Of a stretch of 64,000 bases of DNA, positions 1-64,000 are shown piece after piece. Source of the stretch: Flavobacterium filum DSM 17961 (lineage in GTDB: Bacteria; Bacteroidota; Bacteroidia; Flavobacteriales; Flavobacteriaceae); NCBI RefSeq assembly GCF_000425465.1, contig NZ_AUDM01000005.1, positions 124,001 through 188,000 of the forward strand. The letters run 5' to 3'. Every line of letters begins with the position of its first letter. The stretch's first letter is position 1. Under the pieces are notes generated by a model, which saw nothing but the letters and a program-made list of their open reading frames with translations, was not told the DNA's origin and made no database searches. The translations under genes were made by a program, and so were the position numbers.

Positions 1-2
1 AT

Positions 3-296
3 TGGTGTACAGCACCGGTTATTGTGGATCCTGAAAAAGATGAGGTTTATTTTACCCCCTTGTACTATGTGATGGCACATTTCAGCAAATTCATGCGTCC
101 TGGTGCCGTTAAAATAGGTTGTGAAATAAATAATAAAGAGGTGATGACAACAGCAGTAAAAAATCCGGATGGAACAATTGCGGTTGCGATTTTTAATCCT
201 TCTGATAAGAAATATGCTGTTGAAATTAAGCTAAATGAGAAACTAACCACTATTACAATTCCGGCAAAAGCATTGCAAACAGTTGTAATTAAATAA
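3..296 (+). CDS. GH30 beta-glucanase (glucosylceramidase-like), C-terminal fragment
   Basis: Only the last 97 residues are visible and the gene starts before the window. The frame is open from base 3 and reads WCTAPVIVD, then TPLYYVMAHFSKFMRPGA, which is the typical end of the GH30 barrel followed by its small beta-sandwich domain. GH30 enzymes of Bacteroidetes glucan loci usually cut beta-1,6 or beta-1,3 glucosidic bonds. The gene lies 11 bp upstream of the permease-GH17 fusion on the same strand, so it is very likely in one operon with it and fits a laminarin-type substrate with beta-1,6 branches. Catalytic residues and any signal peptide lie outside the window. The family call is fairly sure; the exact linkage specificity is inferred from context. 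Confidence 0.8.
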   Translation, partial: WCTAPVIVDPEKDEVYFTPLYYVMAHFSKFMRPGAVKIGCEINNKEVMTTAVKNPDGTIAVAIFNPSDKKYAVEIKLNEKLTTITIPAKALQTVVIK

Positions 297-307
297 AAAT
301 ATACATT

Positions 308-2644
308 ATGCAAAATACGGTACCATTTAGTCAAAAACTAGCATTTGGTCTTGGTATGCTTGCCAATCAATTGTTTCCGGCTATGCTTGGAATTTTTATT
401 GTGATATTAATTGACAAATTAGGATTTCCGGGTTGGATGCTTAGTGCGATTTATTTTGTGCCTAAGTTGTTTGATGCCATTACAGACCCAATTATGGGTT
501 TCATTACCGATAATACCAAATCGAAATGGGGGCGAAGAAGGCAGTATGTAATTATTGGAGCTTTGATTACCGGTATTTCATTTGCGTTTATGTGGCAGTT
601 GTATGCAGATGATTCTGTAAATTACAATTTTTACTATTTTATGATTGTTTCTCTATTTTTCTACTTAGGGATAACTATTTTTAGTGTGCCTTTTGTTGCG
701 ATGGGATATGAAATGAGCGATGATTTTCATGAAAGAACCAGCATCATGGCCACCTCGCAATTAATTGGACAATTAGCTTGGGTTTTTGCTCCTTGGCTTT
801 GGGTGATTATGTATGACGTTACTTTTTTCCCTTCGGCAGAAGAAGCAACGAGAACATTGGCTGTTTATGCGGCGATATTTTGTACCATACTTGCTATAAT
901 TCCTGGAATTTTCATTAAAAGTAAATCAACTTTACATGAAAATTACGAACCCTTAAATTTAAAAAATGCTAGTAGAAGTTTTGACTTGATTATTCAAGGA
1001 TTTAAAGAAGCATTACAAATAGTTCCCTTTAGAAAATTATGTATAGCTACTTTTTTTATTTTTAATGCTTTTAATACGACGGCAGGTTTTTCATTTTTCA
1101 TTATCAAATATTACTTATTCAATGGTGATGGGCAAGGTATTTGGCCTACTTTATTTGGTTGTGTAGGAGCTTTATTTACCACTTTCTTAATTATACCCAT
1201 CGTGGCAAGAATGTCGAGAGTAATGGGGAAAAAGAAAGCTTTTATTTGGTCGCAAGGGTTGTCAATTATTGGTTATGTTTCTTTGTTATTCTTATTTGTG
1301 CCAGGTAAGCCTTACTTATTTTTATTTGCATTACCCTTTATTTCTTTTGGAATTGGGAGTTTATTTACCTTAATGATGTCCATGACTTCAGATGTAATTG
1401 ACATTGATGAATTGAACACCGGAAAACGCAGAGAAGGTATTTTCGGAGCTATTTATTGGTGGATGGTTAAATTTGGTTTAGCGATTGCCGGTTTATTGAG
1501 TGGTTTAATTTTGTCATTCATTGATTTTAAATCAGGAGCACCTACTCAAACCTATGAAACCATGTTTGAATTGCGATTGTTTTTCTCCGCCATTCCAATG
1601 ATTGGTACTTTGATAGCTATTTGGGTAATGAGTGATTATAGTGTTGATGAAGCAAAAGCAAGAGAAATAAGTGCTGAACTTGCCAAGAGAAAAGCACAAA
1701 AAAGTATGGAATCATCTTCTTATGAAACAGGAAAGCTAAAATCTTTAGTACAAAATATACACTTAAATGGATATAAACTTCCAGAAAAAACCGAAGATGA
1801 GTTAAAGTTGCTTTATTCTGAAACATTATCAAAAGGACTTCATGGGTTGTGTTTTAGTCCGTATATTGAAGGTCAAGACGTGGGAGATATTTTGTCAGCC
1901 AACCAAATTAAAAGAAGATTAGACATCATTTCACCGCACACTAATTGGATTCGTTCCTTTTCATGTACGGAAGGGAATGAATTAATTCCGGAAATTGCTC
2001 GTCAAAAAGGCTTACAAACAGTTGTTGGAGCTTGGATTAGCAATGATAAAAACAGAAATGAAAAGGAAATTCAGAAGTTGATACATTTAGCAAAAGCTGG
2101 ATTAGTAGATATAGCCACCGTTGGTAATGAAGTTTTACATCGAAATGAAATTTCAGAGCAAGAACTAATTGGTTATATAAAACGGGTGAAAGAAGCAATT
2201 CCTAATGTTCCAGTAAGTTATGTAGATGCATATTATCAATTCTTGGACAAACCCAATTTAGTTGCTAATTGTGATGTGTTATTGGTTAATTTTTATCCGT
2301 TTTGGGAAGGAGCAAATAGTGATTATTCACTGGCTTATTTAAAAAACATGATGGAAGTTACTCAAGCTGTAGCTATGGGTAAAAAGGTAATTATCGCTGA
2401 AACCGGTTGGCCGAGTAAAGGCGAAAATGTTGAAGAAGCTATTCCTTCTGAACAAAACGCTATGAAATATTTTATTACTACTCAAGAATGGGCCAAAAAT
2501 AATGCTATTGAACTATTCTATTTTTCTTCTTTTGATGAATCATGGAAGGTGAAACAAGAAGGAACAGTTGGTGCCGCTTGGGGAATTTGGGATAAAGATG
2601 AAAAATTAAAATTTGAATTAAAAACAGATTCGTATGTCATTTAG
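308..2644 (+). CDS. MFS sugar permease (GPH/MelB type) fused to a GH17 beta-glucanase domain
   Basis: The 778-residue protein has two parts. Residues 1 to about 460 form a complete 12-helix glycoside-pentoside-hexuronide (MelB-like) permease, with the typical loop DNTKSKWGRRRQY near residue 70 and a charged C-terminal tail. From about residue 480 a GH17 domain follows in the same frame: the acid/base glutamate is E608 in VGNEV and the nucleophile is E698 in AETGWPS. GH17 enzymes act on beta-1,3-glucans. GPH permeases have both ends in the cytoplasm, so the hydrolase should face the cytosol and meet oligosaccharides as they enter. The downstream GH17 gene overlaps its stop by 11 bp. No frameshift scar is visible at the junction. 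Domain calls are strong; coupling of uptake to cleavage is inference. Confidence 0.85.
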   Translation: MQNTVPFSQKLAFGLGMLANQLFPAMLGIFIVILIDKLGFPGWMLSAIYFVPKLFDAITDPIMGFITDNTKSKWGRRRQYVIIGALITGISFAFMWQLYADDSVNYNFYYFMIVSLFFYLGITIFSVPFVAMGYEMSDDFHERTSIMATSQLIGQLAWVFAPWLWVIMYDVTFFPSAEEATRTLAVYAAIFCTILAIIPGIFIKSKSTLHENYEPLNLKNASRSFDLIIQGFKEALQIVPFRKLCIATFFIFNAFNTTAGFSFFIIKYYLFNGDGQGIWPTLFGCVGALFTTFLIIPIVARMSRVMGKKKAFIWSQGLSIIGYVSLLFLFVPGKPYLFLFALPFISFGIGSLFTLMMSMTSDVIDIDELNTGKRREGIFGAIYWWMVKFGLAIAGLLSGLILSFIDFKSGAPTQTYETMFELRLFFSAIPMIGTLIAIWVMSDYSVDEAKAREISAELAKRKAQKSMESSSYETGKLKSLVQNIHLNGYKLPEKTEDELKLLYSETLSKGLHGLCFSPYIEGQDVGDILSANQIKRRLDIISPHTNWIRSFSCTEGNELIPEIARQKGLQTVVGAWISNDKNRNEKEIQKLIHLAKAGLVDIATVGNEVLHRNEISEQELIGYIKRVKEAIPNVPVSYVDAYYQFLDKPNLVANCDVLLVNFYPFWEGANSDYSLAYLKNMMEVTQAVAMGKKVIIAETGWPSKGENVEEAIPSEQNAMKYFITTQEWAKNNAIELFYFSSFDESWKVKQEGTVGAAWGIWDKDEKLKFELKTDSYVI

Positions 2645-3563
2645 AGAAGGTCATTTTTTTTCATTGAATGAAAAAGAGCAATATAGCACATCAGAAAAAA
2701 GTTTCCCGGAAATTCAATTGGAAGCATATTCGGAAGAAGATTTGTCCAAATTATGGTTAAAAACGCTTGAAATGGGTATGCATGGCATTTGTTTCAGTAT
2801 GTATGAAAAAGATCAAAAGCCCGGCGATATTATTTACGGAGAACAAGTAAACAGACGGATTCAAATTCTAAAGCCTTACACAAAATGGGTACGTTCCTTT
2901 TCCTGTATTGAAGGAAATGAGCATGTTCCTAGAATCGCTCATGAAAACGGCATGAAAACCTTAGTAGGGGCTTGGCTGGGTAATGATTTAGAACTTAACG
3001 AGCAAGAAATCGAAGGATTAATTACGTTAGCTAAAGAAGGCTGTGTAGATATTGCTGCGGTTGGAAACGAAGTAATGTATCGAAATGATCTAACCGAAGA
3101 TCAATTAATTGAATATATCAAAAGAGTAAAAGAAGCAATTCCTCATATTCCGGTTGGATATGTGGATGCGTATTATGAATTTTCGCATCGACCAAGAATT
3201 ACCGAAATCTGCGATGTTATTTTGACCAATTGTTATCCTTATTGGGAAGGTTGCCCAATTGAATATTCCTTTCAGCACATGAAAAGTATGTTTGAATCAG
3301 CCAAACATGCAGGCAATGGCAAGCGGGTAATTATTACAGAAACCGGTTGGCCAAGTGAAGGTGGTTCATTAAAAGGGGCTTTCGCTTCCCCTCAAAATGC
3401 TATGAAATATTTTATAGATGCTCAAAACTGGTCAAAAGAAAACGGAATTGAAATGTTCTATTTTTCTTCCTTTGACGAAGCATGGAAAGTTGGTCCGGAG
3501 GGAGCAGTGGGAGCTTATTGGGGATTATGGGATAAAGAGGAAGCATTAAAATACCAAAAATAA
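2634..3563 (+). CDS. GH17 beta-1,3-glucanase-like enzyme, cytoplasmic
   Basis: This 309-residue protein is a single GH17 domain, closely similar along its whole length to the GH17 half of the preceding fusion (shared RSFSC.EGNE, VGNEV, YIKRVKEAIP, ETGWPS and FYFSSFDE blocks). The expected acid/base is E146 and the nucleophile E236. There is no signal peptide, so it should act in the cytoplasm on imported beta-1,3-gluco-oligosaccharides. Its ATG lies inside the end of the upstream gene, 11 bp before that stop is complete, which suggests translational coupling. The pair looks like a tandem duplication in which one copy became joined to the permease. Hydrolysis versus transglycosylation cannot be told from the sequence. 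Confidence 0.85.
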   Translation: MSFREGHFFSLNEKEQYSTSEKSFPEIQLEAYSEEDLSKLWLKTLEMGMHGICFSMYEKDQKPGDIIYGEQVNRRIQILKPYTKWVRSFSCIEGNEHVPRIAHENGMKTLVGAWLGNDLELNEQEIEGLITLAKEGCVDIAAVGNEVMYRNDLTEDQLIEYIKRVKEAIPHIPVGYVDAYYEFSHRPRITEICDVILTNCYPYWEGCPIEYSFQHMKSMFESAKHAGNGKRVIITETGWPSEGGSLKGAFASPQNAMKYFIDAQNWSKENGIEMFYFSSFDEAWKVGPEGAVGAYWGLWDKEEALKYQK

Positions 3564-3655
3564 TTATCCTTAAATGCAATTGAATTGAGCTCGAAAAAAA
3601 GGTAAATCAGTTTCACTTTTTAAGGCAACACAATTTTAAAACAAACTTATTTATC

Positions 3656-5356
3656 ATGAAAAAATACCTAGAAATACTTTTCTTACTAACCTTTTTTTGT
3701 CATTCTTATACTGTTTTTGCACAAGTTGATGTGGTGTACAACAATCTAGTCTGGTCAGACGAATTTGACAATAACGGTGCAGTTAATACGATTAAATGGC
3801 ATCATCAAACCCAACTCCCCAATGGGAGCAGTTGGTACAACGGAGAAGTACAACATTACACCAACTTAATTACCAATTCTTATGTCAGTGATGGTAAATT
3901 AACCATTAAGGCGATAAAAGAACCTTATACCAATCAAGGTGTAACCAAGCAATATACTTCTGCCAGATTAAATTCAAAGTTTGCTTTTAAATATGGAAGA
4001 GTAGATATTCGGGCAAAGATTCCAACCAATCAAGGTACTTGGCCTGCACTTTGGTTATTGGGTAAAAATGTGAATGAACCCGGCGGTTTTTGGCAACCTC
4101 AGTTTGGCAATACCAATTGGCCGGCTTGCGGTGAAATTGACATCGTGGAGCATGGAATTACGCCTTCTCAACCGCAAAATTATATTCAGAGTGCTATTCA
4201 TACGCCTTCTTCATTTGGAAATACAGTCAATCATGGCGGGACAATTGCTTCCAATTTAGGAAATGATTTTCATGTATATTCTATGAATTGGTCACCTTTT
4301 CAAATTACATTTTTATTAGACGGCGTTCCTTTTTATACGTATAATCCGGCAGTAAAAAATGCCAGCACTTGGCCTTTTGATGCTGAACAATATTTGTTAC
4401 TGAATATTGCCATGGGAGGAGTAGCAGGAAACATTCCGGCTTCTTTTACGCAAGCTTCTATGGAAATTGATTATGTACGAGTATATCAAAACATAGAACC
4501 GGATAATCAACCGCCAACCGCTTTTACGGCAACCGTAGGAGCAGTAACGAGTTCTACCGTAGAATTATTACTTAATGCGAATGACAATTCTGGAACGGTC
4601 GTTTATATGATAAATTATGGAAGCAATTCGATTACGGTTGCCAATGCTTCCGGAGAGGAAAAATCTGTAGTTATCCCCAACTTGTTACCAGTTACTGCTT
4701 ATACATTTTCTGTATCTGCTTCAGATGTCACGGGAAACGCTTATGTAAATAATCCAATAGTGTTGAATGCAACTACTTCAGCTGTCTTGGGTTGTTCAGG
4801 CACTGATAATCAAGCACAACAAGGAACGTTTACTACGGGCTATAACTATCAATTTGAAACACTTGGAAACGATGTTAAAATAACATTTACATTATTAGAT
4901 ACCGATAAAGTAGGAGTGGTGGCATTTCTATGGCGTCAATCTCCTTTTACAGAGTATCAAATGGCAAATGTTTCCGGGAATCAATTTACCTATACAATTA
5001 CTAATCAAACACAAGGAGCAACCATTAACTATGCGGTAAAATTTGCGTATGCAGGTGGATTTTCAGTGACTAGGTATTTCTCTTATGTAGTGGGAAGTAA
5101 TTGTGCGTTAGAAGTGCCAAATTTTGAGGATAAACAAGCTCATTTTTCTGTTATCAATCCGGTTAAGGATTTTGTTCAAATCAGCACAATAAAAACTATT
5201 GATCGAGTTGAAATAATCGATTTAATGGGAAGATTACTTTATCAATCCAACCAAAATATAAACACAATTGAGGTGAAAGACTTACCAAAGGGGAATTATA
5301 TGTTAATGATTTATTCAGGTTTGATAAAAGAAGTAAAAAAGATAATTATCAAGTAA
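3656..5356 (+). CDS. Secreted GH16 laminarinase (endo-beta-1,3-glucanase) with T9SS sorting domain
   Basis: The protein of 566 residues starts with a clear signal peptide ending at VFAQ (residue 23). A GH16 domain fills residues 25-280 and holds the catalytic motif GEIDIVEH, with E160 nucleophile, D162 and E165 acid/base. A fibronectin type III-like module follows (about 285-375), then a beta-rich module of about 100 residues starting at CSGTDNQ that may bind carbohydrate, and finally a T9SS type A sorting domain (FSVINPVKDF to the end). The enzyme should be exported across both membranes and cut laminarin or mixed-linkage glucan outside the cell. It is the last gene of the glucan operon on this strand, 92 bp after the free GH17 gene. 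Confidence 0.9.
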   Translation: MKKYLEILFLLTFFCHSYTVFAQVDVVYNNLVWSDEFDNNGAVNTIKWHHQTQLPNGSSWYNGEVQHYTNLITNSYVSDGKLTIKAIKEPYTNQGVTKQYTSARLNSKFAFKYGRVDIRAKIPTNQGTWPALWLLGKNVNEPGGFWQPQFGNTNWPACGEIDIVEHGITPSQPQNYIQSAIHTPSSFGNTVNHGGTIASNLGNDFHVYSMNWSPFQITFLLDGVPFYTYNPAVKNASTWPFDAEQYLLLNIAMGGVAGNIPASFTQASMEIDYVRVYQNIEPDNQPPTAFTATVGAVTSSTVELLLNANDNSGTVVYMINYGSNSITVANASGEEKSVVIPNLLPVTAYTFSVSASDVTGNAYVNNPIVLNATTSAVLGCSGTDNQAQQGTFTTGYNYQFETLGNDVKITFTLLDTDKVGVVAFLWRQSPFTEYQMANVSGNQFTYTITNQTQGATINYAVKFAYAGGFSVTRYFSYVVGSNCALEVPNFEDKQAHFSVINPVKDFVQISTIKTIDRVEIIDLMGRLLYQSNQNINTIEVKDLPKGNYMLMIYSGLIKEVKKIIIK

Positions 5357-5410
5357 GATAAATTGGCTTATTAGGAAACATTTTCAATCAAGGTGTAAGT
5401 ATAAATTAAA

Positions 5411-5610
5411 GTGAGTTCGACGTAATTATATTTAAATTTAGACACGAATTGCACGAATTTACACGAATTATAATTTTTAACAATTAAGTTTCACGAATTA
5501 AATCTGATTTATCAGATTTTATTGTTATAATATTCCATCTTCAATTCGTGTTAATTAGTGTAATTCGTGTAAAATGGTGAATGTTTCTTTGGTTTTTATA
5601 TCGAACTCAC
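5411..5610. repeat. MITE-like palindromic intergenic element
   Basis: The spacer after the GH16 gene is 342 bp long and holds no gene. About 200 bp of it form a nested imperfect palindrome. The outer arms are GTGAGTTCGA (5411-5420) and its exact reverse complement TCGAACTCAC (5601-5610). Inner arms are repeats of ACACGAATT at 5442-5470 matched by AATTCGTGT copies at 5542-5571. The centre is a hairpin of AAATCTGAT and ATCAGATTT around 5501-5519. This layout is that of a non-coding miniature element or a large REP-like hairpin. No transposase is present and no target duplication is obvious. Confidence 0.6.
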
Positions 5611-5647
5611 GTTAAATTATTGTTTTCAAAATAAAATTTTTACCAAT

Positions 5648-5684
5648 AAAAAAGGCAGTCGATTTAAGACTGCCTTTTGTTTTA
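5648..5684 (-). terminator. Intrinsic terminator of the T9SS glucan-locus gene, likely bidirectional
   Basis: AAAAGGCAGTC at 5650-5660 and GACTGCCTTTT at 5668-5678 form an 11-bp stem with a 7-nt loop. On the minus strand it follows the stop of the 463-residue gene by about 20 bp and ends in a T run. On the plus strand a T-rich stretch also follows, so it may stop transcription from both sides. Confidence 0.85.
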
Positions 5685-5698
5685 AAACCAATTTATGA

Positions 5699-7090
5699 TT
5701 ATTTTTTCACTAAACGTGAAGTAGAAATTCTTCCTTCAATGCTCACTTTAACAACGTAAATTCCGGTTTCAAGGGCAGAAATATCTACAGTTGTTTGTTG
5801 GCTATTTGGAGTTAAATTAATCACTTCTTGTCCTAATAAATTGTGAACAATAACTTTTTCAACATTTTGTGGAGCTTCAAGTGTAAATAAAGTTGAAGCA
5901 GGATTTGGATACATTTTAATGTTAGCCGCTTCAAAATTGGATACACCTAATGTATTTTTGTGTAAATAAAGGTTATCATAATAAACGGTACCTAAATTTG
6001 AGGTAATAACAAATTGTGCAAAGTCAGATACACTAGGACAAGCGTTTCCTGGAGGAGTGTTAATACAACTGAATGAAGAAAAAGGAATATCAATTGAAAT
6101 CCAACTTCCTTCTGATCCACTTGTTAACACATTTGAATTATTAGCAGAGTACTCATAAGCGTTAGTTTCACCAGTTGTGCCGTTCCAGTTTGAGAATTTA
6201 ATGTTAAAACTTTTATCAAGTGTTGGAGTGGCTGTCCAAATATCCATATGGAAACGTGTAAATCCAGCAGCATCAAATCTACCTGCTAAGAATCCTATTC
6301 CCTCACATCCTAAACCTGTGATTTTATTGGTGTTGTTTCCTTCAATTTGAACTAAAGAAGTTACAGCAGGACACCATGATGTATTATATGTATTGTCATC
6401 ACCACCAGAGTAACCAAGTGTTGCTACTGGAGTGTAAGCATCACTGAAAATTGATTTAACATCAGCCGCAGGGCGATTTGGAGGGGTTGGAGCTGCAGTT
6501 AATGGAGCAGGATCTACAGGTGGAGTTCCAAGAGGACCTTTAATATTATCTACAAAAAATGTTCTCTCTGGTCTTGGAATTGGATTTCCATTTGGGAAGA
6601 AAGTTGTTCCCCCTTGTACCCAATATGTATGAATTACAAAGCCACTATAAACGCCGGTTGCAGGTGCTGCTTGACCATCTAATGAAGTATTGAAGGTAAA
6701 AGAAACCGTTTGCCATGTACTTCCTCCTGGGTGAGAAGCTTCAGCAGCTACAATTGCAGGACCACCGTTACCACCGGTTACTTTAACTAAAAAAGTTATA
6801 GGTGTGTCTGAAAACACATCCATTGTCATGGTTTGTGTTGCCGTTAAGTTTACCAAAGATGTCAAACTTAAATTGATTCCTTGCCAAGGCTCACCAGCTG
6901 GATTTCCAACTATTTTTAACACTTGCGATGTGTTTGTACCTGTACCTGTCTCAACAACTGGTGCAGGGCCATTTCCAAATGGATCACCAGCTACTCCACC
7001 ACTTTCACTAGATTCAAAACCTAAAAGAAGATCTTGAGAATATCCTATTGAAAATGTCAAAAGGAGAAATAAAAAAGTAATTTTTTTCAT
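5699..7090 (-). CDS. Secreted T9SS protein with two jelly-roll-like domains, putative glucan-binding
   Basis: The protein of 463 residues has a signal peptide ending at GYSQ (residue 19) and a T9SS type A sorting domain at the C-terminus (from about residue 385, with YPNPAS and LETGIYVVKV). Between them lie two beta-rich regions of roughly 170 residues each (about 20-190 and 212-375) joined by a proline-rich linker PVDPAPLTAAPTPPNRPAAD. Phrases such as FHMDIWT and NWNGTTGE resemble carbohydrate-binding or lectin-like jelly rolls, but no catalytic motif is visible. It lies between the GH16 gene and the locus regulator and points away from the regulator. A surface-exposed laminarin-binding role is inferred from context, not proved by motifs. 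Confidence 0.6.
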   Translation of the reverse strand: MKKITFLFLLLTFSIGYSQDLLLGFESSESGGVAGDPFGNGPAPVVETGTGTNTSQVLKIVGNPAGEPWQGINLSLTSLVNLTATQTMTMDVFSDTPITFLVKVTGGNGGPAIVAAEASHPGGSTWQTVSFTFNTSLDGQAAPATGVYSGFVIHTYWVQGGTTFFPNGNPIPRPERTFFVDNIKGPLGTPPVDPAPLTAAPTPPNRPAADVKSIFSDAYTPVATLGYSGGDDNTYNTSWCPAVTSLVQIEGNNTNKITGLGCEGIGFLAGRFDAAGFTRFHMDIWTATPTLDKSFNIKFSNWNGTTGETNAYEYSANNSNVLTSGSEGSWISIDIPFSSFSCINTPPGNACPSVSDFAQFVITSNLGTVYYDNLYLHKNTLGVSNFEAANIKMYPNPASTLFTLEAPQNVEKVIVHNLLGQEVINLTPNSQQTTVDISALETGIYVVKVSIEGRISTSRLVKK

Positions 7091-7125
7091 AATGTATAAT
7101 TTTTTGAGTTATTAATGAATATTCA

Positions 7126-7133
7126 CAAATTTA
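7126..7133 (-). promoter_or_regulatory. Probable -7 promoter box TAAATTTG
   Basis: On the minus strand this is a perfect match to the Bacteroidetes -7 consensus TAnnTTTG. It lies 36 bp before the ATG of the T9SS gene. No good TTG -33 box is seen at the usual distance. Confidence 0.5.
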
Positions 7134-7173
7134 CGCATAACTTGAGTAGCATTCCAGTTAAGTGACTATATAT

Positions 7174-7308
7174 AAACTATACAAACCAATATTTCGAATA
7201 AATCATTTACAGAACCATTCAAATAGGCATTTCCATTTGTTATCATAAGCTCATAGGGGCAAAGAAAAATTTTTGAAATTAGAATGTTGTATAGTTTTTG
7301 TATAGTTT
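7174..7308. promoter_or_regulatory. Three copies of the 11-mer AAACTATACAA in the divergent spacer, candidate operator
   Basis: The 402-bp divergent spacer between the T9SS protein gene and the regulator gene (7091-7492) holds no ORF. It contains AAACTATACAA at 7174-7184 and two perfect head-to-tail copies in the opposite orientation (TTGTATAGTTT at 7287-7297 and 7298-7308). The spacing of the tandem pair is exactly 11 bp, one helical turn. The position between a glucan-locus gene and its HTH regulator suggests a binding site for that regulator. A weaker related sequence (CCTATACAC) occurs near 7444. Confidence 0.5.
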
Positions 7309-7492
7309 ATTTGCGAACTACAACGTTTTCAAAATGTTATTTGACCTTTTTAAAACATCATTTTTTGTATAAATAGCAACAAAGCTACATTTTGTTTACC
7401 TCTACAATATTTTAATTATATTACCGAACAAAAATTTTTTTTACCTATACACTTTTAATCTCATCAAATTTTTATAAATTAGTAAAAAAATT

Positions 7493-10279
7493 GTGAAAAG
7501 CATTTCATTTCATATCGTTATTGTGTTGTTTTCCTTTACGCTTTTTGCACAGGAACTACCACCTATTTCAAACTATTCTCCTAAAGATTATCAAGCCGGA
7601 ATTCAAAACTGGATGATAACACAAAATGATGAAAATGAAATTTTTATTGCCAATAACGAAGGTCTTCTTCAATTCAATGGGTCAAAATGGAAATTATATC
7701 CCTCTCCCAACAGTAGTATCATGCGTTCTGTTTTTTGTCAACGTGAACGGATTTACACAGGTGCCTACATGGATTTTGGATTTTGGTCTAAAAATGAACA
7801 TAAAAAATTAATTTATCAATCACTCAGTAAGAAGTTGAACCTACTGGAAGATGAACAATTTTGGGATATTATTTCGTATGATAAATGGATATTATTTCAA
7901 TCTCTCCAACGCATTTATATCTACGATACTAAGTCAGAAAAAATTCAAATTATTGACCCAAAAAGTCCAATTTTCAAGGTTTATAAAACCAATAATCAGA
8001 TCTTTTTTCAAACCAATTTAGGGCTTTATGAATTAGATAACGGTACCAGTAAACAAATCATTTCTGAACAACAACTTAATGGTAAAAAAATAGTTGAGAT
8101 TTTTACCAAACGTGATCAATTGATATTAGTGACTCGTCAAAATGGTATTTTTCAATTTTCTGATGGCATTTTATCGCCATATATAACGCTTGCAGATGAA
8201 CAATTAAAATATGGAAGTGTTTATGATGCCCTGCAATTATCCAATGGTGATATTGCGTTGGGAACCATTTCTAAAGGGATTTTTATTCTCAATGAAAATA
8301 CTATCAGATATCACATTACTCAACAAAATGGCATCAGTAACAACACTATTTTGTCCCTTTTTGAAGATACTGATCATAATTTATGGCTTGGTTTAGACAA
8401 TGGAATTGATTGCTTAAATCTTCGCTCCAGTGTAAAAAAATATGCAAATTATACCGGTGTTTTAGGAACGGTTTATAGTTCAATTGTTTATCAAGATTAT
8501 CTGTATATCGGAACCAATCAAGGGTTGTTTTTTAAAAACACGAATCATTCAGGAGATTTTCAATTTGTAAATGGTACAAAAGGACAAGTTTGGTCCTTAT
8601 TTATGCATGAAAACACTCTTTTTTGTGGTCATGATTTAGGTACAATGATTATTAATGGTGGAGAAAGCAATGTTATTTATAACGCCTCCGGAACATGGAA
8701 GTTTGAGCCTTTTCAAGACAAAATAATTCAGGGTAACTATTACGGTTTGTCTTTGTTAACCAAAGTTAGCGGCAACTGGACGTATGAACGAAAAATTCCC
8801 GGATTCAATTATTCGTGTCGCTTTTTTGAAATCGTAAACCAAAACGAAATTTTGGTTAGCCATGAATACAGAGGTTTGTATCGTCTTATGGTTGAAGATA
8901 ACTTATCGCGAGTGAGCAAATTCAGCGTTTTTGAAAATCCTAAAAAAAGTAAAAATGCCAGTTTAGTGAAATTCAACAATAAAATTTATTACGCCAGTCA
9001 AGAAGGAATTTTTATTTATGAACCGACCAAAAAGAGTTTTGCAAAATCCGCGTCACTGAGTGCTGTTTTTGAACATGATGAATATGTAACCGGAAAAATG
9101 GTTACGGATAAGTCGAATTATTTATGGGTGTTTACCAAAAACTACTTGTATTATTTTTCTAAAAGTAAATTGTCGGATGATTTAAACAAAAACAGTATTC
9201 CAATTTCTTCCGATTTAACCAATTCAATGCCAGGTTTTGAAAACATTTATGAAATCAAGAAAAACGAATACCTAATTGGAACAACAGATGGTTATTATAT
9301 TCTGAGAAATGAACCCGTTAATCATTCCAAACATAGGGTTGCCATTGCTGAAATTACAGCCAATTCCTTGGAGGGAAAATCTTTTTCGCTTAATACTAAT
9401 GAAAAATCATCCTTAAAACATCATCAAAATAATATTCGATTTTCGTTTAGTGTACCACAATATGATGCCTATATCAATTCAGAATACCAGTACATTTTAG
9501 AAGGATTTCAAGAAAAATGGAGCAAATGGAGTTCAAAATCTGAAGTTAGTTTTGAAAATTTAAAACCCGGCACCTATACTTTCAAAGTCAAAGCAAAAGT
9601 GTCTAATGCTGAAACAGAAAACATTGTAAGCTACCAATTTGAAATCAAAAAGCCTTGGTATTTTAGTCATTTGGCTATAGTGTGTTATGTGTTGTTGTTA
9701 TTAATAATGGCCTATTACATCAATAAATTATACAAAGACAATTACAACAAAAAGCACCAAAAAATAATCGCGGAAAACAATTTGCTTTTGGAATTAAAAG
9801 AGCTCGAAACCCAAAAAGAAATCATGAAGCTGAAAAATAAAGAATTGGCTCAAGATGTAGACAAGAAAAATAAAGAGTTGGCCGTTTCAACCATGAATTT
9901 AATTAAAAAAGATGAGCTGTTAAAAATCATTAAAGAAGATTTAAAAAGTTCTGCAGAGCCCAACACCAATAAGAATTTAAAAACATTAATTACCACGATT
10001 AATAAAACGGTTTTAGAAGACGACACGTGGAATGTCTTTAAAGAAGCCTTTGACAAAGCCGACAATGATTTTATTAAAAAAGTAAAAAGTTATCATCCGT
10101 CTTTAACGCCAAACGACCTCCGTTTGTGTGCGTATTTGCGATTAAATCTCTCCTCTAAGGAAATTGCCCCGTTGCTCAATATTTCTGTACGTAGCGTTGA
10201 GATAAAACGTTACCGCCTCCGCAAAAAAATGGATTTGCCTCATGAACAAAGTTTGGTGGAGTATATTCTTTCGATTTAG
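7493..10279 (+). CDS. Periplasmic beta-propeller / Y_Y_Y sensor with cytoplasmic HTH (SusR-like regulator)
   Basis: The 928-residue protein begins at a GTG codon, which gives a good signal peptide ending at LFAQ (residue 19). Residues 25-620 are built of propeller-type repeats (for example ILSLFEDTDHNLWLGLDNGI), and residues 625-715 form the Y_Y_Y domain (GFQEKWSKWSS, LKPGTYTFKVKA). One membrane helix follows at about 725-745, then a coiled coil and a C-terminal LuxR-type HTH (DLRLCAYLRLNLSSKEIAPLLNISVRSVE). It lacks histidine kinase and receiver domains, so sensing and DNA binding are in one chain. Proteins of this build control polysaccharide utilisation loci, so it probably senses glucan fragments and regulates the flanking glucanase genes. 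Confidence 0.85.
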   Translation: MKSISFHIVIVLFSFTLFAQELPPISNYSPKDYQAGIQNWMITQNDENEIFIANNEGLLQFNGSKWKLYPSPNSSIMRSVFCQRERIYTGAYMDFGFWSKNEHKKLIYQSLSKKLNLLEDEQFWDIISYDKWILFQSLQRIYIYDTKSEKIQIIDPKSPIFKVYKTNNQIFFQTNLGLYELDNGTSKQIISEQQLNGKKIVEIFTKRDQLILVTRQNGIFQFSDGILSPYITLADEQLKYGSVYDALQLSNGDIALGTISKGIFILNENTIRYHITQQNGISNNTILSLFEDTDHNLWLGLDNGIDCLNLRSSVKKYANYTGVLGTVYSSIVYQDYLYIGTNQGLFFKNTNHSGDFQFVNGTKGQVWSLFMHENTLFCGHDLGTMIINGGESNVIYNASGTWKFEPFQDKIIQGNYYGLSLLTKVSGNWTYERKIPGFNYSCRFFEIVNQNEILVSHEYRGLYRLMVEDNLSRVSKFSVFENPKKSKNASLVKFNNKIYYASQEGIFIYEPTKKSFAKSASLSAVFEHDEYVTGKMVTDKSNYLWVFTKNYLYYFSKSKLSDDLNKNSIPISSDLTNSMPGFENIYEIKKNEYLIGTTDGYYILRNEPVNHSKHRVAIAEITANSLEGKSFSLNTNEKSSLKHHQNNIRFSFSVPQYDAYINSEYQYILEGFQEKWSKWSSKSEVSFENLKPGTYTFKVKAKVSNAETENIVSYQFEIKKPWYFSHLAIVCYVLLLLIMAYYINKLYKDNYNKKHQKIIAENNLLLELKELETQKEIMKLKNKELAQDVDKKNKELAVSTMNLIKKDELLKIIKEDLKSSAEPNTNKNLKTLITTINKTVLEDDTWNVFKEAFDKADNDFIKKVKSYHPSLTPNDLRLCAYLRLNLSSKEIAPLLNISVRSVEIKRYRLRKKMDLPHEQSLVEYILSI

Positions 10280-10351
10280 GAGTGATTAAGATTTTAGGTA
10301 GGTGTTGAGCCTATTTAACTTTTTTTAATTCAATTTGCTGAATAGACCACT

Positions 10352-11050
10352 TTAATCAATAATTTTAATTGGGACAAAATTTTTGGATTCAATTTTATGT
10401 AGATACATTTTAAAATTATTTTCCTTTATTCTCATTCTAGTCTGCCAATCATAACTATTGAAATCTTTTTTGAAAGGATGCATAATCATTTTAGCATGAT
10501 ATGATTTGTTTTTTTCAATATGAGCAACATCCACATTTATGTCATTAAGAATTGGAAGATATGCTTGTATTTTAACCAAGCTTTCAAGATATAAAGTTTC
10601 TCCGGAATGAATAAAAATTAGATTGTTTTTATTGGGATAGAGATAATTTTTGTTCAATTTATTCAATAAAGTGTTGTTTTTGATTTTGTTATAATAGGAA
10701 ATATTACACAAACTACAAGTGTTATAAAAGTCATCTACAGAGTTTTGCGAATATTTTACTTCTGTCCCGTTTGATTTTTCATATACAAGTAATGATTTTG
10801 AATGGTTGTCAAAAGTAATTGATGGTGTAACTTCATGTTTATTCAAATACAAAAAATAATCATTTTCACTCTTATTTGATAGTTTATATTTTATGACATT
10901 CAATGTGTCGTTTTTACCATAATATTTTTCAGAGTACGTAATTAGTTGCTCATTTAAAATTTCTAACTCAATTACATCTTCATTTCTTTTGCAAGAGGCG
11001 AAAAAAAATAAAATTGCTAGACAAAAATTAATTAATAATTTATTATCCAT
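10352..11050 (-). CDS. Hypothetical lipoprotein
   Basis: The 232-residue product starts with a short lipoprotein signal sequence and a lipobox FASC near residue 20, so it should be lipid-anchored after export. The mature part is rich in Lys and Asn, with two nearby Cys residues in TCSLCNISYYN that could form a disulfide. I recognise no family. It lies convergent to the glucan-locus regulator and stands alone. The Lys/Asn-rich, AT-rich composition resembles genus-specific orphan genes. No function can be proposed. Confidence 0.6.
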   Translation of the reverse strand: MDNKLLINFCLAILFFFASCKRNEDVIELEILNEQLITYSEKYYGKNDTLNVIKYKLSNKSENDYFLYLNKHEVTPSITFDNHSKSLLVYEKSNGTEVKYSQNSVDDFYNTCSLCNISYYNKIKNNTLLNKLNKNYLYPNKNNLIFIHSGETLYLESLVKIQAYLPILNDINVDVAHIEKNKSYHAKMIMHPFKKDFNSYDWQTRMRIKENNFKMYLHKIESKNFVPIKIID

Positions 11051-11277
11051 TTCAATTTTTGATTTTGCTTGAATTCATTAAATTGTGATTTATAAATCTC
11101 CTACTGCTGCTGCATGAAACCTTTCGTGTACCTTTATAGTTAAAGCCTTCAAGGCTAATGAAATTTAAGATACTTATTCATGAAGTTCTTCTATTTACAA
11201 ATATAAGATAAACTTTTTTTATTTGAAAAAACCACTGGAAGGGTTTGTGAAGGTGTTAGGGAAAAATAACTAAAAAC

Positions 11278-11309
11278 AAAAAAAGCCTGACATTTCTGTC
11301 AAGCTTTTT
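11278..11309 (-). terminator. Intrinsic terminator after tRNA-Asn
   Basis: AAAAGC-C-TGACA and TGTCA-A-GCTTTT form a stem with one mismatch around a TTTC loop. On the minus strand it directly follows the 3' end of the tRNA and ends in a T run. The rest of the spacer (11051-11277) shows no gene. Confidence 0.7.
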
Positions 11310-11310
11310 G

Positions 11311-11384
11311 CTCCCCCTCTTGGGCTCGAACCAAGGACCCTCTGATTAACAGTCAGATGCTCTAACCAACTGAGCTAAGGAGGA
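11311..11384 (-). tRNA. tRNA-Asn (GTT)
   Basis: The minus strand folds as a complete cloverleaf of 74 nt. The acceptor stem is TCCTCCT with AGGGGGA (one G-T pair) and discriminator G. The D arm reads AGCTCAGTTGGTTAGAGC. The anticodon stem TCTGA/TCAGA closes the loop CTGTTAA, whose anticodon GTT reads asparagine. The T arm holds GGTTCGAGCC. The 3' CCA is not encoded. Confidence 0.95.
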
Positions 11385-11473
11385 AGGTGTATAACCTTTT
11401 TTGCGAGTGCAAATATAAAGCGAAAATTGATTTATCCAAATAAAATTCGCAAAAAAATGCACAAAAATTTAGT

Positions 11474-12796
11474 TTAACTTCCCGTTACCAAATGCCAGAT
11501 GTCATTACCAAATACTAATGCCATCAATGTCAGCAAAATAACTACACCAATAGTTTGGGCAACTTCCAATGTTTTTTCGGTTGGTTTTTTGCGGGTAATC
11601 ATTTCAATTAAGATAAAAACGGCATGACCACCATCTAAACCCGGAATCGGTAAAACATTTAAAAACGCCAACCAAATCGAAAACATGGCTGTAAATGACC
11701 AAAAGAACGTCCAATCCCATTCCGGTTTGAAAATTTTGAACATTCGCAATGGCCCACTCACTTGTTTGTACGCTTCTGTTTTGGTATTGAAAATTATTTT
11801 GAATTGTTTGATTTGTCCGGTTAGGGTAGAAAACGTTCTGTTTAAACCCGCAGGAATCGCTTCTGCAATACCCATTTCTTTGGTTACAAAAGCATCTTTG
11901 GTCACACTAAATTGATTGCCAAAGCCTAATTTTCCTTCTTCATTTGTTTTGGCTTTAATAAGCAATTCTTCGTTATTACGTTTAACAGTCAAGGAAACTG
12001 TATCGTTTTTGATAACTTGAATGGCTGCTGTAAATTCATCAAAAAAGCGAGTCGACTTTCCGTTTACGGCTATAATTTGATCATTCTTTACTAAACCTGC
12101 TTTTTCTGCCGGAAATCCCGGAATAATAGTGTCAACCACAACTTCCTCTCTAGCAGCTAAAAAGTTTTTACCGGCTCTTTTTATCACATCGCGTTTTCCT
12201 TCGTCTGATAAATTAAAAGTTTCCTCTTTTCCGTCTCTTTCTACCGTAATGTTATCGCCAAACAAAATTTCTAAAGGTAATTGCTCAAATTTGGTTTGTG
12301 CTTTTCCATCCACTTTTAGAATTTTGTCACCATTTTTCAAACCTAAAATAGTACCAACTGAGTCAACTGAAATACCATATTTAATTTTTGAATTATCTAC
12401 ATAATTATCACCGTGGTTCACAAAAAGCGAAGTATAAATGATCCAAGCAATAAAAAAATTTACGATTACACCACCCATGATGATAATTAGACGTTGCCAA
12501 GCCGGTTTACTTCTGTATTCCCATGGTTGAGGTTCTTGCTTCAATTGCTCTTTGTCCATGCTTTCATCTATCATTCCGGCAATTTTTACATAACCACCCA
12601 TTGGCAACCATCCGATTCCGTATTCGGTTTCACCGATTTTTTTCTTTACCAAAGAAAACCATGGATTAAAGAATAAGTAAAATTTTTCAATTTTTGTTTT
12701 AAAAAATTTGGCGGGTAAAAAATGGCCTAACTCGTGAAGAATAACTAAAAAAGAAAGGCACAAAATTAATTGTGCTATTTGAATTAATGTTTCCAT
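11474..12796 (-). CDS. rseP: Site-2 intramembrane zinc protease RseP (M50)
   Basis: The product of 440 residues has the zinc motif HELGH at residues 21-25 inside the first membrane helix and the second zinc-site motif GLDGGH in a helix near the C-terminus. Two PDZ-like domains lie between (about 130-290; note GFPAEKAGLVKNDQIIAVNGK). Family length is normal. Enzymes of this type cut membrane-bound anti-sigma factors and leftover signal peptides within the inner membrane. In this lineage the natural substrate is not known from the sequence. A -7 box lies upstream at 12827-12834, so the gene is probably its own transcription unit, with tRNA-Asn downstream. Confidence 0.93.
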   Translation of the reverse strand: METLIQIAQLILCLSFLVILHELGHFLPAKFFKTKIEKFYLFFNPWFSLVKKKIGETEYGIGWLPMGGYVKIAGMIDESMDKEQLKQEPQPWEYRSKPAWQRLIIIMGGVIVNFFIAWIIYTSLFVNHGDNYVDNSKIKYGISVDSVGTILGLKNGDKILKVDGKAQTKFEQLPLEILFGDNITVERDGKEETFNLSDEGKRDVIKRAGKNFLAAREEVVVDTIIPGFPAEKAGLVKNDQIIAVNGKSTRFFDEFTAAIQVIKNDTVSLTVKRNNEELLIKAKTNEEGKLGFGNQFSVTKDAFVTKEMGIAEAIPAGLNRTFSTLTGQIKQFKIIFNTKTEAYKQVSGPLRMFKIFKPEWDWTFFWSFTAMFSIWLAFLNVLPIPGLDGGHAVFILIEMITRKKPTEKTLEVAQTIGVVILLTLMALVFGNDIWHLVTGS

Positions 12797-12826
12797 TGAT
12801 AACTATTAAATAATAAAAATTGAGCA

Positions 12827-12834
12827 CAAAAGTA
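12827..12834 (-). promoter_or_regulatory. Probable -7 promoter box TACTTTTG of rseP
   Basis: Perfect match to TAnnTTTG on the minus strand, 30 bp before the rseP start codon. A GTAAGG/CCTTAC inverted repeat (12832-12849) overlaps its upstream side. Confidence 0.5.
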
Positions 12835-12874
12835 AGGTTTTCACCTTACAAATGACTCTGATTTAAAAAAGGAA

Positions 12875-14827
12875 TTAATTTTTTATAAATTTTTTATGAA
12901 AACTTCCTTCGTTGGTTTCCACTTTTATAAAATAAATACCGGTTGCCAAATTGGAAACATTGATTTCTTTTTGAGCCCCCGAATAGATTAATTGTCCGGT
13001 TTGCGAAAACAATTCTGCTTTTTCTAACGTTAAAGTGTTCGGTAATTCAATACTAACAAAATCATGTGCCGGATTAGGAGAAATCACAATCAAATCATTA
13101 AAATTTAAGGTGTTGATACCCAAAGTTGCCGTGTTGTTTTTGGAAATGATGTGTTTATTTGGGTCAACATCCATTCCGGTAACGGTAAACGGTACATCTA
13201 CTAAAAAGGATTGACCATTGTTAACATGTTCTAAGGTAACAAAAGCACTTTGATTTCCGGCACCTTTTAAACGCACTTGAACAGGCATTTCAAAAAAGTC
13301 AACACTATTGTGCGATTGTGTTTGATTTAACGTTATTAACGCTTGATTATTGGCTTGATTTGAAACAGTTGCCGTATAAGTTGGATAACCTTGATTGAAC
13401 ACCCAATCATTAAAAAACTCCGTCAAATCAACCCCTGAAGTCGTTTCTAAATGGAATTTTAAATCTTCTGTAACTGCATAACCATAAGCCAAAAGCGGGT
13501 CGGCTAAATAGTTTTTTATGGCTTGATAAAAAACAGCATCCCCTAATTTCCAACGAAGCATGTGTATAACCATTGCTCCTTTGTTATAACTCAATCGGCT
13601 ACTGAAAATTCTACTAACATTCAACGCTTCACTATCGGTCAAATAAACAGCTCCTCCGTTTTGAGAAGTGATATTATCAATCATTGAACTTTTCCAACTC
13701 ACAAAAGAAGTATCACCGTCCAATCCTTCAACAACCAAACCGGATAAATAAGTAGCAAAACCCTCGTTTAACCAAATGTCTTTCCATGTTCCACAAGTAA
13801 TTTTGTCGCCAAACCATTGGTGTGCCAATTCATGAGCGATTAGATTTCTACCAAAACTTCCCATGAAAGAAACGGTGGTGTGTTCCATTCCGCCACCCCA
13901 ACCAAATTGAGCATGACCATACTTTTCATTCGAAAACGGATAAGTTTCAAATAAATCTTCAAACAAATCCATAATGGGTAAAGTAACCGCTAAACTATTT
14001 TGGGCAGACGATAAACTTTCGGGATAAATATAATTTACAATCGGAAATTCATTTGGAGCAGTGCCGGCTTGTTGTGTAAAAATACTGTAGTTGGTAATGG
14101 CAATTGCCACTAAATAAGCCGGAATAGGATAACTATGATGAAAATGAGTGGTAGAAGTGCCGTTGCCATTATCTGTCAAACTCATTTGCACTCCGTTGGC
14201 TACACTTACATATTGCGAGGGTGCTGTTAAAAAAATGTCTACACTATCAATTTTATCCGTTAAATCTTGTTTGCATGGCCACCAATCTCTGGCTCCAAAT
14301 GGTTCTGATAAGGTCCAAATAATCGGAACACCACTGTGAGAACTTTTTGTAAAACCTTGTTCAGCCGTATCAGGAGCACCGGCATAGCTTACAGAAACAA
14401 TACCTGTTGAACCCGCATTCATTGTTGAGGGAAGCGTGATAATCAATTCTTTTGTCGTAGCATTGTGATTAAAAGCTAACGATTGACTATTCATCATTAC
14501 CGAACCAACAGTAATTCGATTAGCATAATATTGATTGTTGGTATTGGTAATTCTTCCCAAATCAAAAGTTATGGTTGACATGTTTTCCAAAGCGGTAAAA
14601 TGTGTAGTAACATTTCCGCTGATGAAATAAACATTCGGGTCAATTGTGAATTCTAATTTTTGGTAGGTAACATCGTAATTAGCAGTATTCGGATTGGCTT
14701 CAAACGCCAACAATGCAGAACCTGATTTTAATTCTGCTTCTGCGATAGATTCTAAGTCGTTTATATAGTTTTGGGCTTTCAGTTGACTACATAATAACAA
14801 TAGAAGAAAAAGTAGGTTTTTTTTCAT
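12875..14827 (-). CDS. Secreted M1-family metallopeptidase (aminopeptidase N-like) with T9SS sorting domain
   Basis: The 650-residue protein carries a signal peptide (ending near LKAQ, residue 19), an M1 N-terminal beta domain, and the catalytic domain with the exopeptidase motif GWGGGMEH and zinc site HELAHQWFGD, followed by NEGFATYLSG, which supplies the third zinc ligand. A Tyr-containing segment FSSRLSYNKGAMV follows as in other M1 enzymes. The last 80 residues are a T9SS type A sorting domain (ISPNPAHDF, LATGIYFIKV). It should cleave peptides outside the cell. The GAMEN motif reads GGMEH, a change that may alter N-terminal specificity. It is shorter than the 850-residue PepN class and resembles the secreted Bacteroidetes subgroup. 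It is transcribed divergently from serS. Confidence 0.9.
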   Translation of the reverse strand: MKKNLLFLLLLLCSQLKAQNYINDLESIAEAELKSGSALLAFEANPNTANYDVTYQKLEFTIDPNVYFISGNVTTHFTALENMSTITFDLGRITNTNNQYYANRITVGSVMMNSQSLAFNHNATTKELIITLPSTMNAGSTGIVSVSYAGAPDTAEQGFTKSSHSGVPIIWTLSEPFGARDWWPCKQDLTDKIDSVDIFLTAPSQYVSVANGVQMSLTDNGNGTSTTHFHHSYPIPAYLVAIAITNYSIFTQQAGTAPNEFPIVNYIYPESLSSAQNSLAVTLPIMDLFEDLFETYPFSNEKYGHAQFGWGGGMEHTTVSFMGSFGRNLIAHELAHQWFGDKITCGTWKDIWLNEGFATYLSGLVVEGLDGDTSFVSWKSSMIDNITSQNGGAVYLTDSEALNVSRIFSSRLSYNKGAMVIHMLRWKLGDAVFYQAIKNYLADPLLAYGYAVTEDLKFHLETTSGVDLTEFFNDWVFNQGYPTYTATVSNQANNQALITLNQTQSHNSVDFFEMPVQVRLKGAGNQSAFVTLEHVNNGQSFLVDVPFTVTGMDVDPNKHIISKNNTATLGINTLNFNDLIVISPNPAHDFVSIELPNTLTLEKAELFSQTGQLIYSGAQKEINVSNLATGIYFIKVETNEGSFHKKFIKN

Positions 14828-14847
14828 TTTTTTCGGAAATTAATGAC

Positions 14848-14855
14848 CAAATGTA
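14848..14855 (-). promoter_or_regulatory. Probable -7 promoter box TACATTTG of the M1 peptidase
   Basis: Perfect TAnnTTTG match on the minus strand, 21 bp before the ATG of the M1 peptidase gene. Confidence 0.5.
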
Positions 14856-14955
14856 TTAAAATGTATTGATTTTTCATATTTTACGATATTTTTTATGCTT
14901 TTTTTAGGTAGTGTTTGATTTTTATTTGGAACTATTTCTTTCCAAAACAATTGTG

Positions 14956-14963
14956 TACATTTG
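14956..14963 (+). promoter_or_regulatory. Probable -7 promoter box TACATTTG of serS
   Basis: Perfect match to TAnnTTTG, followed about 22 bp later by the ATG at 14986. It decides the serS start: a longer open frame reaching back to 14911 would begin upstream of the promoter and is not likely to be translated. Confidence 0.6.
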
Positions 14964-14985
14964 CCTTCGCAAATATAGAAGAGTT

Positions 14986-16257
14986 ATGTTACAATTGTCT
15001 GTTATCCGTGAGAACAAAGAAAAAGTCATTAAAGCCTTGGCAAAAAGAAATCTTGATGCCAATAAATTAGTGGATACCGTTTTAGAGTTAGATGAAAAAA
15101 GAAGAGCTACTCAAGTTGAGTTAGACAATGTTTTAGCAGAATCAAATGCGTTGTCGAGAGAAATTGGCGAAATGATGAAATCAGGCGAAAAAGCCAAAGC
15201 CGAAATTGTAAAACAAAAAACCGCTCAATTAAAGGAAAAAAGTAAAGATTTGTCTGAGAAATTGGAAGCTTTTACTTCATCACTTTCGGAAGAATTATAC
15301 AAAATTCCAAATACGCCCGCTGATATTGTTCCGGAAGGAAAAACACCTGAAGATAACATAACTGTTCATCAAGAAGGTGATATTCCGGTTTTGCATGAAG
15401 GAGCTTTACCTCATTGGGATTTAGTAAAAAAATACGACATCATCGATTTTGAATTAGGTGTAAAAATCACCGGTGCCGGATTTCCGGTATATAAAGGAAA
15501 AGGAGCTAAATTGCAAAGAGCTTTAATTAGCTATTTTTTAGATAAAAATACTGAAGCCGGTTATCAAGAAGTTCAAGTGCCACATTTGGTAAATGAAGCT
15601 TCCGGTTTTGGAACAGGTCAATTGCCGGACAAAGAAGGGCAAATGTACCATGTTGGTTTGGATGATTTGTATTTGATTCCAACGGCAGAAGTTCCAGTGA
15701 CCAATTTATTTAGAGATGTGATTTTAAATGAAAGCGAATTGCCTATTTTATGTACGGGTTATACGCCTTGTTTCCGCAGAGAAGCCGGTTCATATGGTGC
15801 TCACGTGCGTGGATTAAACCGTTTACATCAGTTTGATAAAGTAGAAATTGTGCGTATCGAGCATCCTGAAAATTCGTATGCAGCCCTTGACGGAATGGTG
15901 GAACACGTGAAAACATTATTGCAAGAGTTAAAATTGCCGTACAGAATTTTGCGTTTATGCGGTGGCGATATGGGATTCACTTCTTCTTTAACCTATGATT
16001 TTGAAGTGTTTTCAACTGCTCAAGACCGTTGGTTGGAAATCAGTTCAGTCTCCAATTTTGAAACGTTTCAAGCCAATCGTTTGAAGTTGCGATACAAAGA
16101 TAAAGAAGGTAAAAATCAATTGGTTCATACGTTAAACGGAAGTTCTTTGGCATTGCCACGTGTTTTAGCCGGAATCATCGAAAACTATCAAACGCCCGAA
16201 GGAATAGTAATACCGGAAGTGTTGCGACCATATACCGGATTTGATATGATCAACTAA
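14986..16257 (+). CDS. serS: Seryl-tRNA synthetase
   Basis: The enzyme charges tRNA-Ser (and tRNA-Sec where present) with serine in the cytoplasm. The N-terminal 110 residues form the long antiparallel coiled-coil arm (ENKEKVIKALAKRNLDAN onward). The class II catalytic core follows with motif 2 FRREAGSYGAHVRG and motif 3 in the segment NGSSLALPRVLAGIIENYQ. The start was set at ATG 14986, giving MLQLSVIREN and 423 residues, the usual length. The open frame continues 25 codons further upstream but includes the promoter. A hairpin terminator follows. Confidence 0.96.
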   Translation: MLQLSVIRENKEKVIKALAKRNLDANKLVDTVLELDEKRRATQVELDNVLAESNALSREIGEMMKSGEKAKAEIVKQKTAQLKEKSKDLSEKLEAFTSSLSEELYKIPNTPADIVPEGKTPEDNITVHQEGDIPVLHEGALPHWDLVKKYDIIDFELGVKITGAGFPVYKGKGAKLQRALISYFLDKNTEAGYQEVQVPHLVNEASGFGTGQLPDKEGQMYHVGLDDLYLIPTAEVPVTNLFRDVILNESELPILCTGYTPCFRREAGSYGAHVRGLNRLHQFDKVEIVRIEHPENSYAALDGMVEHVKTLLQELKLPYRILRLCGGDMGFTSSLTYDFEVFSTAQDRWLEISSVSNFETFQANRLKLRYKDKEGKNQLVHTLNGSSLALPRVLAGIIENYQTPEGIVIPEVLRPYTGFDMIN

Positions 16258-16282
16258 AAAAGTTAATCTTTATATAATCGAT

Positions 16283-16326
16283 GTACTAATTAGCCAAAAA
16301 AAGCTAACTTAGTACATTGTTTTTTA
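16283..16326 (+). terminator. Probable terminator after serS
   Basis: GTACTAATTAGC (16283-16294) pairs with GCTAACTTAGTAC (16303-16315) with one bulged base. The loop is A-rich, and a T run (16319-16324) follows after four bases. It lies 26 bp after the serS stop and just before the TPR gene. Confidence 0.6.
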
Positions 16327-16333
16327 CACACCA

Positions 16334-18109
16334 ATGCACAGAATCGTTTTTGTTTTTTTATTTTTCTTTTCAATGGCTGTTGCTCAAAATGAGCAATTGG
16401 CTCAGTATTATTATGAACGTGGCGAATTTGAAAAAGCATTAGTTACCTATGAATCCATTCTTAAAACACAACCTGGCAATGGTATTTATTTTGCCAGAAT
16501 GGTAGATTGTTATCAGCAGTTAAGTCAATTTGACAAAGCAGAAAAAGCTCTTCAAGACCGCTGGAATCAATACAGAATGCCAAATGTTTTGGTCGAAATT
16601 GGATATAATTTTCAATTGCAAAAGAATGCCGAAAAAGCATTGGTAAATTACAATTTAGCCATAGAAAAAATAAAAGAAAATCCTTCCAATGTTTACTCAG
16701 TTGCGAGTTCATTTGAGAAAAAAGTACTGTTAGATTATGCTTTACAATCCTATGAATTAGCCGTTTCTCTTGATCCTAAACTAAAATTCAATTACCAAAT
16801 GGCTCAAATTTATGGGCAAATGGGGAAGCAAGATTTGATGATTGAAAAATATTTGCAGGAGATTTATGAAAATCCACAAAACAGTATCATGGTGCAGAAT
16901 CAGTTTACTCGATTTACGCAAGATGAAGCAGGTTCAGGATTTAATGAATTGTTGCGAAAAGCACTATTGGTAAGGGTTCAAAAAAGTCAGGAAATTTTCT
17001 GGAATCAAATGTTGAGCTGGTTTTTTGTTCAACAAAAAGAATATGGAAAAGCTTTTATTCAAGAAAAAGCCATTTATAAAAGAGATCCGGAATCCTTTTC
17101 CAATATCATCAATTTAGCAGAATTGGCTATTGAAGAAAACGAAGATGAAATTGCCGGCGAAATTCTTCAGTTTATTCTTGAAAACACACAAGATTTAGAT
17201 TTGCAAATATTTGCACATGAGCATTTGTTGGAAATTAAATTAGACAAATCTACTTCAAAAGAATATGCAAAAATTGAAGCAGAATTTGATTTTCTTTTGA
17301 AAAAATATGGAATAAATCCCTTTTCCATTTCCTTACAACGACTTCAGGCAGAGTTTTATGCCTTTTATTTGAATCAACCGGAAAAAGGAAAAGCGGTTTT
17401 ACAAAAAGCGATGGAATTGCCTTTAAATCGTTTTCAAACTGCTGAAATAAAAATGCAATTGGCTGATATTTTATTGTTTGAAGAAAAATTCAATCAAGCC
17501 TTGTTGTATTATTCTCAGATTGAAGAGGATCTAAAAAATGATGTTTTGGGTCATGAAGCAAGTTTGAAAGCAGCCAAAACCAGTTATTATAAACAAGATT
17601 TTGATTGGGCTTTAACACAGTTAAAAGTCTTAAAATCAGCTTCAACACAATTGATTGCGAATGATGCGATGGAATTATTTCTGTTGATTAATGATAATAA
17701 AGTGGCTGATTCAAAGGCAATTGCGTTAAAAAAATTCTCAAAAGGAGATTTTCTTTTGTATAAACACAAGTATCAAGAAGCATTGACTCAATTCAAACTC
17801 ATTTTGAAAGAACACAAAGGTGAAGAAATTGAGGATGAAACGATAGTAAGAATTGGACAATCCTACGAAGAATTACAAGATTATAATCAAGCGATTGCGT
17901 TCTATCACCAAATCATAGACAATCATCCCGAAAGCATTTACCGTGATGAAGCATTATTTTTCTCGGCAGAAATCTATAACAAAAAATTGAATCAACCCGA
18001 AAAAGCAAAACCATTATACGAAGCTGTTCTTTTTAACCATCAAGACAGCATTCATTTTGTCGAAGCCCGAAAAAATTTCCGATTACTTCGTGGCGATTCT
18101 AATTTATAA
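16334..18109 (+). CDS. Periplasmic TPR-repeat protein
   Basis: The 591-residue protein has a signal peptide (residues 1-18, ending AVAQ) and then helix-turn-helix tetratricopeptide repeats through nearly the whole chain, for example AQYYYERGEFEKALVTYESILKTQPG near residue 25 and EALTQFKLILKEHKGEE plus ETIVRIGQSYEELQDYNQAIAFYHQIIDNHPES near residues 480-530. No catalytic domain is visible. TPR proteins of this build act as scaffolds in the periplasm or at the outer membrane; the partner is unknown. It follows serS and precedes DUF4286, rsmA and mgtE on the same strand, a set of co-oriented housekeeping genes. Confidence 0.75.
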   Translation: MHRIVFVFLFFFSMAVAQNEQLAQYYYERGEFEKALVTYESILKTQPGNGIYFARMVDCYQQLSQFDKAEKALQDRWNQYRMPNVLVEIGYNFQLQKNAEKALVNYNLAIEKIKENPSNVYSVASSFEKKVLLDYALQSYELAVSLDPKLKFNYQMAQIYGQMGKQDLMIEKYLQEIYENPQNSIMVQNQFTRFTQDEAGSGFNELLRKALLVRVQKSQEIFWNQMLSWFFVQQKEYGKAFIQEKAIYKRDPESFSNIINLAELAIEENEDEIAGEILQFILENTQDLDLQIFAHEHLLEIKLDKSTSKEYAKIEAEFDFLLKKYGINPFSISLQRLQAEFYAFYLNQPEKGKAVLQKAMELPLNRFQTAEIKMQLADILLFEEKFNQALLYYSQIEEDLKNDVLGHEASLKAAKTSYYKQDFDWALTQLKVLKSASTQLIANDAMELFLLINDNKVADSKAIALKKFSKGDFLLYKHKYQEALTQFKLILKEHKGEEIEDETIVRIGQSYEELQDYNQAIAFYHQIIDNHPESIYRDEALFFSAEIYNKKLNQPEKAKPLYEAVLFNHQDSIHFVEARKNFRLLRGDSNL

Positions 18110-18138
18110 TAATTTAAATCCTTTTTCTGATTATTAAT

Positions 18139-18146
18139 TAGATTTG
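18139..18146 (+). promoter_or_regulatory. Probable -7 promoter box TAGATTTG
   Basis: Perfect TAnnTTTG match 13 bp before the ATG of the DUF4286 gene, which suggests a very short leader and a transcription unit DUF4286-rsmA-mgtE. Confidence 0.45.
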
Positions 18147-18159
18147 GAACACATGTAAC

Positions 18160-18489
18160 ATGATTTTATACAACGTAACCATCAATATTGACCAAAGTGT
18201 TCACGACAAGTGGATGCGTTGGATGCAAACCAAACACATCAATGATGTTTTAGCAACAGGTAAATTCATCTCGGCTAGAATGATAAAAGTTTTGGTAGAA
18301 GAAGAAGGCAGTATGACCTATTCTATACAATACACCGCGGAAAGCAAAGAAATGCTAGACCGCTATTATGAAGAAGACGCACCGCGATTACGCCAAGAAG
18401 GACTATCTCTTTTTGGAGATAAAATGTTGGCATTCAGAACAGAATTATTGGTAATTAGCGAGTTTTTTCCACAATCTGCCATGCAATAA
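18160..18489 (+). CDS. DUF4286 family protein
   Basis: The small soluble protein of 109 residues matches the DUF4286 pattern: it starts MILYNVTINID, then VHDKWMRWMQTKHI, and later SIQYTAESKEMLDRYYEEDAPRLRQEG. The fold is probably ferredoxin-like (dimeric alpha+beta barrel type), judging from its short beta-alpha-beta layout. The function is unknown. The gene sits directly before rsmA in this window. The family call comes from recognition of the sequence and its neighbourhood. Confidence 0.7.
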   Translation: MILYNVTINIDQSVHDKWMRWMQTKHINDVLATGKFISARMIKVLVEEEGSMTYSIQYTAESKEMLDRYYEEDAPRLRQEGLSLFGDKMLAFRTELLVISEFFPQSAMQ

Positions 18490-18551
18490 CCTTAGCCACT
18501 CAGAACCTTAGTCCCTCAGAACCTCAGAACCTCGGTCCCTTAGAACCTTAG
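18488..18551 (+). repeat. Eight degenerate octamers (consensus NNCCTYAG) between DUF4286 and rsmA
   Basis: The spacer is filled by exactly eight 8-bp units: AACCTTAG, CCACTCAG, AACCTTAG, TCCCTCAG, AACCTCAG, AACCTCGG, TCCCTTAG, AACCTTAG. The first overlaps the DUF4286 stop codon and the last ends five bases before the rsmA ATG. The same octamer family is found at 29646-29693. Confidence 0.85.
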
Positions 18552-18556
18552 CCAAA

Positions 18557-19336
18557 ATGGAAAAAGTAAAAGCAAAAAAACACCTCGGGCAACATTTTCT
18601 AAACGATGAAAATATTGCACAGAAAATAGCCGATTCGCTAACGTTAAAGGGTTACCAAACGGTTTTAGAGATTGGACCCGGAATGGGCGTTTTGACCAAA
18701 TATTTGTTAGAAAAACCCATTTCTACCTATGTGATTGAAATCGACACAGAATCGGTAGATTATCTCAACAAGCATTATCCAAAGTTGGAAGGAAAAATCA
18801 TTTCCAAAGATTTTTTAAAATACAATTTAAGTGAAGTGTTTGGTCAAGAGTCATTGGCTATAATTGGTAATTTTCCTTATAATATTTCTTCTCAAATCGT
18901 ATTTAAAACCTTGGAACTTCGTGATAGAATCCCTGAATTTTCCGGTATGTTTCAAAAAGAAGTTGCTGAACGCATTTGTGAAAAAAAAGGGTCTAAAACG
19001 TATGGAATTTTATCGGTTTTAACCCAAGCTTTTTATGAAGCGGAATACCTTTTTACCGTTTCCGAAAATGTGTTTACGCCACCACCAAAAGTAAAATCGG
19101 GAGTGTTGCGGTTAATTCGCAAAGAAAATTTCAAACTGCCTTGTGATGAAAAATTGTTTTTTACGGTGGTAAAAACGGCTTTCAATCAAAGAAGAAAAAC
19201 ACTTCGTAACAGTTTAAAAACATACCAATTGTCGGATAATTTAAAAGAAGATAGTATCTTTGACCTCAGACCGGAACAACTTTCGGTAGAACAATTTATA
19301 GAACTCACGCAAAAAATAACCGCCGATGGAGTTTAA
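18557..19336 (+). CDS. rsmA: 16S rRNA (adenine(1518)-N(6)/adenine(1519)-N(6))-dimethyltransferase
   Basis: This 259-residue enzyme (KsgA) dimethylates two neighbouring adenines in the 3' hairpin of 16S rRNA during late 30S assembly. Visible motifs are [13 protein letters not shown] at the N-terminus, the SAM loop [13 protein letters not shown], and the catalytic motif [11 protein letters not shown] (NFPY in place of the common NLPY, as in Bacteroidetes). The C-terminal helical domain ends with [13 protein letters not shown] and later segments. Length is normal. Its end overlaps the mgtE start by 11 bp, pointing to a coupled operon. Confidence 0.96.
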
Positions 19337-20678
19337 AATCAGCAGAGAATTTCTATCTCAAATTGAGCAATTAATTAAAGAGAACAAAGAAAAGGAAGTT
19401 CATGACTTGCTTCATGAAATTCACTATGCTGATATTGCCGAAATCATGGAAGAACTCGATGAGTTTGAGGCGATTTATATTTTCAACACCTTAGATTCTG
19501 AAAAAACCTCTGAAATTCTTTTGGAATTAGATGAAGAGGTGCGTGAAAAAATCCTGCGAAAGCTTACCCCAAAAGAAATTGCCGAAGAGCTTGACGAACT
19601 TTCCACCGATGATGCGGCCGACATTATTGCCGAACTTCCGCAAGAGAAAAAAGAACAAGTAATTTCGGAATTAGAAGACGTTGAACACGCCAAAGACATT
19701 GTGGATTTGTTGCGGTATGACGAAGATACGGCCGGAGGTTTGATGGGAAAAGAATTGGTAAAAGTTAATGAAAATTGGAACGTGCTCACCTGCGTGAAAG
19801 AAATGCGAATTCAAGCTGAAAATGTTTCACGCGTACATTCCATTTATGTGGTGGACGATGAAAATCGATTAAAAGGAAGATTGTCTTTAAAAGATTTATT
19901 GACTACTTCAACCAAAACTCCTATAAGTCAAGTTTACATTCCAAAAGTAGATTTTGTTCGAGTGGACACCAAAGATGTTGAGGTGGCTCGTATCATGCAA
20001 AAATACGACTTAGAAGCCATTCCCGTAGTTGATGAATTAGGGCGTTTGGTGGGTCGCATTACCATTGACGATATTATTGACGTAATCAAAGACGAAGCCG
20101 ATAAAGATTATCAGTTAGCTGCCGGTATCTCGCAAGACGTTGAGGCAGATGATAGCATACTCGAACTCACTAAAGCACGTTTGCCTTGGTTGGTTTTGGC
20201 ACTTTTTGGTGGATTTATCGCTGTAAAAGTTTCCGGACAATTTGAAGGAGCGATGGAAGAATATGGTGTTTTATTCTTTTTTACGCCGCTTATTGCTGCA
20301 ATGGCGGGGAATGTTGGTGTTCAATCATCAGCCATTATTGTGCAAGGTTTAGCCAACAATACATTGAGTGGCACCATTTGGCAACGATTATTTAAAGAAA
20401 TGAAACTAAGTTTGTTCAATGGATTGATTCTAGCTATCATTCTACTTTTAGGCAGTCATTTTTTATTGGGTGTGGAATATATCATCGGAATTACAGTAGC
20501 AATTGCCTTAATCAGTGTGATTGTGATTGCTTCACTCATTGGTACGTTTGTGCCCATTACACTCAACAAATACGGGGTTGATCCCGCACTTGCTACCGGA
20601 CCATTTATTACCACCAGCAACGATATCTTCGGGATTTTAATCTATTTTTCTATTGCGAAAGTAATTTTAGGGTTTTAA
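19326..20678 (+). CDS. mgtE: Magnesium transporter MgtE
   Basis: The 450-residue protein has the full MgtE layout: an acidic helical N-domain (residues 1-125, [17 protein letters not shown]), two CBS domains (about 130-255; [21 protein letters not shown] and [21 protein letters not shown]), a connecting helix, and five membrane helices from about residue 280 ([11 protein letters not shown]). The conserved pore segment reads [17 protein letters not shown], and [11 protein letters not shown] lies near the end. In the family, Mg2+ binding to the N and CBS domains closes the channel. It is co-transcribed with rsmA. A stretch rich in T follows the stop, but no clear hairpin terminator is seen. Confidence 0.95.
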
Positions 20679-20736
20679 TTTTTTTTATTAGGGTTAAAAA
20701 AATCTCATTAAAATTATTTTTTTAATATTTTTTGAC

Positions 20737-20761
20737 TAAATTTGTCAAAACAAAATTTGTC
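20737..20761 (+). promoter_or_regulatory. Promoter and candidate operator of the restriction-modification cassette
   Basis: TAAATTTG (20737-20744) matches the -7 consensus. Around it lie a dyad TTTGAC-TAAATTT-GTCAAA (20731-20749) and a direct repeat AAATTTGTC at 20738-20746 and 20753-20761. The second repeat ends two bases before the ATG of the controller gene. Overlap of promoter, dyad and repeat fits autoregulation by the downstream HTH protein. Confidence 0.55.
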
Positions 20762-20763
20762 TA

Positions 20764-21072
20764 ATGGAAACATTTGGAGATATAATAAAAGCTGAAAGAG
20801 AAAGCCGAGGATTAATTTTAAGACAGGTAGCTGCTGCTCTTGATTTTGATCAGGCAATTGTTAGTAAATTTGAAAGAGGAGATCGAAAGCCATCAAAAGA
20901 GCAAGTAGAAAAATTTGCTGAATATTACAATCTTGATAAAAACAGATTAATTACTAGTTGGTTAAGTGATCAAATAGCGAATACAATATACTATGAAGAA
21001 AATATTGAAGAATTATTAAAAGTAGCCGAAGAAAAAGCAATTTACCTTAAAACAGTTCAAAATGGAAAATAA
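20764..21072 (+). CDS. XRE-family HTH controller protein of the restriction-modification system
   Basis: This is a 102-residue protein with an N-terminal Cro/C1-type HTH (FGDIIKAERESRGLILRQVAAALDFDQAIVSKFERGDRKPSKEQVEKFA) and a short helical tail. Its end overlaps the methyltransferase start by 11 bp. In type II systems such small C proteins time the expression of methylase and nuclease by binding their own promoter, and a suitable dyad overlaps the -7 box upstream. The DNA-binding call is firm; the controller role is inferred from position. Confidence 0.8.
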   Translation: METFGDIIKAERESRGLILRQVAAALDFDQAIVSKFERGDRKPSKEQVEKFAEYYNLDKNRLITSWLSDQIANTIYYEENIEELLKVAEEKAIYLKTVQNGK

Positions 21073-22348
21073 AATAAAAGTTGTAGAATTGTTTGCAGGA
21101 GTTGGAGGTTTTAGACTTGGTTTGGAAGGTTGGAACGGAAAATCATCATCTTCAAATTATAATGAAAACCTAGAAAGTCCTTATCAAGTTGTTTGGAGCA
21201 ATCAATGGGAACCGTCAACTAAGATTCAACATGCTTCGGCTGTTTATGAAAATCGTTTTGGAATGGATAATCATTCTAATAAAGATATTGCAAGTGTTGA
21301 AATTTCTGAAATTCCTGACCATGATTTGTTGGTAGGAGGATTTCCATGCCAAGATTATTCTGTCGCAACTACTCTAAAGAATTCAAAAGGATTGATTGGT
21401 AAAAAAGGTGTGTTATGGTGGTCAATCCATAAAATTATTTCTGAAAAAGAGAATAAACCAAAATATTTGTTTCTAGAAAATGTTGATCGACTTTTAATTT
21501 CACCCTCTGGTCAACGAGGAAGAGATTTTGCAATAATCCTTCAAAGTTTAAATGAATTGGGATATGCGGTTGAATGGAGAGTTATCAATGCCGCAGATTA
21601 CGGAATGCCTCAAAGACGTAGAAGAATTTTTATTTTGGCTTATTTAAATACAACGGAAATCTTTGAAAGTATAAAAAACAATTCACCAATTGAATGGATT
21701 TTAGAAGAAGGTACTTTAGCAAATTCATTTCCGGCATCTACAGAAAACTCTTTATTTCCAAAAGAATTTAATTTAAAAGGCGATATTGTTTCAATTTCTG
21801 AAAACTTCAATAAGGATGGGAAAACTGGTATTTTTGAAAATTCAGGTTTGATGATTAATGGAACTGTAACAACCATCAAAACACAACCAAATTATGAAGG
21901 AAGTTTCACAATTCTTAAAGATTTGATTCAGAATGGTGAAGTAACAGAAGACTTTTATATTAGCGATGAAGAATTAGACAAATGGAAATATTTAAAAGGA
22001 CCTAAAAAAGAAATGCGAAAAAATGCAGATGGTTTTGAGTATCACTACAGTGAAGGCGGAATGATTTTTCCCGATCCATTAGATAAACCATCCCGAACAA
22101 TTATTACAGGTGAAGGTGGAAAATCTGCATCAAGATTTAAACACGTTATTCAAACATCGAAAGGTTTTAGAAGATTATCTCCAGTTGAATTAGAACGATT
22201 AAATATGTTTCCTGACGACCACACAAAATTAAACGGTATTTCAGATACTAAACGAGCATTTTTTATGGGAAATGCTTTGGTAGTTGGAGTTATAGAGAAA
22301 ATTGGAATTGCATTAACAGAAAAAATAAAGAATGAAGTTACCGTATAA
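21062..22348 (+). CDS. DNA (cytosine-5)-methyltransferase
   Basis: The 428-residue enzyme transfers a methyl group to C5 of cytosine in its target site. Ordered m5C motifs are visible: I (ELFAGVGGFRLGL), IV with the catalytic cysteine (GGFPCQDYS), VI (FLENVDRLL), VIII (QRRRRIFIL), a target-recognition region of about 150 residues (roughly 210-360), then IX (FRRLSPVELERLNMFPDD) and X (MGNALVVGVIEKIG). It overlaps the controller gene upstream (11 bp) and the nuclease downstream (17 bp). The target is likely GATC because the partner nuclease is Sau3AI-like, but that is inference. Confidence 0.93.
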   Translation: MENKIKVVELFAGVGGFRLGLEGWNGKSSSSNYNENLESPYQVVWSNQWEPSTKIQHASAVYENRFGMDNHSNKDIASVEISEIPDHDLLVGGFPCQDYSVATTLKNSKGLIGKKGVLWWSIHKIISEKENKPKYLFLENVDRLLISPSGQRGRDFAIILQSLNELGYAVEWRVINAADYGMPQRRRRIFILAYLNTTEIFESIKNNSPIEWILEEGTLANSFPASTENSLFPKEFNLKGDIVSISENFNKDGKTGIFENSGLMINGTVTTIKTQPNYEGSFTILKDLIQNGEVTEDFYISDEELDKWKYLKGPKKEMRKNADGFEYHYSEGGMIFPDPLDKPSRTIITGEGGKSASRFKHVIQTSKGFRRLSPVELERLNMFPDDHTKLNGISDTKRAFFMGNALVVGVIEKIGIALTEKIKNEVTV

Positions 22349-23732
22349 CCCAAAAGATAAAAACTCTGTAATTGAGTATGCGAAAAAGTTAAAGGGTAAA
22401 TCCTTACGTCAAGTTTGTAATACAAATATTTTAGAGCATTCTTATTCTGGAAAAGGTAATTTTGGACAAGTTTTAGAAAAATTTTATTTTGGTTACGAAC
22501 CCAATTCAACGGCAGAAGCAGATTTTGCTCAAATTGGAATGGAGTTGAAATCTTCACCATTAAAAAAATTAAAAAACAATGAATTTCGCTCAAAAGAGCG
22601 ATTAGTTTTAAATATCATAAATTATTTAAATGTTGTAAACCAAAATTTTGAAAACAGTGATTTCATTAAAAAGAATTCCAGTATCCTTCTTATTTTTTAT
22701 TTGCATCAAGTAGGTTATGATATTTTAGATTTTATCATTAAGTTAGTTGACGAATGGAGTTTTCCATCAACAGATTTAGAGATAATCAAGAAAGATTGGG
22801 AAACCATCACAAAGAAAATTGCAGATGGAAAAGCACATGAACTTTCGGAAGGCGACACCTATTACTTAGGTGCTTGTACAAAAGGGGCAAATGCATTATC
22901 AGTAAGAAAACAACCATTTTCTGACATTCCAGCAAAACAAAGGGCTTATTCTTTTAAACAAGGTTATGTAAATCATATCATTGCCTCAATAGCAAATGAA
23001 CCAACTGAAATTTATGGCAAGTTAATTCCATCAGTCGCAGTAGCAAAAAAACAAACAATTGAAGAAATTGTAATTTCAAAATTCAAACCTTATTATGGTA
23101 AATCAGAAGAAGAGATTCTTACAATATTAGATTTAAAATTAAATAAAAAAGCTAAAAGTTTTTATGCCAATTTAACAAAAGCCATACTTGGAATCTCACT
23201 TGAAAAAGAAATAGAAGAATTTGAAAAAGCAGAAATTAAAGTGAAAACAGTACGTTTAAAAGAAAATAATTTACCAAAAGAAGATATTTCATTTCCAACA
23301 TTCAAATATGATGAAATTGTAAATGAAGATTGGGAAAATTCAGAATTTAAAAACATTTTAGAACATAAATTTCTTTTTGTTTTCTTTCAATTTGAAAATG
23401 AAAAATTGGTTTTAAGAAAAGTGAAGTTTTGGAATATGCCATATTCTGATTTACTCGAAGTAGAAAAAGTTTGGGCGAAAACTCAACAAGTAATTATTAA
23501 CGGTAAAATAGTTAGAGGTTTTAAAACTAACAAAAATGGAAAAGTAACACGTGAAACTAACTTTCCTGATAAAGAATTTAGTAAAGTTTCACATGTTCGT
23601 CCACATGCTTTAAATTCAGCAGATACTTATCCATTACCAAAGCAAGATAAATTTACTAAACTAAATGAATATACAAAGCATTGTTTTTGGCTTAACAATT
23701 CATATGTAAGAGATGAAATCTATTTAAAATAA
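22332..23732 (+). CDS. Sau3AI/MutH-family type II restriction endonuclease
   Basis: The 466-residue protein opens with a MutH-like fold: LKGKSLRQVCNTNILEHSYSGKG, GNFGQVLEKFYFGYEPNS, and the metal-binding pattern D..(n)..ExK in ADFAQIGMELKSSPL. The length fits Sau3AI, which has a catalytic N-terminal MutH domain and a second MutH-like domain that is thought to help DNA binding. Here residues from about 255 on would be that second domain. Sau3AI-type enzymes cut GATC. The nuclease comes last in the cassette C-M-R and its start overlaps the methylase by 17 bp. The family call is strong; the target site is to be tested. Confidence 0.88.
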   Translation: MKLPYNPKDKNSVIEYAKKLKGKSLRQVCNTNILEHSYSGKGNFGQVLEKFYFGYEPNSTAEADFAQIGMELKSSPLKKLKNNEFRSKERLVLNIINYLNVVNQNFENSDFIKKNSSILLIFYLHQVGYDILDFIIKLVDEWSFPSTDLEIIKKDWETITKKIADGKAHELSEGDTYYLGACTKGANALSVRKQPFSDIPAKQRAYSFKQGYVNHIIASIANEPTEIYGKLIPSVAVAKKQTIEEIVISKFKPYYGKSEEEILTILDLKLNKKAKSFYANLTKAILGISLEKEIEEFEKAEIKVKTVRLKENNLPKEDISFPTFKYDEIVNEDWENSEFKNILEHKFLFVFFQFENEKLVLRKVKFWNMPYSDLLEVEKVWAKTQQVIINGKIVRGFKTNKNGKVTRETNFPDKEFSKVSHVRPHALNSADTYPLPKQDKFTKLNEYTKHCFWLNNSYVRDEIYLK

Positions 23733-23738
23733 TTTCAA

Positions 23739-25091
23739 GTGAACACCAACCTCATCAAAATCCTCCATCTCGATTCCAATCACCCACTTTTATGGGAGCA
23801 ATTGGAAGCATTAGGTTTTGAAAACTATCAAGATTTTACTTCCTCCAAAGATGAAGTTGAAGCAAAAATTCAGGAGTATCAAGGAATCGTCATTCGCAGT
23901 CGCTTTAAAATTGACAAAACATTTTTAGACAAAGCCACCAACTTACAATTTATCGCTAGAGTAGGAGCCGGGCTGGAAAGTATCGATGGTGACTATGCCA
24001 ATTCTAAAAATATTCACCTGATCGCAGCTCCAGAAGGCAACAGGAATGCAGTAGGCGAACATGCTCTTGGTATGTTGCTTTCGCTAATGAATAAATTAAA
24101 CCAAGCTAATCAATCCGTGAAAAACGGATATTGGATTCGTGAAGGTCATCGTGGCTATGAATTGGAAGGAAAAACCGTCGGCATCATCGGTTATGGCAAC
24201 ATGGGAAAATCATTTGCAAAAAAATTAAGTGGATTTGATGTTGAGGTCTTGTGTTATGATATTCTTCCCAATGTAGGCGACCAAAATGCAAAACAAGTTG
24301 CATTAGAAGAACTACAACAAAAGGCAGATGTGCTTTCGCTTCACACACCCTGGACACCGGAAACCGATAAAATGGTGAACGAACAATTTATCAATGCGTT
24401 TGCCAAACCGTTTTGGTTCATTAATACCGCCAGAGGAAAATCAGTGGTGACGAAAGATTTAGTCAAAGCTCTTCATTCCGGAAAAATTTTAGGAGCCGGA
24501 TTAGATGTGTTGGAATATGAAAAACTCTCTTTTGAAAAATTATTTGAAGGCGACAAACCGGAAGCTTTTACTTATTTATTAGCTACTGATAATGTTTTGC
24601 TTTCCCCACACATAGCCGGATGGACGTTTGAAAGCCATCAAAAATTGGCTCAAGTAATTGTTGATAAAATCAAACATTTTTATTTCCCAAATGAGGAATC
24701 GACAGAATTAAATCGTGTTACCGGAATTGGAGGCTTCTTTTTCAAAGCAAACGATGCTAAAAAATTAGTGGAATGGTATGGTAAACATTTAGGACTGAAA
24801 ACGGACCAATATGGTTCAACTTTTTGGTGGAAAGACAACAATGGCAATGATTGTTCTACGCAATGGTCGCCTTTTTCAGAAGATACAACCTATTTTTCTC
24901 CATCCGAAAAACAATTCATGCAAAATTTCAGAGTGGAAAATTTAGAAGCACTTTTGGAAAATTTAAAGCAAGAAGGCGTGACGATAGTTGGCGAAATAGA
25001 AACCTATGATTACGGAAAATTTGGTTGGATTTTAGATCCGGAAGGAAATAAAATTGAACTTTGGGAACCAATTGATAAAGCATTTCAATAA
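23739..25091 (+). CDS. D-2-hydroxyacid dehydrogenase fused to a glyoxalase-like (VOC) domain
   Basis: The 450-residue protein starts at GTG, six bases after the nuclease stop. Residues 1-318 are a D-isomer 2-hydroxyacid (phosphoglycerate-type) dehydrogenase: Rossmann motif GIIGYGNMGKSFAKKL, catalytic Arg in NTARGKSVV, Glu near LDVLEYEK, and His in LSPHIAGWT. From about residue 325 (VTGIGGFFFKANDAKKLVEWYG to ILDPEGNKIELWEP) a VOC-fold domain follows, of the kind usually found as a free 120-130 residue protein. The frame is continuous. The dehydrogenase probably reduces or oxidises a 2-keto/2-hydroxy acid; the VOC half may be a metal-dependent or binding module. The substrate is unknown. Confidence 0.85.
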   Translation: MNTNLIKILHLDSNHPLLWEQLEALGFENYQDFTSSKDEVEAKIQEYQGIVIRSRFKIDKTFLDKATNLQFIARVGAGLESIDGDYANSKNIHLIAAPEGNRNAVGEHALGMLLSLMNKLNQANQSVKNGYWIREGHRGYELEGKTVGIIGYGNMGKSFAKKLSGFDVEVLCYDILPNVGDQNAKQVALEELQQKADVLSLHTPWTPETDKMVNEQFINAFAKPFWFINTARGKSVVTKDLVKALHSGKILGAGLDVLEYEKLSFEKLFEGDKPEAFTYLLATDNVLLSPHIAGWTFESHQKLAQVIVDKIKHFYFPNEESTELNRVTGIGGFFFKANDAKKLVEWYGKHLGLKTDQYGSTFWWKDNNGNDCSTQWSPFSEDTTYFSPSEKQFMQNFRVENLEALLENLKQEGVTIVGEIETYDYGKFGWILDPEGNKIELWEPIDKAFQ

Positions 25092-25135
25092 TTTTTTTTA
25101 TTTTTATTTCCTAATCGATTAATCAACACTAAAAT

Positions 25136-25423
25136 ATGGAAACAACTCGACCAAAAGAAGAATGGAATAATCCAAGCCAAAATCAACCAAAACCTGAAAA
25201 CAAGAAGATTGTTGCCGGAGTTTTAGCCATTTTAATTGGCGGTATTGGTATTCATAAATTTATATTAGGCTATACTAAAGAGGGAATTATTCAAATTATA
25301 TTGTCAGTAGTTACTTGCGGAATAGCCGGTATTGTTCCTTTTATTGAGGGCATTATATATTTAACCAAATCTGACGAGGATTTTTATCAAACCTATCAAG
25401 TCAATAAAAAACCATGGTTTTAA
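25136..25423 (+). CDS. TM2 domain-containing membrane protein
   Basis: The 95-residue protein has a polar N-terminus and then the TM2 pattern: helix VAGVLAILIGGIGIHKFILG, the short polar loop YTKEGIIQ, and a second helix ILSVVTCGIAGIVPFIEGIIYL. Such proteins are small inner-membrane proteins of unknown role. It ends in a hairpin terminator shared with the convergent DUF5684 gene. Confidence 0.85.
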   Translation: METTRPKEEWNNPSQNQPKPENKKIVAGVLAILIGGIGIHKFILGYTKEGIIQIILSVVTCGIAGIVPFIEGIIYLTKSDEDFYQTYQVNKKPWF

Positions 25424-25428
25424 TAAAG

Positions 25429-25462
25429 AAAGAGGGAGCTAAAAACAACTCCCTCTTTTATT
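25429..25462 (+). terminator. Bidirectional terminator between TM2 and DUF5684 genes
   Basis: AAAGAGGGAG (25429-25438) and CTCCCTCTTT (25449-25458) form a perfect 10-bp stem with a 10-nt loop. T runs lie on the outer side in either direction. It lies between the two convergent stops. Confidence 0.85.
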
Positions 25463-25836
25463 TATTCATTCCCAATCTCCTTAATCTCATCAACTTTATT
25501 CCACTGATATTCAGCAGAACCAAATCCTAGAATCGGATAGAAAATGATAGGTAACAATATTAATCCCACCGTAAATCCTGTAGATTTTCCAAATGATTTT
25601 GACAATTCATTCATTGCTACAATCAAAAAATAAATGTTTACCAATGGAATCAGAAACATAAAAATCCACCAAACTGGTTTTTTGATGATTTCTAATAAAA
25701 CGATGGTGCTGTAAATTGGAATCAAACAAGCCCATCCCGGTTTACCGGCTTTTGAAAAAATTTTCCATTGTGAAGCAATTAAAACTACAATTACTCCAAT
25801 GTAAAAAAGCAATAATACAATTAACATTGCGGCCAT
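25462..25836 (-). CDS. DUF5684-like small membrane protein
   Basis: The 124-residue protein has four hydrophobic segments with the motifs WKIFSKAGKPGWACLIPIYS and LLEIIKKPVWWIFMFLIPLVNIYF, as in DUF5684 membrane proteins (sometimes annotated as signal-peptidase-like, though no catalytic Ser/Lys is visible here). Function is unknown. It follows olsF on the minus strand with a 30-bp gap, so it may be cotranscribed with it. Confidence 0.7.
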   Translation of the reverse strand: MAAMLIVLLLFYIGVIVVLIASQWKIFSKAGKPGWACLIPIYSTIVLLEIIKKPVWWIFMFLIPLVNIYFLIVAMNELSKSFGKSTGFTVGLILLPIIFYPILGFGSAEYQWNKVDEIKEIGNE

Positions 25837-25866
25837 AAAATATAAAGTTTTGGTTAGTACAAATTA

Positions 25867-27663
25867 TTATCCTTTGTCTTTCTTTTCCAGTTCCGCCTGA
25901 AACTCTTCCATAACAGGTTTTACTGTACTTTCAGGTAAATCGGCTATTCGAATATACATCAGCCCATCTACTGCATTATTAAACAATGGATCAACATTAA
26001 AGGCAACCACGCGAGCGTTTTGCTTAATGTATTTTTTAATTAAAACAGGTAAACGCAAATTACCCGGTTCTACTTCATCTATGATTTTATCAAATTTATT
26101 TAAATCGGCTTCCGTTTCATTGAATACAAAGTCTTTATCGGCATCTTTCAGTTTTACTTTGTATTCTTTTTTCGGATGAATGTATTGTGCTACATACGGG
26201 TCATAATAATGCGATTTCATAAACTCAATCATCAGCGATTTAGAAAAATCGGAAAATTGATTACTGATACTTACACCACCAATCAAGTATTTATGTTCCG
26301 GATAACGAAGTGTGGTGTGCACAATTCCTTTCCATAATAAAAATAATGGCATTGGTTTTTGTTGGTATTCTTCTATTATAAAAGCCCGACCCATTTCAAT
26401 GGATTTGCTCATCATATCATATAATTCCGGTTCAAATCGAAATAATTCATGCAGATAAAAACCATCAATACCGTATTTTGTATAAATAGAAGAGCCTAAT
26501 CCCATTCGGTAGGCACCGGCAATCATTTGTGCATCGTCATCCCACAAAAACATATGGTGATAATACTTGTCATATTGATCTAAATCTAATGATTCATTGG
26601 TTCCTTCACCAATGGCTCTAAACGTAATTTCACGTAAGCGACCAATTTCATGTAAGATATTCGGAATTTTATCAGCAGTTACTAAGTAAACCTGATAATT
26701 TTTACTTTGCAATAAACGACAATCACTGTTTTCTTTCAACACAGCCATTTCTTCTAAAATTTTGTCGTGATTGGCCGGTTTGGCAATTTCTTTTGGGCTT
26801 TTAGTAAATTTTAAATTTGGAGCAGCTAATAATTTATTTCCTTTTTCAAAAGCATTGGCTAACATATATGTTTTTTTGCGAAGAAAATCAGAATATGACT
26901 CAATGCTTTCATATTCATTTTGTTCAGCAACAGAAATAGGTTTTCCAATGCGAACTTTGATTACTCTTTTTTTCTGAGTCAACAATTCCGAAGGCAATTT
27001 GGCTGTTCGTAGCGTATCGTTTATTTTGGATAAAAAGTAAAATAACCGACTGTTTTTCGCGTGAAAATAAATGGGAACCACCGGAACTTGAGCTTTTCTT
27101 ATCACTTTGATGGCTCCTTCTTCCCAAGGTTTATCCACCACTAAAACCCCATCTTTATAGGTGGAAACTTCTCCGGCCGGAAACATTCCCAATGGTTTTC
27201 CATCGCTTAAATGACGTAAAGTTTCTTTGATGCCAATCACACTCGATTTGGCATCTTTATGATTCTCAAACGGATTTACCGGCATGATATACGGTTTCAT
27301 CGGTTCGATTCGATGCAATAAAAAGTTGGCAATAATTTTGAAGTTAGGCTCGCGTTCCAACATTAATTTCAACAACAAAATTCCGTCAATTCCACCTAGC
27401 GGATGATTGGAAACAGTGATATAAGGGCCTTCTTTTGGTAGCCGTTTTAAATCTTCTTCAGGTATTTCAAACTTAATTTGAAATTCATCTAAAATGGCAT
27501 TTAAAAAGGGTACTTCAGATAAGTGCTTGTTGCGGTTGTATATTTTATTTAAGGTAGAAATTTTCAATGTTTTCATTAGCAACCAACCAATGCCGGTACC
27601 AATGAAGCCGTATTTGTCAACATTTATTGCTTTAGCAACTTCTTTTGCAGAAACTAAACCCAT
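25867..27663 (-). CDS. olsF: Bifunctional ornithine-lipid synthase OlsF-like acyltransferase
   Basis: The 598-residue protein joins two acyltransferases. Residues about 60-280 are a PlsC-type domain with SNHPLGGIDG (H87 and D93, a variant of HX4D) and FPAGEVS. Residues about 330-560 are an OlsB/GNAT-type N-acyltransferase domain (LREITFRAIGEGTNESLDLDQYDKYYHHMFLWDD, then IAGAYRMGLG). This order and length match OlsF described from Serratia and Flavobacterium johnsoniae, in which the C-terminal half makes lyso-ornithine lipid and the N-terminal half adds the second acyl chain. It should act at the inner membrane. A -7 box is at 27700-27707. Whether the amino acid is ornithine or another one is not shown by sequence alone. 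Confidence 0.85.
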   Translation of the reverse strand: MGLVSAKEVAKAINVDKYGFIGTGIGWLLMKTLKISTLNKIYNRNKHLSEVPFLNAILDEFQIKFEIPEEDLKRLPKEGPYITVSNHPLGGIDGILLLKLMLEREPNFKIIANFLLHRIEPMKPYIMPVNPFENHKDAKSSVIGIKETLRHLSDGKPLGMFPAGEVSTYKDGVLVVDKPWEEGAIKVIRKAQVPVVPIYFHAKNSRLFYFLSKINDTLRTAKLPSELLTQKKRVIKVRIGKPISVAEQNEYESIESYSDFLRKKTYMLANAFEKGNKLLAAPNLKFTKSPKEIAKPANHDKILEEMAVLKENSDCRLLQSKNYQVYLVTADKIPNILHEIGRLREITFRAIGEGTNESLDLDQYDKYYHHMFLWDDDAQMIAGAYRMGLGSSIYTKYGIDGFYLHELFRFEPELYDMMSKSIEMGRAFIIEEYQQKPMPLFLLWKGIVHTTLRYPEHKYLIGGVSISNQFSDFSKSLMIEFMKSHYYDPYVAQYIHPKKEYKVKLKDADKDFVFNETEADLNKFDKIIDEVEPGNLRLPVLIKKYIKQNARVVAFNVDPLFNNAVDGLMYIRIADLPESTVKPVMEEFQAELEKKDKG

Positions 27664-27699
27664 TCGTGATTTTTGTTTGTATGGTTTTGGTCAAAGTAA

Positions 27700-27707
27700 C
27701 AAATATA
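27700..27707 (-). promoter_or_regulatory. Probable -7 promoter box TATATTTG of olsF
   Basis: Perfect TAnnTTTG on the minus strand, 37 bp before the olsF ATG. A TTG lies 16 bp further upstream (27724-27726). Confidence 0.5.
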
Positions 27708-27790
27708 GTAATTCTGACGGTATCAACTTCATAAAAATCGAATAAAAAAGGTAAGTTGTTAAACATTTATTATAATATCTAAATGGGGTT

Positions 27791-27819
27791 TTGATACTCA
27801 AGGTTTTTAACTATTTTTG
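27791..27819 (+). promoter_or_regulatory. Promoter of xth (TTG - 18 bp - TATTTTTG)
   Basis: TTG at 27791-27793 and TATTTTTG at 27812-27819 match the Bacteroidetes -33/-7 pair with an 18-bp gap. The ATG follows 25 bp after the -7 box. Confidence 0.5.
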
Positions 27820-27844
27820 AAAAAGTATAAACCAAAATCATTCA

Positions 27845-28606
27845 ATGAAGATTATTTCCTATAATGTGAACGGAATTCGGGCCGCTATAACCAAAGGTTT
27901 TTTAGACTGGCTTCAACAAGCAAATCCGGATGTCATTTGTTTACAAGAAATCAAAGCTACAGAGGATCAAATTCCTACTGAAGCTATTGCAGCAGCAGGC
28001 TATCCTTATCAATATTACTTTTCTGCTCAAAAAAAAGGATATAGTGGCGTAGCTATTCTGTCTAAAATTCAACCCAAAAATGTTGTTTTCGGTACCGGAA
28101 TTGAATCAATGGATGTTGAAGGTCGAAATGTGAGAGCCGATTTTGATGATTTTTCGGTGATGAGTTTATATCTTCCATCCGGAACAAACATTGAACGATT
28201 AGACCATAAATTCAAATATATGGACGATTTTCAGCAGTATATTAATACGTTGAAAGTTGAAATTCCAAACTTAATTATTGGTGGCGATTATAACATTTGT
28301 CATGAAGCCATCGATATTCATGACCCTATCAGAAATGCAACCGTTTCCGGATTTTTACCTGAAGAACGACGTTGGTTAGATGGTTTTATGAAAAGCGGAT
28401 TCATTGATAGTTTCCGTCATTTTAATAAAGAACCCCATCAATATTCGTGGTGGAGTTATCGTGCCAATGCCCGAAACAATAACAAAGGATGGCGAATTGA
28501 TTATCATTTGGTGAGTGAACCCCTCCGAAACCGATTAAAAAGAGCAGTCATTCTTCCGGAAGCGAAACATTCTGACCATTGCCCAATTGTAGTAGAAATT
28601 GACTAA
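27845..28606 (+). CDS. xth: Exodeoxyribonuclease III (AP endonuclease)
   Basis: The 253-residue protein is a complete member of the ExoIII/AP endonuclease family: MKIISYNVNGIRAA, LQEIKA (metal-binding Glu), GYSGVAILSK, IGGDYNICHE (catalytic Asp and Asn), WWSYRANARNNNKGWRIDYHLVS and KHSDHCPIVVEID at the end (catalytic His). It incises DNA 5' to abasic sites and removes nucleotides from 3' ends in base excision repair. The downstream OmpA-type gene begins 25 bp after its stop. Confidence 0.95.
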   Translation: MKIISYNVNGIRAAITKGFLDWLQQANPDVICLQEIKATEDQIPTEAIAAAGYPYQYYFSAQKKGYSGVAILSKIQPKNVVFGTGIESMDVEGRNVRADFDDFSVMSLYLPSGTNIERLDHKFKYMDDFQQYINTLKVEIPNLIIGGDYNICHEAIDIHDPIRNATVSGFLPEERRWLDGFMKSGFIDSFRHFNKEPHQYSWWSYRANARNNNKGWRIDYHLVSEPLRNRLKRAVILPEAKHSDHCPIVVEID

Positions 28607-28631
28607 AAATAAACCTCAAATAACAAACAAA

Positions 28632-29597
28632 ATGATTAAAAAAGTTTCTTTAATAGTATTGGTGGCGGCATTATCCACTTCATGCGTTTCAAAAAAAGTA
28701 TATAATGAATTAGAAAGCAAATATGCAGCTTTAAAAAAACAACAACGCGAGTTATCAGATGAAAATCACGGACTTGAAAAAGCTAAAAATCAATTAGAAA
28801 ACGACTTGAAGAAAAACCAAGATGAATTAGCCAAAATCAAAGCCGAACGCGATAAATTAAAAACAGATTATGATGCTGCGGCCAATAATTTAAAAACATT
28901 ACAAACTTCGTATGCCGCGTTAGAAAAAAATTCTGATGAAGCTTTGCAAGCTAATATGAAGAAAAACAGAGAGTTATTAGCTCAGCTTGACGCAAAAGAG
29001 AAAGCATTGGCAGCCGAACAAGATCGATTGAACAAATTACAAGCTGATTTAAAAGACCGTTCGCAACGTGTAGATGAATTAGAAGGTTTGATTGCAGCAA
29101 AAGAAGCCAATATGCGAAAATTGAAAGAAACACTTTCAAAAGCGTTGGGCGGATTTGAAGGAAAAGGACTTACGGTGGAGCAAAAAAACGGAAAAGTGTA
29201 TGTTTCCATGGAAAATAAATTACTCTTCCAAACCGGTAGCTGGGCTGTTGGTTCAGAAGGTAGAAAAGCCGTTGTTGAGGTGGGAAAAGTATTAGCTCAA
29301 AACCCGGATATTTCTGTATTAATTGAAGGACATACCGATAATGACAAAATCACAGGAACATTAGGTGGCGGAATCGAAAACAACTGGGATTTATCTACTA
29401 AAAGAGCAACTGCCATTGTGAATATTTTAGCAGAAAATAAAGGTGTTTTAAAAGAAAATCTTACTGCTGCCGGACGTGGAGAATTTGCTCCACTTATGAC
29501 AAATGATTCTCCGGAAGGCAAAGCTAAAAATCGTAGAATCGAAATTATTTTGACACCGAAATTAGATGAGATTTCTAAAATGTTGAATGAATTATAA
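28632..29597 (+). CDS. OmpA-family outer-membrane lipoprotein with coiled coil
   Basis: The start was placed at ATG 28632, which gives a lipoprotein signal with lipobox LSTSC (Cys18) and a product of 321 residues; an upstream TTG would add an unlikely polar extension. After the Cys comes a long coiled coil (about 25-175, many KNQLEND/KDRSQRVDELE heptads), then an OmpA C-terminal domain (about 200-310) with ISVLIEGHTDND and the NRRIEIIL tail that binds peptidoglycan. It likely links the outer membrane to the cell wall. The odd coiled coil could span the periplasm. Confidence 0.9.
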   Translation: MIKKVSLIVLVAALSTSCVSKKVYNELESKYAALKKQQRELSDENHGLEKAKNQLENDLKKNQDELAKIKAERDKLKTDYDAAANNLKTLQTSYAALEKNSDEALQANMKKNRELLAQLDAKEKALAAEQDRLNKLQADLKDRSQRVDELEGLIAAKEANMRKLKETLSKALGGFEGKGLTVEQKNGKVYVSMENKLLFQTGSWAVGSEGRKAVVEVGKVLAQNPDISVLIEGHTDNDKITGTLGGGIENNWDLSTKRATAIVNILAENKGVLKENLTAAGRGEFAPLMTNDSPEGKAKNRRIEIILTPKLDEISKMLNEL

Positions 29598-29601
29598 AAT
29601 A

Positions 29602-29693
29602 GGTTCTGAGTCGCTAAGGTGCTAAGTTACTAAGATTTTGATCTTACCTCAGCACCTCAGCACCTTAGTACCTCAGTCCCTCAGTCCCTCAAA
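29602..29693. repeat. Octamer-repeat hairpin between the OmpA and aldo/keto reductase genes
   Basis: The right arm is six octamers (ACCTCAGC, ACCTCAGC, ACCTTAGT, ACCTCAGT, CCCTCAGT, CCCTCAAA; 29646-29693) that end exactly at the next ATG. The left arm (29607-29635, CTGAGTCGCTAAGGTGCTAA and on) is made of the same octamers in the opposite sense. The two arms can fold into an imperfect stem with a short loop near 29636-29641. The unit family is that of 18488-18551. Confidence 0.8.
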
Positions 29694-30728
29694 ATGAAAT
29701 ATACAACCCTTTCCCACACCAACATAAAAATCAGTACAATCTGTTTGGGAACCATGACTTTTGGTGAACAAAATACCGAAAGTGAAGCCCATGAACAATT
29801 GGATTATGCCGTTTCTCGTGGTATAAATTTCATTGATACGGCAGAAATGTACCCGATTGCTGCCCGAAAAGAAACCTTGGGAAGTACCGAACGATTTATC
29901 GGAAGTTGGTTAAAAAACAGAGGAAAACGTGATGATTTAGTAATCGCCACAAAAATTGCTGGACCCAATCGCGGAATGGAGTATATTCGTCAACCGCTTG
30001 ATTTTTCTGCCAAAAGTATCAAAGAAGCGGTTGATTTAAGTTTGAAAAACCTGCAAACTGATTACATCGATTTGTACCAAATGCATTGGCCGGAACGCGT
30101 AATGAATATGTTTGGAAAACGCGGTTTAACCGAAATTGATACCAATTGGAAAGAAAACATTGCTGAAGTTTTATCTGTTTATAATGAGTTAATTAAATCT
30201 GGAAAGATTCGCCATATTGGCGTTTCTAACGAAGCTCCATGGGCTGTGATGAAGTTCATCAGCGAAAGCGAAAAGCATAATCTACCTCGAATTGCTACGA
30301 TTCAAAATCCGTATTCGTTGTTAAATCGACTTTTTGAAGTGGGTTTAACGGAAGTTTGTATGCGAGAAAATATTGGTTTAATGGCGTATTCTCCACTTGG
30401 TTTTGGCATTTTATCAGGTAAACATTTAAATGGAGCCCAACCCAATTCTCGCATAAGATTGTTTCCGCAATTTACACGATATACCTCTGAAAATGCAACC
30501 AAAGCCACAAAATTATATCAAGAATTAGCCCATAGTCACGGATTGACTTTAACGCAAATGGCATTGGCTTTTGTACAACATCAACAATTTGTGATGAGCA
30601 CGATTATTGGAGCAACTTCTTTACAACAGTTGAAAGAAAACATCGACTCACATGAAATTGTACTTTCAGAAGAAATTTTAAAAGAAATAGAAAAAATCCA
30701 CGAAATGATACCGAATCCGGCACCATAA
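29694..30728 (+). CDS. Aldo/keto reductase
   Basis: The 344-residue enzyme is a TIM-barrel NADPH-dependent reductase of the Tas/AKR type. Seen are LGTMTFGEQNTESEAHEQLDYAV, FIDTAEMYP (catalytic Asp and Tyr), ATKIAGP (catalytic Lys), DLYQMHWPER (catalytic His), IRHIGVSNE and MAYSPLGFGILSGK, with the C-terminal cofactor segment STIIGATSLQQLKENI. It resembles E. coli Tas. It acts in the cytoplasm on an unknown carbonyl substrate. It follows a long octamer-repeat spacer and has no partner gene. Confidence 0.93.
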   Translation: MKYTTLSHTNIKISTICLGTMTFGEQNTESEAHEQLDYAVSRGINFIDTAEMYPIAARKETLGSTERFIGSWLKNRGKRDDLVIATKIAGPNRGMEYIRQPLDFSAKSIKEAVDLSLKNLQTDYIDLYQMHWPERVMNMFGKRGLTEIDTNWKENIAEVLSVYNELIKSGKIRHIGVSNEAPWAVMKFISESEKHNLPRIATIQNPYSLLNRLFEVGLTEVCMRENIGLMAYSPLGFGILSGKHLNGAQPNSRIRLFPQFTRYTSENATKATKLYQELAHSHGLTLTQMALAFVQHQQFVMSTIIGATSLQQLKENIDSHEIVLSEEILKEIEKIHEMIPNPAP

Positions 30729-30741
30729 GTTGGTTATCAGT

Positions 30742-30896
30742 CAGTTAACTGTTAAAAGTCGCAGAATACACTGCATTCTAGTCCTTCAGACGAAGGAGGA
30801 ATCTCAATCGCAGTTTTCACAAAATATTGTAGAAAGCTGTCAAATCTGTGTAAATCTGCGTTTTGCAAAGCAAATCCGTCCCGATAGCTATCGGAA
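30742..30896. repeat. Cluster of small palindromes in the aldo/keto reductase - sugar dehydrogenase spacer
   Basis: This convergent 190-bp spacer holds CAGTTAACTG (30742-30751), TCCTTC-AGAC-GAAGGA (30782-30797) and CCGATAGCTATCGG (30882-30895), all perfect inverted repeats. No ORF or T-tailed terminator is evident. Confidence 0.6.
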
Positions 30897-30918
30897 TCAG
30901 CGTTCCATTTTCGGGAGA

Positions 30919-32295
30919 TTATTTTACCATCAACTTACTCGTAAACGTATTTCCGTTTGCTTCTTCTACAGAAACAACATACAATCCCGGCGACAATTGA
31001 CCAATAGAAATCTCAGTTGATTCTGCTGAGTTCATGTTTTGATGCATTACTTTTTTACCCATCATATCAAAAACACTCAATTGAGTCAAATTCAAAAGCG
31101 AAGTATTTTGAAGTGTAACGCTATGCTGTGCCGGATTAGGATACAAGCTTAGCCCGTTTCGTTGAAAATCTTCGGTACCTAAACTCGTATCAATAATTTT
31201 AGAAATGGTTCCATTAGAAATTCCGGCAACATATAATTCTCCATTGATATCCTCACCAAACGAAACAAAATTACCGGTAAAAAGGCTTGACCACGTTATA
31301 GTTCCTCCGCTATTTTCTACCCATCCAATTCGATTTGAACAATAGTCAGAAAAAAAATATTTTCCTACCATGTTAGGATAGGTTGAACCTCTGTAAACAT
31401 AACCACCTGTAATTGAGCAATAACCGTTACCGAGTGCGTAATTTGCTACTGGCATAAAATAATTAGAGACACTTTGACAACCATTTGTATTATAAGGAAT
31501 GTTAGCTTCATAACATCGCCAACCATAGTTTAGACCGGCAGTAAGAGGTGTGGATACTTTGTTGATTTCTTCACGAGCATCTTGACCCACATCGGCAATC
31601 CATAAATCACCGGTTTGTTTGTCAAATGAAAATTTCCATGGATTACGCATGCCAACTCCCCAAATTTCATCTGCACCTGGAGTTGCTCCTGCATATGGAT
31701 TTCCTGCCGGAATAGTGTAAGGAGAACCACTATCTACATCAATACGAAGCATTTTTCCTAATAACGAATTGATGTTTTGACCATAATTACTAGGGTCACC
31801 AAAACTACCGCCATCACCCATACCTATATATAAATACCCATCCGGACCAAAAACCAACGAACCACCATTGTGATTGCTAAATGGCTGACTTACGGTCAAC
31901 AAGACCTGTCCGCTGTTAGCATCTGCTACATCTGGGTTGGCACTTACGTTATACCTTGCAATTACCGTAGCTCCATCACTAGCACGAGTGTAATTCACAT
32001 AAAAATAACCATTTGTGGCATAATTGGGGTGAAAAGCTAAACCAAGCAAGCCTCTTTCGCCCCCGGAAACAATAGTTGAAGAAGTCAAAGTTAAAAAGTT
32101 AGTGGCATTAATAGTGCCGTTTGCATTTAAAATACGAATCGCACCGCCACGTTGCACGACAAACAAACGAGAATCACCGGCATTAACAATCGCTACCGGA
32201 CTCGAAAAACCCGTAGCAAACGTTTGTAAACCGATGGTTTGTGCAAAAGAAATGGTGGTTAGCAAAACAACACAAAATTGTAAAAGTCTTTTCAT
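30919..32295 (-). CDS. Secreted PQQ-dependent sugar dehydrogenase-like protein with T9SS sorting domain
   Basis: The 458-residue protein has a signal peptide ending at SFAQ (residue 19), a six-bladed propeller of the glucose/sorbosone dehydrogenase family (residues 22-365; GLQTFATGFSSPVAIVNAG, NHNGGSLVFGPDGYLYIGMGDGG, ADVGQDAREEIN) and a T9SS type A sorting domain (YPNPAQHSVTL to the end). The family oxidises aldose sugars with PQQ and calcium. The His in SNHNGGSLVFG matches the catalytic position of soluble glucose dehydrogenase. Whether this cell makes PQQ cannot be seen here. It is transcribed convergently to the aldo/keto reductase. Confidence 0.85.
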   Translation of the reverse strand: MKRLLQFCVVLLTTISFAQTIGLQTFATGFSSPVAIVNAGDSRLFVVQRGGAIRILNANGTINATNFLTLTSSTIVSGGERGLLGLAFHPNYATNGYFYVNYTRASDGATVIARYNVSANPDVADANSGQVLLTVSQPFSNHNGGSLVFGPDGYLYIGMGDGGSFGDPSNYGQNINSLLGKMLRIDVDSGSPYTIPAGNPYAGATPGADEIWGVGMRNPWKFSFDKQTGDLWIADVGQDAREEINKVSTPLTAGLNYGWRCYEANIPYNTNGCQSVSNYFMPVANYALGNGYCSITGGYVYRGSTYPNMVGKYFFSDYCSNRIGWVENSGGTITWSSLFTGNFVSFGEDINGELYVAGISNGTISKIIDTSLGTEDFQRNGLSLYPNPAQHSVTLQNTSLLNLTQLSVFDMMGKKVMHQNMNSAESTEISIGQLSPGLYVVSVEEANGNTFTSKLMVK

Positions 32296-32362
32296 AGCAT
32301 TTTTAGTTTTTGGAAAGGTAAAAATAGTAAAAAATTATAAATTCTTTCATTTTAGTAAGTTA

Positions 32363-32398
32363 CAAAAAAAACCGCCCCAAATCACTTCGAGACGGTTC
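32363..32398 (-). terminator. Terminator after the VWA lipoprotein gene
   Basis: On the minus strand AACCGTC and GGCGGTT form a 7-bp stem (one G-T pair) with a 14-nt loop, followed by a run of eight T. It sits 20 bp after the VWA stop. Confidence 0.65.
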
Positions 32399-32417
32399 AA
32401 CCACAATCCAACTAAAA

Positions 32418-33593
32418 TTAGTTCACTACAACATAACCTTTTGTTTTGGCAACACTATGAATAGAGGTTGTTATGGCATTACCCAAATCGTCTTGCGACT
32501 TGGTTTTTTTTGATTCGGTATCAATATAAGCTTGGCGTTTTTTAGAAAGTTCATCCATTTCTTTTTGAATGGTTTCGCGTTCTTTGGTTTTTTGGGTTAC
32601 AATCGTTTTAATTTCCTCTTTCGATTTGTTCTTTAGTTCCGCCGGAAGTTCTTCTACTTTCAAATTGTCTAAAGCTTTGCTATCTTTCTTAGCTTTATCC
32701 ACCAAATCCCAACTTTCATTTTTATACACGGCTTTTGATTTGCTCACCGCTCTTTCGGCATAATTGGCTCCCGAAATGGATTGAGCATTGGCATCTTGCA
32801 CTTCCTGAGCCATTTTTTTCTCAGCTCCTTTAGCACCATAACCAATATACGTTTTGTTCAATCGCACGTTGCATTGCGAAATCTGGTCGTCATACGGCGT
32901 CACGATATACCGTACTTTGGCATTAGAATCGATGTTGAAATATTTTCCTTGTCCCACATCGGCACCGTCTTTCCACAAACCACGAATACCTTCTTCGGCA
33001 CTGCCACAATAAATTGTGTTGATATAAATGCCTTTTTTCAACGCATCGGCAATCGCTTCTTTGTAGTTGACGGTACCTTGAGTAAAAGGCTCATTTCCGG
33101 CAATATAAATGAGTTTCATGTTTTTCAAGCCGTCTTTCCAGGTCAGTTTTTGCGACGCATCTTGAATCACCGCTCCGCAGTATTCGCTACCGCCATTGGT
33201 TCGCAAAGCGAAAAGTTTTTCCGAAATTAAATCTAAGTCATTGGTCAATGGGGTTACTTGTCTAATAAAATTGGAAGCACTGCTCAATCCATCGTTGCCG
33301 TATTCATACAACGCAATTTCAATATCAGGCGTTTTTCCTTCGTATTTCAAGGTCGTTAAGGTGTTTACAATGTTCCACAAACGGGATTTGGCTTGTTCAA
33401 TCAATCCATCCATGCTGTTGGACGTGTCTAGCAATAAAGCCACTTGAATGGTTCCTTCGGTAGTGGTTTCTTCTGGTTGTTGACTGTTTTTTCCACTTGT
33501 ATGCTCTGCAAGAGTAGCGGTATTTATTTTCTTTTCGCAGCTAAACATCACCATTGAAGTGAGTAAAGCAAAGGTTAAAACTAAATTTTTCAT
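32418..33593 (-). CDS. VWA-domain lipoprotein
   Basis: The 391-residue protein has a lipoprotein signal with lipobox MFSC (Cys19). The VWA domain covers residues about 45-260 and has a MIDAS-like DTSNSMDG motif, a further Thr region near GYGAKG, and QDASQKLTWKDGLKNMKLIYIAGNEPF. The C-terminus is charged and helical (KNKSKEEIKTIVTQKTKERETIQKEMDELSKKRQAY). It should be lipid-anchored outside the inner membrane and bind a protein through a metal ion. It lies 26 bp after the squalene-cyclase-like gene on the same strand, and the two are almost surely cotranscribed. The role is unknown. Confidence 0.8.
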   Translation of the reverse strand: MKNLVLTFALLTSMVMFSCEKKINTATLAEHTSGKNSQQPEETTTEGTIQVALLLDTSNSMDGLIEQAKSRLWNIVNTLTTLKYEGKTPDIEIALYEYGNDGLSSASNFIRQVTPLTNDLDLISEKLFALRTNGGSEYCGAVIQDASQKLTWKDGLKNMKLIYIAGNEPFTQGTVNYKEAIADALKKGIYINTIYCGSAEEGIRGLWKDGADVGQGKYFNIDSNAKVRYIVTPYDDQISQCNVRLNKTYIGYGAKGAEKKMAQEVQDANAQSISGANYAERAVSKSKAVYKNESWDLVDKAKKDSKALDNLKVEELPAELKNKSKEEIKTIVTQKTKERETIQKEMDELSKKRQAYIDTESKKTKSQDDLGNAITTSIHSVAKTKGYVVVN

Positions 33594-33619
33594 ACGATTG
33601 TGTTTTTAAATTGTTGAAA

Positions 33620-34924
33620 TTATTTTTGAAGGTTTTTAATGTCATTTTCTATCGAAAGTATCATCAAGCAAGTTGCTGTGCAAAACGACGGACTCGTAAT
33701 GCAGTGGTGACCGTTCCAACTTCCGTCTGCATTTTGAATTTGCATCATGCGGCCACCGATGTTGTCGTACCATTTTTTCCAATCATCATCGTGATTCACT
33801 ACCATTGATTCGCCGGTTTGAAGGAAGCTCAAGAATTCTTCGCCACCATTGTTGCCAAAACCATTCAATACATCTTCTCGCATCGCGGTTACTTTGGCAG
33901 ATTGATAGACTTTGGTTGCCACGTCATACGATTTTGCTTTTTCTTTAGAATAGCCTAAACGCTCTAAATTTTCTTCATTCAAAACCGCATTGCGTTCAAT
34001 TTTGCCTTCGGATTTTGCTTTTTTAAAGAGTTGCTCGGCTTCTTTGGCTTCTTCGGCACTGTTTCTAACCGAACTGCTCACGGCATACAACATAATTCCC
34101 GCACCATCTTCGGTTTTTGCCGATTGACTTTCCGGATTATAATTGCTTTTTTGGTATTCTCTTGCTTTTTGAATTTTGTCTTTATTCACTTTAATGCCAT
34201 CATTTTTAGACGCCATTTCTAAACTGGAATTCGCAAAAGAGGATTGCAAAACCCCAGCCCATCCTGAATTTTCCACTTTGCCGGAATCACCCATCGATTT
34301 TTCAATTTTATCCACACAAACCTGAATTCCTTCTTGCACTCTTTTTTTCATGGTAGCATCGTTTAAAGTAGGAAGCAATTGGTTGAAAAATTGCAACGTC
34401 AAAATTGCATCAATGTGTTGTCCTAATTTTCCTTGAATTTGTGTGCCCCGAATTTGTGTGATGTAAGGAGAATTTTGGTTCTTTTCGATTTCATTCAACA
34501 GAAATAAAACAGATTTTTTAAGGGTTTCTTTGTGTTGTCCTTTTTCCATTGAATGACCGCAACGGTACAAAGCCATTGCCGACATGGCTGTGGTTGCCGG
34601 ATCGGAAGCAACAGCATGCGGATTTCTTTCAGATTGATTGTTGCGAGAACCTGCTCCCCAGCCACCATCGGCATTTTGAGCTTGAATGAGCCATTCTTCC
34701 CCTTTGGAAATGGTTTCGATGAATTTAGCGTTTGTTTTTACGGTAGATGAACCTTCAATGGATTGTTCGCCCATCAAAGACATAAAGACACAAGGTTGTT
34801 CTTCGTCTTTAATAATTTGATTTTGAGCAATTTCTTTTGTTGATTCTGAATTATTTTCCAACACATAAATAAACGGAATACAACTCACTAAAGCGGACAT
34901 TCCTAGCATGATTTTTGTTTTCAT
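33620..34924 (-). CDS. Exported alpha/alpha-barrel protein (squalene cyclase / prenyltransferase repeat type)
   Basis: The 434-residue protein starts with a hydrophobic segment (MKTKIMLGMSALVSC; either a lipobox LVSC at Cys15 or a membrane anchor). The rest is made of helical QW-type repeats: WLIQAQNADGGWGAGS near residue 80, ATTAMSAMALYRCG, and MQIQNADGSWNGHHCITSPSFCTATCLMIL near the end. The fold should be the alpha/alpha toroid shared by squalene cyclases and prenyltransferase subunits. The DXDD acid motif of cyclases is not seen, so catalysis as a terpene cyclase is doubtful. It is paired with the VWA lipoprotein and divergent from the two-component genes. Confidence 0.65.
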   Translation of the reverse strand: MKTKIMLGMSALVSCIPFIYVLENNSESTKEIAQNQIIKDEEQPCVFMSLMGEQSIEGSSTVKTNAKFIETISKGEEWLIQAQNADGGWGAGSRNNQSERNPHAVASDPATTAMSAMALYRCGHSMEKGQHKETLKKSVLFLLNEIEKNQNSPYITQIRGTQIQGKLGQHIDAILTLQFFNQLLPTLNDATMKKRVQEGIQVCVDKIEKSMGDSGKVENSGWAGVLQSSFANSSLEMASKNDGIKVNKDKIQKAREYQKSNYNPESQSAKTEDGAGIMLYAVSSSVRNSAEEAKEAEQLFKKAKSEGKIERNAVLNEENLERLGYSKEKAKSYDVATKVYQSAKVTAMREDVLNGFGNNGGEEFLSFLQTGESMVVNHDDDWKKWYDNIGGRMMQIQNADGSWNGHHCITSPSFCTATCLMILSIENDIKNLQK

Positions 34925-35072
34925 ATTGATAGTTTTTGATTAATATTTTTGATAAAATTACCAAGATGAACAACCCAACTTTGAGCGACTTGGTGAAAAC
35001 CATTTCTGACTTGGTGAAATCGTTTTTTAAACCCAAATTAATTTTCGTACTTTACACTATAATATAAATGAG

Positions 35073-36872
35073 ATGGTTATCCGATTTAAAATAGTACTAC
35101 TGGCGATGTTTTTTCCTTTGGTAATGATGGCTCAAGACAGCATCAAAACCAAAGTGAGCAAATCTTCTGTGAACAAAAAAGCCAAGGAAGTGGAGCAAAC
35201 ATTGTCTAAAAGTAATCCTGAGAGCACGGCAGATAAATATGTAGAACTGGCGAATGAGTTAGATAAAAAAGGTGATTACGCTAAAGCGGAAGACTATCTG
35301 AAAAGAGCATTGCCGATTTATCAAAAACAAAAAAATAAAGATAAAATAGCGAGTACAACACGTTCGATTGCTCAAATGCAAGAGAAGCAGAACAAAGTTG
35401 ATGATGCTATTAAGAATTATCAATCAGCAAGTGAAGAGGCCGTAAATGTTGGTTATTCGAGGGTAAATTCAAATGATGCGAGTCGATTGCAAAACACAAG
35501 TCCGAAAGCACAAGCCGAATATTTGGATTCCAACATCAAAATTTTGGAGAAAGATGGTAAAAAGGAAGAAGCTGCCGAAGTGTATAAACAAAAAGCGGTA
35601 GTTGATTTAAAATCGGATAAAAAAGAAATGGCGATTGAAAATTATGAAAAAGCCATTGCTGTTTCGAAAGATAAACCGGAAGAAGTGTTGAAATTAAAAA
35701 GTGAGATTTCAAAAGTCTATGCTTCGGAAAACAACTTGGATAAAGCGATTGAAATTACCAAAAACACCATTTCGGAAGCGGAAAAAATCGGAAGTGTTTC
35801 GCAACAAATTGAACAACAGCAAACGTTGGCCGATTTGTATTTTAAAAATGAAAACCAAGACGATGCAATTGTTTTGTTGGAAGAAACGTATAATTTGGCT
35901 TTAAAAAACGGACGCACTTTTGATGCAAAGAAAGCGATGCTGGCTCTTTCAGATTATTATCGAGAAAAAGGAAATCAAGCAAAAGCGATTGAGTTGTATG
36001 ATAAATTTCTGAATGATTTTGATCGAATGATTCAAGCGGACAGTTCGTTGGTGGATGCAAAGATTTTTCAAGTTACGGAAGAAAAAATTAAGCAGTTGGA
36101 GAAAGAACGTGCGTTGAAAGATGAGTTGATTACGAAGAAAAATAAATTCAATTATGTGTTGATTGGTTCTGTGATTTTGATGTTGATTTTGTTGGGATTG
36201 ATTGCAAAAGCGTTGTTTTCCATCAAAACCAAGAACAAAAAAATTGCGTTGCAATCGTTGCGAAGAGAAATGAATCCGCATTTTATTTTTAATAGTTTGA
36301 ATAGTGTGAACCAATTTATTGCTCAAAATAATGAGTTGGAAGCCAATAAATATTTGACTTCGTATTCCAATTTGATGCGAAATATGATGGAAACCTCGAA
36401 CAAAGATTTTATTTCGTTAACCAATGAATTAGAGCAGATTAAGAAGTATTTGGATTTGGAACATTTGCGATTTCAGGACAAATTTGAGTATGAAATTGCA
36501 ATAGATGAAAAGTTGGATTCGGATGCGATTTTGGTTCCAAATATGTTGATTCAGCCGCATTTGGAAAACGCCATTTGGCACGGTTTACGTTACCGAGAAA
36601 CAATAGGAAAACTAAAAGTGACTTTTGCAGAAGAAAATCAGTTAATCAAAGTTTTGATTGAAGATGACGGCATTGGCGTTGAAAAAAGTAAAGAATTGAA
36701 AACTCAAAACCAAAAAGTGCACGAATCCAGAGGCTTGAACAATGTGGAAGAACGGATTAATTTGCTGAACGATTTGTATCATCAACAGATTTCGTATTCC
36801 ATTTCTTCGGGAACGGATGGAAACGGAACCTTGGTCACACTTTATTTTTCTAAAACCACTAAAGTAGCATGA
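35073..36872 (+). CDS. TPR-containing LytS-type sensor histidine kinase
   Basis: The 599-residue protein has a signal peptide (residues 1-21, ending MMAQ), TPR repeats in the periplasm (about 45-330; ELDKKGDYAKAEDYLKRALPIYQKQ), one membrane helix (about 353-375) and a cytoplasmic kinase of the His_kinase/LytS class. The phospho-acceptor is H403 in EMNPHFIFNSLNS, and the ATP-binding part has PHLENAIWHGL and EDDGIGV. The stop overlaps the start of the response regulator by 4 bp (ATGA). The signal is probably read by the TPR domain, maybe through a protein partner. The divergent VWA/cyclase-like pair is a candidate target. Confidence 0.9.
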   Translation: MVIRFKIVLLAMFFPLVMMAQDSIKTKVSKSSVNKKAKEVEQTLSKSNPESTADKYVELANELDKKGDYAKAEDYLKRALPIYQKQKNKDKIASTTRSIAQMQEKQNKVDDAIKNYQSASEEAVNVGYSRVNSNDASRLQNTSPKAQAEYLDSNIKILEKDGKKEEAAEVYKQKAVVDLKSDKKEMAIENYEKAIAVSKDKPEEVLKLKSEISKVYASENNLDKAIEITKNTISEAEKIGSVSQQIEQQQTLADLYFKNENQDDAIVLLEETYNLALKNGRTFDAKKAMLALSDYYREKGNQAKAIELYDKFLNDFDRMIQADSSLVDAKIFQVTEEKIKQLEKERALKDELITKKNKFNYVLIGSVILMLILLGLIAKALFSIKTKNKKIALQSLRREMNPHFIFNSLNSVNQFIAQNNELEANKYLTSYSNLMRNMMETSNKDFISLTNELEQIKKYLDLEHLRFQDKFEYEIAIDEKLDSDAILVPNMLIQPHLENAIWHGLRYRETIGKLKVTFAEENQLIKVLIEDDGIGVEKSKELKTQNQKVHESRGLNNVEERINLLNDLYHQQISYSISSGTDGNGTLVTLYFSKTTKVA

Positions 36873-37624
36873 ACGATTTTCAAAAAATAAAAAGTGTCAT
36901 TGTCGAAGATGAATTGGCGGCTCGCGAAGCGTTGAAAAATTATGTGGCAAAATATTGTCCGCAAATCGAGATTATTGGCGAAGCACAAAACAGTCGGGAA
37001 GCTATTCCATTGTTGCACGAACTGCAACCGCAATTGGTTTTTTTAGATGTAGAAATGCCTTTTGGCAATGCGTTTGATGTGTTGGAAGGCTGCAAAGATT
37101 TGCATTTTGAAACGATTTTTGTCACTGCTTTTTCCGAATATTCGTTGAAAGCGTTGAATCAAAGTGCGGCGTATTATTTGTTGAAACCCATCAGTATTGA
37201 AGAGTTGATTTTGGCCGTCAACAAAGTGCAACAACAATTGATGAAGCAGGAATTGTTTAACCGAAATCAAATCATCGTACAAAACTTTCGCGAACCCAAA
37301 ATCGAGAAGCAACAAGTCATTTTACCGACTTTAGAAGGTTTTGAAGTCGTAAAAATGGAAGAAATTGTCCGTTTGCGAGGCAATGGCAACTTTACTGATA
37401 TTCATTTAGCCGATGGAACTAAGAAAATGGTCTGTCGTTTTTTAAAACATTTTGATGAATTATTGGATTTTCCGTTTATGAGAGTGCATAAATCACACAT
37501 CATCAATTTAAATTTTGTGAAATCGTACCACAAATCATTAGGTGGTTATGTCACTCTTTTTGATGAAACGGAGATTGAGATTTCGGTGGGTTATAAGGAG
37601 GGGTTTTTGAGGAGGTTTAAATAA
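36869..37624 (+). CDS. LytTR-family response regulator
   Basis: The 251-residue protein has a receiver domain (residues 8-125, phospho-acceptor D60 in VFLDVEMPFGNAFDVL) and a C-terminal LytTR DNA-binding domain (about 150-250; EIVRLRGNGNFTDIHLADGTK, FMRVHKSHIINLNFVKSYHK). It is the partner of the upstream LytS-type kinase, with which it overlaps by 4 bp. LytTR proteins usually bind paired sites in promoter DNA; targets cannot be read from this window alone. Confidence 0.93.
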   Translation: MNDFQKIKSVIVEDELAAREALKNYVAKYCPQIEIIGEAQNSREAIPLLHELQPQLVFLDVEMPFGNAFDVLEGCKDLHFETIFVTAFSEYSLKALNQSAAYYLLKPISIEELILAVNKVQQQLMKQELFNRNQIIVQNFREPKIEKQQVILPTLEGFEVVKMEEIVRLRGNGNFTDIHLADGTKKMVCRFLKHFDELLDFPFMRVHKSHIINLNFVKSYHKSLGGYVTLFDETEIEISVGYKEGFLRRFK

Positions 37625-37638
37625 AAAAACATATTTTT

Positions 37639-37674
37639 AAATTATACAATTTGTATAATTTTTCTATATATTTG
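37639..37674 (+). promoter_or_regulatory. Operator dyad plus -7 box of the putative toxin-antitoxin operon
   Basis: AAATTATACAA (37639-37649) and TTGTATAATTT (37651-37661) form a perfect 11-bp dyad with a single central base. Six bases later TATATTTG (37667-37674) matches the -7 consensus, and the ATG of the first gene follows at 37695. The dyad covers the -33 region, as expected for a repressor site. It resembles, by one base, the 11-mer found at 7174-7308. Confidence 0.65.
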
Positions 37675-37694
37675 TATTTCGATTTATAAGCCAA

Positions 37695-38222
37695 ATGAAA
37701 ATAAAAATTCTTAGAGTTGAAGATAATTTACCTATCGATGCAGCGATAGTATATTCAAAAAATGTAAAAATTAATCTTCCTTCAATTGTAGATGGTTGGC
37801 GATTCAATTTTAAAAAGCATGCTAAAGAAGTTGGATTTAAAACGTATATTTTAGTTTGTGAAGATACGCCAACAATAGTAGAAGGTTGTTTGATTTTTGA
37901 AATGAAGAATAGAGTTGAGCCTTATATGGCGTTTGTAGAAGTTGCACCACGCAATAGGGGAGAGTTAAAAAAGTTTGAGAATGTAGCTGGTTGTTTGATT
38001 GCATTTGCTTGCCGTTTAAGTTTTATAGATGGAAATGATATTTACAGAGGATGGTTAGCATTTGATGTTTTTGAAGAAAATAAAGAGGATGAAATTAAGC
38101 TCATGGCTTTGTATTCAAAAAAATATAACGCTTTAAAATTTACAGAAACTACAATGGTTATTCCGCCAAACGGAGGTGAAAAATTGATAAATGAATTTTT
38201 GAAAATAGATTATGAAAAATAA
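37695..38222 (+). CDS. GNAT-like protein, putative toxin of a toxin-antitoxin pair
   Basis: The 175-residue protein is not assigned to a named family by reading. Its pattern suggests a GNAT fold: a strand MAFVEVAPRNRGELKK resembles the beta4 strand and acyl-CoA loop, followed by a helix NVAGCLIAFACRLSF, a strand YRGWLAFDVFEEN, a helix EIKLMALYSKKYNALKF and the end strand TTMVIPP. The acyl-CoA loop is imperfect. Its stop overlaps the following HTH gene start by 11 bp, and an operator dyad lies before the gene. Several known toxins are GNAT acetyltransferases acting on aminoacyl-tRNA; that role here is inference from the layout. Confidence 0.5.
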   Translation: MKIKILRVEDNLPIDAAIVYSKNVKINLPSIVDGWRFNFKKHAKEVGFKTYILVCEDTPTIVEGCLIFEMKNRVEPYMAFVEVAPRNRGELKKFENVAGCLIAFACRLSFIDGNDIYRGWLAFDVFEENKEDEIKLMALYSKKYNALKFTETTMVIPPNGGEKLINEFLKIDYEK

Positions 38223-38673
38223 AGAAATTAAGCCTGAAGCCATCTGGAATGAAGAAAAGAGAAGTGGTTTAAAAGAATTTATTTCCTCTCATTCTGCCAA
38301 ACAGTCTAAAGAAAGAATTTTAAAGAATAAATTGCTTTCTATACAATACAAATTGGAAGATTATATTCAAAACGACACAGATGATCAAGTGTTACGAATT
38401 CTTGATTTTGTGAAAATGTATTTAAAGGAATTGAAAATCACAAAAAAAGAATTGGCAGATTATTTTGAAATGAAAGATAGCAATCTTCATAAATATCTTT
38501 CCGGAGAAAGAAAATTGAATGCCAAAGTGGTTTTAAAGCTAAGTACATTTTCTCATACCAAACCAGAGCAATGGTATCGCGTTCAAATTAAAAATGAATT
38601 AAGAGAACTTAAGAAGGAAAATATTGAGAATTATAAAAAGTATGATTATAGGAATTTAATGGAAATTCAATAG
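38212..38673 (+). CDS. HTH protein, putative antitoxin
   Basis: The 153-residue protein has an XRE/HigA-type HTH in the middle (about 75-120; LRILDFVKMYLKELKITKKELADYFEMKDSNLHKYLSGERKLNAKVVLKLSTFSHTKPEQWYRVQ) after a lysine-rich N-terminal region with WNEEKRSGLKEF. It is coupled to the GNAT-like gene by an 11-bp overlap and both are downstream of a dyad that fits a repressor site. This is the layout of an autoregulated TA module with the toxin first. The HTH call is firm, the antitoxin role inferred. Confidence 0.65.
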   Translation: MKNKEIKPEAIWNEEKRSGLKEFISSHSAKQSKERILKNKLLSIQYKLEDYIQNDTDDQVLRILDFVKMYLKELKITKKELADYFEMKDSNLHKYLSGERKLNAKVVLKLSTFSHTKPEQWYRVQIKNELRELKKENIENYKKYDYRNLMEIQ

Positions 38674-38691
38674 GTAAACATTGATTTAAAT

Positions 38692-40050
38692 CTACCCAAA
38701 CAATTCCCCAACCACATCCTCAATCTTCGCTACCAATTTCACTTGAATCAATGTTTCTTTCAATGATATTTTATTGTATTTCGAAACAAAAATCGTCGAA
38801 AAACCTAATTTTTCGGCTTCCAAAATACGTTGTTCTACTCGGTTCACGGGCCGAATTTCTCCAGCTAAACCTACTTCACCCGCAAAGCAAAAATCTTTAC
38901 CCACCGGAATATCTTCGTTGGAGGATAAAATAGCGGCAACAACTGCTAAATCAATCGCCGGGTCATCCACAGAAATTCCGCCTGTCACATTTAAAAAAAC
39001 GTCTTTTGCTCCTAAACGAAAACCGGCTCGTTTTTCTAAAACCGCCAAAATCATATTGAGCCGTTTGGCATTATAACCCGTCGTGCTGCGTTGCGGAGTG
39101 CCATAAACTGCGGTGCTAACTAAGGCTTGAATTTCAATCATCAACGGTCGCATTCCTTCTAAAGTAGAAGCGATTGCCGTCCCGGAAAGTTCTTCGTCTT
39201 TATGAGAAATCAAAATTTCCGATGGATTAGCCACTTCTCTCAAACCGGAACCTTGCATTTCATAAATGCCAATTTCTGCCGTTGAACCAAAACGGTTTTT
39301 AAGCGAACGTAGGATTCGGTACACATGGTTTCGATCGCCTTCAAATTGCAAAACGGTATCCACCATGTGTTCTAGAATTTTGGGTCCGGCAATCGTTCCG
39401 TCTTTTGTAATGTGACCAATCAAAAGCACAGGAACATTCGTTTCTTTCGCAAATTTGATGAGTTCTGCGGTACATTCGCGAATTTGCGAAATACTTCCAG
39501 CAGTCGATTCTATATAATCGGTATGCAAGGTTTGAATGGAATCGATGATGACAATCTCCGGTTCCATTTCTTGAATTTGTTTGAAAATGTTTTGCGTTTT
39601 GGTTTCCGTAAGAATAAAACAGTTTTCAAATCTGTTTTCAATTCGTTCGGCACGCATTTTTATTTGTTTCTGGCTTTCTTCGCCTGAAACGTATAAGGTT
39701 TTATAAGGTAATTTTAACGCAATTTGCAGCAAAAGCGTACTTTTTCCAATGCCGGGTTCGCCGCCTAAAAGGGTCAAAGAGCCTGGAACTAATCCGCCAC
39801 CAAGCACACGATTTAATTCGCCATCGGAAGTGTCAAGTCGAATTTCTTGAGTTGAATCAATATCTTTAATTCGAAGTGGTTTAGGGGCTTTTTTTACTTC
39901 AGAAGTCGGTTTCCAGCTGGTTTTGTCTTCTTTTTGAATGACTTCTTCCACAATAGTATTCCATTCTTTGCAAGCGTTACATTGACCTTGCCACTTCGAA
40001 TATTGCGTCCCACAATTTTGACAAAAGAAAGAAGTTTTAATTTTTGACAT
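38692..40050 (-). CDS. radA: DNA repair protein RadA
   Basis: The 452-residue protein has all RadA parts: the N-terminal zinc finger CQNCGTQYSKWQGQCNACKEWNT, the Walker A loop GGEPGIGKSTLLLQ, the Walker B-type IVIIDSIQT, the RadA-specific motif KNRFGS, and the C-terminal Lon-like domain (LEKRAGFRLGAKDVFLNVTGG onward). It is a hexameric helicase-like ATPase that drives branch migration in recombination. It is the last gene of the five-gene minus-strand cluster starting at panC, 3 bp after the esterase-like gene. Confidence 0.96.
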   Translation of the reverse strand: MSKIKTSFFCQNCGTQYSKWQGQCNACKEWNTIVEEVIQKEDKTSWKPTSEVKKAPKPLRIKDIDSTQEIRLDTSDGELNRVLGGGLVPGSLTLLGGEPGIGKSTLLLQIALKLPYKTLYVSGEESQKQIKMRAERIENRFENCFILTETKTQNIFKQIQEMEPEIVIIDSIQTLHTDYIESTAGSISQIRECTAELIKFAKETNVPVLLIGHITKDGTIAGPKILEHMVDTVLQFEGDRNHVYRILRSLKNRFGSTAEIGIYEMQGSGLREVANPSEILISHKDEELSGTAIASTLEGMRPLMIEIQALVSTAVYGTPQRSTTGYNAKRLNMILAVLEKRAGFRLGAKDVFLNVTGGISVDDPAIDLAVVAAILSSNEDIPVGKDFCFAGEVGLAGEIRPVNRVEQRILEAEKLGFSTIFVSKYNKISLKETLIQVKLVAKIEDVVGELFG

Positions 40051-40053
40051 ACA

Positions 40054-41202
40054 TTAATTCATCAATTTTTTCATTTCTTCTGATTTTTCATACATCATGT
40101 CTTTGGTTAGTTCACCAATTGGTTCTTTTTGAAAAGCACTCAAGTATTTTTTCTGAGCTCTTTTGTAATCTTCTTTGCGTTCATACATCTGAGCCATATA
40201 AAAATCAGCCAACATTGATTTTCCGTAATGTTTTTCAGCTAAAATGGCTAATTCGTCAAATTCATTATATATTTTATTTTTAACAATAGCCGCTTCTATT
40301 GCTTTAAAATCATTCAACCGAATAGGCATTTGAATATTTAAGGTTTTTTCTAATGTGTTGTATTTTTCTTTTAAGTATTCAACATAACCGTATTCTAATT
40401 TCACAATTTTTTCGTTGAATTCATTCGTGGTAATGGGCTGATAAACCGCAAAAAATTGATATAAAGCATTCGGAATAGAATGTAAAACCAATGAATAGTG
40501 CGAAGCTCCAATAAATTCATCAAACTTATAATTGATTTTATCGTTTTGAACGGTTTTCATTTTTTCATCCATTTCTTTCACTTTCTTTTGAATTTTTTTC
40601 AAATCGCCGTTAGAAGTGGATTGATAGTAATAAATTGGAGTTTGAAAAGTAGCCAAACGATCCGGTATTCTGGTTTCCATATCTAAACCAAATTCCGGAC
40701 TCAACGAGATGTATGCGTCAAAAAGAGGAGTGTCTTTATATAAAAACAAGTTTAAAAATCCGGCTGTGGTATCGTGGCCTGCAATCATTTTAAAAGGGGC
40801 AATACGATAGGTTTTTAAAAGATAAGGTACTAATTCTGTTCCGATAAAATCATAGAAATTCGCACCGGTTTCAATCGGCAATCCGGTTTCCTCATCTACT
40901 CTTGAATCATCATAGCGTTCTTCATTTTTGTTTTGACAAACGCCAATTACGATCACTTCCGGTAAATCATCCCAATAGTTACCGTACTTTAGAGCCCCTA
41001 AAAAAGGGTCAAATAAATATTCGGCATCTAAAACCAATAATAGCGGATAACTTCTTTTAGTATCTTTTTCGTAAGAAGGAGGCAGGCTCACATATATTTC
41101 TCTGTCAACACCAAGTTTTCGTGAAGAAAATTGATCAATTGTTTTTTGAGCGTAAATTGAAAAAGAGCATAATAATACTATCAGTAATTGTATTGCTTTC
41201 AT
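40054..41202 (-). CDS. Secreted alpha/beta-hydrolase-fold protein of the esterase D family, nucleophile missing
   Basis: The 382-residue protein has a signal peptide ending at IYAQ (residue 19) and a putative esterase D-type domain (about 25-270; REIYVSLPPSYEKDTKRSYPLLLVLDAEYLF, NFYDFIGTELVPYLLKTYRI). The nucleophile elbow, normally GHSxGG, here reads GHDTTAG, so the catalytic serine is replaced by D144. A later FIGASHYSLV segment may hold the usual His. The C-terminal 100 residues are helical and TPR-like. It may therefore be a non-hydrolytic member or use Asp as nucleophile. It lies between a flippase-like gene and radA. Confidence 0.75.
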   Translation of the reverse strand: MKAIQLLIVLLCSFSIYAQKTIDQFSSRKLGVDREIYVSLPPSYEKDTKRSYPLLLVLDAEYLFDPFLGALKYGNYWDDLPEVIVIGVCQNKNEERYDDSRVDEETGLPIETGANFYDFIGTELVPYLLKTYRIAPFKMIAGHDTTAGFLNLFLYKDTPLFDAYISLSPEFGLDMETRIPDRLATFQTPIYYYQSTSNGDLKKIQKKVKEMDEKMKTVQNDKINYKFDEFIGASHYSLVLHSIPNALYQFFAVYQPITTNEFNEKIVKLEYGYVEYLKEKYNTLEKTLNIQMPIRLNDFKAIEAAIVKNKIYNEFDELAILAEKHYGKSMLADFYMAQMYERKEDYKRAQKKYLSAFQKEPIGELTKDMMYEKSEEMKKLMN

Positions 41203-41261
41203 TTTGGTTAGTTTTGGAAATTAGTTTAAGACTAATTATTTTTCGAAAGCAAGATAGTAAA

Positions 41262-42224
41262 TTATTTGTTTTTGTTGAAAACGGGTAACAATAAAAATGA
41301 AAGTGTGCCTAAAATAACCACCATTAGCGTTTGTGATGTCCAAACCAGCCAACCAAATGCTGTGCCGGCAGTTTCAGGAACGTTGTAAAGTAAAAGAATT
41401 TCTGCCATCAAAAACGGATAGGCTCCAAAACCGGAATTGGTTAAGGTTATGGCAAGTCCACCAACAATAAAAGAAATTACAACGGTGCTTAAACTCAAAT
41501 TACTGGTTTCAGGTAAAGCAAAAATAGTAATATAGAACATAAAAAAGTAACTTGCCCAAATCAGTAAAGAATGAAAGAGGAAGGCCCATTTTTTCTCCAT
41601 TTGCCAAATGCTTGTGACACCTTCTACTAAACCGGAAATTTTTTGTTTAATCAAAAGAATAATTCGAAGTTTAGAATAACGGAACAACAAGATTACACTA
41701 ATAAAAAGGAAAGCTCCTACACCTAAAAGCAACATTAATTTTTGAAAAGGAATTTTATCTAAAACAAAGGTTTTCAATACATCAAATTCCAGAAAAAAGG
41801 CTAAGGCAATAAACGATAATAAGAAAAAAGTATCCACAACTCTTTCGGCAATGATGGTGCCAAAGGCTTTATCAAACGGAACGTCTTCGTATTTTTTAAG
41901 CAGTAACGCACGGGAAACTTCGCCAGAACGAGGAATAGACATGTTGACAAAATAACCAATGCAAACCGCCATTACGTTCGTGGAAATTTTTGGATGATAG
42001 CCAAGATGAGCCAAGGTATATTTCCATCGATAACCTCTAGACCATAATGCTATTGCACTTATTATAAGTGAAATGTAAATATAGAAATAATCAGCATTTT
42101 TAAATTGTTGCTTGATTTCTTCCAGTTGTTCAGGGGTGAATTTTTGATAAGTATAAATAACCAACGCCAATCCCAGTAAAATAGGAAGGAGGATGGACAG
42201 CCATTTTCCGATTTTTTGTTTCAA
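41262..42224 (-). CDS. Lysylphosphatidylglycerol synthase TM-region family protein (flippase-like)
   Basis: This is a 320-residue polytopic membrane protein with about eight helices. Motifs of the LPG_synthase_TM (UPF0104) family are present: LWSRGYRWKYTLAHLGY, GYFVNMSIPRSGEVSRALLLKKYE, GTIIAERVVDTFFLL and FGAYPFLMAEILLLYNVP. In MprF this region moves modified lipid across the membrane. Stand-alone members have unknown roles, maybe in moving an amino-acid lipid. Together with olsF in this genome that would be a logical link, but it is only a guess. It starts 6 bp after panD. Confidence 0.88.
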   Translation of the reverse strand: MKQKIGKWLSILLPILLGLALVIYTYQKFTPEQLEEIKQQFKNADYFYIYISLIISAIALWSRGYRWKYTLAHLGYHPKISTNVMAVCIGYFVNMSIPRSGEVSRALLLKKYEDVPFDKAFGTIIAERVVDTFFLLSFIALAFFLEFDVLKTFVLDKIPFQKLMLLLGVGAFLFISVILLFRYSKLRIILLIKQKISGLVEGVTSIWQMEKKWAFLFHSLLIWASYFFMFYITIFALPETSNLSLSTVVISFIVGGLAITLTNSGFGAYPFLMAEILLLYNVPETAGTAFGWLVWTSQTLMVVILGTLSFLLLPVFNKNK

Positions 42225-42230
42225 TGGGAA

Positions 42231-42581
42231 TTAAGTGAGCGAATTATCATTTTCGTTAGGAAAAACCAATGCCGGTTTGAAGGTTTTTGCTTCTTCCATG
42301 TCTAAAATTCCGTAAGCAATAATGATGATGATATCGCCTTTTTGTACTTTTCGTGCAGCAGGACCGTTTAACGTAATTTCGCCACTATTGCGGTTACCTT
42401 TAATTACGTAAGTTTCTAAACGTTCACCATTGTTGATGTTTACGATAGAAACTTTTTCGCCTTCCACTAAGTTTGAAGCATCCATTAAGGCTTCGTCAAT
42501 GGTAATACTTCCGATGTAATTTAAATCTGCTCCAGTCACCTTTACGCGGTGAATCTTGGATTTAACAACTTGAATTTGCAT
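42231..42581 (-). CDS. panD: Aspartate 1-decarboxylase
   Basis: PanD makes beta-alanine from aspartate for pantothenate and CoA synthesis. The 116-residue proenzyme is cut at Gly24-Ser25 in YIGSITID, giving the pyruvoyl group on Ser25. Other typical blocks are [37 protein letters not shown] and [10 protein letters not shown]. It lies 13 bp after panC on the same strand. Confidence 0.97.
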
Positions 42582-42594
42582 GGGGCAAAGGTAA

Positions 42595-43443
42595 TTAATT
42601 TAATGAAATAGTATCAATTAAACGAATGTTGTTAACAAAAACGGCAATAAAAGCTCGGTATTTTTTGCCTTTTGATTTTCGAATGCTTGGTTTTAGGGAG
42701 TTTTCATTGGCAATTTCAAAATATTCTAATGAAAATAGGTTGTGCTTTTCAAATGTTTTTTTAACATATTCCGAGATGTTTTTTATCGAATGTTGATGAA
42801 ATTTTGCTTTTGCTTCCAATAAAGTTTTATATATCAAAGCAGCTTCTGTTTTTTCGGTTTCGGATAATCGTTCATTTCTTGAACTCATCGCTAATCCGTT
42901 AGGTTCACGATGAATCGGGCATCCAATGATGTTGACAGGGATATGATATTTTTGAACTAATTTCTTTACGATTTGCAATTGCTGAAAGTCTTTTTCGCCA
43001 AAATAAGCATTTGTGGGCTGAACAATTTCAAATAACCGTTTTACAATTGTACCCACTCCATCAAAATGACCAGGACGGTGTTTGCCTTCCATCTGATGCT
43101 CTAAACCATCATAACTAAAATGTTGAGAAACGGTGTTCCCTTCATAAATGTCATCTACACTCGGAGCAAAAACAATGATTTTTTTACTTAGTTCTGCAAT
43201 TTTTTCAACATCGCATTTTAATGTTCGGGGGTATTTTTTTAAATCTTCCGGGTTGTTAAATTGGGTGGGATTCACAAAAATACTGATTATAGTATGTTCG
43301 TTTTCTTGTAATGATTTTTCTAATAAAGAAAGATGACCTTTATGTAAAGCACCCATTGTAGGCACAAACCCAATTGTGTTTTTTGAAGTCAAAAAAGGCA
43401 TCAAATGCTCTTTGAGTTCAGATTGTTTATTGAATATGAGCAT
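42595..43443 (-). CDS. panC: Pantoate--beta-alanine ligase
   Basis: The 282-residue enzyme joins pantoate and beta-alanine with ATP in the last step of pantothenate synthesis. Visible are [17 protein letters not shown] (HIGH-type ATP site), [47 protein letters not shown] and [11 protein letters not shown] (KMSKS-like loop). It is the first gene of the cluster panC-panD-flippase-like-esterase-radA. A -7 box TAAGTTTG lies 22 bp upstream. Confidence 0.97.
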
Positions 43444-43465
43444 ACAAATTTTATTGGTTGAGTTG

Positions 43466-43473
43466 CAAACTTA
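43466..43473 (-). promoter_or_regulatory. Probable -7 promoter box TAAGTTTG of the panC cluster
   Basis: Perfect TAnnTTTG match on the minus strand, 22 bp before the panC ATG and divergent from the GT5-like gene promoter. Confidence 0.5.
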
Positions 43474-43505
43474 CTATTTTACTTAAATATCTGCATAAAT
43501 TTTTG

Positions 43506-43513
43506 TAATTTTG
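43506..43513 (+). promoter_or_regulatory. Probable -7 promoter box TAATTTTG of the GT5-like gene
   Basis: Perfect TAnnTTTG match. It ends one base before the ATG at 43515, so that ATG cannot be the start of translation if transcription starts about 6-7 bp after the box; the next in-frame ATG at 43548 is chosen instead. Confidence 0.55.
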
Positions 43514-43547
43514 CATGTTTAAAAATCTAAACGACAAAGAAAAACAT

Positions 43548-44354
43548 ATGGAGGATAAGAGGATATTGTATGTATCATCTGAGGTAGTGCCTTATTTAGC
43601 TGAAAATGAAGTTTCCATGATGTCTTATGATGTGCCAAAAATGATCAATGATCAAGGTGGACAAATAAGAATTTTCATGCCAAGATACGGAAACATCAAC
43701 GAAAGAAGACATCAATTACATGAAGTGATCAGGTTATCTGGAATGAACTTGGTGGTGAATGATTTAGATATGCCTTTAATTATTAAAGTAGCTTCTATTC
43801 CAAAAGAACGAATTCAAGTTTATTTTATTGATAATGATGAATATTTTAAACGTAAAGCAACTTTTACAGACGAAGACGGAAAGCTATATGCCGATAATGA
43901 TGAACGTGCGATTTTCTTTGCGAAAGGAGTTGTTGAAACGGTAAAAAAATTAAATTGGGTACCGGATATTATTCATGTTCATGGTTGGATGGCTTCATTA
44001 TTGCCGGTTTACATGAAACATTTTTATAAAAATGAAGCACTTTTTTCGAACACAAAAGTGGTTACTTCGGTTTACGCTCAATCATTTGAAGGTAATTTAG
44101 ACATGGAATTAATCAATAAAGTAAAATTTGATGAAATTCCTCATGATGCTGTGGCAGAGTTGGCTCAGCCAAATTATGAAAATATTGTCAAAACGGCTGT
44201 AATCCATTCAGATGCAGTTATTATAGCTTCAGAAAACTTGTCTCCAAGTTTAACAAAATTTATAGAATCTTCCAACAAACCTTTTTTACCTTTCGTGCCG
44301 AAAGAAGGGTTTGCGGAGCAGTACACTAATTTCTATAAAAATAGCGTTTTATAA
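43548..44354 (+). CDS. Glycogen/starch synthase N-domain-like protein (GT5)
   Basis: The start was set at ATG 43548 because a -7 promoter box ends just before the upstream ATG 43515. The product has 268 residues and corresponds only to the N-terminal Rossmann half of glycogen synthase: RILYVSSEVVPYLAENEVSMM, GGQIRIFMPRYGNINERRHQLHEV, WVPDIIHVHGWMASLLPVYMKHFY. The usual KTGGL near the N-terminus is absent (ENEVSMM instead) and the C-terminal nucleotide-sugar domain is missing, so classic ADP/UDP-glucose transfer is doubtful. It precedes DUF4270 and glmS. It may be regulatory or act with a partner. Confidence 0.7.
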   Translation: MEDKRILYVSSEVVPYLAENEVSMMSYDVPKMINDQGGQIRIFMPRYGNINERRHQLHEVIRLSGMNLVVNDLDMPLIIKVASIPKERIQVYFIDNDEYFKRKATFTDEDGKLYADNDERAIFFAKGVVETVKKLNWVPDIIHVHGWMASLLPVYMKHFYKNEALFSNTKVVTSVYAQSFEGNLDMELINKVKFDEIPHDAVAELAQPNYENIVKTAVIHSDAVIIASENLSPSLTKFIESSNKPFLPFVPKEGFAEQYTNFYKNSVL

Positions 44355-44369
44355 ATTTATTTTAATTCA

Positions 44370-46004
44370 ATGTTTACAAAAAAATTAATTCAACCGGTTG
44401 TATTGGCCTTTTTAGGGTTTACTTTGTTTTCTTGTGATAAAGATTTCAATACTATTGGGGTGGATATCATCGATGATAATCATTTTGTTTTTGGCACTCC
44501 AGATAGAGACGCTACTGTAGTTGCTTATAATGAGGATTTACCAATTGTTCAAACTGATAATTTAACCATTAATCCATTAGGAATTTATCGAAATTCTACT
44601 TTTGGAACGCAAACGGCTAATTTTGTGACGCAGTTGGTTTTGCCGTCATCTACTCCTTCGTTCAAAATTATTAATGAAGACCCTGAAATAACTGAAGTTG
44701 TATTATATATTCCTTATTTTTCAACTGCAGGAACAACAACAGATGGTGTTACACAATATACTTTAGATTCTCTTTATGGCACTTCTAAATTAAAGCTGAG
44801 TGTTTTTGAAAATGGTTATTTTTTGAGAGATTTAGATCCGTCCAACAATTTTACACAAGCTCAAAAATACTATTCCAATCAAGGAAATGATTTTGAAATT
44901 TTCAAAAGAGGTGCTGCTGCAGATGGGACCTCTGTTGCAGGTGGAGAACGATTAAACAATAGTACTACCACAAGTGAAAACGATGCATTCTATTTCAATA
45001 ATACTCAAATTACAGAAACATCTACCGATGATGAAGGAACTGAAACTACAAAAAAATTGGTTCCTGGAATGTATTTTACCTTGAATAAAGAATATTTTCA
45101 AAAGAAAATAATAGGTGGTTACTTAGATGGTAAATTAAGTAATGCGAATGTCTTTAATGACTATTTTAGAGGTTTGTATTTTAAAGTTGAGCCTTCTGCC
45201 GAAGATCCCAATGGAAGTAGTTTAGCAATGATTAATTTCAGAGGAGGAAAAATTACGATTAAATATAAAGAGGATTTTGAAAAGATTACAGGAAATACTT
45301 CTACGGTTATAAGAACGAATAAAACTCTTGATTTAACGCTTGGGGGATATTCTGCGAGTTTAGTAACACAAAATAGAACGACTGAATACCAAAACGCCTT
45401 GCAAAATGCTTCGCCAACGCTTGGTGATGAACGTTTGTTTATTAATGGAGGTGCAGGTTCAATGGCAATTATTGATTTGTTTGGTAGAGACGAAGATGGG
45501 GAATCGGCTGAATTAGAAAATTATCGTTCTAAAGGATGGCTAATTAATGAAGCAAATTTAACTTTTAGAATTGATAGAGATGCAATGGGGGAAAATAAAG
45601 AGCCACAGCGTATTTATTTGTACGATATTAATAATAAGCGACCAATTTTAGATTATGTTCGAGATCAAACTTCGAGTTCAAAAGTGAAATTTGCTAAAAG
45701 AATTCACAGTGGAATCATTGTAAAAGAAGATGATAAAGGAGTGTATTATAAAATAAGATTGACCAATCATATTTCAAATCTACTTAGAAAAGATTCAACT
45801 AATGTTCGATTAGGATTAGTAGTTACGGAAGCAATTTCTGTAGTGTCTAATAATAGTTTAAAGAATCCTTCTGCCTCTGGTTTGAAAGAAGTTCCATTGG
45901 CATCGGTATTAAGTCCTTTAGGAACAGTGTTGTATGGAAGCAAAAGTTCTGTACCTTTGGACAAAAGATTAAAATTAGAAATTTATTACACCAAACCTGA
46001 CTAA
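44370..46004 (+). CDS. DUF4270 family lipoprotein
   Basis: The 544-residue protein has a lipoprotein signal with lipobox LFSC (Cys23). The mature part starts DKDFNTIGVDIIDDNHF, a DUF4270 hallmark, and is beta-rich to the end (IRLTNHISNLLRKDSTNVRLGLVV, PLASVLSPLGTVLYGS, LEIYYTKPD). It is probably an outer-membrane-anchored exported protein of unknown function. It begins 15 bp after the GT5-like gene and ends 11 bp before glmS. Confidence 0.85.
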   Translation: MFTKKLIQPVVLAFLGFTLFSCDKDFNTIGVDIIDDNHFVFGTPDRDATVVAYNEDLPIVQTDNLTINPLGIYRNSTFGTQTANFVTQLVLPSSTPSFKIINEDPEITEVVLYIPYFSTAGTTTDGVTQYTLDSLYGTSKLKLSVFENGYFLRDLDPSNNFTQAQKYYSNQGNDFEIFKRGAAADGTSVAGGERLNNSTTTSENDAFYFNNTQITETSTDDEGTETTKKLVPGMYFTLNKEYFQKKIIGGYLDGKLSNANVFNDYFRGLYFKVEPSAEDPNGSSLAMINFRGGKITIKYKEDFEKITGNTSTVIRTNKTLDLTLGGYSASLVTQNRTTEYQNALQNASPTLGDERLFINGGAGSMAIIDLFGRDEDGESAELENYRSKGWLINEANLTFRIDRDAMGENKEPQRIYLYDINNKRPILDYVRDQTSSSKVKFAKRIHSGIIVKEDDKGVYYKIRLTNHISNLLRKDSTNVRLGLVVTEAISVVSNNSLKNPSASGLKEVPLASVLSPLGTVLYGSKSSVPLDKRLKLEIYYTKPD

Positions 46005-46015
46005 ATAAATAAATT

Positions 46016-47863
46016 ATGTGTGGAATTGTTGGATATATCGGTAAAAGAGACGCTTATTCAATTGTAATCAAAGGTCTTAAACGATTAGAATATAGAGGCT
46101 ATGATAGTGCAGGAATCATGCTTCATGATGGAAAGGAACTTAAAGTTTCTAAAACAAAAGGAAAAGTAACCGACCTGGAAGAGGTTTCTCAAAAAGATAA
46201 TAATTTCTTTGGTTCAATCGGAATGGGTCATACGCGTTGGGCTACTCATGGTGTGCCAAATGATGTGAATTCGCATCCTCACTTATCTAATTCCGGTAAT
46301 TTAGCCATTATTCACAATGGAATTATTGAGAATTATGAACCTTTAAAGAAAGAATTAATCAAACGTGGATATGTTTTTCATTCGGATACAGATACGGAAG
46401 TATTGATTAATTTAATTGAAGACGTTCAGAAAAAAGAGAATATTAAATTAGGAAAGGCTGTGCAGATTGCATTAAACCAAGTTGTTGGGGCTTATGCAAT
46501 AGCTGTTTTCGACAAAAATAAACCAGATGAAATTATCGTTGCTCGATTAGGAAGTCCATTAGCAATAGGTATTGGTGATGGTGAGTTTTTTGTTGCATCC
46601 GATGCTTCACCATTCATTGAATATACTTCTAATGCCATTTATCTAGAAGATGAAGAAATGGCTATCGTTCGTTTACACAAGCCAATAAAAGTTAGAAAAA
46701 TTAAAGATGATTCTTTGGTTGATCCGTATGTTCAAGAATTAAAAATGAATCTTGAGCAAATTGAAAAAGGTGGTTATGACCACTTTATGATGAAAGAGAT
46801 TTATGAGCAACCAAATGTAATTAAAGATACTTATAGAGGTAGATTACTTGCCAACAAAGGAATCATCCAAATGGCAGGAGTAGAAGATAATTTAGAGAAA
46901 TTCTTAAATGCAGAAAGAATTATCATTGTTGCTTGTGGAACCTCTTGGCATGCTGGTTTAGTAGCGGAATATATATTTGAAGAGTTTGCTCGTATTCCGG
47001 TTGAGGTAGAATACGCTTCTGAATTCAGATACCGTAATCCTATTATCAATAAAAAAGATGTTGTTGTGGCTATTTCTCAATCAGGAGAAACAGCAGATAC
47101 ATTAGCAGCCATAAAATTGGCTAAAGAAAACGGAGCGTTTGTTTTTGGTGTTTGTAATGTTGTTGGATCTTCTATTTCAAGAGAAACCGATGCAGGAGCT
47201 TATACTCACGCTGGCCCAGAAATTGGTGTAGCTTCAACAAAAGCGTTTACCACTCAAATAACGGTTTTAACCTTAATCGCATTGCGTTTAGCTAAAGCAA
47301 AAGGTACGATGTCTAATTCTGATTTCCATCGTTATTTATTAGAATTGGAAATGATTCCTGAAAAAGTTGAAGAAGCTTTAGAAACCAATGAAATAGCAAA
47401 AAAGATTGCAAATATTTACAAAGATTCACCAAATTGTTTATATTTAGGTAGAGGTTACAACTTCCCGGTTGCACTTGAAGGAGCTTTAAAACTTAAAGAG
47501 ATTTCGTATATCCATGCAGAAGGATATCCTGCTGCTGAAATGAAACACGGGCCAATTGCGTTAATAGATGAATCCATGCCGGTTGTGGTTATCGCACCAA
47601 AAATGGGTCATTACGATAAAGTAGTAAGTAACATTCAAGAAATTAAATCAAGAAGCGGAAAAATCATCGCAGTTGTAACAAAAGGCGATACGCAAGTAAG
47701 AGATTTAGCAGATCATGTAATCGAAATTCCTGAAACTTCTGATGCATTATCACCCTTATTAACTACCATTCCGCTGCAATTGTTATCCTATCACATTGCG
47801 GTAATGAGAGGATGTAATGTTGATCAACCTCGAAATTTAGCCAAATCGGTTACAGTAGAATAA
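46016..47863 (+). CDS. glmS: Glutamine--fructose-6-phosphate aminotransferase (isomerizing)
   Basis: GlmS makes glucosamine-6-phosphate, the first committed step to UDP-GlcNAc for cell wall and lipid A. The 615-residue enzyme begins MCGIVGYIG with the catalytic Cys after Met removal, followed by GHTRWATHG and HNGIIENY in the glutaminase domain. Two SIS domains follow (about 290-430 and 460-600; CGTSWHAGLVAEY, SQSGETADTLAAIKLAK, ASTKAFTTQ), and it ends NLAKSVTVE. No glmS ribozyme is seen in the 11-bp upstream gap. A strong terminator follows. Confidence 0.97.
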   Translation: MCGIVGYIGKRDAYSIVIKGLKRLEYRGYDSAGIMLHDGKELKVSKTKGKVTDLEEVSQKDNNFFGSIGMGHTRWATHGVPNDVNSHPHLSNSGNLAIIHNGIIENYEPLKKELIKRGYVFHSDTDTEVLINLIEDVQKKENIKLGKAVQIALNQVVGAYAIAVFDKNKPDEIIVARLGSPLAIGIGDGEFFVASDASPFIEYTSNAIYLEDEEMAIVRLHKPIKVRKIKDDSLVDPYVQELKMNLEQIEKGGYDHFMMKEIYEQPNVIKDTYRGRLLANKGIIQMAGVEDNLEKFLNAERIIIVACGTSWHAGLVAEYIFEEFARIPVEVEYASEFRYRNPIINKKDVVVAISQSGETADTLAAIKLAKENGAFVFGVCNVVGSSISRETDAGAYTHAGPEIGVASTKAFTTQITVLTLIALRLAKAKGTMSNSDFHRYLLELEMIPEKVEEALETNEIAKKIANIYKDSPNCLYLGRGYNFPVALEGALKLKEISYIHAEGYPAAEMKHGPIALIDESMPVVVIAPKMGHYDKVVSNIQEIKSRSGKIIAVVTKGDTQVRDLADHVIEIPETSDALSPLLTTIPLQLLSYHIAVMRGCNVDQPRNLAKSVTVE

Positions 47864-47883
47864 ATTTTACATTTATAATCATT

Positions 47884-47916
47884 AAAAAAAGCAGGCATTT
47901 TGTCTGCTTTTTTCAT
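47884..47916 (+). terminator. Terminator after glmS
   Basis: AAAAAGCAG and CTGCTTTTT form a stem around GCATTTTGT and are followed by further T residues, 20 bp after the glmS stop. The remaining spacer to 48154 shows no gene. Confidence 0.85.
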
Positions 47917-48154
47917 TTTTCCTTTTTTGTTAAATAAAATGCTAAAATTTTAAATTATAATTAAAAAATAGTATGAACGCATACTAAAATTTACTTTTAT
48001 TGATTAAAACACAAAAAATGCTAACGAATTTGAATTGAGAATTGTGCAAAAATCTGATTATTTAACTGCTAAAAAGCATAATTTATTTCACTTTTTTTAT
48101 TAATTTCAAAAATAGTTGTATTTTGGTATCGTAAACTAACAAAACTCTAACTTT

Positions 48155-50980
48155 ATGAAAGTGTATTACTTTATTTTGACTTTGTTTTTTTGTAGCATTT
48201 CATTTGCTCAAACAACAATTACAGGGACAGTTGTTGACAAGTCAAACCAACCGATTCCGGGGGCAAACATCAAAATTGTTGGTGAAGCCATCGGAACAGT
48301 GACTGACTTTGATGGTAACTTTTCCCTTACCACACAAAAAAACCCACCTTTTTCAGTAGAAATTTCTTCTATTGGTTTTGCTACTCAAACAGTAGAAGTA
48401 AAAACAAAAAACCAAAAAATTAGTGCAGTTTTAGCGGAAGAAGAAACTCGATTAGACGAAATTGTAGTTTCGGCCTCCAGAGCTCCTGAAAGAGTGAGGG
48501 AATCTCCTGTAACCATTGAAAGAATGAGTGTAAGAGACATTAAAAAGTCGGCATCGGTTTCTTTCTATGACGGATTGGAAAATTTAAAAGAGGTACACAT
48601 GAACACTAGTAGTATGTCTTTTAAATCAATCAATACCAGAGGTTTTGCTACAGTAGCTAACACTCGTTTTATGCAATTGGTTGATGGGATGGACAATTCC
48701 TCTCCGTTGTTAAACTTTGTTTTAGGCAACTTAATTGGTGTTTCTGAAATTGATGTTGCCAGTGTAGAATTATTGCCTGGTGCATCATCTGCTCTTTATG
48801 GAGCAAATGCTTTTAATGGTATTTTATTTATGACTAGTAAAAGTCCTTTTACTCATCAAGGAGTAAGTGCTTATGCTAAAGTTGGACAAACAAGCCAACA
48901 AGCAGCCGGAAATAATTTATACTATGATTATGGAGTAAGAGTAGCAAAAGCGTTTACCCCACATTTTGCTGCAAAAGCTAACTTCACTTTTATGAATGGA
49001 ACGGACTGGTATGCAACAGATTATAGAGATATTGGATTTCAAGGAACAGACAGAACTGACCCTAGCTATAATGGTATAAACGTTTATGGAGATGAAGCAG
49101 CTATTAACTTAAAATCAAGACAAGCATTTGGGTCTCCTGGGTATACTATTTTGCCAAACATTGATATTTCAAGAACAGGATATAATGAAACAGATTTAAC
49201 GGACAACAAAGTACAAAATTCTAAAGTAGATTTTTCACTTCATTACAGACCTTTTGGAAATGAAAATCTTGAGATTATTTGGCAATCAAAATTTGGTTTT
49301 GGAAATACTGTATATCAAGGTGCAAGTAGATATTACTTAAATGGCTTTTTTATGCAGCAACATAAATTAGAATTTAAAGGCAAAAACTTTTTTGTTCGTG
49401 GTTATTTCACAACAGAGGATGGTGGAAATTCATATGACATGACATTTACTGCATTAAATATCAACAGAAAATGGAAATCCGATGCTGATTGGTTTGCACA
49501 ATATGGTGGAGCCTATGTTCAGTCAACCTTGAATGGTGCAACTCCAGAACAAGCACATGCTGCGGCTAGAAATGTTGCGGACACCGGAAGGTTTCTTCCT
49601 GGTACCCAAGAGTTCAAAGACGCATTTAATCAAGTTATTTCCGATCCTAATGTTTTAACAGGCTCTAAATTGGTTGATAATTCAAGAATTTATCATTCTG
49701 ATGCTAACTATAATTTTAGAGATGTAGTAAAATTTGCTGAAATTCAAGTAGGGGGTTCATATAGATTATATGACTTAAATTCATTTGGAAGAATTTATAC
49801 AGATAATGTAGGACCTATAAGTTATAATGAGTATGGATTATATACTCAAGCTCAAAAAAATATTTTGGAAAATTTAAAGTTGGTGGCTTCAATTCGATAT
49901 GATAAAGCTCAAAATTTTGATGGTAATTTTTCACCAAGAGTTTCATTGGTTTATTCTGTAGATGAACAAAAAAACCATATATTCAGAGGGTCATTCCAAA
50001 CAGGTTTTAGAAATCCTACCACACAAGACCAATACATTGGATTTGATATAGGAAGTAGAGTGTTAATTGGTTCTGCTTCTGATAATTTATCTAGATTTAG
50101 TGAAGTTCGTGGAAACAACATTAATGGTAGTGGTGAAATTTCTGCATTCGGACAAAGTCAGTTAGGATCAAATACTGTTACTTTGAATGGATTTGATGCT
50201 TATTATAATTCTTTCACAGAAGAATCATTTAAATTGTTTGACGCTATCTACAGATCAGGACCACCCTCTGGCTTAGCAAATGCTGCAACTAATCTTGTAA
50301 GAGCAGACGTTAATTTAGTTAAACCAGAATTTGTAAAAGCATTCGAATTAGGTTATAGAGGTTCATTTAAAGGAGTTTCAATTGATATTAATGGATATTA
50401 CAATATTTATAACGATTTCATTGGAAATATAAATGTTATTACACCTTATTATGGTGTTGCAGAGACAAATCCTAATATTTCTCTTAATACTTCAGCAAAT
50501 GCTCTCGCAAATAGAGATTTTAGAACGTATCAATTATACACCAACACAGATATAGAAATCAAATCTTTAGGTTTTGGTGCTGGAATTTCAACAAAATTCT
50601 ACAAAGATTTTGAGTTTTCAGCCAATTATAATTTTGCAGAATTTGATTTTGATCAAGCAAAAGACCCAAGTTTTGAAGCTGGATTTAACACACCAAAACA
50701 CCGTGTAAAAGGTTCTATTAGTAATGATAAATTATTCAAAAACTTTGGTTTCAATGTAAGTGCAAGATGGAGTAGTGAATATTTGTGGCAATCTACTTTT
50801 GTGGATGGTATGATCAAAGAAATGACAGTAGTTGATGCTCAAATCAATTATGCTATTCCAAGTTTAAAATCGGTTATCAAGGTAGGTGCAACTAACTTAG
50901 GAGGTAATGAATATATTCAAGTATTAGGAGCAGGTGCTGTAGGGCAACAATTTTTTGTTGGATTAACAATCAATCAATAA
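48155..50980 (+). CDS. TonB-dependent receptor with CarboxypepD_reg-like N-domain
   Basis: The 941-residue outer-membrane protein has a signal peptide ending at SFAQ (residue 19), a carboxypeptidase-regulatory-like beta domain (about 22-105; TITGTVVDKSNQPIPGANIKIVGEAIGTVTDFDGNF), a plug domain from about 110 (LDEIVVSASRAPERVRESPVTIERM, then NTRGFATVANTRFMQLVDGMDNSS, VELLPGASSALYGANAFNG) and a 22-strand type barrel ending in LTINQ. It imports a substrate with TonB energy. It is not a classic SusC because no SusD follows; instead an SGNH-hydrolase lipoprotein starts 15 bp later, a probable partner. The substrate is unknown. Confidence 0.9.
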   Translation: MKVYYFILTLFFCSISFAQTTITGTVVDKSNQPIPGANIKIVGEAIGTVTDFDGNFSLTTQKNPPFSVEISSIGFATQTVEVKTKNQKISAVLAEEETRLDEIVVSASRAPERVRESPVTIERMSVRDIKKSASVSFYDGLENLKEVHMNTSSMSFKSINTRGFATVANTRFMQLVDGMDNSSPLLNFVLGNLIGVSEIDVASVELLPGASSALYGANAFNGILFMTSKSPFTHQGVSAYAKVGQTSQQAAGNNLYYDYGVRVAKAFTPHFAAKANFTFMNGTDWYATDYRDIGFQGTDRTDPSYNGINVYGDEAAINLKSRQAFGSPGYTILPNIDISRTGYNETDLTDNKVQNSKVDFSLHYRPFGNENLEIIWQSKFGFGNTVYQGASRYYLNGFFMQQHKLEFKGKNFFVRGYFTTEDGGNSYDMTFTALNINRKWKSDADWFAQYGGAYVQSTLNGATPEQAHAAARNVADTGRFLPGTQEFKDAFNQVISDPNVLTGSKLVDNSRIYHSDANYNFRDVVKFAEIQVGGSYRLYDLNSFGRIYTDNVGPISYNEYGLYTQAQKNILENLKLVASIRYDKAQNFDGNFSPRVSLVYSVDEQKNHIFRGSFQTGFRNPTTQDQYIGFDIGSRVLIGSASDNLSRFSEVRGNNINGSGEISAFGQSQLGSNTVTLNGFDAYYNSFTEESFKLFDAIYRSGPPSGLANAATNLVRADVNLVKPEFVKAFELGYRGSFKGVSIDINGYYNIYNDFIGNINVITPYYGVAETNPNISLNTSANALANRDFRTYQLYTNTDIEIKSLGFGAGISTKFYKDFEFSANYNFAEFDFDQAKDPSFEAGFNTPKHRVKGSISNDKLFKNFGFNVSARWSSEYLWQSTFVDGMIKEMTVVDAQINYAIPSLKSVIKVGATNLGGNEYIQVLGAGAVGQQFFVGLTINQ

Positions 50981-50995
50981 TAAAAATATATAACT

Positions 50996-52483
50996 ATGAT
51001 TAAAAATAATAAATGGCTATTATTGGTTGCTTTAACCGTAATGGCATGTAGTGAAGATGATGAAGTTATCAAGTATGATACTGCTGATGGTTTGCCGTTA
51101 ACAGCTGGTTCTGCTGATTTCTCCAAATATATTGCACTTGGAAATTCCCTTACTGCTGGGTTTAGCGATAATGCACTGTTTATCGAAGGACAAAAAAATT
51201 CTTATCCTGCTATTTTAGCAGATCAGTTTGCACTTGTAGGTGGAGGGGATTTTACTATTCCATTCATGAGTGATAATACCGGAGGTTTACTTTTAGGAGG
51301 AAATGTTATTTCTGGACCAAGATTGTTTTTTAATGGTTCTGGCCCTGCTCCTGTAAGTGGTGTGCCAACAACCGAAGTTTCATCAGTATTATCGGGACCA
51401 TTCAACAATATGGGTATTCCCGGTGCAAAGAGTTACCATTTATTAGCTCCTGGCTATGGAAACGTAGCTGGAGTAGCAACCGGTCAATCTAATCCTTATT
51501 TTGTTCGTTTTGCTTCTTCGCCTAGCACTACAGTTTTGGCTGATGCAACGGCTCAAAATGCAACATTTTTCTCTTTATGGATTGGCAACAATGATATATT
51601 ATCATTTGCAACATCAGGTGGTTCTGGTACTAACCAAACAGGAAATTTAAATCCTGCTACTTATGGACCGAATGATATTACAGACCCAAATGTGTTTGGA
51701 AATGTGTATACAACTTTGGTTGAAGGATTAACTGCCAATGGAGCAAAAGGAGTTGTAGCAAATTTACCTTATGTAACAAGCATTCCGTTTTTTACAACAG
51801 TTCCTTATAATCCCGTGCCTTTAAATGAAACTAGTGCAGCACAATTGAACGCTGGTTTTGCTGCCTACAACAATGGTTTGCTATTTGCTCAATCAAATGG
51901 ATTGTTAAGTGCTGAAGAGGTTGCCAAAAGAAGAATTGTATTTTCAGCATCTTCTAATAATGCGGTGGTTATGACAGACAGTTATTTAACCAACTTAACT
52001 GCATTTGGTATTCCTTCAATTAGACAAGCCACCGCTGAAGATTTAATTGTTTTACCAGCTAGAACATTCATTGGTACTTTGGTAGGAGGAAATCCCGCAC
52101 AAATAAATGGAGTTTCAGTACCATTAGCTGACAATTGGGTTTTGTGTAAAAACGAAATCAGTGAAATTAAAACAGCTACAGATGCTTACAATGCCTCTAT
52201 TAGAGCTATTGCAACTTCTAAAGGTCTAGCTTTTGTTGACGCTAATGCATTCTTGAATCAAGTTGCTAATGGTGGAATTACAGCTAATAATTACACTATT
52301 ACATCAAGTTATGTAACTGGTGGAGCATTTTCATTAGATGGAATTCACCCTAGTCCAAGAGGATATGCTTTAATTGCAAATAAATTCTTAGAAGCAATTA
52401 ATGAAAAATATGGTTCTAATTTTAAAGGTGTAAATGTTGGAAAATATAGAATTCTATATCCTGCTAATCCAGACAATTTCTAA
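50996..52483 (+). CDS. SGNH/GDSL-hydrolase lipoprotein paired with the TonB receptor
   Basis: The 495-residue protein has a lipoprotein signal with lipobox VMAC (Cys18). SGNH blocks are present: block I YIALGNSLTAGFSDN with the catalytic Ser, block II with Gly in NNMGIPGAKSYHL, block III IGNNDIL with the oxyanion Asn, and block V DGIHPSPRGYALIAN with the Asp-His pair. A large insert lies between blocks III and V. It should be an outer-membrane-anchored esterase or lipase. The position right after the receptor suggests it prepares or binds the imported substrate, perhaps an acylated compound. Confidence 0.87.
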   Translation: MIKNNKWLLLVALTVMACSEDDEVIKYDTADGLPLTAGSADFSKYIALGNSLTAGFSDNALFIEGQKNSYPAILADQFALVGGGDFTIPFMSDNTGGLLLGGNVISGPRLFFNGSGPAPVSGVPTTEVSSVLSGPFNNMGIPGAKSYHLLAPGYGNVAGVATGQSNPYFVRFASSPSTTVLADATAQNATFFSLWIGNNDILSFATSGGSGTNQTGNLNPATYGPNDITDPNVFGNVYTTLVEGLTANGAKGVVANLPYVTSIPFFTTVPYNPVPLNETSAAQLNAGFAAYNNGLLFAQSNGLLSAEEVAKRRIVFSASSNNAVVMTDSYLTNLTAFGIPSIRQATAEDLIVLPARTFIGTLVGGNPAQINGVSVPLADNWVLCKNEISEIKTATDAYNASIRAIATSKGLAFVDANAFLNQVANGGITANNYTITSSYVTGGAFSLDGIHPSPRGYALIANKFLEAINEKYGSNFKGVNVGKYRILYPANPDNF

Positions 52484-52505
52484 GTAAAATAAACTTTCTA
52501 TTTAT

Positions 52506-52533
52506 AAAACCACCTGAGTAAGGTGGTTTTTTT
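52506..52533 (+). terminator. Terminator after the receptor/SGNH operon
   Basis: AAAACCACCT (52506-52515) and AGGTGGTTTT (52521-52530) form a perfect 10-bp stem with a GAGTA loop, followed by T residues, 22 bp after the SGNH stop. Confidence 0.88.
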
Positions 52534-52609
52534 ATTGATGTATTGATAAGCAATTTAAAAATGTTATTCGAATGCTTCAAAAAATCCTAAAAAAAATAGC
52601 CTTTTGCTA

Positions 52610-52639
52610 TTGATTTTATATTTTAAAAAATTATCTTTG
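52610..52639 (+). promoter_or_regulatory. Promoter of atpD (TTG - 19 bp - TATCTTTG)
   Basis: TTG at 52610-52612 and TATCTTTG at 52632-52639 match the Bacteroidetes -33/-7 pair with a 19-bp gap. The leader to the atpD ATG is about 55 nt. Confidence 0.65.
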
Positions 52640-52697
52640 CACTCGAAAAAAGAGGATGTTTTTTTTAAACATAAACAGCTATTAAATAAATACATAA

Positions 52698-54212
<1,515 letters not shown>

Positions 54213-54272
54213 TCAGTTAGTAGTTTGTAGTTAGTGTACACTAATTACTAATCACTAATCACTAATCACTAA
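54213..54272. repeat. Heptamer-repeat spacer with central palindrome between atpD and atpC
   Basis: The 64-bp spacer has a right arm of three perfect ACTAATC heptamers plus ACTAA (54247-54272), a left arm of the reverse sense (TAGTTTG, TAGTTAG), and a central perfect palindrome TTAGTGTACACTAA (54231-54244). It ends four bases before the atpC ATG. The design is like that of the octamer spacers at 18488 and 29602 but with a different unit length. Confidence 0.75.
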
Positions 54273-54276
54273 AAGA

Positions 54277-54558
54277 ATGATTTTAGAAATAGTATCACCA
54301 GAAGCCACTTTATTCAAAGGAGAAATTACAGCCATCACTCTACCAGGTGTTGACGGTTCTTTTCAAATTTTGAATAATCACGCACCAATTGTTTCTATTT
54401 TAAAACAAGGAACGGTAAAAATTACGGCTCCCAATTTTAAATTCAATAAAGAAGTTGCCGGAAAGTTTACAAAGGTTAATGATCAAAATTACACGCTGGA
54501 AATTGCTTCAGGAACCATTGAAATGAAAAACAATAAAGTAATTGTATTAGCGGATTAA
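54277..54558 (+). CDS. atpC: F1Fo ATP synthase subunit epsilon (short form)
   Basis: The 93-residue protein is the beta-sandwich domain of epsilon: LEIVSPEATLFKGEITAITLPGVDGSFQILNNHAPIVSILKQGTVKI, ending in ASGTIEMKNNKVIVLAD. The two C-terminal helices that inhibit ATP hydrolysis in E. coli are absent. The end is natural (stop codon, then terminator), and this short form is the usual one in Bacteroidetes. It follows atpD. Confidence 0.92.
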   Translation: MILEIVSPEATLFKGEITAITLPGVDGSFQILNNHAPIVSILKQGTVKITAPNFKFNKEVAGKFTKVNDQNYTLEIASGTIEMKNNKVIVLAD

Positions 54559-54575
54559 TACTTTTATATCAATAA

Positions 54576-54606
54576 AATGAGCCTCACAATTGTGGGGCTT
54601 TTTTTG
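54576..54606 (+). terminator. Terminator after atpC
   Basis: AGCCTCACAATTGTGGGGCT (54580-54599) folds back on itself with one G-T pair and is followed by a T run. It lies between atpC and the convergent MocR gene. Confidence 0.8.
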
Positions 54607-54608
54607 TT

Positions 54609-56105
54609 TTAAGAAGTAATAGTCAAATAAGCTGTTTTTAATTTTTGAAGAACTATTTCAATTTCTTCCTCATTTAAATGACCAAATCCAAATCGAATGG
54701 CACAAGTATTTTTATCTTGATATAAAATGGTTTTGGGTAAAAATAAATCAAGTTTTGTGGCTTCCTCAGCTAATTGTAGTAAAGAAATAGAAGGAACAAA
54801 GTGAATCCAAATAGCTAATCCTCCTGAAGGTTTTTTAAATTGAATGGCATCGTTAAAATGTTTTTTCAAACCCTCGCAAATCACATCCCGCCTTCTTTTA
54901 TAGGTAACACTGTTCTTTTTAAGTAACCGATGTATTTCTCCCTCATAAATCAATTCAGATAACAGTTGTTCCTGAATCAAATCACCTTGTTGATCCAGCA
55001 TTTGTAAATAGTTTTTAGCTTCCGTTATGATATTTTCTGGAGCTACAACAAAACCGGTTTGAAAACTAGGGAATAAGGATTGACCTAATTTCCCTAAATA
55101 AATCACCATTCCGTTAGCGTCTGCACTGGCCATTGGCAACATAGGCGAACCTTCAAATTGAAAATCATAATCAAAATCATCCTCAATAATGGCAAATTGA
55201 AAGGTATGGGCAAGGGAAAGCAACTGTATTCTTCGTTCTGCTGTCAATGTTTGAGTGGTAGGATAATCACGATTTGTACTTACGTAGACACAACGTATTT
55301 TACCTTTCGTAAAATGCTTTTCAATGAAATCGATGTTCATTCCGTTTTCATCTACCGGTATCTGAATAATAGTGGCTTCGGCTTCTTGAAAAATCATGTT
55401 GGCTTTATAATTACTCAATTGACCAACGAGTACAACATCTTTTTTACGTAGTAACAATTGCGAAATAATATACAAACTCATTTCAGTACTTCGGGTGTTC
55501 ATCACGTTTTGAGGCTGAACATAAAATCCTCTGGAAGCATTCAAAAAGTTGCATAATTGGTTTTCAAAAAGGGTGTGTTTTTGTTTTACGCTTGAATTCC
55601 ATTTCAATATAAGTGATTTTCTTTTCATCGAAGCACTATACCATTTTGAAAATTCATGCATAGGATGTAATCGTAAATCCGGTTGACCGTCGTTCAAGGA
55701 AAATTTAGCTTCAGAATATTCACTAGTTGATGATAAATGAAACGAACGTTCAAAAGGAAAACCACTTGTTTGAGGATAATAATAGGCATCTACAACAGAG
55801 TTAAAAGGGGCTTTTATCTTCTTTTTTTGGGGCTTAGGATCCAAAACAAATGTTCCTTTATTGGGGATCATTTCAACCCAACCTTGTGCGGCTAATTCGT
55901 CATAAACTGCCACAGCTGTATTTCTGTGAATGTTGAATATAGTCTTAAAAGTTCTGGTACCGGGTAGGGCAGTTCCGGCATTTAGATAACCCCGCTGAAT
56001 GGCATTAATGATTTGTTGAGCCATCTGAATATACATCGGAGTGCTATTTGTAGAATCAACCTGAATGACTGTTTTTAGCAATTCGTTAACCGGACTATCT
56101 TTCAT
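54609..56105 (-). CDS. MocR-type GntR/aminotransferase-fold regulator lacking the PLP lysine
   Basis: The 498-residue protein has an N-terminal GntR winged helix (about 15-88; STPMYIQMAQQIINAIQRGYLNAGTALPGTRTFKTIFNIHRNTAVAVYDELAAQGWVEMIPNKGTFVL) and a class I aminotransferase-like domain (about 130-495) with IIEDDFDYDF. At the site where MocR proteins have TFSKSLFPSLRLGY, this one reads KLGQSLFPSFQTGF, so the lysine that holds PLP is Gln342 and the Arg is Gln. It may bind an effector without a covalent aldimine. It is divergent from a TonB receptor gene 42 bp away, its likely target. Confidence 0.82.
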   Translation of the reverse strand: MKDSPVNELLKTVIQVDSTNSTPMYIQMAQQIINAIQRGYLNAGTALPGTRTFKTIFNIHRNTAVAVYDELAAQGWVEMIPNKGTFVLDPKPQKKKIKAPFNSVVDAYYYPQTSGFPFERSFHLSSTSEYSEAKFSLNDGQPDLRLHPMHEFSKWYSASMKRKSLILKWNSSVKQKHTLFENQLCNFLNASRGFYVQPQNVMNTRSTEMSLYIISQLLLRKKDVVLVGQLSNYKANMIFQEAEATIIQIPVDENGMNIDFIEKHFTKGKIRCVYVSTNRDYPTTQTLTAERRIQLLSLAHTFQFAIIEDDFDYDFQFEGSPMLPMASADANGMVIYLGKLGQSLFPSFQTGFVVAPENIITEAKNYLQMLDQQGDLIQEQLLSELIYEGEIHRLLKKNSVTYKRRRDVICEGLKKHFNDAIQFKKPSGGLAIWIHFVPSISLLQLAEEATKLDLFLPKTILYQDKNTCAIRFGFGHLNEEEIEIVLQKLKTAYLTITS

Positions 56106-56109
56106 TTTG

Positions 56110-56124
56110 AAACTGGACTAGTTT
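56110..56124. promoter_or_regulatory. Small dyad AAACT-GGACT-AGTTT in the MocR/TonB-receptor gap, candidate operator
   Basis: Two 5-bp arms flank a 5-bp centre, 4 bp from the MocR start codon and close to the receptor promoter region. A further GGAC/GTCC pair overlaps it (56115-56132). The site is short, so this is only a candidate. Confidence 0.35.
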
Positions 56125-56180
56125 AATCGTCCGGAAAATTACGAATTTTGCACCGCTTTATTAACACAATGCAATTCAAA

Positions 56181-57995
56181 ATGAAAAATAGATTTTGTTT
56201 ACTTACTTTTTTTACCGCTACTTTTTTTGGAGTGGCTCAAGAGAATTTACAAAAAATAGATTCACTCCGTGAAGTCGTGGTTACTTCCTCACGAATTGAT
56301 TTACCATTTAAAGAAAATTCAAGAACCATTCAAATTATTACTGCTGAAGACATCAAAAAAGCAGGGGTAAATAACTTGGCTGATGCACTTCAATACATAT
56401 CAGGAGTAGATGTAAGACGTCAAGGTTTAAATGGTATGCAAGCCGATTTATACATAAGAGGAGGAGGATTTGACCAAACCTTACTTTTAATTGATGGTAT
56501 CAAATTAGATGATCCGCAAACCGGTCATCATACCTTGAATTTAGCTCTCCCAATTGAAGTGATCAAACGCATCGAAATTATCAAAGGACCTGCTGCAAGG
56601 GTTTTTGGACAAAATGCATTTACCGGTGCCATTAACATTGTAACGCAAGATAAATTAGAAAGCTCCTTAATATCAAAGGCTCAAGGGGGTTCTTTCGGAC
56701 AGTTCATCGCTGAAATTACCGGTGCAGTGAATCTGGAAAACAGCAACCATATTTTACATTTTTCTAAACAATCTTCTGAAGGCTATCGCAAAAATACCGA
56801 CTTTGATAATACCAATTATGTATTAAGAAGTCAATTTAATAAAGCGAAACTTCCTATCAACTTGATTTCCGCTTTTTCAGAACGGAAATTTGGAGCTCAA
56901 AATTTTTATGGAGTAACTAATTCCGCAGCATTGCCGTATGAAGTGACACAAGCGAGTTTGATAGGACTTTCCACCGAAATAAAAAACGGTAACTTTACTT
57001 GGAAACCACGATTATATTGGAGAAGAAACCAAGACGAATACATTTTTATTAGAACTAATCCGTCTATTTATAGAAATTTACACATTACAAACAAAATTGC
57101 GGCAGAATTAAATGGAGCGTACCAATCTTCGTTAGGAACTACAGGAATTGGGTTAGAATTTTCAAAATACATGATTCAAAGTAATAATTTAGGAGATGCC
57201 GAACGTGAAATTGCTACTTTATTTTTGGAACATCGGTTTAGTTTGTTTAAAGGGGTTCTAGACATTACTCCCGGTGTGGCGGTTTCTTATTTTTCTGATT
57301 TTGACAATAGAGCTTTTCCGGGTTTGGATATTGGTGTAAAAGTTTCCGATAAAATAAGAGTGTATTGTAATGTTGGTTATACGTATCGAGTACCAACCTA
57401 TACGGATTTAAATTATAGTGATCCGGCTACGTTAGGAAATCCGAATTTACAAGCCGAGCGTGCTTTTGCTCAAGAACTAGGATTCAAATACCACACAAAT
57501 AACATCGATTTTATGGTGGCATTATTCAATAGAGAAACAGTAAACTTTATAGATTACAGAAGAGCATCCAGTGAAGATTTATGGCAACCGGTGAATATTG
57601 ATGTGGAAACTAGAGGAGTTGAAACGGCAATGAAATATTCTTTTTCCACACAAAAAATGAACCATCAATTGCAATTGGGTTACACTTATATTGACGATTC
57701 AATAGATACCGATTTAATTTCTAAAAACGGAATCAATTCTATGCGTCATCAGGTAATGCTGGGCTATAATATCAATTTATTTAAAGGTTTTAATCAAAAT
57801 ATTGCCTATCGTTATATTGAACGAACTTCAAGAATTTCATATAACGTATATGATTTAAATACAAGTTATCGTCATAACAATTGGGAGGCCAGTATTTTAG
57901 TTCAAAATGTTTTTAATGCAGACTATTCAGAAAACACTTCTGTTCCCATGCCAAAAGGCAGTGTATTGTTTGGTTTGAAGTATCATTTTAGATAA
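56181..57995 (+). CDS. TonB-dependent receptor, BtuB/FepA-like
   Basis: The start was set at ATG 56181, which gives a clean signal peptide (MKNRFCLLTFFTATFFGVAQ) and 604 residues; an ATG four codons upstream and a TTG further up are also in frame. After a TonB-box-like segment (DSLREVVVTSSRIDLPF) comes the plug domain (TIQIITAEDIKKAGVNNLADALQYISGVDVRRQG, YIRGGGFDQTLLLIDGIKLDD, VIKRIEIIKGPAARVFGQNAFTGAINIVT) and a barrel ending in FGLKYHFR. There is no CarboxypepD_reg extension, unlike the receptor at 48155. Size and plug resemble cobalamin or siderophore receptors. The divergent MocR-like gene is its likely regulator; the ligand is unknown. Confidence 0.88.
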   Translation: MKNRFCLLTFFTATFFGVAQENLQKIDSLREVVVTSSRIDLPFKENSRTIQIITAEDIKKAGVNNLADALQYISGVDVRRQGLNGMQADLYIRGGGFDQTLLLIDGIKLDDPQTGHHTLNLALPIEVIKRIEIIKGPAARVFGQNAFTGAINIVTQDKLESSLISKAQGGSFGQFIAEITGAVNLENSNHILHFSKQSSEGYRKNTDFDNTNYVLRSQFNKAKLPINLISAFSERKFGAQNFYGVTNSAALPYEVTQASLIGLSTEIKNGNFTWKPRLYWRRNQDEYIFIRTNPSIYRNLHITNKIAAELNGAYQSSLGTTGIGLEFSKYMIQSNNLGDAEREIATLFLEHRFSLFKGVLDITPGVAVSYFSDFDNRAFPGLDIGVKVSDKIRVYCNVGYTYRVPTYTDLNYSDPATLGNPNLQAERAFAQELGFKYHTNNIDFMVALFNRETVNFIDYRRASSEDLWQPVNIDVETRGVETAMKYSFSTQKMNHQLQLGYTYIDDSIDTDLISKNGINSMRHQVMLGYNINLFKGFNQNIAYRYIERTSRISYNVYDLNTSYRHNNWEASILVQNVFNADYSENTSVPMPKGSVLFGLKYHFR

Positions 57996-58025
57996 TATTG
58001 GAACTTTATAAAATACGTGTAAAAA

Positions 58026-58050
58026 AACCTGCTAAATAAATTAGCAGGTT
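58026..58050 (-). terminator. Bidirectional terminator between the TonB receptor and the giant T9SS gene
   Basis: AACCTGCTAA (58026-58035) and TTAGCAGGTT (58041-58050) form a perfect 10-bp stem with an ATAAA loop. On the minus strand a run of seven T follows, which suits the giant gene ending at 58076. Confidence 0.88.
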
Positions 58051-58075
58051 AAGCAATGTAGGCTTTTAATTGGGG

Positions 58076-61000
58076 CTAAAAGGCTATTTTTTGCGTGATA
58101 ATTTGGTCGTTTTCTAATACCACTTTTACAATGACAACTTGATTGGCAATATAAAGTGGTTTTGAAAGATATTGATTAGATTGAATTTCCTTTTCAGTTC
58201 TTAGTAATTTTCCGGTAACGTCATAAATATAAACGGAATCAATAGATGTTGTATTTGATTTAATCTCCAATACATTGTTTTGACCTACAATTTGAACATT
58301 TGAAGATTGGTTAATTGGTTGATCAAAACTTAATGTTCCATCTACAAAACGCAATTCAAAGCGGGTATCGAATGTACCTTGTTGAGCGGTAAACCAATAT
58401 GCTCCTTCTGATAAATTATGGGTTATACCTAATTCATAATCGTGTAAGTAAACCGTCTGGTTCATGAAGAATCCGTCTTTTTTCTCAATTGAAATACCCA
58501 TTTGACCGGTAATTGAAGAACGGTATCCAATCGGAATTACTTCTTGTTGATTAAACGGTAATGCTCTTGCTTGAATGCTCAATTTATCAGTATTTAAGAT
58601 AGAATAGATACTTACAAAGTTTCCGGCATTGATAAATTTACCATCATAACCATAATCCAATTCGTTAGTTGCTCCTTGAACATATCCTAAAAGAGTTTCA
58701 TGATAAGCACCACCGGAATTAAAGATATTTAACCATAAACGATTTTTTTCTACTGCTTCTGTTGATTTTGGCAATTCAGTTCTGAAAAATTGGTTGTTTT
58801 CATCTGCAATTCTCATTTGATTGTTGAACACACCAGTATAATTTCCGTTTGGCAAAGAACTTTTTACATCGATAAAGAATGCTTGACCGGAAGCAATTTT
58901 TCCGGAAGGTTCAACTCCACCTGTAATAGCAGTACTTGCAGATTTTACTCCACCTGTTAAGTTGTAACTTGCATAATCATCGCTCGTATAATTGTACACA
59001 TAATTTCCGGGAATTGAACTACTAATAGCAGTATTATGTGTCCATAAGTATATTGTTCCATCAAATATTGCTGCGTTTGCCGGATTTAAAATGAATTCAT
59101 CTATATCAATTGCTGATGGATATGGATTACCAATCAAATTAGAAGTATGTGCACCTTTGATAACAGGAACATTAATTATTCCATTGTTTGCAGTGCCTTT
59201 AAAAGTACCTTCATAAATACCATTCGTAGCATTGGTTAAACTCCATCCATTTGGTGCTCTCACAATATAACCTTTTGAAGCTTGCATAATTTCATTTCCT
59301 CCGGTATGCACAACCCAGTTGGCAATTGTTGGACTATAACTATAAAAACGATTTGAAGGCGTGTTTGGCGAAAGTTGATTCAACCTCCAATCGCTAACCG
59401 GTGATGACCAATAGGTATAATCTGCCGGTTTCATTGGAGTTGTTTTACGATATACGGTAATTTTTCCGGTATTTACCGCGTTGTTTTCGATTTGAAGTAA
59501 ACTTCCTGTGTCTCTGATTACTAGTTCTGCAGAGTTACTAACTGTTACGTCACCTTCTACAGTTAACGTAACACCAGAATTCACAGTTAAAATAGCAGTT
59601 CCGGCTACTTCACATGAGCACACGTGTAAAGGCTGAGTCAAGGTTAAATTAGACTGAATGATAACACTTTTTGTTTCATCTGGAACACCTTGCCAAGTTC
59701 CATTATAGACAATTGCATCTGGAATTTCAATCACTACCGGAATGGTATATTTTGTTTCACATGTTTCATTTTGAACTACTGCTCTAATGTATGTGTTGGC
59801 TGTTAAATATCCAATTTCAGTACCCGTAAGAGTTGTATTTGTTGAGTTAATGTCACTAACATTTACAGTAAAACTACTGTTGGATGCTTTTTGCCATTTT
59901 ACTACAGAACCAATATTTCCGTTTAATGAAATGGCATTGGGTAATTTACTTTTACAAATAATGGTTTCACCGGATGAAAGCGTTCCCGCAACAGTTTCTT
60001 CAAAAACAGTAACCGTTACAAATGCAGCAGAAGTAAAAGTATTACACAAAGTATCTACTCTTCTTACCCAATAAGTAGTTGTAGAACTTGGGTCAACTGT
60101 TACAGTTGTTGAAGTTTCTCCAATTATAATATTTTCACCTCCTATTGAACCTTTACCCCATTGATAAAGAGAGTTTGTTCCATCTGAACCACCTGTAGCA
60201 GTTAATGTAGTTGATGAAGACGAACAAATAGCTGTAATTCCATTAATTCCTGTTGGAGCAGTTGGTTCTATTGATGTTTTAACTAATGACATACTTACAT
60301 TCGCTAAACCACCAAATTCTCTTATTCTAACTTCAATAGTACTTTCGCTATCTAAATAAAAGTTTCCAACATTTCCAACACATGCATTTGCTGCATACCA
60401 TGAATCACACGAAAACACAAGATTACCATTAATAAATACGCGAACTTGATCATCCCAATCTGGTAAAGTGATGGTATAATTTCCACATGGGAAACCTTTT
60501 CTTTTGGCAGACAAAGTAAAATTGTCATTAGGAACAGTACAACCATTCCATCCGGCAGAAGATGAGGGTGAATTATTTAAATTCCATCCGTTTGTTCCGG
60601 TTTGTGTGTTTAAATTGATACGATTGTCAACATAGTAACCCATATAATTTGGATTAGTTAAGTCAATATCTCCATTCGAAAAACCATACACATTCCAAAC
60701 TTGATCTCCAAAAATGGTGTAATCACCAGTTATTCCGATTATTGAAACAGTGGTAGAAACAGCATCAGTAAATCCGCTACATGGAGAAGTTGAAACTCTT
60801 CTTACCCAATAGGTTGTAGTTTGGTTTGGATTTACACTGATAGAAGCTCCGGTTTGACCTGCAATAATGTTAGTTCCAACGGCTCCGGTTCCCCATTCAA
60901 ATACCGAACCTGAGCCACCAGTAGCAGTTAAAGTTCTTGATGTTCCAGGACAAGCTTGTGAACCTCCACCGGTAATTGATGTTGGAGCGGTTGCCGGAGA

Positions 61001-64000
61001 AGTAACGGTTATTGTTCTTGTTACACCATTTGTAATCGTTCCACAAGTTCCATTGCTTACTCTTCTTACCCAATAGGTTGTTGTAGAAGTTGGTGAAACC
61101 GTTAATGTATTTCCGTTTTCATTCGTAATGATATTATTACCAACTGTTGCTCCTGTTCCCCATTGAAAAACAGAGTTTGTTCCCATTGTTCCTCCACTTG
61201 CTGTTAACGTAACCAATTGTCCTAAACAAATTGTACTTGTTGATGAAATCGTTGTGGGTTGGGTAGGTGCAGTTTCAACAGTGACCGTTACAACAACTCC
61301 GCTCGTAACAGAATTACAAGGGGTTAAATCTTGTCTTCTTACCCAATAAGTTGTTGTTGTAGTTGGATTAATGTATAAGGATGCATTGTTTTGTCCGGAT
61401 AAAATATTAGATCCTACAACAGAACCTGTTCCCCATTGAAAGCTGCCATTTGATCCGGTTGAACCACCGGTAGCAGTTAAGGTTGTACCACCTGTTCCTG
61501 AACATAATGAAGTTACGCCACTTATTCCGGTAGGTGCAGTAGATGAACTATTTACTGTGATAGTTGTAGTAGTATGTCCGGTTGCTACATTACATGGGTT
61601 TCCGTCTACTCTTCTTACCCAATATCCGCCTGTTGTGGCTGCAGTTGTTGTTAAAGTAGCACTATTTTGTCCTGCGATCGTATTTATTCCGGCACTATAT
61701 CCTGTTCCCCATTCATAAATTGCATTTCCTCCCATTGTTCCTCCGGTAGCTGTTAAAGTGAAAGTACTACCTTCACAAACCGTTATATTTCCACCACTAA
61801 TTGATGAAGGTTGTGTTGAACGAACGGTTACATTTACAGTAAGTGTTACTCCGTTTGTAAACGAATTACATGGAGAAGCATCTTGTCTTCTTACCCAATA
61901 GGTTGTTGTTGAAGTTGGGTTCACATATAAAGTGGAATTGGTTTGACCACCAATGATATTTGCTCCGATAACTGAACCGGTTCCCCATTGGAAAGTTCCA
62001 TTTGAACCCGTTGTTCCACCGATGGCGGTTAAATTAGTTCCACCATCTGTTGAACATAAATTAGTGTTCCCACTAATAGATGTTGGAGCAGTTGAAACCG
62101 TTTGTACTGTTATTGTAGTACTTAATGCATTGGTTGTTACATTACATGGAGCTCCATCTGCTCTTCTAACCCAGTAAACAGTGGTTGAAGATGGTGAAAC
62201 GGTTAATGTATTTGTTGTAGCTCCGGCAATAATATTGGCTCCGGGAGTATTTCCTGTTCCCCATTGAAAAGTGCCATTTGTACCGGAAGTTCCGCCATTA
62301 GCAGTCAATGTTACGGAATTACCATTACAAATAGTAACATTTCCACCACTAATAGAAGTAGGTTGAGTGGAACGACTTGTTACATTAACAGTTGTTGTTA
62401 AACCGGCTGTTGTAATATTACAAGTACCACCAATTCTTCTTACCCAATAGGTTGTAGTGGTTGCTGGGTCAACATAAATGGAGGCACTTGTTTGTCCACC
62501 AATAATGTTAGAACCAACTGTTGAACCTGTTCCCCATTGATAAGTTGCGTTTTCTCCGTGATTACCACCAGTTGCGGTTAAAGTTGTTCCACCAGATGAT
62601 GCACAAATATTTGTGTTTCCTATAATAGCTGTTGGAGCAGTTGAAAAGTTAGTACAAGCTGTATAATTAAAGGATAATCTTGATGACCCTCCTTTTTCAT
62701 AGTATTCTAATACAAAGTTTTGAGGGCCACTCAAAAATATTGAGGCGGTAGTTGAAGTAGTATAACCATGATCACTCCAGTTATTCAAAATATAAGTAGC
62801 ACCACCATCAATACTTAAGCGATAACCATCATCTCCTCCTACAGTAAAAGTATAGTAGCCGGGTGTAATATTATGTTGTAATTTTAAGCGTACTCCAAAA
62901 TAATCGCCATATGAACCGCAAATATTTGCTCCCGAAATTGTGCCAGAACCTAAATCTACGTCAAAAGCAATAGGTTGAGTTGTATATCCGCGGTAGGTTT
63001 CAAATACATTTGAAGGTGGATTGCCTGCCGTATCTGAATAAGAATAAACATAGCCAATCCAAGAGTTATTTCCATACGAAACTTGATCTCCTAGAGGAAC
63101 ATTTACAGTAACTGTAGTTGTTACTCCGCTTGTAGGGCCAGCACAAGTTCCTGAATCTCTTCTTCTAACCCAATAGGTTGTAGTAGTAGTTGGACTTACT
63201 GTTAATGTTGCTCCAGTTTCTCCAGCAATGATATTTGAACCAATGGTTGAACCGGTTCCCCATTGAAAAGCACTGTTAGAGCCATTTGTTCCACCCGTTG
63301 CAGTTAATGTGGTAGCACTACCTACACAAATGTTTGTGTTTCCGTTTATTGAAGTTGGTGCAGTGGAAGATGTTCCAACAGTTACAGTTCTGGTTCTTCC
63401 TGCTGTTGCAATTCCACAAGCAGTATCTACTCGTCTTACCCAATAGGTTGTTGTGGCAGTTGGACTTACCGTTAATGATTGTTCATTTTGACCTGCGATG
63501 ATGTTAGAGCCAACTGTAGCTCCGGTTCCCCATTCATAAATAGCACCAAAAGCATGTGTTCCACCAGTTGCTGTTAACGTTACTGAATTTCCAAGGCAAA
63601 CATTACTTGGGCCTGCCAAAGAATCTGGTTGTGAGGATGGATTTGAACAATCACCATAAGCAAATGAAACATTTGAAATACCTCCTTGTTCATAATATTC
63701 TAAAACTAAATCAACAGAACCACTTAAAAATACCGTTGTAGTTGACGTGGTGTAACCGTGATCATTCCAATTGGTAATAATATAAGAAGAACCTCCATTC
63801 ACACTCAAACGATAACCATCATCACCTCCTACTAAGAAAGTATAATTTCCTGCTGGGAAATTTTTACGCATTCTATAGCGAATAGAAAATTGGTCTGCAT
63901 ACGTACCACACAAGTTGGGACCGGATAAAGAACCGTTTGCTAGATTTTGGCTAAACACTTCCGGTTGAGTAATATAACCACGATAAGTGGTTGTAAACGC
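58076..64000 (-). CDS. Giant T9SS-secreted adhesin-like protein with PA14-like modules and ten Ig-like repeats (N-terminus outside window)
   Basis: About 1,974 residues are visible. The frame stays open to the window end, where it reads TTYRGYITQPEVF, matching the start of an internal module, so the GTG at 63958 is not the start. In order there are: a partial PA14-like module (GDDGYRLSVNGGSSYI), two Ig-like repeats, a full PA14-like module (GDDGYRLSIDGGATYI), seven more repeats, a related module (DDQVRVFINGNLVFS), a tenth repeat, a region with TILTVNSGVTLTVEGDVTVS-type beta repeats and a C-terminal sorting domain (SVYIYDVTGKLLRTEKE), probably T9SS type C. Each repeat has about 88 residues with ATGG, WGTG and YWVRR motifs. 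It should be exported and held on the surface. Confidence 0.8.
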   Translation of the reverse strand, partial: AFTTTYRGYITQPEVFSQNLANGSLSGPNLCGTYADQFSIRYRMRKNFPAGNYTFLVGGDDGYRLSVNGGSSYIITNWNDHGYTTSTTTVFLSGSVDLVLEYYEQGGISNVSFAYGDCSNPSSQPDSLAGPSNVCLGNSVTLTATGGTHAFGAIYEWGTGATVGSNIIAGQNEQSLTVSPTATTTYWVRRVDTACGIATAGRTRTVTVGTSSTAPTSINGNTNICVGSATTLTATGGTNGSNSAFQWGTGSTIGSNIIAGETGATLTVSPTTTTTYWVRRRDSGTCAGPTSGVTTTVTVNVPLGDQVSYGNNSWIGYVYSYSDTAGNPPSNVFETYRGYTTQPIAFDVDLGSGTISGANICGSYGDYFGVRLKLQHNITPGYYTFTVGGDDGYRLSIDGGATYILNNWSDHGYTTSTTASIFLSGPQNFVLEYYEKGGSSRLSFNYTACTNFSTAPTAIIGNTNICASSGGTTLTATGGNHGENATYQWGTGSTVGSNIIGGQTSASIYVDPATTTTYWVRRIGGTCNITTAGLTTTVNVTSRSTQPTSISGGNVTICNGNSVTLTANGGTSGTNGTFQWGTGNTPGANIIAGATTNTLTVSPSSTTVYWVRRADGAPCNVTTNALSTTITVQTVSTAPTSISGNTNLCSTDGGTNLTAIGGTTGSNGTFQWGTGSVIGANIIGGQTNSTLYVNPTSTTTYWVRRQDASPCNSFTNGVTLTVNVTVRSTQPSSISGGNITVCEGSTFTLTATGGTMGGNAIYEWGTGYSAGINTIAGQNSATLTTTAATTGGYWVRRVDGNPCNVATGHTTTTITVNSSSTAPTGISGVTSLCSGTGGTTLTATGGSTGSNGSFQWGTGSVVGSNILSGQNNASLYINPTTTTTYWVRRQDLTPCNSVTSGVVVTVTVETAPTQPTTISSTSTICLGQLVTLTASGGTMGTNSVFQWGTGATVGNNIITNENGNTLTVSPTSTTTYWVRRVSNGTCGTITNGVTRTITVTSPATAPTSITGGGSQACPGTSRTLTATGGSGSVFEWGTGAVGTNIIAGQTGASISVNPNQTTTYWVRRVSTSPCSGFTDAVSTTVSIIGITGDYTIFGDQVWNVYGFSNGDIDLTNPNYMGYYVDNRINLNTQTGTNGWNLNNSPSSSAGWNGCTVPNDNFTLSAKRKGFPCGNYTITLPDWDDQVRVFINGNLVFSCDSWYAANACVGNVGNFYLDSESTIEVRIREFGGLANVSMSLVKTSIEPTAPTGINGITAICSSSSTTLTATGGSDGTNSLYQWGKGSIGGENIIIGETSTTVTVDPSSTTTYWVRRVDTLCNTFTSAAFVTVTVFEETVAGTLSSGETIICKSKLPNAISLNGNIGSVVKWQKASNSSFTVNVSDINSTNTTLTGTEIGYLTANTYIRAVVQNETCETKYTIPVVIEIPDAIVYNGTWQGVPDETKSVIIQSNLTLTQPLHVCSCEVAGTAILTVNSGVTLTVEGDVTVSNSAELVIRDTGSLLQIENNAVNTGKITVYRKTTPMKPADYTYWSSPVSDWRLNQLSPNTPSNRFYSYSPTIANWVVHTGGNEIMQASKGYIVRAPNGWSLTNATNGIYEGTFKGTANNGIINVPVIKGAHTSNLIGNPYPSAIDIDEFILNPANAAIFDGTIYLWTHNTAISSSIPGNYVYNYTSDDYASYNLTGGVKSASTAITGGVEPSGKIASGQAFFIDVKSSLPNGNYTGVFNNQMRIADENNQFFRTELPKSTEAVEKNRLWLNIFNSGGAYHETLLGYVQGATNELDYGYDGKFINAGNFVSIYSILNTDKLSIQARALPFNQQEVIPIGYRSSITGQMGISIEKKDGFFMNQTVYLHDYELGITHNLSEGAYWFTAQQGTFDTRFELRFVDGTLSFDQPINQSSNVQIVGQNNVLEIKSNTTSIDSVYIYDVTGKLLRTEKEIQSNQYLSKPLYIANQVVIVKVVLENDQIITQKIAF
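60010..63631 (-). repeat. Ten Ig-like coding repeats of about 264 bp
   Basis: Ten units with WGTG (WGKG in the last) and YWVRR occur at about 63631-63100 (two), 62644-60735 (seven) and 60285-60010 (one). DNA-level similarity is high (CTTACCCAATA and GTTCCCCATTG recur almost unchanged), so the array could expand or shrink by recombination. Confidence 0.85.

Follow-up and report, generated by a model that had tools for sequence, protein, structure and literature searches.

The spacer between a DUF4286 gene and rsmA in Flavobacterium filum DSM 17961 is filled by short degenerate repeats, which raises the question of what kind of element occupies this gap, how its sequence arose, and what it may do for the downstream gene. 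The window (the whole stretch of DNA analyzed here, 64,000 nucleotides, positions 124,001 to 188,000 of contig NZ_AUDM01000005.1) belongs to a genome of 3.19 Mb in 50 contigs. ORFs in our scripts were simple longest-frame calls, and the identities of DUF4286 and RrnaAD/rsmA were borne out by Pfam (Table 1).

Table 1. Word arrays of the window and the genes that flank them
Feature	Positions	Strand	Remarks
DUF4286 gene, upstream neighbour	18160..18489	+	Stop codon 18487-18489; ORF call, Pfam
Start-side (R-type) word array, eight octamers	18488..18551	+	Single arm, no dyad
rsmA (RrnaAD)	18557..19336	+	ATG five bases past the array; ORF call, Pfam
OmpA-family gene, upstream of second array	28599..29597	+	ORF call, Pfam
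Stop-side (L-type) arm, four CTRAG units	29606..29634	-	8 bases downstream of the OmpA-family stop codon
Start-side (R-type) arm, six octamers	29645..29692	+	Last octamer ends CTCAA; pairs with 29606-29634; TRF 29645-29691
Aldo/keto reductase gene, downstream	29694..30728	+	ATG 29694; ORF call, Pfam
atpD-atpC spacer, heptamer word dyad	54213..54276	+	AGTTAGT-like arm, then CACTAAT arm; occupies the whole gap between stop codon and ATG
atpC (epsilon subunit N-terminal domain)	54277..54558	+	Downstream of the heptamer dyad; Pfam

Word arrays in the window and across the genome

In order from 18488, the units of the rsmA spacer read AACCTTAG CCACTCAG AACCTTAG TCCCTCAG AACCTCAG AACCTCGG TCCCTTAG AACCTTAG; the first shares two bases with the end of the DUF4286 stop codon, and five bases (CCAAA) lie between the last and the rsmA ATG at 18557. 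TRF detected the array with scores of 79, 60, and 51 at periods of 24, 16, and 8, respectively. A preliminary description had read the spacer as eight units of NNCCTYAG running from the stop codon to five bases before rsmA. The array is real and has a period of 8, but this pattern is exact in six of the eight units, CCACTCAG and AACCTCGG each being one base off. The same description was right that there is no dyad at 18488; the predicted fold lacks a long stem, and no intrinsic terminator (a G+C-rich stem followed by a T run) was found at 18488-18551.

The unit had also been reported at 29646-29693, before another start codon. That array exists, but the other arm of its spacer, at 29606-29634, had been overlooked. 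Since its four CTRAG units follow the OmpA-family stop codon, the second spacer is an inverted pair, and the predicted fold of 29590-29740 reached -30.4 kcal/mol. The stem is followed by CAAAATG and has no T run, and no intrinsic terminator was found at 29606-29692 either. A hairpin-forming inverted pair is present here and at most orthologous sites, and is absent at 18488-18551.

The spacer between atpD and atpC is filled by a heptamer dyad with the word CACTAAT, which was found at four places in the genome (8 matches vs. 2 in the control). The CTYAG array and the CACTAAT dyad are the same class of element with different words. Additionally, a 400-kb sample of the genome was surveyed for tandem words, with a period of 6-9, a minimum of 15 matches out of 21, and a shuffle p ≤ 0.005 as thresholds. 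Among spacers of 40-250 bp, such words were identified in 12 of the 97 codirectional ones and in 0 of the 53 others, and the words differed by place; a first pass with another threshold gave 8/109 and 0/57, respectively. One counterexample to a restriction to codirectional genes, outside this length limit, is the 342-bp convergent spacer 5357-5698 (genes ending at 5356 and 5699), which holds an inverted pair of nonamers from another word family (three copies of ACACGAATT and three of AATTCGTGT, 5442-5572).

Other repeats were also noted. A long near-perfect hairpin (ATGTACTAATTAGC ... GCTAACTTAGTACAT) lies at 16258-16333 in the spacer of two codirectional genes, and the convergent spacer 30729-30918 contains pieces resembling dispersed repeats, including CCCGATAGCTATCGG. 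A similar palindrome, CCCGATAGCTGTCGGG, was seen in the rsmA spacer of the ortholog L046.

A genome scan for (NNCCTYAG)n, as the preliminary description had proposed, revealed many further sites, with 26 triples (14 + 12 matches) and none in the reversed control (0 + 0). Three CTNAG units at period 8 gave 116 matches per strand genome-wide, and the control gave 0. Position and orientation were determined for 50 arms (runs of at least three CTYAG units) found in the window and in 31 stretches drawn from 100 of the 112 CTYAG matches listed, with the last contigs mostly left out. By the simple ORF call, 48 of these 50 arms were intergenic, and their positions followed a strand rule. Reading along the CTYAG strand, 32 arms faced a start codon, 16 a stop codon, and two had no gene ahead. 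Among the start-facing arms, 23 of 32 lay within 40 nt of the start, which was ATG in all 23 cases, and 16 of these 23 were 9-14 nt from it; the stop-facing arms, which come after a gene end, lay within 11 nt of the stop codon in 11 of 16 cases. The exceptions were nine start-facing arms at least 56 nt from the called start and five stop-facing arms at least 65 nt from the stop codon. A start-side and a stop-side arm in one spacer make an inverted pair, and the rsmA array is a start-side arm alone. No left arm was present within 100 nt of 20 of the 23 start-proximal arms; therefore, a stem cannot be essential.

Word exchange and constraint at orthologous spacers

CTYAG triples were found in 14 of the 59 relatives searched, and all 14 are among the 36 that share the genus; the highest count was 279 matches. 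The reversed control mostly gave 0 (7 in G006, 22 in G008, 6 in G016, and 1-5 in a few others). The genomes G004, G006, G008, and G015, each larger than 5 Mb, had 153-279 matches. In 20 stretches of G006 and G015 (L120-L139), picked by eye and many of them for having two arms, several dyads enclosed 80-350 bp of other sequence, and the dyad of L122 was adjoined by a second one with AAAG/CTTTG words.

Among the named rsmA orthologs listed, that of F. suncheonense was closest (86% of residues), and Flavobacterium supplied most of those that followed. According to the preliminary description, the class would be in doubt if it were confined to these sites and the array were not kept in related strains. 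The answer is split: the genome has many other sites, but a period-8 CTYAG array of three or more units was found upstream of rsmA in 0 of 80 orthologs (one of them, L113, with only 20 upstream bases). We also considered the rsmA spacer as a conserved site for arrays of any word and rejected this, with tandem words at shuffle p ≤ 0.01 in 9 of 79 orthologs and in 5 of 80 in-gene control stretches; at p 0.05, the counts were 16 orthologs and 10 controls, and such conservation does not appear in aggregate. Clear other words were present in single species, namely CTTTGCG in L063 and L090 and CACTAAT in L091. Other repeat-like pieces, around GCTTCGTGCCTCGCAATGAC or GTCATTCCTGC/ATTCCTAC, were seen in the rsmA spacers of other Flavobacteriaceae (L047, L067, L070, L081, L085, and L107).

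Three other spacers were followed in the best 30 of 145, 149, and 145 genomes with a match, which are not a random draw; L212 (N) and L164 (5-base spacer) were left out, and word families were labelled by hand-written regular expressions. At locus 1, a spacer of G015, 29 of 30 orthologs had a word array of 76-110 bp from the stop codon to just before the ATG, and L199 had a plain 48-bp spacer. The words were CTYAG octamers (19 orthologs), an ACTG word of 6+7 bases (7), AACACT heptamers (2), and CACTAAT (1), and two of the CTYAG arrays (L180 and L191) gave no stem better than shuffles. At atpD-atpC, a heptamer array was seen by eye in all 30 rows, F. filum included, and nearly all were two-armed, with at least eight words (CACTAAT, CATAACT, AACCATC, AAACCAT, ATCTTCC, AACTTCT, AATCCTA, and AAAGCYT). 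CTYAG octamers occurred in some species and ACTTATATG words in others at the third spacer, and neither in L164, L166, L167, and L169. Outside the genus, word dyads were found at atpC in two family members (L238 and L241), and several others had short plain spacers.

On trees of the flanking genes, the word label changed at least 9 times among 30 species at locus 1 and at least 15 times among 29 rows at atpD-atpC, including changes inside well-supported sister pairs (L186/L190, L195/L196, and L184/L197 at locus 1; L203/L222 and L223/L225 at atpD-atpC). Many inner branches of these trees are weak (9 of 27 and 15 of 26 open, respectively), and the counts are near the possible maximum (11 and 19); they therefore show fast turnover and not a history.

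Whole replacement of words at fixed sites was seen in close relatives. L216 and L223 differed by one base in the 100 nt before the atpD-atpC spacer and by none in the 100 nt after it, and their spacers were unrelated (76 vs. 47 bp). L203 and L222 had different words between flanks that were about 2.5% apart upstream and 5.7% apart downstream. A control stretch, the 100 nt preceding atpD (enough sequence in 26 of 29 rows), differed by 0% in L216/L223 and 5% in L203/L222, compared with 54% and 36% in the atpD-atpC spacer. Across the eight closest pairs, the atpD leader differed by 0-5% and the spacer by 5-55%, with five spacers 33-55% apart and three kept (5-18%). Species after species, the boundaries were the stop codon and an A-rich stretch before the ATG, and no remnant of an older spacer was seen outside the arms. 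In G012 (L223), the flanks look recombinant, the upstream one being nearest L225 and the downstream one nearest L216, with an unrelated spacer between them.

Where the word was kept, the spacers diverged slowly. The pairs L179/L183 and L221/L229 showed 2% divergence, against about 16-22% at third codon positions, and spacer divergence was below that of third positions on both sides in 79 of 84 pairs at locus 1 and 54 of 57 at atpD-atpC, these pairs being preselected for spacer divergence below 25% and not independent. Shared recent spacer transfer could mimic such constraint. The picture is one of constraint interrupted by whole-spacer replacements.

Origin of the arrays

If the arrays were neutral satellites, arising by replication slippage and local homogenisation and tolerated only in gaps between genes, neighbouring units should be the most alike. 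Adjacent CTYAG units were less alike than in shuffles of unit order (P = 0.055 in the own set, from which arrays of more than eight units were left out; P < 0.001 in G015/G006; P = 0.038 at locus 1), and units two apart were more alike (P = 0.042, 0.011, and 0.096, respectively), so that in none of the three sets did the arrays resemble simple sequence repeats of the slippage type. This avoidance of identity between neighbours argues against 8-nt slippage; the preliminary description had offered slippage as a source, and its 8-nt form found no support. A few arrays, with L037 (12 units) and L019 (9 units) as examples, are nearly homogeneous and must have expanded; together with the tandem period of 7-9 and mixed spacers in which one arm seemingly carries a newer word (L203), they speak for a satellite origin. 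The fixed strand, the nearly fixed distance to the ATG, the retained arrays diverging less than third codon positions, and the five of eight closest atpD-atpC pairs with spacers at least 33% apart speak against it, and we regard this origin as quite improbable.

Mobile or copied hairpins of the REPIN or MITE type, moved by a transposase or by recombination, with the words as element families, are a somewhat better candidate, and still an unlikely one. The arms are inverted, and a 93-bp hairpin of ACTG words forms a dispersed family, with at least 0-56 matches per genome in 10 genomes (at most 40 candidates were scored per genome). Nearly full-length copies of it at non-orthologous places were 71-80% identical, and the best listed reached 80%; high-identity dispersed whole copies, as expected of REPIN/RAYT elements, were absent among the matches listed. 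Single arms reached 90-100% identity over 24-41 bases at non-orthologous places, and because they match better than whole hairpins, copying of arms may occur. Copying of arrays within the F. filum genome was considered and rejected, since two-unit strings common to its arrays were fewer than in shuffles (5 vs. about 15), with 1 vs. 0.3-1.3 for three-unit strings. The lack of any remnant of the older spacer outside the arms also weighs against insertion of a mobile element. For the AAAGCYT spacer of G012, a donor was sought, and the three-unit pattern was found at that spacer alone in G012 and in 0 of 6 other genomes; this weighs against a copy taken from another existing locus.

A RAYT/Y1 transposase was also considered as the mover and rejected. 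PF01797 was searched in 37 genomes (E ≤ 0.001), and counts of arrays and transposases were compared genome by genome. Some array-rich genomes (G006, G008, G015, G005, G025, and G031) had 4-6 Y1 matches, but G004 (153 array matches) and G030 (37) had none, and G022 had eight with 0 array matches.

Viral stretches were inspected as possible carriers, and 38 matched the four-unit pattern; many were, by eye, simple homogeneous repeats and some were not. CTYAG arrays other than simple long homogeneous repeats occurred in L287, L292, L295/L307, and L296, with the array shortly before an ATG in L295/L307 and three arrays in L296 (G+C 0.67).

As an account of the exchange itself, it is possible, with considerable doubt, that Flavobacterium operons have exchangeable modules between their genes throughout the genome, that the site and its architecture (stop codon, complementary arm, start-side arm, A-rich stretch, and ATG) are selected and kept, that the word of the arms is replaced in single events with the flanking genes untouched, and that word families compete for sites.

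Folding, possible role, and relation to known repeats

Leaders with start-side CTYAG arms had base frequencies of A 0.38, C 0.27, G 0.11, and T 0.25, and we observed an open start region in folding predictions. The unpaired probability from -20 to +20 was 0.71. Shuffled leaders gave 0.63 (native value higher in 20 of 23, Wilcoxon 8e-6), and leaders in which the array alone was reverse-complemented at its own position gave 0.61 (native value higher in 19 of 23, 1e-4). By type, the native value was 0.70 for the 20 arms without a left arm nearby, 0.74 for the three with one, and 0.52 for 78 plain codirectional spacers of the own genome. Base composition accounts for part of this openness. The orthologous two-armed sites were hardly more open around the start than these plain spacers (0.49, 0.48, and 0.59 vs. 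0.52).

The dyads, in turn, gave predicted stems. At the three orthologous spacers, folds beat shuffles with z below -3 in 20/29, 25/30, and 16/29 cases. At two sites, the arms paired with their own partner at -20.2 and -33.3 kcal/mol, compared with -9.2 and -12.7 kcal/mol for an arm of another word family, and little better than with a swapped arm of the same family (-19.1 and -30.3 kcal/mol). Compensatory change inside a word family was almost nil (1 of 20 pairs and 0 of 24), too few to count.

A factor that reads the sequence might recognize a word, for example (AACCUUAG)n, as its candidate site; it could be some RNA-binding protein, S1, or Rho, the last through RNA that is rich in C and poor in G. 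The CTYAG core was intact in 167 of 174 units, with the other three bases variable, a conservation that is partly by construction because the arms were found by this core. At atpD-atpC, the start-side halves are rich in C and have almost no G (G 0.03, C 0.22), and the low G is absent at locus 1 (G 0.15, C 0.16). Passages of PMC4679880 propose S1, Csp, or Csr binding for the TAACTGA arrays of Beggiatoaceae. However, several unrelated words occur in one genome and at one site in sister species, so that one word-specific factor cannot serve all, and we rate this reading as distinctly unlikely; a compositional reader such as Rho may be compatible with the diversity of words.

The best explanation, which we advance tentatively and at a little less than even confidence, would be that the arrays are RNA-level leaders and stems that tune initiation of the downstream gene, their words being exchanged between families. 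In this class of intercistronic element, degenerate words of 7-9 bases (sometimes 6+7) stand in tandem and fill a gap between codirectional genes from the stop codon to just short of the ATG; one arm precedes the ATG, its complement often follows the stop codon, and on this reading the rsmA array is the start-side arm of such an element. A lone start-side arm, as at rsmA, would serve as an unstructured leader and leave the start region open to 30S binding. Bacteroidota do not use Shine-Dalgarno pairing, and for this reason a free start region should matter in this phylum. In passages of PMC6847099, translation in F. johnsoniae goes with low structure at -20 to +20 around the start codon and with A at several upstream positions; the open, A-rich start region is the likeness to our arrays, and those passages treat base preferences and structure, whereas tandem word arrays are a feature of the present sites. 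The earlier suggestion that the array may tune translation fits its position relative to the ATG and the predicted openness of the start region, from which we infer this role.

Where both arms are present, they would form a stem with its base at the stop and start codons; in two-armed spacers, the base of the predicted stem lies 0-12 nt after the stop codon and its end 4-26 nt before the ATG. This placement suggests that a ribosome terminating on the upstream gene might melt the base of the stem and thereby couple or meter downstream initiation. Stop-side arms are also found at gene ends in convergent pairs, and for these arms coupling is impossible. The identity of the word would be largely free, so that one word family can take over from another.

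Degenerate tandem words between genes are also known from the short tandemly repeated repetitive (STRR) heptamers of cyanobacteria. The lineage is a different one, and we know of no report of STRR heptamers as paired arms at stop and start codons. REP/REPIN elements with RAYT share with the present arrays the many dispersed intergenic hairpins; these elements have a fixed palindrome instead of tandem words, and the arrays here have no near-identical copies among the matches listed and occur in G004 and G030 without a Y1 match.

The statement in the preliminary description that this class of repeat spacer is not explained by known features was too strong, since TAACTGA arrays before start codons were published in 2015. 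In passages of that paper (MacGregor 2015, PMC4679880), Beggiatoaceae, cyanobacteria, and five Bacteroidetes are described as having TAACTGA heptamers upstream of start codons, and in Flexibacter one set stands reversed behind a stop codon; the heptamers show no pattern of gene function, are missing at the same place in some close relatives, and are proposed to have a role in translation or in rearrangement. The CTYAG arms are likewise intergenic, with one orientation upstream of start codons and reverse copies after stop codons, and thus the present arrays obey the TAACTGA positional rule with other words. By analogy, they may be akin to these repeats, as word arrays serving as leaders and stems. 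The units here are octamers with a CTYAG core, as opposed to exact tandem copies of the one heptamer TAACTGA, and the heptamer spacer of the window has the word CACTAAT. In addition, many word families are present per genome, two-armed stems are common, and the exchange of words at orthologous spacers was followed here in 29-30 species. In the literature covered (titles and abstract openings, with subscription papers mostly outside), no description of CTYAG octamers or of such exchange was found, and the passages seen of PMC6749651, on satellites, and PMC12306157, a REP survey naming two Flavobacterium genomes, do not describe CTYAG arrays.

Sites of word arrays are many and short. If the proposed reading is true, the spacing DNA between bacterial operon genes would contain a constrained structure with a wholly swappable sequence, and TAACTGA, CTYAG, CACTAAT, and other repeat families would all occupy a single type of site. 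In a phylum that initiates without Shine-Dalgarno pairing, a device of translation would then be linked to an unrecognised route of sequence replacement.
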